Shown piece by piece: positions 1-37,951 of a stretch of 37,951 nucleotides of DNA. The stretch is from positions 1 to 37,951 of the forward strand of contig CAMBYH010000015.1 in assembly GCA_945872065.1 (NCBI GenBank), in the 5' to 3' direction. The position numbers and the translations under genes are program-made. The stretch comes from Arsukibacterium tuosuense. GTDB taxonomy: Bacteria; Pseudomonadota; Gammaproteobacteria; Steroidobacterales; GCA-2729495. The notes beneath the pieces are model-generated. The model was not told the DNA's origin. It ran no database searches and saw only the letters and a list, made by a program, of their open reading frames with translations. Numbering within the stretch: position 1 is the first letter of the stretch; each line of letters starts with the position of its first letter.

Positions 1-162
1 CACCGCCGCGCCGAGCTGGCGACACTCGGTGGCCACCGCTTCCAGCAACCTGGTGTCCCGGGCGGCCAGGGTCAGCTGCGCCCCGAGGACGGCCAGCTGC
101 CGGGCCAGCTCAGCGCCGATACCCCGGGAAGCACCAGTGATGATTACGACGTTGTCGCGCAT
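1..162 (-). CDS. SDR-family oxidoreductase, N-terminal part only (cut by window edge)
   Basis: Reading leftwards from an ATG at 162, the frame stays open for 54 codons and runs off the window. The first residues are MRDNVVIITGASRGIGAEL, the classical short-chain dehydrogenase NAD(P)-binding motif TGxxxGIG (Thr9 to Gly15), followed by LAARD after the second strand, a region that helps select the cofactor. The start lies 34 bp after the stop of the Rieske oxygenase on the same strand, so the two are probably cotranscribed. A dehydrogenase next to a Rieske oxygenase often oxidises the cis-dihydrodiol or alcohol product; that role is inferred from position. The catalytic Ser-Tyr-Lys part lies outside the window, so activity and substrate cannot be judged. 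Confidence 0.85.
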   Translation of the reverse strand, partial: MRDNVVIITGASRGIGAELARQLAVLGAQLTLAARDTRLLEAVATECRQLGAAV

Positions 163-196
163 GGCTGGGGCAAGCGCTGGGCGGTCAATTGATTTC

Positions 197-1321
197 TCAG
201 GCTGCGACAACCACTGACCCGGTCGACGCCTTGAGTGGGACCGTCTTGTGCACCCACTGGCCCGGCTCGCTCCGGTGGCCCGGGCAGGGCAGCACCCGCA
301 CGTGGGTATCTCGCAAGGCATTGAGCGCCTGGGCATCGACCTCGCCGAATTTCTCAGCGTAGTCCAGCGTCATCTTCCGGGCCTGGGCCAGCGTCACGTC
401 GGTCTCCACCAGCAACTCCTCGGCGGGGGACGCCGCCTGGCTGGGCTTAGTGCCCTTCAGCACGGCGTAGTCCTCATCCATGACCTGGTCCCGGGTCATC
501 GTCACCAGCATCTGGTGATCTGTCGCTGAGAGACCTCCCTTGCCATCGGCGCCGGGCTTCGGCTGCAGCAGCAGCATGAAAATCTGGGAATTGTCCGCAT
601 CGATCGGGGTCACCGTGGCGACGACCACGGTGGCGGGATAGCCAGGTTGCTTGTTCGTATTGCGGGACACCATGCCGATCACGTCGAACTCCATCATGAG
701 CCCGCGGTCAGGACTGATGGCACCCTTGGCATCCCAGGCGGCGTGGAACGCCTTCACGTAGGTGTCGGTCTGCTCGAGGGTTTCGATGGTCACGCCCTTG
801 GGCAGCCACTTGGCGAATTCGTGCACATAGTGCACGTGACAGGGGTCATTGTAGTTTTCCGCGAGACGCACGTAGTTCACATCCTTCTTGCGGGACAGGA
901 TGCCCACGTGCCAGCCGTCCGGGTCGTCATACTCCGGCAGGATGTTCCGCAGCCGGGGCCGCTGGGCCTCGTCCAGATCTCCCAGGAAGGCAAAGACCAG
1001 CCCGTAGCGCTCCTCCACTGGATACGACGGCACCCGGGCCTTACGGGGCGGGGCCGCCGGATCCTTGATGCCTGCCGGCACCCGCACACACCGGCCGCTG
1101 CCCTCAAACTCCCAGCCGTGCTGGGGACAGATCAGGAGGTCGTCCCGGCGCTTGCCGGCGGACAGGGAGGCCCCCCGATGACAACAGACATCGCTCAGGC
1201 AGTGGGCGACGCCTGCCTGGTCGCGAAAGAGGACCAGGTCGCAGCCCAGCATGCGGACCTTGACGGGTGCCTGTGTGAGCTCGCTGGCAACACAGGCCGC
1301 GTACCAGTTATTGATGAACAC
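197..1321 (-). CDS. Rieske 2Fe-2S aromatic ring-hydroxylating oxygenase, alpha subunit
   Basis: A 374-residue protein of the VanA/PaO-like Rieske oxygenase group. The Rieske cluster motif C-x-H-x16-C-x2-H is complete (Cys46, His48, Cys65, His68). The mononuclear iron site follows in the C-terminal domain as ENYNDPCH...H, with His162 and His167, and Asp284 in MDEDYAVLKG is a likely third ligand. Such enzymes take electrons from a separate reductase and hydroxylate or demethylate aromatic or other hydrophobic substrates in the cytoplasm. No reductase or ferredoxin gene is visible here. The start is a GTG with GGAG about 8 bases upstream. It is followed by an SDR gene and is divergent from an MFS transporter, which suggests a small catabolic unit. 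Substrate unknown. Confidence 0.93.
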   Translation of the reverse strand: MFINNWYAACVASELTQAPVKVRMLGCDLVLFRDQAGVAHCLSDVCCHRGASLSAGKRRDDLLICPQHGWEFEGSGRCVRVPAGIKDPAAPPRKARVPSYPVEERYGLVFAFLGDLDEAQRPRLRNILPEYDDPDGWHVGILSRKKDVNYVRLAENYNDPCHVHYVHEFAKWLPKGVTIETLEQTDTYVKAFHAAWDAKGAISPDRGLMMEFDVIGMVSRNTNKQPGYPATVVVATVTPIDADNSQIFMLLLQPKPGADGKGGLSATDHQMLVTMTRDQVMDEDYAVLKGTKPSQAASPAEELLVETDVTLAQARKMTLDYAEKFGEVDAQALNALRDTHVRVLPCPGHRSEPGQWVHKTVPLKASTGSVVVAA

Positions 1322-1392
1322 CGGGGCACTCCAGACAGTGGATCCGGAAGCCAGTATGAACCCACGGACAGCAGTCGTTCTAGACTGGCGCC

Positions 1393-2643
1393 ATGGCCTT
1401 CTCCATCCAGCGGCTGCTGCCCCAGGACGACCTGCTGCGGGACGCCACGGACCGGAGGCTCTGGACGTCCATCCTGATCAGCTCCCTCGGGGGCCAGCTC
1501 ACCCTGCTGGCCGTGCCATTGACGGCCGTGGTACTGCTGCATGCCACGCCGCTCCAGATGGCCCGCCTCACCGCCACCGAGATCAGCGCCTTCGTGCTGC
1601 TCTCGCTCCCCGCAGGGGTCTGGCTGGACCGGGTCTACAAGCTGCCCGTCTACATCATCGGCGAATCGGTCCTGGCACTGGCGGTCGCCAGTGTGCCCCT
1701 GGCCTGGTGGCTGGGGTGGTTATCCATGGAATGGCTGTACGTCGTGGCCTTTGCCTTCGGGGCGGTGTACACGATCGCAGGCAGCGCCGCCCAGATCGTG
1801 CTGACCCAGATCGTGCCCCGGGAGCGGCTGGTGGAGGCCCACGCCAAGAACGCGCTGGCCAACTCCACCGCGGAAGTTGCGGGACCCGGCGCTGCCGGCG
1901 TGTTGATCAGCCTGACGAGCCCCGCGCTGGCGCTCGTGGCGGATGCGGTGATGCTGACATTTTCTGCACTGATCCTCCGCGGCCTGCGCCTGAATGAGAC
2001 ATTGCACCCGTCGACCCAGCGCTTTCGCGCGGCACTGCTTACCGGCCTCTCCTTTGTCGCGCAGAACCGGCTGCTGGTAACGATGGCCTGCATCGTCGGG
2101 GGCTGGCAGCTGTGCCACAACGCCGCCCTGGTGGTGCAGATCCTCTTTGCCACCCCGGAACTCGGCCTGTCTGCCGGTGGCGTCGGGCTGTGCTACATCG
2201 CCCTGGGTGTCGGCACCATTCTCGCCAGCACCCTGGGCCACCGGCTCGCGGGCCGGATCGGTCCGGGCCCGACCCTGGTGCTCGGGCTGGCCATCTGTGG
2301 TGGTGGGTGGCTGATAGGTGCGGTCGCGCCCGCCGGGGCTCCCGGGGCCATCCTCTTTGCCCTCATGCTGACGGCCTTCGGCGCGGGCGCCACGCTCGTG
2401 TTCATCACTTTCCTCGCGCTGCGCCAGGCAGCAACCCCGGCGCCCCTCCTGGGCCGGATGACCAGCACGATGCGCTGGCTGATTCTCCTCCCCGCCGCGC
2501 CCGGGGTCCCGCTGGTCGCCATCGCCGCCTGGCGCCAGCCGATCATCCGCAACCTGCGCACCCTGCCCATGGCATCGGGAGCCCATCGGGCAGCGGATGG
2601 ACAGCTGGTCCCGGATTCACAACCCGGAGAATTCGTCCCGTAG
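1393..2643 (+). CDS. MFS transporter, EntS-like (MFS_3), apparently shortened near the C-terminus
   Basis: A 416-residue inner-membrane protein with about ten or eleven hydrophobic segments. The A-type motif GVWLDR follows the second segment and a late RMTSTMRW segment resembles the MFS_3 family (EntS-like exporters). After LPAAPG the protein passes within some ten residues to QPIIRNLRTLP, a tail that in relatives, as I recall them, comes only after two further membrane segments. No hidden coding stretch lies between in another frame, so this looks like an in-frame deletion of roughly 40 residues rather than a frameshift. The stop codon TAG is the TAG of a REP element. The gene is divergent from the Rieske oxygenase, so export or uptake of a related compound is possible. 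Function may be impaired. Confidence 0.85.
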   Translation: MAFSIQRLLPQDDLLRDATDRRLWTSILISSLGGQLTLLAVPLTAVVLLHATPLQMARLTATEISAFVLLSLPAGVWLDRVYKLPVYIIGESVLALAVASVPLAWWLGWLSMEWLYVVAFAFGAVYTIAGSAAQIVLTQIVPRERLVEAHAKNALANSTAEVAGPGAAGVLISLTSPALALVADAVMLTFSALILRGLRLNETLHPSTQRFRAALLTGLSFVAQNRLLVTMACIVGGWQLCHNAALVVQILFATPELGLSAGGVGLCYIALGVGTILASTLGHRLAGRIGPGPTLVLGLAICGGGWLIGAVAPAGAPGAILFALMLTAFGAGATLVFITFLALRQAATPAPLLGRMTSTMRWLILLPAAPGVPLVAIAAWRQPIIRNLRTLPMASGAHRAADGQLVPDSQPGEFVP

Positions 2644-2695
2644 GAGCGGCTTCAGCCGCGAAGGGGTGTGGGATCGCGCGTAAACGCGCTCCTAC
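2640..2695. repeat. REP pair (inverted, BIME-like) between convergent genes
   Basis: One arm reads GTAGGAGCGGCTTCAGCCGC (2640 onward), with its own small hairpin. The other, on the opposite strand, begins GTAGGAGCGCGTTTACGCGC (from 2695 leftwards). Both start with the REP head GTAGGAGCG. The TAG of each head is the stop codon of the adjacent gene: the MFS transporter on + and ubiD-like on -. REP pairs between converging genes often limit read-through or protect mRNA ends; that role is inferred here. Confidence 0.85.
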
Positions 2696-4188
2696 CAGAG
2701 GCCCTTCAGCCGCTCAGCGAGTTTCGCCACCTCGGCGGGGTCGGCCTGGCTGACGTCGGCGTACTCGGTGAAGCGCTCCGGGATCTTGATCGTGGCGTCG
2801 ATGCCCATCTGCTCACCCACGGTCGGAAAGCCCTGGGGCCCCTTCGGTGCGGAGGGGTCGAGGATAAAGGCCTGGCCGGAGCGATTGATGATGATATCGC
2901 TGTAGGGCTGGACCCGCGTCTGGATGGCCCACTCGATGGCGGAGAGGTCGTAAGGATTGACGTCCGGACCCACGACCACCGCCATCTTGGCGGTCCGGGG
3001 CCAGCGACCGGCAGCCCCCCAGAGAGCATGCAGCACGTACTTGCCAAACTCCGGATGCGGTTTGGTAGCACCGTCCACACTCAGCTGAACGATATAGGTC
3101 ATGTTCGGCGTGACGACGCAATCCTTCACTTCCGGGATCTTGCGCTGCAGGTCGGAGAGCATCTCGCCTTCGATAGGAATCAATCCCAGGTAGTTGTGGT
3201 CGAAGGGCGGCATCATCTCGATCGTCGCGTACCAGAGCGGGTTCTTCCGGTGGGTAATGGTCGTCACATCAAACAGCGGGAAGACCTGGTGCTTGTCGTA
3301 GTAACCCACGGAGTTGGAGTGCCAGCCGATGATCTGCTGGGGCACGTCCGGCTGAAAAACGCCTTCAATGACGAACTCCGCTGACGCGGGCACTTCCAGA
3401 TCCACGGTCTCGCACTTGACGAGCTCCACAGGCGAGCCCCGCAGGCCGCCGGCATAGTCGTATTCGTCGAGGCTGTAGGGCACGCCCGTGGCTGCGGCCA
3501 TATGAATGGCTGGATCACACTGGCAGGCAATGGCGATCTCGAGGGGCTTGCCCATGCGCTGCGCCTTCGCCAGATGCAGGCCCACGTGATTCATGGGCGG
3601 GTTCCAGAAGGCGAAGATCGACAGCTGCTTTTTCTGCTCGTGCTCGCTGTAGGTGCCGCCGTGGGGGTGCTGGCAGTTCCAGAGGCTGGTGAGGCGATAC
3701 CAGCCCACATTCCGGATCCCGGTCTCCGGGTCCTTGGTGACCACGACACCACCGCAAACGTAGGAGGCTCCCTCCTTGCCCAGCCACACGTGGGGGATCT
3801 GCTTGTCGATAGAGATCTTCTCCCGGGGAATCACCACGTCCTTGCAGGGTGCCTTCGCCCGGTCAACCATCACCGGCTTGTGCCAGGTGCTGCGGTCCGC
3901 CAGGATCGCCGCGTGCTTCAGCTTGGCCTCGATGGGGTCCCTGGTATCGATCGTGAGCGCAGTGCGTTCCCGGGTGCCGAAGGGATTGAAGATCACCGGA
4001 ACACCCGGGGTGTTGTAACCCACCAGGTTCTCCAGAATCAGCCCAGGGCCGCTGGTCTCGGCAAGCAGGCGCATGAGGGTCTGCAGTTCGTTGCTGCCGT
4101 GGGCGACATTGATCGGCGCCTTGACGTGCTTCAGCTGCCCCATAGTGTCGAGCTTCCCAAGAAACTCGCGCATATCCTTAAAGGCCAT
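2692..4188 (-). CDS. UbiD-family prFMN-dependent decarboxylase
   Basis: A 498-residue UbiD/Fdc-type protein. The start chosen is the ATG at 4188 (MAFKDMREFLGKLD) with CAGGA just upstream; an upstream in-frame ATG would add 26 residues through the operator region. In the prFMN domain, Asn160 and Arg165 (RNVGWYR) and His183 have the spacing of Asn168, Arg173 and His191 of Aspergillus Fdc1, as I recall it. The acidic pair Glu271/Glu275 in SAEFVIEG corresponds to the catalytic glutamate region. Such enzymes reversibly decarboxylate aromatic or alpha,beta-unsaturated acids using prenylated FMN made by UbiX, encoded at 6694-7290. The locus context with a Rieske oxygenase and SDRs argues for a catabolic enzyme rather than ubiquinone-pathway UbiD. 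Its TAG stop lies in a REP element. Confidence 0.92.
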   Translation of the reverse strand: MAFKDMREFLGKLDTMGQLKHVKAPINVAHGSNELQTLMRLLAETSGPGLILENLVGYNTPGVPVIFNPFGTRERTALTIDTRDPIEAKLKHAAILADRSTWHKPVMVDRAKAPCKDVVIPREKISIDKQIPHVWLGKEGASYVCGGVVVTKDPETGIRNVGWYRLTSLWNCQHPHGGTYSEHEQKKQLSIFAFWNPPMNHVGLHLAKAQRMGKPLEIAIACQCDPAIHMAAATGVPYSLDEYDYAGGLRGSPVELVKCETVDLEVPASAEFVIEGVFQPDVPQQIIGWHSNSVGYYDKHQVFPLFDVTTITHRKNPLWYATIEMMPPFDHNYLGLIPIEGEMLSDLQRKIPEVKDCVVTPNMTYIVQLSVDGATKPHPEFGKYVLHALWGAAGRWPRTAKMAVVVGPDVNPYDLSAIEWAIQTRVQPYSDIIINRSGQAFILDPSAPKGPQGFPTVGEQMGIDATIKIPERFTEYADVSQADPAEVAKLAERLKGLW

Positions 4189-4227
4189 CGAATCCTGCTC
4201 CCATGCTCGTGTGGCTGGTTTTAAACG

Positions 4228-4283
4228 CTGCAAACCATAGCATGGGGAAATGGGGACATGCCCCATTTTTACGGGGTTTGCAG
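4228..4283. promoter_or_regulatory. Nested inverted repeat in the divergent ubiD-like/SDR intergenic region
   Basis: The 139-bp gap between the divergent decarboxylase and SDR genes holds a perfect 8-bp inverted repeat, AAATGGGG...CCCCATTT (4248-4268, 5-bp spacer). It is flanked by a second perfect 9-bp pair, CTGCAAACC (4228-4236) and GGTTTGCAG (4275-4283). ATGGGGA is also repeated directly at 4242-4255. This is the layout expected of a shared operator, or a strong cruciform. No regulator gene is adjacent. Confidence 0.6.
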
Positions 4284-4327
4284 TAGGCTAGCGGACCCCA
4301 AACCACCGTTGCTCAGGAAAATACCCA

Positions 4328-5128
4328 ATGCCCGCCTCAAACAAGAAAGTCGCCATCGTCACCGGGTCCGCCACTGGCGTCGGCGCCGCCGCCGCGATCC
4401 TGCTGGCCGAGCACGGCTGCAACGTGGTGATCAACTACACCCGCAGCAAGACCGAGGCCGAGGAGACGGCAGCGACCTGTCGCGCCAAAGGCGCCGAGAC
4501 GATCGTCTTCCAGGCGGATGTGTCGGATGACGACGCCTGCCAGGCCATGGTCAAGGCCGCTGGCGACAAGTGGGGCCGCATTGATTACCTGATCAATAAC
4601 GCGGCACGCACCAAGTTCAATCCTTACAAGAAGCTGGACGGCGTCAGCAAGCAGGACTTCCTCGACATTTATGCGGTCAACGTGGTCGGCGCCTACCAGA
4701 TGGTGCGGGCCGTAACCCCCTGGATGAAGAAGCAGGGCCAGGGCTCCATCGTCAACGACTCCTCCATCGGCGGGGTGACCGGCATTGGTTCCTCCATTCC
4801 CTATGCCGCGTCTAAAGCCGCGCTTAATCTGATGACCAAGTCCCTGGCCCACGTGCTGGCGCCGGAGATCAACATCAACACGGTCGCGCCGGGCATGATC
4901 CAGACCCGCTGGCTGAAGGGCGGCATGGGCGACGAGCAGTACGAGGCCATGATCAAGACCCAGGGCGCACTGCTGCCGCTGAAGAAAGTGGCGACAGCGG
5001 AGGACATCGCAGCCGTGCTGGTCTGGTTCCTCGAGTCAGCACACCTGATCACTGGCGAAACGCTGATTGTGGACAGCGGCATCCACATCGGGACGCTGCC
5101 GAATTATTCCAGCGGGGATGCTTACTGA
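4328..5128 (+). CDS. SDR-family NAD(P)-dependent dehydrogenase
   Basis: A 266-residue classical SDR. Thr12-Gly13 to Gly19 form the TGxxxGxG cofactor motif (TGSATGVG), NNAA is at 90-93, and the catalytic set is Ser146, Tyr159 and Lys163 (YAASK). Length is typical (about 250-270). ATG 4328 is preceded by AGGA at a good distance. It is divergent from the UbiD-like decarboxylase around a nested inverted repeat, and its last codons touch the amide-hydrolase gene, so it may be co-regulated with both. A likely role is oxidation of an alcohol or dihydrodiol, or reduction of a ketone, in the same pathway; the substrate is not readable from sequence. Confidence 0.93.
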   Translation: MPASNKKVAIVTGSATGVGAAAAILLAEHGCNVVINYTRSKTEAEETAATCRAKGAETIVFQADVSDDDACQAMVKAAGDKWGRIDYLINNAARTKFNPYKKLDGVSKQDFLDIYAVNVVGAYQMVRAVTPWMKKQGQGSIVNDSSIGGVTGIGSSIPYAASKAALNLMTKSLAHVLAPEININTVAPGMIQTRWLKGGMGDEQYEAMIKTQGALLPLKKVATAEDIAAVLVWFLESAHLITGETLIVDSGIHIGTLPNYSSGDAY

Positions 5129-6042
5129 TACGCGCTCTTAAGGCAACTGCACTCTCGCTGGCCATCACAGTCGCGACAGCCCTGCCCTCGGCAAGTGCCT
5201 GCACCCGAGCCGTCTATCTGGGCCCCGAAGACACGACTATCACCGTGCGCAGCATGGACTGGAAGACCGATCTCGGTTCCAACCTCTGGGCGTTCCCCCG
5301 GGGCATGCAGCGCACCGGTGCGGCGGGCCCTACGGCCATCCGCTGGACGTCGAAGTACGGGAGCGTGGTCGCCACGGCCTTTGAAGCCGCCACCGCCGAC
5401 GGGATGAACGAAAAAGGGCTCGTCGCCAACCTGCTCTATCTGGCGGAGTCCGAGTACGTGACACCAGCACGAGGCGACAAGCGGCTGCCCATCTCGATCT
5501 CGGCCTGGACACAGTACGTGCTCGACAACTACGCCACCGTTGGCGAGGCAGTCACGGCCCTCGGCAAGGAACCCTTCTATGTCATTCCCGTAGTGTCACC
5601 CGATGGCGCGGCGGGCACCGTGCACCTGGCGATCTCCGACGCCAGCGGCGACTCGGCGATCTTCGAGTACGTGGGCGGCAAACAGGTGATTCACCACGGC
5701 CGGGAGTTCCAGGTGATGACAAACTCGCCCGTGTACGACCAGCAACTTGCACTCAACGCCTACTGGCAGCAGATCGGCGGGACGACCATGCTCCCGGGGA
5801 CGAACCGCGCGGCAGATCGCTTCGTCCGGGCCTCCTTCTACATCAATGCCATCCCCAAGACTGCTGACAACGCCGAAGCCGTCGCCAGCGCGTTCTCGGT
5901 GATTCGCAACGCGTCGGTCCCACTCGGCATTTCGACCCCGGGCCAGCCCAATATCTCGTCCACCCTCTGGCGCACGGTGTCAGATCACAAGAACCGGCGG
6001 TACTACTTTTTTGAGTCCGACCGCAGCCCGAACGTGTTCTGA
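5125..6042 (+). CDS. Secreted linear amide C-N hydrolase (choloylglycine/penicillin V acylase family), cut short by TGA
   Basis: An N-terminal nucleophile hydrolase of the CBAH/PVA family. A signal peptide ending LPSASA precedes CTRAVYLGP, whose Cys (residue 26) would become the catalytic N-terminal nucleophile after cleavage. The family residues Arg and Asp sit 16 and 19 residues later in VRSMDW, and TNSP supplies the oxyanion Asn. The first in-frame ATG (5245) lies after this Cys, so the true start must be upstream. The only plausible start is CTG 5125, overlapping the SDR stop, with GGGG at 5114-5117. The frame ends at TGA 6040-6042 in PNVF*VNL, where relatives carry a Trp (NVFWVDL) as I recall, and stays open afterwards to 6192. 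It is probably a decaying gene. Confidence 0.75.
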   Translation: MIRALKATALSLAITVATALPSASACTRAVYLGPEDTTITVRSMDWKTDLGSNLWAFPRGMQRTGAAGPTAIRWTSKYGSVVATAFEAATADGMNEKGLVANLLYLAESEYVTPARGDKRLPISISAWTQYVLDNYATVGEAVTALGKEPFYVIPVVSPDGAAGTVHLAISDASGDSAIFEYVGGKQVIHHGREFQVMTNSPVYDQQLALNAYWQQIGGTTMLPGTNRAADRFVRASFYINAIPKTADNAEAVASAFSVIRNASVPLGISTPGQPNISSTLWRTVSDHKNRRYYFFESDRSPNVF

Positions 6043-6192
6043 GTGAACCTGGCCGACATTAATTTTACGAACGGGCAGCCCGTGAAGCGGCTCACGCTGA
6101 CCAGTGGGGCCATCTATGCCGGCAACGTGGCGGCGCAGTTTCAGTCGGCCGAGCGGTTTGTGTTTCTGGAAGCGACACCGGTCGCGCCTTAA
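6043..6192 (+). pseudogene. Detached C-terminal remnant of the amide hydrolase
   Basis: In the same frame as the preceding hydrolase, directly after its TGA, 49 codons encode VNLADINFTNGQPVKRL and a segment with IYAGNVAAQF. This matches the family's usual C-terminal strand region (D-L-x-x-x-x-F, GxPVKxL, YAGxVxxxF). One TGG-to-TGA change explains the break. The remnant ends at a TAA that lies inside a REP palindrome (CCTTAAGG). Confidence 0.7.
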
Positions 6193-6203
6193 GGCGCTCC
6201 TAC
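6182..6203 (-). repeat. REP element between convergent gene ends
   Basis: On the - strand this reads GTAGGAGCGCCTTAAGGCGC followed by GA, the same sequence as the element after rpsT at 31381. Its TAG is the stop codon of the flavin split-barrel gene on -, and its central TTAA supplies the TAA that ends the hydrolase remnant on +. It contains a GCGCCTTAAGGCGC palindrome. Confidence 0.85.
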
Positions 6204-6682
6204 GGGGGAAGATTCGTTTCCCACTTCCAGCCGAAGCCCTTCGTGCTGTCGATCAGGCGGATCCAGGAGGGCGTCAGCTGCCAGAACGGCGCGCGCTGCA
6301 GACGGCCGGCAATGATTTTCTCGTTGTCGTCTTTCGGCCGGTCGAACAGGCGGCGCACGTCGGGAAACTTTTCAAGGTAGGCGTCCAGTGCCTTGAGGCG
6401 CGCCTCCCCTTCGAGAACCAGGGCCCGGCCTTCCACCTGCAGGCCGATCACCTCGTCCCAGGTCGCCACGTCCTGGTTGATTGCCCCGGTCACCCGGGCG
6501 TCGTGGTGCATTTCCCGGCCGTGCCGGGTCTTCAGGTCGGACACGAAGTAGAGATTGAGATCCGCATCGCTGGCGTAGAACACGGTGGCGGCCCAGGAAC
6601 GACCGTCCGCCGCCGTGGCCAGAGTGATGGTGCTGTGCCCCGCCAGCAGTTCACGAATCCGGGGCAGATGAGTGTCTGGCAC
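6200..6682 (-). CDS. Pyridoxamine 5'-phosphate oxidase-like flavin split-barrel protein (YhbP-like)
   Basis: A 160-residue protein of the PNPOx-like split-barrel superfamily, closest in feel to E. coli YhbP (UPF0306). The N-terminal part TITLATAADGRSWAATVFYA and YFVSDLKTRH match the first barrel strands and flavin-contact loop. The C-terminal IDSTKGFGWKWE resembles the TDNTLGFG ending of YhbP. Start is GTG at 6682, 11 bp after the ubiX stop, so the two genes form an operon. Members bind FMN, or sometimes F420 or heme, and many have no known reaction. Being cotranscribed with ubiX, which uses reduced FMN, suggests but does not prove a flavin reductase or carrier role. The stop codon lies in a REP element. 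Confidence 0.8.
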   Translation of the reverse strand: MPDTHLPRIRELLAGHSTITLATAADGRSWAATVFYASDADLNLYFVSDLKTRHGREMHHDARVTGAINQDVATWDEVIGLQVEGRALVLEGEARLKALDAYLEKFPDVRRLFDRPKDDNEKIIAGRLQRAPFWQLTPSWIRLIDSTKGFGWKWETNLPP

Positions 6683-6693
6683 CGCTACTGACC

Positions 6694-7290
6694 TCAGGCT
6701 TTCGGCTTCCGTACCTTGCGGGCGGACTCCCGCCCGCCCTTCCAGCGCTTCACCAGGCCGCTCTCGATATCGAAGAGATCGAGAACCCGGCCCACATTGT
6801 GGTTCAGCAGGTCGTCGATGGTCTGGGGGTCGTTATAGAAGCCAGGCATGGGCGGCGCGATGATCGCGCCCATTTCGGCGGCCTGGAGCAGCAGGCGACA
6901 GTGACCCACATGCAGCGGCGTTTCCCGGGGCATCAGTACCAGCTTCCGCTGTTCTTTCAGGACCACGTCGGCGGCGCGGACGATCAGGTTGTCGGCGTAG
7001 GAGCTCACGATGCCCGACAGGGTCTTCATTGAGCAGGGCGCGACAATCATGCCGCCGGTCTTGAAGGAGCCGCTGGCCACTGTCGCCGCCAGGTTCTGGT
7101 CGCTGTGCACTTCGTGGGCCAGGGCTTCCACGTCCTTGACCGCCCAGTCAGTCTCCAGCGAGATATTGAGCTTCCCCCCGTTGCTGATGACGAGATGAAC
7201 CTCCGCGTCCGGCACCTCCCGCAGGGCCTCCAGCAGGCGTATGCCGTAGATGGCACCGCTGGCACCCGTAATCGCGACGATGAGCCGCAT
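6694..7290 (-). CDS. ubiX: UbiX flavin prenyltransferase
   Basis: A 198-residue flavin prenyltransferase that joins dimethylallyl (mono)phosphate to FMN to give prenylated FMN, the cofactor of UbiD enzymes. TGASGAIYG (8-16) is the FMN-binding loop, followed by ASGSF, PCSMKTL (85-91), ERAADVxLKExR-like RAADVVLKEQR (105-115) and PRETP (121-125), all hallmark positions, plus PGFYNDPQ near the end. ATG 7290 is chosen because AGGAG lies upstream and MRLIVAITGASG starts like other UbiX proteins; a longer frame begins at 7320. The product probably serves the decarboxylase at 2692-4188. A dodecameric cytoplasmic enzyme is expected from the family. Confidence 0.95.
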   Translation of the reverse strand: MRLIVAITGASGAIYGIRLLEALREVPDAEVHLVISNGGKLNISLETDWAVKDVEALAHEVHSDQNLAATVASGSFKTGGMIVAPCSMKTLSGIVSSYADNLIVRAADVVLKEQRKLVLMPRETPLHVGHCRLLLQAAEMGAIIAPPMPGFYNDPQTIDDLLNHNVGRVLDLFDIESGLVKRWKGGRESARKVRKPKA

Positions 7291-7336
7291 GGCAACTCCT
7301 GCAGGTAAGGTCGGTGGCATGATACTGGTCGGACTC

Positions 7337-7343
7337 AGGAGGT
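7337..7343 (+). promoter_or_regulatory. Strong ribosome binding site that decides a TTG start
   Basis: AGGAGGT lies 5-6 bases before TTG 7349. It is the best Shine-Dalgarno match in this part of the window and fixes the start of the DUF2007 gene, since the upstream in-frame starts would read through it. Confidence 0.75.
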
Positions 7344-7348
7344 ACCAG

Positions 7349-7687
7349 TTGAAGCGCGTCTACTCCTCGGCTTCCCTGTGGGAAGCCCGCGAAATCCTTG
7401 CCCTGCTCCAGCAGCAGCGCATCGACGCGACGTTACTTAACGAGAACATGGCCAGCATGCCCGGCGTCCTGCCTTTCAATACCAGCATGACGGTCGACGC
7501 GGAGGTCTGGGTGCTGGACAGCGCACTGGCGGACCGGTGCGCACGACTGATTACTGAGTTTCAGGCCGCTGCCGCGCCTCAGGGGCCGGACAGTGACGCG
7601 ACCTGGCATTGCGCCGCCTGCCGGGAGGACAGCCCCACCGGTTTTGAGTGGTGCTGGGCCTGCGGTCTGGGGCGACCCCAGAACTGA
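7349..7687 (+). CDS. DUF2007 domain protein with C-terminal zinc ribbon
   Basis: A 112-residue cytoplasmic protein beginning LKRVYSSASLWEAREILALL, the usual start of DUF2007 (putative signal-transducing) proteins, which continues to LLNEN and WVLDSALADRC. The C-terminal 30 residues hold CAAC...CWAC (two CxxC pairs), a small zinc-ribbon. Start TTG 7349 follows a perfect AGGAGG. The gene is divergent from ubiX and its stop lies 2 bp from that of the convergent MOSC gene. No biochemical role is established for the family; the zinc ribbon suggests protein or nucleic-acid contact. Confidence 0.8.
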   Translation: MKRVYSSASLWEAREILALLQQQRIDATLLNENMASMPGVLPFNTSMTVDAEVWVLDSALADRCARLITEFQAAAAPQGPDSDATWHCAACREDSPTGFEWCWACGLGRPQN

Positions 7688-7689
7688 GG

Positions 7690-8160
7690 CTAGCCAGCGG
7701 GCTGCAACCCGGCCAATGCACCAACTGTCAGCAGCCCACCACGCTGCACGCGACACGTCACGCCGCCACGCCAGTCGTCCCTGAGCGCAACCTTAAGCCC
7801 CGGGGCTGCGGCGTCCATCCGCGCGCAGGGATCCAGTTCGCCGGTCACGAGCAGTTCGATGTCGTCGCCGAGACGCAGAATCGCGCCCGTTGAGGCACGC
7901 AGATCCAGGCCATCCACCAGCAGGTTGGCGCGGCGCGCCAGCCAGGGGAGGTCAGTCCCGGCCAGGGCGCAGGCCTCGAGCCAGGCCTGGGCGGAGAGGA
8001 CAGTGACCTGCCGCTGGCCCGGCCGGCCCCGCGTGTCGCCAACAACGCCCGCGGCCCTCGAGACCTCCACTTGATCAAGCAACCGCATGGGTCCGCGTTT
8101 CACGTGTCGGCAGGCTATGCCGAGGACGACGCCCCGGTGGTCACTCAGTGGGCCTGGCAT
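7690..8160 (-). CDS. MOSC domain-containing protein
   Basis: A 156-residue single-domain MOSC protein. Recognisable parts are the GDTRGRPGQRQVTVLS stretch, LPWLARRANLLVDGLDL, the GAILRLGDDIELLVTGELDPC core and the RGGVTCRVQRGG loop near the end. MOSC proteins bind or transfer sulfur in connection with the molybdenum cofactor, and stand-alone forms such as YiiM handle N-hydroxylated substrates. The Cys in GELDPC is in the position where family members hold a conserved cysteine. The start at ATG 8160 has no clear ribosome site, so the true start may be a few codons further in. Convergent with the DUF2007 gene. Confidence 0.75.
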   Translation of the reverse strand: MPGPLSDHRGVVLGIACRHVKRGPMRLLDQVEVSRAAGVVGDTRGRPGQRQVTVLSAQAWLEACALAGTDLPWLARRANLLVDGLDLRASTGAILRLGDDIELLVTGELDPCARMDAAAPGLKVALRDDWRGGVTCRVQRGGLLTVGALAGLQPAG

Positions 8161-8170
8161 GGGATCACCG

Positions 8171-8199
8171 TGGTGGGGAGTAAGGGATAGACCTATATT
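8171..8199 (+). promoter_or_regulatory. Possible promoter of the amidohydrolase gene
   Basis: TATATT (8194-8199) is a good -10 match and lies 34 bp before ATG 8233. The -35 position 17 bp upstream reads TGGTGG, a poor match. It sits in the gap after the divergent MOSC gene. Confidence 0.25.
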
Positions 8200-8232
8200 G
8201 TGCTGCGAACCTGCTGGATGTCATCCCCCGCC

Positions 8233-11217
8233 ATGCGTCGCTCCGTCATTGTTGCCTTGCTGCTTGGTGAACTCCTCTCACCAGCCCTTGCCGCCGGGGT
8301 GGACGGCAGCGTAACCATCACCGAAGGCACCAACTTCGCCGTGACGGTCGGCCCGGACGAGATGACGGTCGTGGATGTGCAGGGGGCGCTCTGGAAGCTG
8401 CCGGGAACCCCCCTCACGGACGGCCTCGGCGACGACCGCCTCCCCCGCTTCAGCCCCGACGGACAGCAACTGGTCTTTCAGTCCTTCCGGACCGGCGACT
8501 TTGACCTGTGGCTAATACCGGCCGGGGGCGGCCCCGCCAAGGCGCTGACAGCAGGACCGGCCGATGATCGGGAGCCCGTCTGGTTTCCCGACGGCAAGCG
8601 CATTGCCTTCACGTCGGATCGCAACGGTAACCTGGACGTGTGGCAGCTGGAGATCGCGACCGGGCAACTGACGACGCTGACCCGTGATCCGGCGGATGAC
8701 TACTGGCCTGCGGTGGCCCCCGACGGCAGCCAGCTCGCTTTCGTGTCGGACCGGAGCGGTCCGACGGGGATCTATGTCCAGTCTCTGGGGCCGGGGGCAG
8801 GACCGGCAGAACTCCTGGTCAGCGGCAAAGCCGGCCGCGCCTTCGCGCCAGCCTGGTCAGCAGATGGCCGCGCCCTGGCCTACATCCGGACCGTCGAACA
8901 GATCGGCTTTCCCGCCATTGCCCGGCACGAGGTGGTTCTCCTGGAGATCGGGACCGGTCGCACGCAGGTGATCTCCACCGCCGGTGACGACGTGTTTCCG
9001 TTGCCCCCGGGGTGGCTCCCGGACGGCGGCGTCGCCTGGACCGCTAACGGCGCCATCCAGCGCTGGCACCCGGACAGTGGCCTCCGGACAGTAGCCTTTG
9101 CGCTGCCGTTGCCAGTCACGACGCCGGACTACCGCCATAAGCGCTTCCTGCCCCCGGAGAAGCGGCAGGCTGCCCTCGGGATCGTGGAGCCTGTCGCCGC
9201 GCCCGACGGTGGCGTGGTCTTTGCCGCGCTGGGTGACCTCTGGTGGCGCACTGCCGCGGGTGAACTCCGGCAACTGACCAACGATCCCTGCGTGGAACGA
9301 GACCCCGCCTTCGCGCCGGACCAGCGCTCACTCGCCTTCATCAGCGACCGGGGTGGCAGCATGCAGGTCTGGCTCCGGGACCTGGTCACGGGCGTTGACC
9401 GGCAGGTCACGCGCATGCCGCGGGGGGTGCGCTACCCGACTTTCGCGCCGGATGGCTCGTCCCTCGCCTTTGCGCAGGCCGGGCCAAGGGGGAATCAGGA
9501 CTTCACGCTCCACCAGATTGATCTTGCGAGCGCCCGCGTGACTCCCGTCAGGGCACCACCGCTCTGGCCAGGACGCATGGGCTTCAGTACCGACGGCACT
9601 CATCTGCTGGTGGCGGCACTCACCGGCACGTCAGCGCGCTTTCGCGCGGGGCGGAACGTGCTGAAGGCCATTGACCTGAAGAGCGGCGGCGAAACCACCC
9701 TCGATCTGCCACCGGGCCTGAGCGCCGATACGGGTCCGGTCCTGGCGCCGGACGGGCGCACGGCGGCGCTGCTGATTGATGGCGAACTCTGGCTGCTGCC
9801 GCTGCAGGCGGACGGCAGCGCAGCGGGACCTCCCCGGCGGCGCCGGACGGGTCTGGCGGACTACCCCTCCTTCAGTGCGGACGGTCGCACCCTGACCTAC
9901 CTGGCCACCGGCGGGCTGCGGCGCATCGCTGCTCTCCGCGGCAGGCCCAGCGCCCTGCCGCTCACCCTCAGCTGGACCCCCGCAGCCGGCAGCGGCAGCG
10001 TGCTCATTCGCGCCGGCAGGCTTTTCGACGGCAGCGGCCCGGACTACCGGCTGAACGTGGACATCCTCATCGACGGCCACCGGATCGCTGCGGTTGGACC
10101 CAAGCTCGACGCGCCAGCCGGCGCCCGCGTGATCGACGCCCGGCACGCCACCGTGCTGCCGGGACTGATCGACAATCACGCCCACCATCAGGCCCAGGAC
10201 GGTGAGTGGGTCGGCCGGGCCTGGCTCGCTTTCGGCGTGACCTCGGTCGTCGAGCCCGGCGGGCTCCCTTACGAGTCCCGGGAAAACTACGAGGCCTGGG
10301 CAGCCGGCAGGCGCTCCGGACCCCGGCTCTTCTATGCGGGACCCCAGCTCGACGGGCGGCAACGTTTTTTTCCCTTCGCCAGCCACATCACCAGCGACCG
10401 CCGGCTGGGCCTCGAGATCGAACGGGCCAGGGTGCTGGACTACTCGCTGCTCAAAACCTACACGCGAATGCCCATTGCCCGGGAGGGCAAGGCCATTCGC
10501 GCGGCCCACAGGCTTGGGCTGCCCGTGTCGTCCCACGAAATCTACCCCGCCTTTGCCCTGGGCGGCGACCGCGTGGAACACCTGCGCGGCACCAGCCGTC
10601 TCGGGTGGTCGACCAAACAGAGCGATGGGCTGCGAATGTATGCCGACGCGGTGCAGATCACAGGCGCCACGGGTGGCACGATCGTGCCCACCCTGGTGGT
10701 CGGGGGTGGGTTCCTCGACGTGCTGCTTCGCTACCCGGAACTCGACGCCCTGCCCCAGTACGCCGCGTTCTATCCCGATGCGGACCGGAAAGCGCTACGG
10801 GCGCTGGCGGGGCTTGCCGGGCGAAAGCAGGCCCTCTTCGCTGCCGGCCTGGAGAATTCTCGCCGCGCCGTCCGCGACCTCTCGGCCGCCGGCGCGCGCA
10901 TCGTTGCGGGGACGGATGCGCCCATCTTTCCTTACGGCCTCTCACTGGTGGCCGAGCTGCGCGCCCTCCGGGACGCGGGCCTGCCGGGCGACGCTGTCTT
11001 GCGTTCTGCGACCTCTGCTGCCGCCGACGCCATCGGTGCCGGGGACCAGCTGGGCCGCATTGCACCAGGAATGCTGGCCGACCTGCTGATCGTGGACGGC
11101 GACCCCCTGAACGACCCCCTCGAACTCACCCGTCTCGAGATGACCTTCAGTAACGGCGTGCCGGGCCCCCGTGCTACCCTGCCGACCCGCCAAGCCGCGT
11201 CCCGGCCGATGCCTTAA
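8233..11217 (+). CDS. Exported TolB-propeller/amidohydrolase fusion protein
   Basis: A 994-residue two-part protein. A signal peptide (MRRSVIVALLLGELLSPALA) is followed by a beta-propeller of PD40/TolB-like repeats, for example FSPDGQQLVFQS, FPDGKRIAFTSDRNG, APDGSQLAFVSDRSG and APDGSSLAFA, up to about residue 590. The rest is a metal-dependent amidohydrolase. HAH (His649, His651) follows GLIDN, Lys741 in LLKTY may be the bridging lysine, His768 (SSHEI) and His783 (EHLRG) follow, and Asp895 lies in GTDAP. This resembles imidazolonepropionase-like and prolidase-like exported hydrolases, so a peptide or cyclic amide substrate in the periplasm is possible. Start ATG 8233 is chosen for the signal peptide; in-frame starts at 8200 and 8218 would lengthen it. 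Neighbouring genes give no hint of substrate. Confidence 0.88.
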   Translation: MRRSVIVALLLGELLSPALAAGVDGSVTITEGTNFAVTVGPDEMTVVDVQGALWKLPGTPLTDGLGDDRLPRFSPDGQQLVFQSFRTGDFDLWLIPAGGGPAKALTAGPADDREPVWFPDGKRIAFTSDRNGNLDVWQLEIATGQLTTLTRDPADDYWPAVAPDGSQLAFVSDRSGPTGIYVQSLGPGAGPAELLVSGKAGRAFAPAWSADGRALAYIRTVEQIGFPAIARHEVVLLEIGTGRTQVISTAGDDVFPLPPGWLPDGGVAWTANGAIQRWHPDSGLRTVAFALPLPVTTPDYRHKRFLPPEKRQAALGIVEPVAAPDGGVVFAALGDLWWRTAAGELRQLTNDPCVERDPAFAPDQRSLAFISDRGGSMQVWLRDLVTGVDRQVTRMPRGVRYPTFAPDGSSLAFAQAGPRGNQDFTLHQIDLASARVTPVRAPPLWPGRMGFSTDGTHLLVAALTGTSARFRAGRNVLKAIDLKSGGETTLDLPPGLSADTGPVLAPDGRTAALLIDGELWLLPLQADGSAAGPPRRRRTGLADYPSFSADGRTLTYLATGGLRRIAALRGRPSALPLTLSWTPAAGSGSVLIRAGRLFDGSGPDYRLNVDILIDGHRIAAVGPKLDAPAGARVIDARHATVLPGLIDNHAHHQAQDGEWVGRAWLAFGVTSVVEPGGLPYESRENYEAWAAGRRSGPRLFYAGPQLDGRQRFFPFASHITSDRRLGLEIERARVLDYSLLKTYTRMPIAREGKAIRAAHRLGLPVSSHEIYPAFALGGDRVEHLRGTSRLGWSTKQSDGLRMYADAVQITGATGGTIVPTLVVGGGFLDVLLRYPELDALPQYAAFYPDADRKALRALAGLAGRKQALFAAGLENSRRAVRDLSAAGARIVAGTDAPIFPYGLSLVAELRALRDAGLPGDAVLRSATSAAADAIGAGDQLGRIAPGMLADLLIVDGDPLNDPLELTRLEMTFSNGVPGPRATLPTRQAASRPMP

Positions 11218-11240
11218 CTAAGTAGCGTAAATTATTGATT

Positions 11241-11954
11241 ATGCTTGAACTTCTGATTCAACCCGAAGCCTGGATAGCCTTCCTCACGCTCACGGCCCTG
11301 GAGCTCGTGCTGGGGATCGACAACATCATCTTCATCTCCATCCTCGTGGACAGGCTGCCGCCCGAGAGTCGGGAGGTGGCGCGGCGCCTGGGCCTGTTCC
11401 TCGCCATGTTCATGCGCATTGCCCTGCTGCTGGTGCTGTCCTGGATCGTCGGCGCCACCGCGCCCCTCTTCTCCGTCTTTACCATGGCCATTTCCTGGCG
11501 GGACATCATCCTGATCGCGGGCGGTCTCTTTCTGCTCTGGAAGAGCACCAAGGAGATACACCATCTCGTCGAGGGCGTGGAAGAAGAGGGCACCACCCGG
11601 GCCGCCTCTACCTTCGGATCCATCATTTTCCAGATCATCCTCATCGACATCGTGTTCTCCCTGGACTCCATCATCACGGCAGTTGGCATGGTGAGCCAGG
11701 TTGAAATCATGATCGCGGCAGTCGTCGTCTCCGTGGGCCTCATGATGCTGTTTGCGGCGCCTATCGGCCATTTCGTCTCGGACTATCCCACCATCAAGAT
11801 GCTGGCCCTCTCCTTCCTGCTGGTCGTCGGCGTCGCGCTGATCGCGGACGGCCTGGACACCCACGTGCCCAAGGGCTACATCTACTTTGCGATGGCGTTC
11901 TCGGTGGTGGTGGAAATGCTGAACATCCGTCTGCGGAAGAAAATGGTGCGCTGA
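11241..11954 (+). CDS. TerC/YgdQ-family integral membrane protein
   Basis: A 237-residue membrane protein with about seven hydrophobic segments. Two acidic membrane motifs typical of Ter[12 protein letters not shown] near the N-terminus and [14 protein letters not shown] near residue 135, are both present, as is the [18 protein letters not shown] ending. TerC members are linked to metal-ion efflux, notably manganese, often acting on newly secreted metalloenzymes. ATG 11241 is preferred over TTG 11235. It lies 23 bp after the exported metallohydrolase and 4 bp before the radical SAM gene, so it may be cotranscribed with either. Confidence 0.92.
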
Positions 11955-11958
11955 AGCC

Positions 11959-14118
11959 ATGGACGTCGCCCGGGAACTCTTCTCCTACCGCAAGTACTGG
12001 GCCAGCCGGCTGACGCCGGCGCCGGTGCTGCCCATGTGCCGCGCCGAGATGGATGCCCTGGGCTGGGATGCCTGCGACGTCATCATCGTCACCGGCGATG
12101 CCTACGTGGATCACGCCAGCTTCGGCATGGCCGTGGTGGGGCGACTGCTGGAAGCCCAGGGCTTTCGCGTCGGGATCATCGCGCAGCCGGACTGGAGTTC
12201 CACGGAAGCGTTCAGGGCGCTGGGTGCACCCACGCTCTTTTTCGGCATCACCGCGGGCAACATGGACTCCATGGTGAACCGCTTCACGGCGGACCGCCGC
12301 ATCCGCTCCAACGATGCCTACACACCCAACGGTGAGGCTGGCCGGCGGCCGGATCACTCCGTCGTGGTCTACACGCAGCGTTTGCGGGAGGCCTTCAAGG
12401 GCGTTCCGCTGGTCATCGGCGGCATCGAGGCCAGTCTCCGCCGCGTCGCGCACTTCGACTACTGGTCCGACACCGTGAAGCGGTCTGTGCTCTTTGACAG
12501 CAAGGCTGATCTTCTCGTGTACGGCAACGGCGAGCGCCAGATTGTCGAAATCGCGCACCGCCTCGCCAAAGGCGAGGCCATCACCGAGCTCACGGACATT
12601 CGCGGCACCGGCTTTCCGCGGCAAGGCCTGCCCGAGGGCTGGGCTGAGGTGGACTCCACGAGCGTGGATGAACCGGGTCGCATCGACCCCCCGAAGGACC
12701 CCTACGCCGACCAGACGGCCCCCGCCACCACCGGCGCTGCGTGCGCGACCGGGGCAGCTCCGGCGGCTCCCGCCGGCACTCCGGGCGAAAAGGTCATCCA
12801 GTTCCTGCACCGGTCGCCAAAACTCGACCGGTCCCGCACCGTGGTGCGCCTCCCCTCCTTCGAAGCGGTGAAGAGCGACCCGGTGCTCTATGCCCATGCC
12901 TCCCGCGTGCTCCATCTGGAGACCAATCCCGGCAATGCCCGGGCGCTGGTTCAGCGCCACGGCGACCGGGACCTGTGGCTGAACCCGCCACCGATCCCGC
13001 TCCGCACGAAAGAGTTCGACACGGTCTACGAATTGCCCTACACGCGCCAGCCGCATCCCGCCTACGGCGAAGCCAAGATTCCCGCCTGGGAGATGATCCG
13101 TTTCTCGGTGATCATCCAGCGCGGCTGCTTCGGCGGCTGCACCTTCTGCTCCATCACTGAGCACGAGGGGCGGATCATCCAGAACCGTTCGGAAGACTCG
13201 ATCATCCGGGAGATCGAGAACATTCGCGATCGCACCCCGGGCTTCACGGGCGTCATCTCCGACCTGGGCGGGCCCACGGCCAACATGTACCGCCTGGCCT
13301 GCAAGAGTCCGGAGATCGAGTCTGCCTGCCGGCGTCCATCCTGCGTGTTCCCGGGCGTGTGTCCAAACCTCAACACGGATCACTCAGCGCTGATCGGCCT
13401 GTACCGGCGGGCGCGCACGCTGCCCGGCGTAAAAAAGGTGCTGGTGGCCTCCGGCGTGCGCTACGACCTGGCGGTGGAGTCGCCCGAGTACATCAAGGAA
13501 CTCGTCACTCATCACGTTGGCGGCTATCTCAAGATCGCCCCGGAGCACACCGAGGACGGGCCCCTCAACAAGATGATGAAGCCGGGCATCGGCACCTATC
13601 ACCGGTTCAAGGAACTGTTCGAGAAGTACTCGAAGGAAGCCGGCAAGCAGCAGTACCTGATCCCCTACTTCATCGCCGCCCACCCGGGTACGACGGACCG
13701 GGACATGCTCAATCTCGCCCTCTGGCTGAAGAGTAACGAGCTCCGGGTAGACCAGGTGCAGAACTTTCTCCCGTCACCGATGGCCACCGCCACCGCGATG
13801 TACCACACCGGCAGAAACCCGCTGCGCCGGGTCACCCGGTCCAGCGAAACGGTCGAAGTCCCCAAAGGCATCAAGGTTCGCCGCCTCCACAAGGCCTTCC
13901 TGCGCTACCACGACGCGGAGAACTGGCCGGTCCTCCGGGAGGCGCTGAAGCGCATGGGGCGTGCCGACCTGATTGGCAATGGCAAGCACCACCTCGTGCC
14001 CGCCTGGCAGCCCGAAGGCACCGGCCAGGGCACTGGTTCGCGGAGGGCAAAACCCGGTCCTGCCAGGCCCCGGGTCAGTGGCAAAAACCCCGACCGAGGG
14101 GCTCAGCGGCGCGGCTGA
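11959..14118 (+). CDS. YgiQ-family radical SAM protein
   Basis: A 719-residue UPF0313/YgiQ protein. The N-terminal domain starts with [17 protein letters not shown] and has the vitamin-B12-like fold sequence [19 protein letters not shown]. The radical SAM cluster is C-x3-C-x2-C at Cys390, Cys394 and Cys397 ([11 protein letters not shown]), followed by [12 protein letters not shown] and the C-terminal [14 protein letters not shown] stretch with MYHTGRNPL, all typical. The reaction is unknown for the family. The last 50 residues are basic and low in complexity. It begins 4 bp after terC, which suggests one transcript. No odd features beyond a Pro/Ala-rich insert near residues 250-275. Confidence 0.93.
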
Positions 14119-14176
14119 ATCCGATCGTTGCAACGCCACGAAAAACAGATTTAACTACAGGGTCAGGGGCCTGAAA

Positions 14177-15211
14177 ATGCAACAAAACACCGAAGCAGGC
14201 GTAGCCGGTAGTGGTGCCCGCAGCAGCAGTTCTCCCGTCGTGGGGGCCAGCGCGGCCCCGGACCCGATGAGGCTCTACAAATCCGTCGATGGCTACAAGG
14301 CCATCATGGAGTGGTACGAGTCCCTGGAGGAGAAGATCACGGTGCCCTTCGAATCCCTCTACGTAAACACCCGGTTTGGGCGCACGCACCTGCTGGCCAC
14401 GGGCCCCACGGACGCGCCTCCCCTGTTCCTGATTTCCGGCGTTGCCGGCTGCGCGCCACTTTGGCGCCGGCAACTCGAGTCCCTGAGCACGGACTTTCGC
14501 GTCTATGCCATGGATATTCCGGGCCAGCCCGGCCGCAGCGACCCGAACCCGCCCTCGTTTCTCAACGAGGACTATTCCAACTGGTTGCTGGACGTCCTGG
14601 ATGACCTCGGCATCGAGCGCGCGCACTTTGCCGGGATCAGCGCGGGCGCCTGGATTGCAATGCGCTTCGCCAGCCTGCACCCCCAGCGCACCCGCAAGGT
14701 CGTCATGCTCGGACCAACCGGAATATCCGGGGCCCGGCTGCCCGTAAAAATCTGGCTGGGCCGCGTTGCGCAAAAGTGGAAAAACGCGGATGTCCTGCAG
14801 GATGACCTCACGGCCCGTTCCGTCTCGTCGAAGAGCCCGGGCGGCACCTTCGGCACCTTTGACCGGCAGTTGGCCAGGGCGATGGCCCTGTGCACCCGGC
14901 ACTACCGGGTAGACCGGTCCCTCGGCATTTACAACGAGGCCACTGGCAAGGTGAACATCTGGGAAGGACTGCGGGTGCTCCGCAAGTTCTTTCTGCCCGA
15001 GAAGGATGCCGTGTTACGCCAGTTTGCGGTGCCTGGGCTGCTGGTGTTCGGGGAGCACGAGGTGCTCTACGACCCCCATGCGGTGGGCCGCAAGGCGCAA
15101 AAGCTGATGGGCAGTATTCGCGTCGAAGTGATTGCCGGCGCCGGCCACGCCGCCATCTACGACCGGCCGGAAGTCGTGGACCCCCTGGTCATTGAGTTTC
15201 TGCGGGCGTGA
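14177..15211 (+). CDS. Alpha/beta hydrolase-fold protein
   Basis: A 344-residue alpha/beta hydrolase. The nucleophile elbow is GISAG with Ser155, His324 lies in GAGHAAIYD, and Glu295 (GEHEV) takes the acid position usually held by Asp. The oxyanion region is LISGVAGCAP. The N-terminal 30 residues are Ser/Gly-rich, and relatives may start at MRLYKSVDG (ATG 14264). ATG 14177 is preferred for its upstream AGGGGC. The substrate is unknown; esterase or lactone hydrolysis is the default expectation. Its TGA overlaps the GTG of the hupE-like gene, so the two are translationally coupled. Confidence 0.85.
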   Translation: MQQNTEAGVAGSGARSSSSPVVGASAAPDPMRLYKSVDGYKAIMEWYESLEEKITVPFESLYVNTRFGRTHLLATGPTDAPPLFLISGVAGCAPLWRRQLESLSTDFRVYAMDIPGQPGRSDPNPPSFLNEDYSNWLLDVLDDLGIERAHFAGISAGAWIAMRFASLHPQRTRKVVMLGPTGISGARLPVKIWLGRVAQKWKNADVLQDDLTARSVSSKSPGGTFGTFDRQLARAMALCTRHYRVDRSLGIYNEATGKVNIWEGLRVLRKFFLPEKDAVLRQFAVPGLLVFGEHEVLYDPHAVGRKAQKLMGSIRVEVIAGAGHAAIYDRPEVVDPLVIEFLRA

Positions 15212-15798
15212 TCCGGTTCCTGCTCCTCCTGCTGCCGGTCCTGCTGGCTCCCGTTAGTGCGTTCGGCCATGAAGGCTCCAGCCTCCCCTACGGCTCCTTC
15301 ATTGCGGGACTCGCCCACCCCGTACTGGGTATCGATCACTTCCTGGCCATGGTGAGCGTCGGCATCCTCAGCGCGCAGATCGGCGGGCGAGCGATCTGGA
15401 CCGTACCGACCACCTTCGTGTCCGTCATGGCCATTGGCGGACTGCTGGGCTGGCTGAACGTGGGCCTGACGTCGATCGAGCTCGGCATTTCCTTCTCCGT
15501 GCTGATTCTGGGGATTGCGATTGCCGCCGACCGGAAGCTGCCAGTCCTCGTCGCCATGGGGGCCGTCGGCATCTTTGCCATCTTCCACGGCTACGCCCAC
15601 GGCGCCGAAATGCCCACGGTTGCCAACGCTCTGACGTACGGACTGGGCTTCATGACCGGCACCGCCCTTTTGCACGTGGCCGGCCTCGTCGTCGGGGATA
15701 TCTCCCAGCACTACGCCCGTGGCAAGATCCTGCTGCGCGTTGCCGGTGCAGCTATCGCCGGCGTGGGCACCTGGTTCCTCGTGGGTCTTGCCGGTTAG
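15208..15798 (+). CDS. HupE/UreJ-family nickel/cobalt permease-like protein
   Basis: A 196-residue membrane protein. A signal-like first segment ending FGHEG is followed by the family signature HPxxGxDHxxAM at His37 to Met48 (HPVLGIDHFLAM), then about six membrane segments and a second histidine motif HGYAHGAE. HupE and UreJ secondary permeases supply nickel to hydrogenase or urease. Neither enzyme is encoded in the window. The GTG start overlaps the stop of the upstream hydrolase by 4 bp, and the next membrane-protein gene begins 12 bp downstream, giving a three-gene unit. Confidence 0.9.
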   Translation: MIRFLLLLLPVLLAPVSAFGHEGSSLPYGSFIAGLAHPVLGIDHFLAMVSVGILSAQIGGRAIWTVPTTFVSVMAIGGLLGWLNVGLTSIELGISFSVLILGIAIAADRKLPVLVAMGAVGIFAIFHGYAHGAEMPTVANALTYGLGFMTGTALLHVAGLVVGDISQHYARGKILLRVAGAAIAGVGTWFLVGLAG

Positions 15799-15810
15799 GA
15801 GTGCAGACAG

Positions 15811-16515
15811 ATGTCCGTAACGAAACGCCCGAATGGCCGCCTGAAACTTGCTCTGTGGGACATCGGTACCGTCTTCTGGGTGTGCATTGTGGGGTCGACG
15901 CTCCACTTCGCCTTTGAGCTCAGCGAGTACTGGCGGCCGATGGCCCTCTTCGGCGCGGTCAACGAGAGCGCCTGGGAACACACCAAGATGTATTTCTGGC
16001 CGGGGCTGTTTGCCGCCCTGGTGCAGTACACCTACACCCGGGACGTGGCCAACAACTACTGGCTGGGCAAGGCCGCTGCGCTGGCGCTCACTCCCCTCCT
16101 GATTTGGGTGACCTACTTCAGCTACATGAGCTGGGTGGTGTCATCGGGGGGCAAGGCCAGCCTGCCCACCATGCTGTCGATCATGGTTCTGGGCATCAGC
16201 GTGGGTCAGGCAACCAGCTGGTACATCCTCACGCGGCCGCCATTCCAGGTTGACACCCGCCGCTATGCCGCCGGCACCATCGCTGCGCTCACTGCCGTCT
16301 TCGCCACCTTCTCCTACTTTCCGCCCAGAGCCTTCCTGTTTGAGAACTTCTTCTGCTACCAGTACACCGGCGAGTACGGCATTCTTGACGACTACGGGCC
16401 CTATCGGGTGTTCGTCAAGGTGGATGCGGACGGTGCAACAAAAGCGGGTGGCGGCGTGAATTACTGCGCGGGAAGACAGCAAAGTACGGCCCCGGTGACC
16501 CCAGACGCCGGTTAG
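15811..16515 (+). CDS. DUF6512-like integral membrane protein
   Basis: A 234-residue protein with about five or six hydrophobic segments: 19-36, 62-75, 85-108, 118-142 and 150-170 approximately. It carries AVNESAWEHTKMYFWPGLF, a motif I associate with the DUF6512 family. The C-terminal 50 residues are soluble and include a Cys-containing stretch. No reaction is known. It starts 12 bp after the hupE-like gene and is probably cotranscribed with it. The family assignment is from memory of the NESxWEH motif and is the uncertain part. Confidence 0.75.
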   Translation: MSVTKRPNGRLKLALWDIGTVFWVCIVGSTLHFAFELSEYWRPMALFGAVNESAWEHTKMYFWPGLFAALVQYTYTRDVANNYWLGKAAALALTPLLIWVTYFSYMSWVVSSGGKASLPTMLSIMVLGISVGQATSWYILTRPPFQVDTRRYAAGTIAALTAVFATFSYFPPRAFLFENFFCYQYTGEYGILDDYGPYRVFVKVDADGATKAGGGVNYCAGRQQSTAPVTPDAG

Positions 16516-16590
16516 CACAGCTTCTGACAAATCGGCGCAGACGCTGATGGGCAGATTGCACTAGTCTGCTGAAAACGGCCGGAGAGCCGC

Positions 16591-17193
16591 ATGCCTGTTA
16601 CCCTGCAAATCACCCGTGCACTGCCTTCCGACGCCCAGGTCATCGCCGAGATGTCCCGGCGTCTTGTCGAGGTCGGACTCCCCTGGACCTGGACGCCGGC
16701 CCGGGTTGCCCGTCACCTGCAGCACCCCCAGTCACTGGTGCTTGCCGTGCGGACCAACGGCACCAGCAATCCCATGCTGGTCGCCTTCGCCATCATGCAT
16801 TTCGGGGACGACATCGCCCACCTGAACCTGCTCGGTGTGGACAGCCGCTGGCAGCGCCGCGGGCTGGGGCGCCGCCTCGTGGAATGGCTGGAAAAATCCG
16901 CCATCACCGCCGGAACGTTCTCGCTCTGTCTTGAAGTGCGGGCCCGCAACCCTGTGGCGCTGCTCTTCTATCGGGAACTGGGCTTTACCGAGACCGGCCG
17001 CGTGCCCCGCTACTACAGTGGCCGCGAAGATGCCCTGCGACTGATGAAAGACCTGCGCCATCCGCTGGCGCGGAGCTGGCCGGAGCTGGAGACGGGGGCC
17101 TGGTCGGCCGGGGTCGACCCGGATCCGGCGGGCGGGCCGTCCGCCGCCGAGTGGCTGGCCAGCCACTTCAAGAAGCAGGAACCACAGCGGTAG
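16591..17193 (+). CDS. GNAT-family N-acetyltransferase (RimI-like)
   Basis: A 200-residue acetyltransferase. The acetyl-CoA motif is VDSRWQRRGLGRRLVEWL (about residues 83-100), followed by LEVRARNPVALLFYRELGFTETGRVPRYY, the standard motif B. This resembles RimI and related protein N-acetyltransferases, but the 50-residue C-terminal extension is unusual for RimI (about 150 residues). The start ATG 16591 follows GGAGAG. It stands alone, ahead of a tRNA gene on the other strand. The acceptor substrate cannot be told. Confidence 0.9.
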   Translation: MPVTLQITRALPSDAQVIAEMSRRLVEVGLPWTWTPARVARHLQHPQSLVLAVRTNGTSNPMLVAFAIMHFGDDIAHLNLLGVDSRWQRRGLGRRLVEWLEKSAITAGTFSLCLEVRARNPVALLFYRELGFTETGRVPRYYSGREDALRLMKDLRHPLARSWPELETGAWSAGVDPDPAGGPSAAEWLASHFKKQEPQR

Positions 17194-17201
17194 TGCAGGT
17201 G

Positions 17202-17277
17202 TGGTGCCGGAGAGAGGAGTCGAACCTCCGACCCCCGCATTACGAATGCGGTGCTCTGCCAACTGAGCTACCCCGGC
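17202..17277 (-). tRNA. tRNA-Thr (anticodon CGT)
   Basis: On the - strand a complete cloverleaf can be drawn. The acceptor stem is GCCGGGG with CTCCGGC, the D arm contains AGCTCAGTTGGCAGAGC, the anticodon stem is CCGCA/TGCGG with loop TTCGTAA (anticodon CGT, codon ACG), and the T arm is GGAGG-TTCGACT-CCTCT. The discriminator is A and the CCA end is encoded in the DNA (17202-17204). Confidence 0.95.
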
Positions 17278-17288
17278 GACCGCGCGGA

Positions 17289-17294
17289 AGTATA
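17289..17294 (-). promoter_or_regulatory. -10 element of the tRNA-Thr promoter
   Basis: TATACT on the - strand lies 11 bp before the mature 5' end, followed by the GC-rich stretch CCGCGCGG, typical of the discriminator of stringently controlled stable-RNA promoters. The -35 region would overlap the end of the Fur-family gene and shows no good match. Confidence 0.45.
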
Positions 17295-17314
17295 GGGAAT
17301 CAGTCCCCGTTTTC

Positions 17315-17719
17315 CTACCTGCGGCGCACCCGGATGAGCACCTCGACGCTCGCGGCTTGCGTCCCCTCCGGCAAGGGTGGGAGCCGCAGCAGCTCGACGT
17401 CGGCAGGATCGATGTCCCGGAGTTCCCCGGTTTCCTCATCGAGGAAGTGATGGTGGGCCGTGGTGGTGGAGTCGTAGACGATCCGGCCGGGATGCACCGC
17501 GACCTCCCGAACGATGCCCGCCCGGGAGAGCAGGTTGAGCGTGTTGTAGACCGTCGCCTTGGAGATGCGGCTGCCGGACTGACGGAGAGACTGGAGCAAC
17601 TGGTCTGCCGACACGTGGCAGGGGCCTGCCAACAACAACATCCCGACCTCGACCCGCTGGGGGGTGGGCTTTACCCCGTGGGCGCTCAGTGTGGCTTCGA
17701 CGTCAGCCTTCAAGGTCAT
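17315..17719 (-). CDS. Fur-family transcriptional regulator, Irr-like
   Basis: A 134-residue Fur-superfamily repressor. The winged-helix part runs from GVKPTPQRVEV to SKATVYNTLNLLSRAGIVREV (about 15-74). The dimerisation part has a His triplet (His89-His91, AHHHF) but no CxxC zinc pairs, so the structural zinc site of Fur, Zur and PerR is absent. The downstream pattern LPPLPEGTQAASVEVLIRVRRR resembles Irr, the heme-responsive iron regulator best known from Alphaproteobacteria. It may sense heme or iron status; no iron gene is nearby. It is divergent from the pilus operon (89 bp gap) and could act on it, but no operator is obvious. Confidence 0.85.
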   Translation of the reverse strand: MTLKADVEATLSAHGVKPTPQRVEVGMLLLAGPCHVSADQLLQSLRQSGSRISKATVYNTLNLLSRAGIVREVAVHPGRIVYDSTTTAHHHFLDEETGELRDIDPADVELLRLPPLPEGTQAASVEVLIRVRRR

Positions 17720-17808
17720 GGGTGAATACTAGCGCAAGTGCCCAAACTCGATAGTGAGGCTGCTTTGTGCGCTGGCCGCATCCGGGACCTGCAGCTACCG
17801 TGCACACC

Positions 17809-18336
17809 ATGCCCCGCTCACCCGGCTTCACACTGCTCGAACTCCTCATCACACTCGCCATTGTCGCGGTGCTGCTCTCCCTCGCCGTCCCCGCCTTTAC
17901 CCGTCTGGTGCTCGACTCGCGGCTGACGAGTGCGGTGAACCGCTTCGTGCACGGGATGTACGTCGCCCGGCACGAAGCCCTGAAGTCCGGCGCCGACGTG
18001 GCGGTCTGCCGGAGCTCCAGCGGCAAGCAATGCATCCAGGCAGGGCGCTGGGAAACCGGGTTTATCGTCTTCGTCAACCGGGACCGGGACGACCCGCCCC
18101 GGGTCGACAGTGGCGAACCCATCCTTCAGGTGGAAGGCCGGCTGCCTGCCCTCGCGATCCTGGCCAATCGGAATGCCTTTGTCTTCCGGCCCTGGGGTCG
18201 TTCCGTCAACGGCACCCTCACCTTCTGCGACCGGCGGGGCAACCCCAGTGCCCGGGCCGTCGTGGTGAGCTATACCGGCAGGCCCCGCGCCGCCTCCGCA
18301 GGTGAAGCTAACGGTGCACTGAAGTGTCCTGCCTAA
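17809..18336 (+). CDS. fimT: Type IV minor pilin, FimT/GspH family
   Basis: A 175-residue minor pseudopilin. The class III leader MPRSPG is cleaved before FTLLELLITLAIVAVLLSL, with Glu5 conserved, as recognised by prepilin peptidase PilD. The GspH/FimT domain follows, with ARHEALKSG and CQ..RWETGFIVFVNRD. ATG 17809 is chosen because it gives a short leader; a GTG at 17767 would give an unusually long one. It is the first gene of the minor pilin operon. The product should sit in the inner membrane and at the pilus tip complex. The next gene is 127 bp away, farther than other gaps in the operon. Confidence 0.88.
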   Translation: MPRSPGFTLLELLITLAIVAVLLSLAVPAFTRLVLDSRLTSAVNRFVHGMYVARHEALKSGADVAVCRSSSGKQCIQAGRWETGFIVFVNRDRDDPPRVDSGEPILQVEGRLPALAILANRNAFVFRPWGRSVNGTLTFCDRRGNPSARAVVVSYTGRPRAASAGEANGALKCPA

Positions 18337-18463
18337 AAACCTGAATGGCCTACACAATTACTCTTCGTCCCCTCTGCTGCGCCAGTCATCGGCCAGACGA
18401 CTTCTCGCCGCTGTATCACGGCACGATACTGGCCGTTGGCGTGGCGCGTGACCGGCGGCTGCA

Positions 18464-19066
18464 GTGCGTATCCCAGAACAAAAACAAGATCAGGCACAGG
18501 GCTTCAGCCTTATTGAACTCATGGTGGTGCTGGCCGTCGTGGCCATTGCCCTCGGCATCGGCGCGCCCCTCTTTGCCACCCTCGCCGCCAACAACCGCAT
18601 GAGCAGTGCCACCAACGATCTGGTCAGCAGCCTGATTGCCGCCCGCAGTGAAGCACTCAAGCGGCAGGTCACGGTAACGCTGTGTCCCACGCCCGATGGC
18701 GCAGGCAACTGCGTCGCCGGCGGCAGCCTGGGAACGGGCTGGACCGTCTTCGTGGATCGCAACGCGGATGGGGTCATCAGCGCCGACGACGTGGTGGTCC
18801 AGCAGCATGGCGCTCTCGAGGGAGACCTCCGGGATGGCGTCACCGCGACGCCCACTGACCTGATGTTCACAGGCGCAGGCACCCTGGCGATCGATGCCCC
18901 TCTTACGGACTTTCACATCCAGCTCTGCGACCAGCGGGGCGATGCGGATACCGGCGCCGGCATCGCTGCCGGCCGCTGGATCCAGATCAGCGGTCTCGGG
19001 CGGCAGCAACTCGTGCGCAAACGCGTCGATCTCCAGTCCGAGACGAGTCCCCTTGGTGGGTGTTAA
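18464..19066 (+). CDS. fimU: Type IV minor pilin, FimU-like (GspH/FimT family)
   Basis: A 200-residue second GspH/FimT pseudopilin. The leader MRIPEQKQDQAQG is cut before FSLIELMVVLAVVAIALGI. The domain shows ARSEALKRQVTVTLCP and GTGWTVFVDRN. Residues 98-109 (DRNADGVISADD) match the 12-residue EF-hand calcium loop pattern D-x-N-x-D-G-x-I-x-x-x-D. By position, directly before pilV, it corresponds to fimU of Pseudomonas. The start is GTG 18464. The stop is 4 bp before the pilV start. As part of the minor pilin priming complex it would help start pilus assembly. Confidence 0.85.
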   Translation: MRIPEQKQDQAQGFSLIELMVVLAVVAIALGIGAPLFATLAANNRMSSATNDLVSSLIAARSEALKRQVTVTLCPTPDGAGNCVAGGSLGTGWTVFVDRNADGVISADDVVVQQHGALEGDLRDGVTATPTDLMFTGAGTLAIDAPLTDFHIQLCDQRGDADTGAGIAAGRWIQISGLGRQQLVRKRVDLQSETSPLGGC

Positions 19067-19070
19067 ACCG

Positions 19071-19532
19071 ATGGTTGTTGAACGGATGGCAGCCAGACAC
19101 AAGGGCTTCACGCTCGTCGAGGTCCTGGTGGCCCTCGTCGTCATGTCCGTGGGCATGCTGGGGATCGCGGCGCTCTACCTGGAGGGCCTGCGGGCCGGCC
19201 GCACGGCCCTGTACCGGACGACGGCGGTCAACCTGGCGGCCGACATGGCAGACCGGATTCGGGCCAACCCCAACGCGGGCCTCGCCTATGCCGGAACCGG
19301 CCCCGGGGCCAATGGTGCCTGCGTCAACGGCCCGGTCAACTGCACGGCAGTCCAGCTCGCCGATGACGACTGGTTTAGCTGGAGCAACCAGCTGGATGCC
19401 CAGCTGCCCGCGGGCGCCAGTGGCGAAATCGGGATCGCGGGCGCAGCACCGGTCACCTACACCATTACGGTGGCCTGGCCAGAAATTGGCCAGGAAGAAC
19501 CCGCCACCTACACCCTGAGTGTCCAGCAGTGA
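19071..19532 (+). CDS. pilV: Type IV minor pilin PilV
   Basis: A 153-residue PilV-type prepilin. The leader MVVERMAARHKG precedes FTLVEVLVALVVMSVGMLGIAALYLEG, followed by the typical RTTAVNLAADMADRIRANP. A Cys pair is present (ACVNG...NCTA). ATG 19071 is chosen because it follows the fimU stop by 4 bp; ATG 19086 is an alternative with a shorter leader. Its TGA overlaps the GTG of pilW. With PilW, PilX and FimU it forms the minor pilin complex that primes pilus assembly and displays PilY1. Confidence 0.92.
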   Translation: MVVERMAARHKGFTLVEVLVALVVMSVGMLGIAALYLEGLRAGRTALYRTTAVNLAADMADRIRANPNAGLAYAGTGPGANGACVNGPVNCTAVQLADDDWFSWSNQLDAQLPAGASGEIGIAGAAPVTYTITVAWPEIGQEEPATYTLSVQQ

Positions 19533-20503
19533 AGCGCGCGACGCAGCTTGGCATGACGCTCATTGAACTGACGGTGGCCATGGCCATCGGTTTGTTCCTG
19601 ATCGGTGGCGCCCTGTATGTCTACAGCCAGAGCAAGAACAGCTATCGCGCGGGCGACAGCCTCGCCCGGCTGCAGGAAAGCGCCCGCTTTGCCCTGGATA
19701 CTCTCGAGCCCGACATTCGCCTGGCCCGCTACTGGGGCCTCAACTCCGAGCCCGCGCGGATCACGGTGCCCGCCGGCGTCGCGGTAACCTGCGATGGCAT
19801 CGCCCCCGACTTTGACCCGCTGGACCTCGCGGATGTGGTGCGGGTGCGGGACGACACCTACGACCTGAACTGTCCGGCCTTCAACGATGCGCCGCGAGCA
19901 GGCAGTGACGTCCTGATCCTCCGGCATGCAGAACCTTGGCGGGCAGGCATTGAACCCGCGCCGGACGCCCAGCGCCTGCAGGTCCAGACCACCCTGGCCC
20001 AGGGCAGTCTGTTCAACGATGGAGTGCGGCCCTTCAGCCTGCCCGTGGGCACGGGGACGAGCACCAACAACGTCGCCATCAATGTTTACTACGTCAGTGA
20101 CGAGTCAAGTTTTGATGCCGAGCTGCCTTCATTGCGCCGGCTGGTCCTCGGGCCTGCCGGGGACTTTGACGACCAGGAAGTAATACCGGGCGTCGAGAAC
20201 CTGCAGGTGCAACTCGGGATGGATACCGATGGCGATGGGGACGTGGACCGTTACGTGGATGGCAATCACCCGCTGGTGACCCCGGGGGCTCCGGACTTTG
20301 CTCCGAACGGCCGGGTCGTCGCTGTGCGCCTCTGGATGCTGGTTGGCACCCCTGCCGACGACCCGGCCTGGGTGGACGAGCGCCGCTACGCCACGCCGGA
20401 TGCCGATCTGGACGATCTGGTCGGGGGCTCGGCCGACTATCCCTCGACCTACCGCCGCCTGCAGATTTCCAAGACCATTTTCCTCAGTAACGAGGGCGCC
20501 TAG
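19529..20503 (+). CDS. pilW: Type IV minor pilin PilW
   Basis: A 324-residue PilW. The leader MKRATQLG is followed by MTLIELTVAMAIGLFLIGGAL; the residue after the cleavage site is Met rather than the usual Phe. Then comes the family stretch YRAGDSLARLQESARFALDTLEPDIRLARYWG. DTDGDGDVD at 232-240 is a calcium-loop-like run of acidic residues. The start is GTG overlapping the pilV stop. The next gene starts at the very next base after its TAG. Role as in the minor pilin tip complex. Confidence 0.92.
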   Translation: MKRATQLGMTLIELTVAMAIGLFLIGGALYVYSQSKNSYRAGDSLARLQESARFALDTLEPDIRLARYWGLNSEPARITVPAGVAVTCDGIAPDFDPLDLADVVRVRDDTYDLNCPAFNDAPRAGSDVLILRHAEPWRAGIEPAPDAQRLQVQTTLAQGSLFNDGVRPFSLPVGTGTSTNNVAINVYYVSDESSFDAELPSLRRLVLGPAGDFDDQEVIPGVENLQVQLGMDTDGDGDVDRYVDGNHPLVTPGAPDFAPNGRVVAVRLWMLVGTPADDPAWVDERRYATPDADLDDLVGGSADYPSTYRRLQISKTIFLSNEGA

Positions 20504-20956
20504 ATGCCAACCCAGGCCACGCCTCCCCCCCTGCAGAAGCAGTCGGGTGCCGCCCTCATCATCAGCCTGATCCTGCTGATGGTGCTGACCGTGCTGGCGA
20601 TTTCCACCATGCGGACGGCCAGCCTGGGGTTGCTCATGGCCGGCAACGCCCAGTACCGGGAAACCGCGTTCAACCTGGCCCAGTCCGGCATTGACGCCGT
20701 CCTGCGCCGGGGTGACCCGGGCGCACTCGGCGACTGCACGGCGCCGACGGCCGATCCCGTCGTGGTTGTCCCGGAACTGGGCGGCCGCTATGCCACGACA
20801 ACGTGTTACCGGGGCGAGTCCATCACCCCGGGAAACAGTTTTCCCCGGGTCCCCACGTTCAACTACGAGGTGGCCTCGACCGGCATGACCGATCAGCGGG
20901 ATGCGCGGGTCCGGCTGGTACAGGGCTACGCCATCACGGGAGCCTCCGGTCGATGA
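20504..20956 (+). CDS. pilX: Type IV pilus assembly protein PilX
   Basis: A 150-residue PilX. QSGAALIISLILLMVLTVLAIS is the pilin-like membrane helix after a cleavable leader, followed by TMRTASLGLLMAGNAQYRETAFNLAQSGIDAVL, the conserved PilX N-terminal domain. Two cysteines (GDCTA, TTCYRG) may form a disulfide. It starts directly at the pilW stop and its TGA overlaps the ATG of the next gene (ATGA). Confidence 0.9.
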   Translation: MPTQATPPPLQKQSGAALIISLILLMVLTVLAISTMRTASLGLLMAGNAQYRETAFNLAQSGIDAVLRRGDPGALGDCTAPTADPVVVVPELGGRYATTTCYRGESITPGNSFPRVPTFNYEVASTGMTDQRDARVRLVQGYAITGASGR

Positions 20957-21378
20957 ACAGACTGTTCCGCAACCGGGCTACGACCAGCAGGCCAGGCACC
21001 ATGGGTCTGGCGGCGCTTCTGCTTCTCACCTGGGCGCTGCCCGCCGGGGCCTCGCTGGGCACCATTGAACAGGCCTACGAGCTGTCGCGCAGTGACGTGC
21101 AGCTGCCGGGCCGGCCCGAGGGCAACCTGACGGTCCGTCCCTGTCCCAGCTGCAAGCCCGTCCAGCTCAGGGTGACCACCGCCACGGGCTGGTTCATTGC
21201 CCCGCAGACCCGCAAGGCTGCCGGGCAGCCAGCCCTGCTCGCGGCCTACAAAGCGGCGGCAGCCAACCCGGCCACCCTGGTCTATGTCTATTACGAACCC
21301 CAGACCCGGCGGGTGAAGCGGATCGTGCTGGACGTACCAGCCCCGGCCGCGCGCCAAGCCCAGGCAGAAAAGCGATGA
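20953..21378 (+). CDS. Unrecognised small exported protein in the minor pilin operon
   Basis: A 141-residue protein with a signal peptide (about 1-34, GLAALLLLTWALPAGA) and no further membrane segment. The mature part has a CPSC motif, TTATGWFIAP and a strand-rich end YVYYEPQTRRVKRIVLDV. It overlaps pilX by ATGA at its start and pilY1 by ATGA at its end, so it is made in step with them. Location should be periplasmic or outer-membrane associated. In Pseudomonas a small protein, PilY2, is encoded after pilY1, but I see no reason to equate them. The CPSC pair could be a disulfide or metal site. Function unknown. Confidence 0.75.
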   Translation: MNRLFRNRATTSRPGTMGLAALLLLTWALPAGASLGTIEQAYELSRSDVQLPGRPEGNLTVRPCPSCKPVQLRVTTATGWFIAPQTRKAAGQPALLAAYKAAAANPATLVYVYYEPQTRRVKRIVLDVPAPAARQAQAEKR

Positions 21379-24300
21379 GGGCCGTCCTGCGTGCGACAGC
21401 CGCTCTGCTGGCCTGCCTGGCTCTGACAGCCCGGGCGGATGATTCAGAGCTCTTCCTGAGCGGCCCGGGTGCGGGCGTTACCCGGGCCAACGTGCTCTTC
21501 ATCATCGATACCTCCGGCAGCATGGACACGCTGGTGGCTACCCAGGCCACCTACAACACCAGCCAGACCTTCGCCGGTTGCTACGACCGCAACGCGCTGT
21601 ACTTTTCCACCAATGCATCGACTCCACCCTGTGACAGCCCCAACGTCCTGCCCAAGGCAGTCAACCGCTGCGCAGCCTCCAGCCAGCAGCTCAACCAGGT
21701 GGGTTACTACTCCGACTTTATCCTTGGCTGGGATGGCAGCCGGGAACGTTGGGACGTACTGACGGGAAGCCGCCCGGACGGCGAGCTGGAGTGCGAAAGT
21801 GATCGCGGGGTCGATGGCAACGGCTCCGGGAGCCAGAGCTTTGCCGCCAACGGCCCCGACGGGCCCTGGGCCGCGACCGACGCCAGCGAACCGGCCTGGA
21901 CCACGCAATACACCGTCTACGACGGCAACTGGCTGAACTGGCGCAGTAATCCGCCCACGGTGCAGAAAAGCCGCCTCGACATCGTCAAGGAATCGGTCAA
22001 CGCCCTGGCGGTGGGCCTGGAAAACGTGAACATCGGTCTGATGCGCTTCAACGGCGGTGAAGGTGGCTCGGTAATCGCTCCGCTGGCCGACCTCAGTACG
22101 TCCAGAGCGGCCTTTAGCGCCGCGGTGAACGCCCTGACCCCGGCGGGCAACACCCCCCTGTCCGAAACCCTCTACGAAGCCGCCCAGGTGTTTCGGGGCG
22201 CCAAGGTGGACTTCGGCAACAGGGGCTCGGTCCGGAGTGTGGCCGGGTCCCGGGTCGGCAACACGATCGGCTCGCCGCTCTACCTTTCGCCCATCACCGA
22301 GTCCTGCAGCAAGAACTTCATCATCCTGCTGACGGATGGCGAACCGACCTCCGACGCGGACGCAGTCAAGAGGATTACCGCCCTGCCGGACTTCGCGTCG
22401 GTGGTAGGGACCACCTGCGACGGCGCCGGCGAAGGCCGCTGCCTGGACGACCTCGCGGCCTACCTAATCCGCCAGGACCTGGACGACACCCTCCCCGGCC
22501 TGCAGAACGTCATTACCCACACCATCGGCTTCGAAGCAGATTTCCCTCTGCTTGTCAGCACGGCGGCCCGGGGCGGCGGCGAGTACCACCTGGCTGATAA
22601 CACCTCCTCGCTGTCCACGGCCCTGAGTGGCATCGTGCTGTCGATCTTCGACAATGCGGGGACTTTCGCCGCGCCCGCCGTGCCGGTGAATGCCTTCAAC
22701 CGCAGCCAGAACCTGAATGACGTCTACGTCTCCGTCTTCCAGCCCACGGAGACCGCCCGCTGGATCGGCAACCTCAAAAAGTACCGGTTCTCTGATGGCC
22801 AGCTCGTCGGGAGAGATGGTCGCCCCGTGATCGACCCCGTAACCGGACTCTTCGCCCGGGACGCTTTCAGCTTCTGGTCCGCTCAACCGGATGGGGACCG
22901 GGTCGCTGAGGGCGGTGCGGCGAGCCGCCTGCCGGCACCGACGGTGCGGCGCGTGTTTACCAATCTCTCCGGCACTGCCCTCTCCCTGCTGGACCCCGAC
23001 GACGCTGACCTCCAGGCGGCGCTGGCTGCGGTGCCCGTGGCCGAGCGAGAAGCAGTCATTGAATGGGCTCTGGGCCGGGACGTGAGGGACGTGGATCAGG
23101 ACGGGAACGTGATGGAAGCGCGCCGGGATCTGGGCGATGCCTTCCGCGTCCAGCCCCTCACGGTGCTCTACGGCGAGACCATCGCCAACCCGGACGCCGC
23201 CGTGTTCGTAGCCACAAACGACGGCTACCTGCACTCCTTCGATGCCGCCACGGGAGTCGAGAACTGGGCGTTCGTGCCCGGGCGATTGCTGAACGGCCTC
23301 TACCCGCTGTACCGGAACGAGGCTGCCGCGGCGAAAACCTACGGGCTGGATGGCGAGATCAACCTGGTCATCAGGAACGATGACGGCCGTCCGGGGCTGT
23401 CGGACAACGAGCAGGCGATCCTCCTCTTCGGCATGGGTCGCGGCGGCGACGCCGTGTATGCCGTCGACGTGACCGACCCGGCTGCACCAGAGCTGCTCTG
23501 GGAGAAAAGTAGCAGTGACAGTGACTTTGCTGACCTCGGCCAGACCTGGTCGCCGCCGGCACCTGCGCGGGTCGACATCGGCGGTACCGTCCGGGACGTG
23601 ATCGTCTTCGGTGGCGGGTACGACCCGGGCCAGGACAACGGCCCCTTCCGGCAGGACACCATCGGCAACGCTATCTACATGGTGGACCTGACCGATGGCA
23701 GCCGGGTGTGGAGCGCCGGCAGTGACACCGCCGTGGGTCCCCACGATCTCGAACTGACCCGGATGAACTACTCCATTCCTGCCCCGGTGAAGCCGCTGGA
23801 CCTCAACGGTGACGGTCTGGCTGAGCGCTTTTACGTGGGCGACATGGGCGGACAGTTATGGCGCTTTGACATCGTCAATGGCGAATCGGCGGCAACCCTC
23901 GTTGAGGGTGGGGTTCTGGCCTCGCTGGGCGGCGCGGCCGTCGCCACGCCCACCGCCGCAGACCTGCGCCGCTTCTATGAAGCTCCCGATGTAGTACCGG
24001 TCATCCTGGACAACAAGCTGCTGATCTCGATCAACATTGGCTCCGGCTATCGGGGCCACCCGCTGGATACCGAAATTGCCGAGGCCCTGTTCTCTGTCCG
24101 GGACTTCAACGTGTTTGGTGTCATCGACCGGGCTGACTACTCCACGTCGCCAGTCTCGGTGGATCAGCTGCTCGATATCACCACGGACCTCGAGCCTGAA
24201 CTGCCGTTTGCCTCCGCAGGGTGGCAGCTCCGGCTGATTCAGGAGCCCGGTGAAAAGGTCCTGGGCGAAGCCCTGACGGTGGACAACACCACGTTCTTCA

Positions 24301-24614
24301 CCTCTTTTGTGGCGGGCCAGACGGCCAGCGAATGCGTAAGCGGCGCCGGCGTCAATCGCCTCTACGCCATCAGTGTCATCGACGGCCGGCCCCGCACCAA
24401 CTTCGACAGTCCCCTCGGCGCGCCGCTGACTCTCGCGGACCGCTCGCGAGTCCTGAACACGGGCATCCCGGTGACGGATGTGAACCGGCTCAACACTGAG
24501 TCGGGCCAGATCATCTGCGCTGGTACCCAGTGCCTCACGGCGGAAGACATGGCGCGGCTGCCCCGGCGAGCAGGAACAAAACGCACCTACTGGTTCCAGC
24601 GTGAAGGCCCCTAG
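21375..24614 (+). CDS. pilY1: PilY1-type pilus tip adhesin with VWA domain
   Basis: A 1079-residue PilY1. Signal peptide (1-20, LACLALTARA), then a von Willebrand A domain with a MIDAS motif DTSGS at Asp45-Ser49, SLMRFNGG-like LMRFNGGEGG and LLTDGEPTSD. The C-terminal half is the PilY1 seven-blade propeller, seen in FVATNDGYLHSFDAATG, LLFGMGRGGDAVYAVDVTD and a calcium loop DLNGDGLAERFYVGDMGG starting at Asp809. PilY1 helps surface sensing, adhesion and pilus extension in a calcium-dependent way. It overlaps the gene before it by ATGA and the pilE start lies inside its last codons. Confidence 0.94.
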   Translation: MRAVLRATAALLACLALTARADDSELFLSGPGAGVTRANVLFIIDTSGSMDTLVATQATYNTSQTFAGCYDRNALYFSTNASTPPCDSPNVLPKAVNRCAASSQQLNQVGYYSDFILGWDGSRERWDVLTGSRPDGELECESDRGVDGNGSGSQSFAANGPDGPWAATDASEPAWTTQYTVYDGNWLNWRSNPPTVQKSRLDIVKESVNALAVGLENVNIGLMRFNGGEGGSVIAPLADLSTSRAAFSAAVNALTPAGNTPLSETLYEAAQVFRGAKVDFGNRGSVRSVAGSRVGNTIGSPLYLSPITESCSKNFIILLTDGEPTSDADAVKRITALPDFASVVGTTCDGAGEGRCLDDLAAYLIRQDLDDTLPGLQNVITHTIGFEADFPLLVSTAARGGGEYHLADNTSSLSTALSGIVLSIFDNAGTFAAPAVPVNAFNRSQNLNDVYVSVFQPTETARWIGNLKKYRFSDGQLVGRDGRPVIDPVTGLFARDAFSFWSAQPDGDRVAEGGAASRLPAPTVRRVFTNLSGTALSLLDPDDADLQAALAAVPVAEREAVIEWALGRDVRDVDQDGNVMEARRDLGDAFRVQPLTVLYGETIANPDAAVFVATNDGYLHSFDAATGVENWAFVPGRLLNGLYPLYRNEAAAAKTYGLDGEINLVIRNDDGRPGLSDNEQAILLFGMGRGGDAVYAVDVTDPAAPELLWEKSSSDSDFADLGQTWSPPAPARVDIGGTVRDVIVFGGGYDPGQDNGPFRQDTIGNAIYMVDLTDGSRVWSAGSDTAVGPHDLELTRMNYSIPAPVKPLDLNGDGLAERFYVGDMGGQLWRFDIVNGESAATLVEGGVLASLGGAAVATPTAADLRRFYEAPDVVPVILDNKLLISINIGSGYRGHPLDTEIAEALFSVRDFNVFGVIDRADYSTSPVSVDQLLDITTDLEPELPFASAGWQLRLIQEPGEKVLGEALTVDNTTFFTSFVAGQTASECVSGAGVNRLYAISVIDGRPRTNFDSPLGAPLTLADRSRVLNTGIPVTDVNRLNTESGQIICAGTQCLTAEDMARLPRRAGTKRTYWFQREGP

Positions 24615-25071
24615 TCGGCCTCGCAGCCATGGCTTTACGCTGGTCGAACTCATGATCGTCGTACTGATCATGGGCATCCTGGCCACCGCCAGCGTGACGG
24701 GCTACCGGCAGTACGTCCAGCGCGCAGACCGGGTGGACGCTACCAGTGCCCTCCTCCGGATCTCAACCGCCCAGGAGCGCTTCTACCTGCAGAACAACCA
24801 GTACGCGACCACTGCCGAGGAACTGGCCGATCCGCCTCCCGGTGGCCTGGGAACAGCGGCAACCAGCCTTGGGCTGTATGAGCTCTCCGTCGCGCCTGCG
24901 GCTGACGGTGCCACGGTGGGTTACACGGCGACTGCCACCGCCTCGGCCAGCGGCTCCCAGCGGGACGATGACGACTGCCAGGTCTTCACCATCGACCAGA
25001 GCGGCCAGCGCACGGCCAGCGACTCCGCTGGCACCAGCAGTGCCGAAGTCACTGCCCGCTGCTGGCGCTAG
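24601..25071 (+). CDS. pilE: Type IV minor pilin PilE
   Basis: A 156-residue PilE. The leader MKAPSRPRSHG is cut before FTLVELMIVVLIMGILAT, with Glu5 conserved. The rest of the helix reads GYRQYVQRADRVDATSALLRISTAQERFYL, typical of PilE/PilA-like pilins. A Cys pair (DDDCQVF and ARCWR) closes a C-terminal disulfide region. The start is GTG 24601, 14 bp inside the end of pilY1 in another frame. Its last 23 bp overlap the end of lspA on the opposite strand. It ends the operon. Confidence 0.92.
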   Translation: MKAPSRPRSHGFTLVELMIVVLIMGILATASVTGYRQYVQRADRVDATSALLRISTAQERFYLQNNQYATTAEELADPPPGGLGTAATSLGLYELSVAPAADGATVGYTATATASASGSQRDDDDCQVFTIDQSGQRTASDSAGTSSAEVTARCWR

Positions 25072-25576
25072 TCCCGCCGCCTCCAGCCGACGGTTGCGGA
25101 CGCCTGCCTTCCAGAAAGAAGCCGTCAATGAGGAGCAGGATCACGCCCAGCGTGATCGCGGAGTCAGCCACATTGAAGGCGGGAAACGACCAGCGCTCGT
25201 AATAAACCAGGATTAAGTCGACAACGTAGCCGTGCTCGAGGCGATCGATGACGTTACCGATGGCCCCGCCCAGCACCAGAACCAGCCCCAGCGGCACCAC
25301 CACCCGATCCGGGGGCTGACGGATGAACCACCAGAGAATGATGCCGCTAACGATCAGTGCCACGCCGGTAAAGAACCAGTTCTGCCAGCCTGAGGCATTG
25401 GCCAGGAAGCTGAATGCAGCGCCCGTGTTGTGCAGGCGAACGAGGTCGAAGTAGGGCATCACGGGCAGGCGATCATAGAGCTCGAATGAGCCCATGATGA
25501 GGCGCTTCGTGACCTGGTCGATGGCGATGACCAGGACACTGATGAACAACCAGAGCAGACTCGGCCTCTTCCTCAT
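25049..25576 (-). CDS. lspA: Lipoprotein signal peptidase LspA
   Basis: A 175-residue signal peptidase II, an inner-membrane aspartic protease that removes signal peptides from prolipoproteins. The catalytic aspartates are Asp120 (HGYVVD) and Asp138 (FNVADSAI). The [11 protein letters not shown] motif and four membrane helices are present. ATG 25576 is chosen because it overlaps the ileS stop as ATGA; a GTG at 25585 is also possible. fkpB and ispH, which I recall following it in Pseudomonas, are missing; instead its end overlaps pilE. Confidence 0.96.
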
Positions 25577-28392
25577 ACGAAGCACCGGGTTTCACCACTG
25601 CCCGCCACGTTGCTGACGCAGCGACTGCAGAGGTGCGGGTGCGCTGACACAGAGCCCGTATCGGCGCGGTGGTGCCAGCAGCGCACGCACTTGGCCTCCG
25701 CCGCCGGCGCAGCCACCACCCAGAACTCGCCTCCGGGCAACGCAGTGGCCAGGGTGCCAGCCAGCGCGTCGGGTGGATGCTCTGCCGCGGACCGGACGGT
25801 AGCTGCCGACGTAATAAAGAGAAACCGCAGTTCATCGCCCAGCTGATCCAGCTGGCTACGGAGCTCGCCATCCGCGTAGATCGTCAGCGTGGCATCCAGG
25901 CTGGAGCCTATGGCGCCCGACTCACGTAAAGCCTCCAGGGCGCGGGAGGCAGGCTCACGCACGGCCAGCAGGCTCGTCCAGTCCACGGCACCGGGCGGCA
26001 TTTCCGGGAGTTCGTGCCAGACAGACAGCAGCACGGAGGCTGGCCGCTTGCCCGGCAGGAACCGCCAGATTTCCTCTGCGGTGAAGCTGAGTACTGGCGC
26101 CAGCCAGCGCACCATGGCCTCGAGGATATGCCACATGGCAGTCTGAGCCGACCGCCTTGGCAGACCACTGCGGGGCGTGGTGTAGAGGCGATCCTTGATC
26201 ACGTCCAGGTAGAACGCGCCAAGATCGACGATGCAGAAGTTATGGAGCTGCTGGTAAACCTTGTGGAACTCATAGCCCGCGTAGGCCTCGAGAATCTCAC
26301 GCTGCAGCTGGGCAGTCCGGTCGATCGCCCAGCGATCCACAGCCACCAGCGCGTCAACAGGCACCGCATCCCTCGCAGGATCGAAGCCGTCCAGGTTACC
26401 CAGCAGAAAGCGGGCCGTGTTGCGCATCCGGCGGTAGGAATCCGCCATGCGCTTCAGGATTTCCTGGGAAACGTTCATCTCACTGCTGTAGTCGCTGGAC
26501 GCAACCCACAGACGCAGGATGTCGGCACCGAGGGAGTTCATCACGGACTGGGGCGCAACGACGTTGCCCATGGACTTGGACATCTTGCGGCCCTTGTCAT
26601 CCACCGTGAAACCGTGGGTCAGGACCGCCCGGTAGGGCGCCGCCCCGTCCGTTGCCATCGCCGTGAGCAGCGAACTCTGGAACCAGCCCCGGTGCTGGTC
26701 GGAGCCCTCCAGATACAGGTCCGCAGGAAACCCGATCTCCGGGCGGCTCCGGGCAAGGCAGTGATGGACCATCCCCGAGTCCATCCAGACATCCATGGTG
26801 TCAGTGACCTGGTCGTAATCGGCGGCGGCGGCACCGAGCAGCTCTGCCGGGTCCAGCTCGAACCAGCCATCGATGCCCTGCTGCTCCATGCGCAGGGCAA
26901 CCGCCTCGATGAGCTGCAGGGTGTCCGGGTGCAGCTCGCCGGTCTGCCGATGGATGAACAGCGGAATTGGCACGCCCCAGGTCCGCTGCCGGGAAATGCA
27001 CCAGTCCGGCCGCCCGGCCACCATGCCTTCGATACGCTCCTGCCCCCACGCCGGGAACCAGCGGACGCCGGTGATGGCCTTGAGGGTCGCTTCACGGAGG
27101 TGATTCTGGTCGAGACTGATGAACCACTGGGGCGTGGCCCGGAAGATCAGCGGCGTCTTGTGGCGCCAGCAGTGCGGGTAACTGTGCTGGAACTTTTCCG
27201 TGTGCAGCAGATGGCCATTCTCCCGCAACAGTTCGACGATGCGCCCATTGCCATCCGTGATGTGCACACCGGCGAGCAGCGGCGTACCGGGCACATAGAC
27301 ACCCCGGCCATCGACGGGGTTGTCCACGGGCAGCTTATAGCGCAACCCGGACTGGTAATCGTCCTGGCCGTGGGCCGGCGCCGTGTGCACCGCGCCGGTG
27401 CCGGCATCCAGCGTCACATAGTCGGCGAGGATTACCGGGACGTCCCGGGCACAGAACGGGTGCCGGAGCGCGAGGCCCTCCAGCGCCGCCCCCTCGAAGC
27501 GGGCCAGGATGGTGGAAGTCCCGGCGCCGTAGCGGCGAAGCGCTGCGTCTGCCAGGCCTTCGGCGAGCACCAGCACAGCCGTGCCTGCGGGAAGCTCCGC
27601 GCTGACCAGGACGTAGGGCAGTTCGCCACCCAGGGCCACCGCCTGATTGGCGGGCAACGTCCAGGGCGTGGTGGTCCAGATGGGGATGGCAACGGGTGCC
27701 CCCGCTTCCAGGCCGAGACGCCGATAGAGCGCTGCCGCGTCCACCGCGTCAAAACGGGCATCCAGAGCGATGGAAGTCTTGTCGGCGTACTCGACCTCTG
27801 CTTCAGCCAGGGCTGACCGGCAGTCGAGACACCAGTGCACAGGCTTGTAGCCCCGGAGCAGGTGGCCGTTCTCGATGATCCGGGCGAAGCCGCGGATCTG
27901 CTCAGCTTCGAAGCGGGGATCCAGGGTCAGGTAGGGGCGATCCCAGTCACCGAGCACACCCAGGCGACGGAAGTCCCGGCGCTGGCTGTCCACCTGCTGC
28001 AGGGCGTACTCCCTGCAGGCCTTGCGGAACTCCGTGGCGCTCAACTTCTCCCCCACTTTGCCCTGCTTCTTCTCCACCTGATGCTCGATGGGCAGTCCGT
28101 GGCAGTCCCAGCCTGGGATATAGGGCGCATCGAAGCCCGACAGGGTTTTGGACTTGACGATGATGTCCTTGAGGACCTTGTTGACCGCATGCCCAATGTG
28201 GATGTCGCCATTGGCATAGGGCGGGCCATCGACGAGGAGAAAACGCGGCCTGCCGGCAGCGGCCTTGCGGATCTCGCCGTAGAGGTCCTGGGCGTTCCAC
28301 TCCGCCAGCATCTGGGGCTCCCGTTTCGCCAGATCGCCCTTCATCGGGAAGTCCGTGCGGGGAAGGTTCACCGTGTCCTTGTAGTCCGTCAC
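25573..28392 (-). CDS. ileS: Isoleucyl-tRNA synthetase
   Basis: A 939-residue class I aminoacyl-tRNA synthetase, a normal length for bacterial IleRS. HIGH is at 65-68 in [16 protein letters not shown] at 603-607 (RKMSKSMGN). The editing domain lies between, and the C-terminal zinc-binding end has Cys902, Cys905, Cys922 and Cys925 (CVRC...CSRC). It charges tRNA-Ile in the cytoplasm. It overlaps ribF by 4 bp upstream and lspA downstream, an operon usual in gammaproteobacteria. Confidence 0.97.
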
Positions 28393-29333
28393 TCGTGGGT
28401 CCTTTTATCAGCAAGCAGTCGTCGGGCCTCGGCCGCATCCAGCTCCATCTGCCGGCGCAGCGTTTCGAGGTCATCAAAGCGGGTCTCATCCCGCAGGCGG
28501 GCGACAAAATCCACGCCGAGCTGGCGGCCGTACAGGTCGCCGTCGAAGTCGAAGACATGCACTTCCAGCAAGGCCTCGACACCCGCCACCGTGGGTCGTG
28601 TGCCGAGGCTGGCCACGCCATCCCGGGTGCCCGCCTCAATACCGTGCACCCGGACGGCGAAGATACCGCTCAGGGGGCTCACAAGTCGCTGCAGCCGGAG
28701 GTTCGCGGTAGGAAACCCCAGCTGCCGGCCCAGCTGCTGCCCGCGGCCAACCCGGCCCACCATCCGGTAGGGTCGACCCAGCAACTGCCCTGCCGTGGAG
28801 AGGTCACCGGCGGCGAGGGCCTGACGGATCGCGGTGCTCGAGACCCGCAGGGCACCCACCGTGACACTCCCGACCTGCTCCACCCCAAAACCGTGTCGCT
28901 GCCCGCCCGCCTGCAGGTGGGCCAGAGTGCCGGCCCGGCCCTGGCCAAAGCGGAAATCATCCCCCACCACCAGATGCCGGACGCCCAGCAACCCGACCAG
29001 CAACTGCTCGATAAACGCCTCAGGAGACAGTTCCTGGAGGTGCTGCTCGAAGGGGGGGCAATACAGGTGGTCGATACCAAGTGACTGCAGAGCCAGGAAC
29101 TTTTCCCGCAGGCGCATGAGGCGAGCCGGCGGCTGCTGTGGACTCATGACCTCCTGGGGCGTGGGCTCAAAGCTGAAGACCAGCGAGGGCAGGTCCCTTG
29201 CGGCCGCCTGCTCCCGCACACGGTCGAGAATCCGCCGGTGCCCGAGGTGGACACCATCGAAAACTCCAATGGTTGCCACGCATCCGGACGGTACCGCTTG
29301 AACTCCTGACCTAAGCCTGCGGAAAACATGCAT
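28389..29333 (-). CDS. ribF: Bifunctional riboflavin kinase/FAD synthetase RibF
   Basis: A 314-residue RibF. The N-terminal nucleotidyltransferase has [15 protein letters not shown] (about 22-36) and [14 protein letters not shown]. The C-terminal kinase has [17 protein letters not shown] and [14 protein letters not shown]. It makes FMN and then FAD from riboflavin. Its ATGA overlaps ileS. The gap to murJ is 42 bp and carries a possible -10. FMN from this enzyme also feeds UbiX, though the genes are far apart. Confidence 0.96.
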
Positions 29334-29358
29334 GGGATCGAGGGCGCCAAAAGCGGGA

Positions 29359-29364
29359 ATTATA
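29359..29364 (-). promoter_or_regulatory. Possible -10 box of an internal ribF promoter
   Basis: A perfect TATAAT on the - strand lies in the murJ-ribF gap, 25 bp before the ribF start. No clear -35 element is seen at 16-18 bp, so this is only a candidate. It would allow ribF-ileS-lspA to be made apart from murJ. Confidence 0.3.
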
Positions 29365-29375
29365 AGGTCGGCCGA

Positions 29376-30995
29376 CTACAAGTTTCGCAGCCGCATATCC
29401 GTGGGGCGCAGGCCCACGGCGAAGAGTGCCGCGAAATAGGCGAGGGCCGCACCACCGACGGCTGCCGCGAGCCAGAGGCAGCGAGTGAGCGAGCCCGCAA
29501 CCAGCCAGTCGGGGGTGGCCGGAACGGCAGACACCAGCAGTACGGCCATGACGCCGGCTGCCACGGCAACCCGCACCAGAAACTGCCCCCAGCCGGCTCC
29601 GGGCTTCAGGACTCCGGACCGCCGCAGTCCGCGATACAACAGGGCCGAGTTGATGAAGGAACCCAGGGACGTGGTGAGGGCCAGCCCCGCGTGAGGCGCC
29701 TCCCAGCCCGCCAGCGCCCAGGGCACTACCAGCAGCAGGTTGAGGACCATGGTCGAGCCCAGGGCGATCAGGCCAACGCGCACCGGCGTCCCGGTGTCCT
29801 GGCGGGCGAAGTAGCCGGGGGCGAGGACCTTCACCATGGTAAAGCCCATCAGACCCGCGGAGTAGGCAATGAGGCTGTAGCTGGACTGTTCGACGTCCTG
29901 GATGCCGAACTCGCCACCGTAGAAGAGCGTTGCCAGCAGCGGCCCGGACAGCAGCATAAGGCCGAGAGTGGCCGGCGTGACGATCAGGATCACCAGGCGC
30001 AGCGCCCAGTCCAGCGTGTTGCCGAAGTCTTCCGTCGCCCGCGCCGCGTGCTGGCGGGACAGATTGGGCAGCATCACGGTGGCGAGGGCGATACCAAACA
30101 CCCCCAGGGGAAACTCCATGATCCGGTCCGAGTAATACAGCCAGCTGATGCTGCCGGTCACCAGAAACGACGCAATGAGGGTGTCCAGCAGAATGCTGAT
30201 CTGCGCCACCGAGGAGCCAAACAGTCCCGGCACCATCAGCTTGAGAATCTTGCGCACCCCGGGATGTGTCCAGCCCCACCGGGGCAGCGGCAGGAGGCGG
30301 ATGCGCGCGAGGGATGGGAGCATGCAGAGCAACTGGACAACGCCCGCGGCAAAGACCCCGGCCGCCAGCGCCATGCCGGGCCGTGCGTAGAGAGGGGCAA
30401 CCCAGACTGCAAAGATAATCAGCACCACGTTCAGCATCACGGGCGAGAAGGCGGCGGCCACATAGCGGTGATAGGTGTTGAGGACGCCACCGGCCAGCGC
30501 GGCTAGTGACACGAACAGCAGGTAGGGAAACGTCCAGCGCAGCATGTCCACCGCGAGCGCAAAGCGCCCGGCGTCCGCTCCGCTGGTGCCGTTCGCGAAA
30601 CCAGGGGCAAACACGCCAATGAAGACCGGGGCAGCGATCGCCCCCAGGGCCGCCAGGACGGACAGCATGACCCCAAGGGTCCCGGCGGTGCGGCTGACCA
30701 GCTCCCGGACCTCCGCGTGGTCCCGGGACTGGTCATACTCGGCAAACACCGGGACGAACGCCTGGGAAAAGGAGCCCTCGGCGAAGAAGCGCCGGAAGAT
30801 ATTGGGGATCCTGAACGCCACGAAGAAGGCGTCCATGACCAGGGACGCACCGAAGTACCGGGCAAAGACAATGTCCCGGACCAGGCCGAGAACCCGTGAC
30901 AGCAGGGTCCAGACACCCACGGTGCCGGTGGACCGGAGGAGCTTGCGACCACTCGGGCCGGTGGGCTGCTTGGCGGGCTGGAGCGATTCAGTCAT
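29376..30995 (-). CDS. murJ: Lipid II flippase MurJ
   Basis: A 539-residue polytopic membrane protein with about 14 hydrophobic segments. Family sequences include LLSRVLGLVRDIVFARYFG (about 32-50), AFFVAFRIPNIFRRFFAEGSFSQAFVPVF, and TFPYLLFVSLAALAGGVLNTYHRY. It flips lipid II to the periplasm for peptidoglycan synthesis. A 25-residue hydrophilic N-terminus precedes the first helix. It is divergent from rpsT and 42 bp ahead of ribF, as in Pseudomonas. Confidence 0.96.
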   Translation of the reverse strand: MTESLQPAKQPTGPSGRKLLRSTGTVGVWTLLSRVLGLVRDIVFARYFGASLVMDAFFVAFRIPNIFRRFFAEGSFSQAFVPVFAEYDQSRDHAEVRELVSRTAGTLGVMLSVLAALGAIAAPVFIGVFAPGFANGTSGADAGRFALAVDMLRWTFPYLLFVSLAALAGGVLNTYHRYVAAAFSPVMLNVVLIIFAVWVAPLYARPGMALAAGVFAAGVVQLLCMLPSLARIRLLPLPRWGWTHPGVRKILKLMVPGLFGSSVAQISILLDTLIASFLVTGSISWLYYSDRIMEFPLGVFGIALATVMLPNLSRQHAARATEDFGNTLDWALRLVILIVTPATLGLMLLSGPLLATLFYGGEFGIQDVEQSSYSLIAYSAGLMGFTMVKVLAPGYFARQDTGTPVRVGLIALGSTMVLNLLLVVPWALAGWEAPHAGLALTTSLGSFINSALLYRGLRRSGVLKPGAGWGQFLVRVAVAAGVMAVLLVSAVPATPDWLVAGSLTRCLWLAAAVGGAALAYFAALFAVGLRPTDMRLRNL

Positions 30996-31016
30996 GCGGG
31001 CGCCAGTCTACCGACC

Positions 31017-31046
31017 TTGACTTACCCGGGGCTAAACCTGAAGAAT
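31017..31046 (+). promoter_or_regulatory. Likely rpsT promoter
   Basis: TTGACT (31017-31022) and AAGAAT (31041-31046), 18 bp apart, are a reasonable sigma-70 pair. They lie between the divergent murJ and rpsT starts, giving a leader of about 50 nt. Confidence 0.4.
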
Positions 31047-31054
31047 ACGCGCCC

Positions 31055-31072
31055 GCCGCGGCCTTCCGCGGC
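31055..31072 (+). promoter_or_regulatory. Stem-loop in the rpsT leader
   Basis: GCCGCGG-CCTT-CCGCGGC forms a perfect 7-bp stem with a 4-nt loop, 33 bp before the rpsT GTG. No T run follows, so it is not a simple terminator. An autoregulatory leader is possible. Confidence 0.45.
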
Positions 31073-31105
31073 TCCCACCTCAGCAAGACCAGTCTGGAAG
31101 TACCT

Positions 31106-31380
31106 GTGGCGAACACCAAGTCAGCAGCCAAGCGCGCCAAACAAGGCGAGCGTCGTCGTCAGCATAATGTGGCCCTCCGCTCGCGAATGCGGACCGCCAT
31201 CAAGAAGGTGGTCAAGGCCATCGAGGCCGGCGATACGGCGGAAGCCGCCAGTGCGTTCAAGGCCGGTGCCGCTGAGGTAGCGAGCATGGTGAACAAGGGC
31301 CTCACCCACAAGAACAAGGCTGCCCGGCACAAGAGCCGCCTGAACAAGGCGGTCAAGGCGCTGGCCACCAAAAAGAAGAA

Positions 31381-31384
<4 letters not shown>
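31106..31384 (+). CDS. rpsT: 30S ribosomal protein S20
   Basis: A 92-residue basic ribosomal protein beginning MANTKSAAKRAKQGERRR and ending ALATKKKK, full length for S20, which binds 16S rRNA in the small subunit. The start is GTG 31106 with GGAAG upstream. E. coli rpsT also uses a rare start (UUG) and is autoregulated at translation, as I recall. The TAG stop is the TAG of a REP element. Convergent with obgE. Confidence 0.97.
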
Positions 31385-32632
<1,248 letters not shown>

Positions 32633-32645
32633 TTGGGCCCTGAAT

Positions 32646-32921
32646 TTAGGCAGTAGCTGGTGCGGCAGCCGAAACAACGTTGACGACCCGCCGGCCGGCA
32701 GCACCCTTGATCTCAAACAGAACCACTCCATTCGCCTTGGCGAACAGGGTGTGATCGCGGCCAAGGCCCACGTTCTTGCCCGGGTGATACTGCGTGCCGC
32801 GCTGGCGCACGAGAATGTTGCCGGCGATGACTGTTTCGCCGCCGTACTTCTTCAGGCCGAGACGCTTTGACTCAGAATCGCGGCCGTTACGGGTACTGCC
32901 GCCTGCTTTCTTATGTGCCAT
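32646..32921 (-). CDS. rpmA: 50S ribosomal protein L27
   Basis: A 91-residue L27 with the conserved start [20 protein letters not shown] and [17 protein letters not shown] and [10 protein letters not shown] motifs. Full length. Its N-terminal tail reaches the peptidyl transferase centre. It follows rplU after an 85-bp gap that holds a tandem repeat. Confidence 0.97.
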
Positions 32922-32950
32922 GACTTAAATCCCTCGAAGTTTGTGTTCGG

Positions 32951-33010
32951 GCGCCGCAGGCCGTAGTGCGGCGCCGCCGGCTGTAATCAGGCGCCGCCGG
33001 CTGTAATCAG
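32951..33010. repeat. Three tandem 20-bp units at the rplU stop codon
   Basis: The unit GCGCCGCCGGCTGTAATCAG is present at 32971-32990 and 32991-33010 without mismatch, with a diverged copy at 32951-32970 (GCGCCGCAGGCCGTAGTGCG). The rightmost unit contains the rplU stop (33007-33009), and a fourth, partial match to its start lies in the last rplU codons. Confidence 0.85.
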
Positions 33011-33324
33011 GCGCCGCCAGCGATGCCGGTGATTTCCACCAGGGTAAACGCCTGCCGGTGGCCGTGCATGCGCTTGTAGGTTGTGCGGCGCTTGAACTTG
33101 ATGACGGTTAGTTTGTCGTGACGATCCTGGGCCACCACGGTGCCGGTAACCTTGGCCCCGGAGATCAGCGGCTTGCCCACCTGGACCGTGGCACCCTCGC
33201 CAACCATCAGGACCTCGGCGAACTCGACGGTGTCGCCGGCAGCCGCATCGAGTTTTTCGACTTTAACTTTTTCGCCCTGGCTGGCGCGGTACTGCTTGCC
33301 ACCGGTCTTGAACACTGCGTACAT
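33007..33324 (-). CDS. rplU: 50S ribosomal protein L21
   Basis: A 105-residue L21 starting MYAVFKTGGKQYRASQGEKV and ending with the usual RRTTYKRMHGHRQAFTLVEITGI stretch. ATG 33324 is chosen; an open frame continues upstream to 33444 but is not part of L21. First gene of rplU-rpmA-obgE. In most relatives it faces ispB directly; here a nuclease gene intervenes. Confidence 0.97.
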   Translation of the reverse strand: MYAVFKTGGKQYRASQGEKVKVEKLDAAAGDTVEFAEVLMVGEGATVQVGKPLISGAKVTGTVVAQDRHDKLTVIKFKRRTTYKRMHGHRQAFTLVEITGIAGGA

Positions 33325-33416
33325 CGGATTATTCCTTGAAGATCTGGTCCCGGTGGCGGTCCCGGGTGGGGGCTGAACACAACCCCTCGAAAAGCCAACG
33401 AATTCTAGAGGGTTAG

Positions 33417-34256
33417 CTACCGGGTGGCAACCTCTGTGTCGCACTGGCCCGGGGCACCCAGCAGCGCGTTCAGGCGCCCGGCGAGGCGCCGGCCCGCCTG
33501 GAGCAGTCGCTGCTCGACAATGGCACTGGCCTGCTCCAGATAGGCGGTCGGGAGGGCCACAGGCACGCCCACCGCGGGGGCCGGGTAGTCATACACCTGG
33601 GACCGGAGCGCCTGGCTCTCCCGGGCCCAGTCTGCGGGGCTTGCCCGGAGCCAGCGCCGCAGGTCAGCGGTCGCTGGATCGGGCAGCCTTTGGGCCCTTT
33701 CCCGGGCGTTCCGGCTGCCGGTGGGTGGGAGTTGCTCCCCGTCCCAGACCGCGTGGAGATTGGTCGTCCGGCCTGCCAGCACCACAGGAATGAGGTTGCC
33801 GCCCCGATCGCTGGCGCGGCCCACGTGCAGCGGCTGGTGCAGATCGACGACGAAGTGCACGACGAAGCGCAGAGCCTGGCCCCGGCGCCGGTTACCCAGG
33901 GACGTATCGGCCAGCTCCTGCTCGAAGCGCTCAAGGGCAGCGAGCACGTTGTCGGGGCTCTGGCGAGCAGCCCGGGCGATCGAGCCGCGATCGCTCACGT
34001 TCAGGAAGTGCCAGGGCTTCGTGTGCTCCCACTCGGGCAGCTGGCGAATCCAGTCTGGCCACAGGCCTGCTTCCGCGAGCGGCATGCCCGCGAGCAACGG
34101 CTGGAGGGCAATCCGGGTTTCAGCGCAGAGGTGCTGCTCAGCAAGGTACCCGGCCACCCGGTGACCGGCAGGGCCGAAGGCGTGGACTGAAACCGACGAC
34201 AGCGCTGCGGCAATCAGCAGCGCCGCGGTGACCGCATGGTGTACAGAGCGCCGCAT
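33417..34256 (-). CDS. Exported S1/P1-type nuclease
   Basis: A 279-residue secreted zinc nuclease. A signal peptide (about 1-26, ending SVSVHA) is followed by FGPAGHRVAGYLAE. Further zinc-site motifs are WPDWIR, WHFLN, HFVVDLHQPLHVG (H-x4-D-x-H, then QPLH) and DRGGN, and NLHAVWD. S1/P1 enzymes cleave single-stranded nucleic acids with three zinc ions, the first bound by an N-terminal Trp; here the mature N-terminus would be Phe. ATG 34256 gives a normal signal peptide. It starts 22 bp from the divergent ispB start. Confidence 0.9.
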   Translation of the reverse strand: MRRSVHHAVTAALLIAAALSSVSVHAFGPAGHRVAGYLAEQHLCAETRIALQPLLAGMPLAEAGLWPDWIRQLPEWEHTKPWHFLNVSDRGSIARAARQSPDNVLAALERFEQELADTSLGNRRRGQALRFVVHFVVDLHQPLHVGRASDRGGNLIPVVLAGRTTNLHAVWDGEQLPPTGSRNARERAQRLPDPATADLRRWLRASPADWARESQALRSQVYDYPAPAVGVPVALPTAYLEQASAIVEQRLLQAGRRLAGRLNALLGAPGQCDTEVATR

Positions 34257-34278
34257 CGCGGGCATTATTCTTCTCGCA

Positions 34279-35277
34279 ATGCATCTCGTCCAACCGGAAT
34301 TCCCACGATTTGACCTGGAAGCAGTGCGTGCCCTGCTGGGGGACGACTGGCCGGCGGTCAATCGGGAAATCACCGCACGCCTCCGCAGCGACGTGGCCCT
34401 GGTGAACAGCGTCTCCCACTACATCGTGGGCGGCGGCGGCAAGCGTTTGCGACCCCTGATCACCCTCCTCGCTGCCCGGGCCTGCGGCTACCGCGGTGAC
34501 CGGCACATCATCACGGCCGCCATCATCGAGTTCATTCACACCGCTACCCTGCTCCATGACGACGTGGTGGACGCGTCCGACCTGCGCCGCGGGCAGGACA
34601 CGGCCAACAGCGTCTTTGGCAACGAGGCGAGCGTGCTCGTGGGTGATTTCCTGTACTCGCGGGCCTTCCAGCTGATGGTCCAGGTCGGCCAGATGCGCAT
34701 CATGGACGTGCTGGCCGATGCCACGAACACCATTGCCGAAGGCGAAGTCCTGCAGCTGATGAACTGCAAGGACCCGGAGACCACCGAACAACGGTACATG
34801 GACGTCATCTACCGGAAGACCGCCCGCCTCTTCGAGGCCGGCGCCCAGATCGGCGCCATCCTTGCGGACCAGACCCGGGCGGTCGAAGAAGCCCTGGTGG
34901 ACTACGGGCGGGAGCTGGGCCTGGCCTTTCAGCTGGTGGACGATGCGCTGGATTACAGCGCCAACCCTGGCGAACTGGGCAAGCAGGTGGGTGATGACCT
35001 CGCCGAAGGCAAGCCGACGCTGCCGCTGATCTACGCACTGCAACGGGGCTCGCCGAAGGAACAGGTAATGATCCGCCGGGCGATCGAGCGGGGCGGCCGG
35101 GAAGACATCCGCGCCATTCAGGCGGCCATCCAGTCCACCGGGGCCCTCGCCTACACGGCGTCCAAGGCCAGGGATTCCGCCGCGCGGGCCCGGGCAGCCC
35201 TCGGGCCCGTGCCTGATTCCCCCTTCAAGACCGCCCTGAACGACCTGGCGGACTTCGCTGTAGAGCGCCGTTACTGA
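34279..35277 (+). CDS. ispB: Octaprenyl/polyprenyl diphosphate synthase IspB
   Basis: A 332-residue trans-prenyltransferase that makes the ubiquinone side chain. GGKRLRP (53-59), first aspartate-rich motif DDVVD (94-98) and second DDALD (221-225) are present, with LAEGKPTLPLI after it. ATG 34279 is chosen as it matches the usual start close to the first helix; an in-frame start at 34228 would run into the nuclease gene. A tRNA-Pro follows 66 bp downstream. Confidence 0.96.
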   Translation: MHLVQPEFPRFDLEAVRALLGDDWPAVNREITARLRSDVALVNSVSHYIVGGGGKRLRPLITLLAARACGYRGDRHIITAAIIEFIHTATLLHDDVVDASDLRRGQDTANSVFGNEASVLVGDFLYSRAFQLMVQVGQMRIMDVLADATNTIAEGEVLQLMNCKDPETTEQRYMDVIYRKTARLFEAGAQIGAILADQTRAVEEALVDYGRELGLAFQLVDDALDYSANPGELGKQVGDDLAEGKPTLPLIYALQRGSPKEQVMIRRAIERGGREDIRAIQAAIQSTGALAYTASKARDSAARARAALGPVPDSPFKTALNDLADFAVERRY

Positions 35278-35303
35278 CGCCATCCGCTGCCGGCGTATAC
35301 AAT
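35274..35303 (+). promoter_or_regulatory. Possible promoter of tRNA-Pro
   Basis: CTGACG (35274-35279, at the end of ispB) and TACAAT (35298-35303) with 18-bp spacing form a fair sigma-70 pair ahead of the tRNA gene. Confidence 0.4.
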
Positions 35304-35311
35304 GGCCGCCG

Positions 35312-35330
35312 CTGCGGGCAAGCCCCGCAG
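35312..35330 (+). other. Stem-loop in the tRNA-Pro leader
   Basis: CTGCGGG-CAAGC-CCCGCAG forms a perfect 7-bp stem, 13 bp before the tRNA 5' end. No T run follows. It may guide 5' processing or end ispB mRNA. Confidence 0.4.
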
Positions 35331-35343
35331 ATCGAAACCCGTT

Positions 35344-35420
35344 CGGGGTGTAGCTCAGCTTGGTAGAGCGCTTGCTTCGGGAGCAAGAGGTCGCAGGTTC
35401 GAATCCTGTCACCCCGACCA
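35344..35420 (+). tRNA. tRNA-Pro (anticodon CGG)
   Basis: Complete cloverleaf: acceptor CGGGGTG with CACCCCG (the C1-G72 pair is typical of bacterial tRNA-Pro), D arm AGCTCAGCTTGGTAGAGC, anticodon stem CTTGC/GCAAG with loop TTCGGGA (anticodon CGG), T arm with GGTTCGAATCC. Discriminator A and an encoded CCA (35418-35420). Confidence 0.96.
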
Positions 35421-35434
35421 ATCACGCCCAACAA

Positions 35435-35477
35435 TAAAAAAGCCCCGGCCGCATGCGCGACCGGGGCTCTTGTTTTT
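35435..35477. terminator. Bidirectional intrinsic terminator
   Basis: AGCCCCGG (35441-35448) pairs with CCGGGGCT (35461-35468). A T run (35473-35477) follows on the + strand and an A run (35435-35441) gives a T run on the - strand. It serves both tRNA-Pro and the convergent ompA-like gene. Confidence 0.85.
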
Positions 35478-35497
35478 CGCGTTGGACGACCTGGCGC

Positions 35498-36565
35498 TTA
35501 CTTCGGCGCGTCGCAGTCCGTGCGCTTCAGCACCACCCGCCGGTTCTGGGCGCGGCCTTCCGCAGTCTTGTTGTCTGCAATCGGCTCGCTCTCACCCGCA
35601 CCGGAGGCGGCCAGCCGGCCGACGGCGATGCCCTTGCCTTCCAGGTAGGTTGCCACCGACTGGGCCCGGCGCTCCGACAGCTTCTGGTTGTAAGCCTCGG
35701 AACCGGAACTGTCCGTGTGGCCCACCACCGTGCCGGAGACAAACTTCAGCCGTGTCAGGTTCGCCGCCACTTCGTCCAGCGTGACCTTGTCCGCGTCGGT
35801 GAGTTCCGCCGAATCCAGCTTGAACTGCACCTGGAGCGTCACGTCGCAGGAGCAACCCTGAGGACTGACCCGGTCGCCCATCGGCGTCTCCGGGCACTGG
35901 TCGTTCGGGTCGAACACACCGTCAGCATCGCTGTCCTCCGGCGCGGCCGGCGGCGGCGCCACGGCGGCAGCCACCACCGGGGCGGCAACCGCGGCGACCG
36001 GTGCCGCCTTGCTGCCCAGGGCCACACTGAAACCGACATTCACGAGGAGATCCGTCAGGCTGTCGTCCGCATCCTGGTAGCGCCCGAGCACTTCTGAACG
36101 GAGGGAGAGGCGGCTGCCCCAGAGGCGGGTCAGCACGCCGACGCCCGCTTGGGCCTGAAAGTCGTCACTGTCCGAGCCATCGACCTGGGTATTGACGACG
36201 CCGAGGCCTGCCAGGATGTACGGGGCAAAACGCCCGTCCCGGTTATAGATGTTCATCAGGTTGGCGCTCAGGGCCGTCTGGTCCTGATTGGGAAAGGACC
36301 CGGCACCCTCGGCACCGTCTTCGCCGTCCAGGCTGAGGCTCTGGAAGTCGAGTTCGATATTGAAGTGCTCGCTCAGGGCGTAGCCGAAGCCGCCGATGCC
36401 GCCGACCACTCCGTCATCCACATTCCGGTCGTTGTCCGGATCGATATAGGTAGCAAGACCCTTGATGTAGGCCTGACCCACTTCTTCGGCTGCCTGAGCG
36501 ACCGCATGGCCCAGCAACAGCGACGCGCCGACAGCGGTGACGGTAAGCACCTTACTTCGCAACAT
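35498..36565 (-). CDS. OmpA-family outer membrane protein
   Basis: A 355-residue protein with a signal peptide (1-26, ending AVAQAA), an N-terminal OmpA-like eight-strand barrel to about residue 190, an Ala/Pro hinge, a thrombospondin type-3 calcium repeat DSDADGVFDPNDQCPETPMG, and a C-terminal peptidoglycan-binding OmpA domain with VVGHTDSSGSEAYNQKLSERRA, where the Asp and Arg that hold diaminopimelate are present. It ties the outer membrane to the cell wall, much like Pseudomonas OprF. ATG 36565 is chosen for the signal peptide and the AGGGGAA upstream. Confidence 0.93.
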   Translation of the reverse strand: MLRSKVLTVTAVGASLLLGHAVAQAAEEVGQAYIKGLATYIDPDNDRNVDDGVVGGIGGFGYALSEHFNIELDFQSLSLDGEDGAEGAGSFPNQDQTALSANLMNIYNRDGRFAPYILAGLGVVNTQVDGSDSDDFQAQAGVGVLTRLWGSRLSLRSEVLGRYQDADDSLTDLLVNVGFSVALGSKAAPVAAVAAPVVAAAVAPPPAAPEDSDADGVFDPNDQCPETPMGDRVSPQGCSCDVTLQVQFKLDSAELTDADKVTLDEVAANLTRLKFVSGTVVGHTDSSGSEAYNQKLSERRAQSVATYLEGKGIAVGRLAASGAGESEPIADNKTAEGRAQNRRVVLKRTDCDAPK

Positions 36566-36796
36566 GTGTTTCCCCTGAGAGAGTGTTTCTTCTGGCTTCC
36601 CGCGGAGCAAGCCACGCCGCGTGGTGCAACAACTTAACGCAGCCCGGAGCGCTTGGCTATGGCCGCTTCCGGTGTCGCCCGCCTGCAACAGCGGGTCCGG
36701 CGCCCGGCCACCGGGAAGCGTGATCTGCTTCACCGCCCGGACCGGGGGCCGTCCTTATGCTCGAACCTCAACCGAGCCACCCCGGATAAACGCACC

Positions 36797-37372
36797 ATGC
36801 ACGCTTTCCGACCCGTCAGCGCCACCCACCGCCAGGCAGGCTTTTCCCTCGGGGAACTGCTGGCGACCCTGGCGGTAGCGGGTGTGAGCCTCTCCCTGGT
36901 GGTGCCCAGCCTGGACAGCCTTACCCGCAGCAATCAGCGGGCGACGGCGATCAACGAGCTGGTGGCCACATTACATCTGGCCCGGAGCGAGGCCATTACC
37001 CGGAACACCCCCATCGTTGTTTGCCCCAGCGCCGACGGCCGGGCGTGCGCCCGGGTGGCCTGGGAGACAGGCTGGATCCGGTTTGTGGACAGTAACGGCG
37101 ATTTCCGGCTGGACGCGAGTGAGCCGGTGCTGGGCGCCACCTCCCGGCTGACAGGCCTGCAGATTCGCACTGACGCCTTCGACGCGGCTTTTGGCTACGA
37201 ACCCACCGGGCGGGTTGCTGCGCCCAATGGCGGGCCGGGTGGCGGGGAGTTCACGTTCTGCGCCGAAGGCGGCAGCCTGGGCGGGCAAGTCATCTCCGTC
37301 TCCAGCCTGGGTCGGCCCGAGCTGGCCGAACGCCATGCCGACGGCCGGGAGCCCGACTGCTCCGTCACCTGA
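36797..37372 (+). CDS. Orphan FimT/GspH-family pseudopilin
   Basis: A 191-residue third FimT-like prepilin. A 15-residue leader ending THRQAG precedes FSLGELLATLAVAGVSLSLVV with Glu5 kept. The domain reads LHLARSEAITRNTPIVVCPS and WETGWIRFVDSNGDFRLD; a calcium-loop-like stretch begins at Asp98. It stands alone 12 kb from the minor pilin operon, divergent from the OmpA gene, with a 231-bp gap in which I see no clear promoter. It could be an additional pilus priming subunit or part of a type II secretion pseudopilus. Confidence 0.88.
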   Translation: MHAFRPVSATHRQAGFSLGELLATLAVAGVSLSLVVPSLDSLTRSNQRATAINELVATLHLARSEAITRNTPIVVCPSADGRACARVAWETGWIRFVDSNGDFRLDASEPVLGATSRLTGLQIRTDAFDAAFGYEPTGRVAAPNGGPGGGEFTFCAEGGSLGGQVISVSSLGRPELAERHADGREPDCSVT

Positions 37373-37704
37373 TCGGGGGGGCGACCACCCTGCCCGGCGG
37401 CACCCCGACTTCCACGCCTGACTACCGCTCGGACGGCAGACCAACGGTCTTGCCTCTACACCCCCGGGCGCGGTAGGGTTCACGCACTACCAATAAGGCA
37501 TACCCACCGCCCTCTGGGGGAGGTTCTGGTTCTGGGTTTTGTCTCGCGTAAGGTCTGGAGCGGTCCGGCAGCCACCCACTTGAAGGCGGCACGGGCTCCA
37601 GGCGACGGGGGAAAAATGCATAACCCGCCCGCTTTGTTGGCTAATGCCCTGGCGCATAACGCTGTTGTCGCCAGGGCCCCGTCATCTTTTGGAGGATTGC
37701 CGCA
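37373..37704. other. 332-bp intergenic region with one strong stem-loop
   Basis: No convincing gene is seen. The one clear structure is a perfect 9-bp stem GCCCTGGCG/CGCCAGGGC (37646-37654 and 37669-37677) with a 14-nt loop, followed by CCCGTCATCTTTT. It lies 27 bp before the next start and could be an attenuator or leader. I found no match to the riboswitch consensus sequences I remember. Confidence 0.5.
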
Positions 37705-37951
37705 ATGAGGAAGCTAAGAGCCGCAGGGAGAGCCGCAGGAATTTTTGCTGCAGGCGCATTGGGCCTTTCCCTGGTCGCCAGCGGGCCGGCCAGCGCCGCC
37801 GCGACCACCTACGTCATCGACGGCACGTTCTCTGGAGTGCTCTTCTCCTGCACCCAGATCACCTTTGCCTTCAGCGGCTCGGACTGCAGCTACGGCCGGA
37901 ACCGGCCGGCGGCCAATGGCACCTGGCTCGGGCCCCTCTTCGGTGGCGCCA
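37705..37951 (+). CDS. Exported protein of unknown function, N-terminal part (cut by window edge)
   Basis: ATG 37705, preceded by GGAGGA at a good distance, opens 82 codons to the window end. The first 35 or so residues form a signal peptide (MRKLRAAGRAAGIFAAG, then LGLSLVASGPASAAA). The mature part begins TTYVIDGTFSGVLFSCTQITF and contains two cysteines. I do not recognise the family. The small, Gly/Ser-rich start would suit a surface or secreted protein, for example a PEP-CTERM type, but the C-terminus is not visible. Confidence 0.7.
   Translation, partial: MRKLRAAGRAAGIFAAGALGLSLVASGPASAAATTYVIDGTFSGVLFSCTQITFAFSGSDCSYGRNRPAANGTWLGPLFGGA

Follow-up and report, generated by a model that had tools for sequence, protein, structure and literature searches.

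REPs of the GTAG superfamily often supply the TAG stop codon of flanking ORFs through their GTAG termini, as remarked in the parts of PMC3733652 (2013) drawn on here. In the sections of PMC2817692 (2010) used, REPs directly follow the stop codon of the rayt gene or lie at a very short distance from it, and the RepRanger work (PMC12306157, 2025), in the excerpts used, deals with E. coli REPs located within 15 nt of stop codons. According to extracts of PMC8266576 (2021), RAYTs cut at CT in vitro and GTAG is the portion of the REP recognised by the enzyme, presumably as a guide; its abstract terms the spread of REPs poorly understood. In the largely open-access literature searched, the titles and opening lines of abstracts announce no frame-tested count or orthologue test of REP stops. 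The phenomenon of TAG-stop REPs is already in print, and the present analysis confirms a published remark. Our addition concerns its cause: comparison with relatives shows that, as a rule, a REP occupies the former end of the gene.

The window (the whole stretch of 37,951 nt that was analysed) contains eight copies of GTAGGAG, of which four carry a hairpin and four, at 3760, 6997, 11982 and 16311, do not. As indicated by folding, each of the four intact REPs consists of GTAGGA, a 5-bp stem and a 4-nt loop, and displays the unpaired GTAG 5' of a short palindrome that marks the GTAG REP superfamily. The 22-nt units encode no gene and differ in this from autonomous IS200/IS605 elements. An Rfam scan of the window returned two tRNAs only. 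The REPs and the genes ending in them are arranged as follows.

1393..2643, + strand: MFS transporter gene, ends in a REP head (PF07690, MFS_1, 65.3 bits)
2640..2661, + strand: REP, GTAGGAG head and 5-bp hairpin; TAG 2641-2643 is the MFS gene stop; fold -6.0 kcal/mol as DNA
2662..2673: 12-nt spacer inside the inverted REP pair, which spans 56 nt in all
2674..2695, - strand: inverted REP; TAG 2694-2692 is the UbiD gene stop; folded
2692..4266, - strand: UbiD-family decarboxylase gene, ends in a REP head, start uncertain (PF01977, 162.4 bits)
6182..6203, - strand: single REP; TAG 6202-6200 terminates the flavin split-barrel gene; folded
6200..6682, - strand: PNPOx_N (flavin split-barrel) gene, ends in a REP head (PF01243, 39.7 bits)
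31106..31384, + strand: rpsT, ribosomal protein S20, ends in a REP head, inferred GTG start (PF01649, Ribosomal_S20p, 85.2 bits)
31381..31402, + strand: single REP; TAG 31382-31384 is the rpsT stop; folded
31458..31485, - strand: degenerate REP with head GTAGGAAC, within the C-terminal end of ORF 31411-32508 in a different frame (determined by hand), not a stop

The earlier note had claimed that the TAG of GTAGGAG is the in-frame stop at all four intact REPs of the window, and this holds to the exact coordinate for the MFS, UbiD, PNPOx_N and rpsT genes; the 49-codon open frame at 6043-6192, which it took for a hydrolase remnant, is indeed terminated by the TAA of a REP core. The proportion of four in four does not extend to the genome. 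The genome under study (G000; 2.71 Mb in 130 contigs) contains 222 copies of the full REP pattern GTAGGAGCGNNNNNANNCGCGA, a high copy number typical of the GTAG REP superfamily, and 295 GTAGGAGCG heads; reversed controls gave 0 and 46 copies, respectively. Our sample consists of 60 stretches (315 kb) around 100 listed copies, to which the window and the end of one RAYT contig were added; it contains 107 of the 222 full REPs and 125 of the 295 heads. About half of the full REP heads (56/107) are the stop codon of a called gene. Among the others, six are read through in another frame, 19 face a gene on the opposite strand, and 26 lie downstream of a same-strand stop that begins 6-38 nt upstream (23 REPs) or farther away (3 REPs). 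Taken together, 85 of the 107 sit at gene ends (the 56 stops, the six read through near the end and the 23 within 38 nt), matching the intergenic and 3'-end location of the superfamily. Scored by head alone, 71 of 125 GTAGGAGCG heads are stops of called genes, compared with 22 of 1621 GTAG occurrences elsewhere.

These counts lie far above the control expectation: when heads are displaced by at most 100 nt, 0.15 stops per 107 heads are expected with offset zero left out and 0.43 with it included. The reading frame is equally biased. In 56 of the 62 genes still open at the head, the TAG lies in frame, well beyond the one third at which the earlier note would have given up its claim (p about 1e-20); one third is a fair null because, of the CT and CC dinucleotides found in gene tails, 300 of 951 have the codon phase required. 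The genes were called with a home-made model of codon usage whose training set was the DNA under analysis, which could favour the view that heads near gene ends hit stops by luck or that the calls themselves produce the pattern. This is highly improbable: the genome counts refute chance, the pattern recurs in two congeners (see below), and same-frame matches in a third, G006, back 58 of 72 REP-ended genes. The coincidence of REP heads with stop codons far above chance is confirmed. Of the interpretation first offered for it, the placement at gene ends is supported, and a TAG-preferring transposase is possible. Survivorship, in which heads would remain intact only at stops, was considered and rejected, as 41 of 49 REP-like heads off stops (those classed as 'other' or as 'just after a gene end') carry an intact GTAG.

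Related genomes repeat the pattern to different degrees. In contig stretches of two congeners, chosen for listed heads, stops account for 25 of 43 heads in G007 (two read through) and for 12 of 23 in G002 (three read through); the three in G002 lie at least 212 nt before the end of the called gene. In G012, a member of another genus whose stretches were picked around REPs as were those of G000, only 4 of 30 full REPs are stops and none is read through, a weak effect. The degree therefore differs between lineages. G017, from another genus of the same family, has 234 REPs, many of which, in the listed part, form close arrays with a spacing of 47-170 nt and have other loops.

Individual sites have a traceable history. 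The corresponding stop carries the head in 31 of the 37 orthologues from G007, 20 of the 39 from G002, 2 of the 40 from G003 and none of the 38 from G006, and a search for closely related empty sites in G007 accordingly found almost none. At the 31 sites shared with G007, the stem is the same in 16, another fully paired stem in one, otherwise different in seven and without a standard core in seven; at the 20 shared with G002, the corresponding numbers are 2, 7, 2 and 9. These alignments indicate that the head persists while the hairpin behind it changes, presumably by conversion or re-insertion. At four orthologous loci of G002 (L201, L228, L229 and L237), the GTAG or GTAGGAG of the gene end is immediately followed by other repeat-like sequences, of the AAATGGGGACAGATTTATTT and AAAAGGTACCGGACACTTAGTTATT types. 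Double heads also occur: at C21:2689, C9:7426, C19:29453, C6:60665 and C6:39181 of G000, a partial REP GTAGGAGCGCC lies 12-13 nt ahead of a full REP, and the first TAG is the stop.

A RAYT gene, whose presence the earlier note had proposed to look for, was found. The 153-residue protein encoded at C51:323-781 matches the RAYT model NF047646 with 139.3 bits (cut-off 80). REP pairs lie on both flanks of its gene, and its stop codon is itself a REP head. The Pfam family Y1_Tnp picks out three genes in G000, and tblastn with the C51 protein four. Two other Y1 proteins that were scanned score 66.8 and 64.4 bits, under the cut-off; their genes are L031 (C127) and L033 (C67). One more Y1 transposase-like gene, G000:C23:11155-11577, is known from its tblastn match only. 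The congener G006 contains no full REP of the GTAGGAGCGNNNNNANNCGCGA pattern and no tblastn match to the C51 RAYT, and its 10 copies of GTAGGAGCG compare with 140 of the reversed control.

The REP-free genome G006 allowed us to ask where genes end without a REP. Among 72 REP-ended genes (71 and rpsT), 58 have a same-frame match there of at least 50% identity that reaches within 40 residues of the end. The proteins have the same length in 25 of 58 pairs (controls 28/55) and end within one residue of each other in 38 of 58 (controls 33/55); because of this last agreement, REPs did not clearly shorten proteins. The G000 protein is shorter in 21 pairs and longer in 12 (12 and 15 among the 55 controls), and the shift relative to controls is non-significant (Mann-Whitney p = 0.12). 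By these alignments, the TAG of the REP usually sits at the position of the former stop. We also considered that REPs donate stops by cutting a gene short at any point of its tail; this is unsupported given the non-significant shortening.

The bases and residues just ahead of the head carry a signature of their own. CT or CC immediately precedes 58 of 107 heads (25 of the 56 stop-borne ones and 33 of the 51 others), an excess consistent with cutting at CT by a RAYT. REP-ended proteins terminate in leucine in 25 of 71 cases versus 9 of 156 controls (p = 4e-8) and in proline in 14 of 71 versus 12 of 156 (p = 0.013). The REP-free G006 orthologues are also leucine-rich at their ends (9/58 vs 15/248, p = 0.026), and the leucine is kept there for only 8 of 21 leucine-ended genes. 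The excess of terminal leucine and proline suggests insertion at a CT or CC site that would be retained when the TAG falls in frame.

We tentatively favour an explanation in which a resident RAYT inserts REPs after CT or CC and the insertion is tolerated when the TAG falls in phase at a gene end. The REPs would be non-autonomous units of the RAYT (REP-associated tyrosine transposase) system. The enzyme would place the unit right after CT, where such enzymes are known to cut, or after CC, and the unit would carry GTAG along as its guide. Where CT or CC fills positions 1 and 2 of a leucine or proline codon that is the last or nearly the last of its gene, the product would read CTG-TAG or CCG-TAG; insertion would be tolerated because such an in-phase head ends the protein almost unchanged, whereas in the other two frames a junk tail would be added and the insertion mostly lost. 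The stop would then anchor the head, leaving the hairpin behind it exchangeable over time. The frame bias, the CT or CC before heads, the leucine and proline ends, the unchanged lengths and a RAYT gene with a REP-head stop all argue for this sequence of events. Several observations count against it: CT or CC is missing before 31 of the 56 in-frame heads, a frame ratio of 56:6 is very strong if selection against short tails is to account for it, and insertion anywhere in the last codons would predict clear shortening, whereas the observed shift is small. Moreover, selection alone does not predict the TAG-enriched orthologues or the depletion of GTAG among REP-free stops that we describe next, both of which bear on a model that reverses the order of events. 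For IS200/IS605 elements, the insertion point lies on the 3' side of a target tetranucleotide. By the same logic, the RAYT may put the unit directly 3' of a pre-existing GTAG; genes ending in GTAG would be safe landing sites, and the stop would therefore be older than the REP. We consider this possible, with confidence on the low side. The unchanged protein lengths agree with it. So does the frequency of TAG stops in G006, 19 of 58 among orthologues of REP-ended genes and 40 of 219 among the remaining operon-end genes (p = 0.02), but G003 orthologues alone show no excess (10/35 vs 13/49). Pooled over G006 and G003, whose pairs have genes in common, the odds ratio is 1.81 or 1.86 when both are filtered alike (p = 0.038 or 0.032) and 1.74 with mixed filters (p = 0.056). 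When only pairs with the same end are considered, a selection made after the data were seen, the ratio is 2.95 or 2.79 (p = 0.004 or 0.009); in these same-end pairs TAG is found in 18 of 40 REP-ended genes, resembling TAG controls (7/18) and not TGA controls (1/18). Although 37 of the 58 G006 orthologues stop with TGA, so do 13 of 18 orthologues of TAG-ended G000 controls, and 4 of these 18 have TAG (TGA controls 0/29); stops turn over fast, and the power of the test is therefore low. Where a gene lies close to a REP that does not supply its stop, the G006 orthologue ends in TAG in 3 of 21 cases. At single loci, the UbiD gene has a TAG stop in three of four 80-87% relatives that lack the REP (the fourth, in G006, has TGA), and gene #49 (C20:29538) ends in ATG-TAG in both G003 and G006, where the GTAGGAG REP is absent. 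In G002 the UbiD stop is TAA with a REP head beginning 11 nt downstream, and at L245, in a genome that is farther removed (75% identity), the UbiD stop likewise carries a REP-like head.

Stops that carry no REP also bear on a pre-existing GTAG. G precedes 35 of 115 REP-free TAG stops in G000, G007, G002 and G012 but 39 of 75 in the REP-poor G003 and G006 (p = 0.004, a comparison that, like several of our statistics and together with the same-end subset above all, was chosen after the data were seen), while G before TGA is alike (13/125 in REP-rich and 17/233 in REP-poor genomes); genes near REP-like strings were omitted in all genomes except the REP-free G006. The depletion fits a consumed pool of GTAG stops, and a lineage bias is possible. 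TAG usage varies between genomes for other reasons too: among REP-free operon-end genes it is 35/93 in G000, 40/91 in G007 and 19/40 in G002 (REP-rich), 21/49 in G012 (30 full REPs), and 21/73 in G003 and 54/253 in G006 (REP-poor). We used the operon-end baseline in place of a comparison that ignored operon position and overstated the TAG excess. Further against a pre-existing GTAG as target, the published work, in the extracts used here, puts GTAG in the element and the cut at CT (PMC8266576), and the leucine and proline excess suggests that more than GTAG is involved. A fuller version, in which the RAYT or REP lands on existing host GTAG stops as its target tetranucleotide, the hairpin is later swapped and plain GTAG stops are consumed in REP-rich genomes, is likewise possible, at a slightly lower confidence. 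Alternatively, a REP could insert a few bases past a stop, after which the native stop would be lost or a small deletion between TAG or GTAG copies would fuse it with the TAG of the REP. C7:2764 speaks for capture or fusion at some loci: in G000 and G007 a GTAG stop, a 15-nt spacer and a REP follow one another (the G007 head being GCAG), and in G002 the REP lies directly on the stop. C13:18574 resembles it, gene #44 terminates six codons earlier, at a TAG, in G007, and the first TAG of the double heads points the same way, but these are a handful of cases, and proteins are not longer overall, as the counts of longer proteins given above attest; as a general route, capture is unlikely. Between insertion followed by selection and an existing TAG as target, which are close rivals, we leave the choice undecided; the tests, modest and partly post hoc, lean towards existing TAG stops as the target.

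If target choice is responsible, stop codons offer a mobile element safe shelter, and its insertion site becomes predictable and open to test. If selection alone is responsible, the frame bias measures the strength of selection against short C-terminal tails. Either way, genomes like G000 offer a count-based test.

The REPs of G000 resemble several known systems in part. With IS200/IS605 they share the Y1 enzyme family, and the guide and target logic described for those elements, in the sources as far as drawn on, underlies the target model; the IS ends are absent here and the REPs are non-autonomous. Inverted REP pairs at a set spacing recall the REPIN/BIME arrangement in the parts of PMC3116915 (2011) used (19 of the 23 inverted pairs in our sample span 54-57 nt), but here 61 of the 107 sampled full REPs are unpaired by the strict pattern. 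As in the RAYT/TnpAREP and REPtron systems (PMC2817692 and PMC8266576, in the sections cited), a short Y1 transposase gene lies between REP pairs, and a Xanthomonas campestris REP, GTAGGAGCGCGCTCGCGCGCGA, listed with the RAYT/REPtron work in the portions consulted, is nearly identical to the G000 REPs; different from those systems as described there, the rayt stop codon itself is a REP head here, in a RAYT gene known from its sequence. The closest match is the GTAG REP superfamily (PMC3733652), which in the parts used has the same GTAG head, small hairpin, inverted pairs and preference for the 3' ends of genes, and likewise supplies flanking ORFs with TAG stops; the parts of its main text drawn on hold no stop count, frame test or orthologue comparison, whereas the present analysis provides all three.
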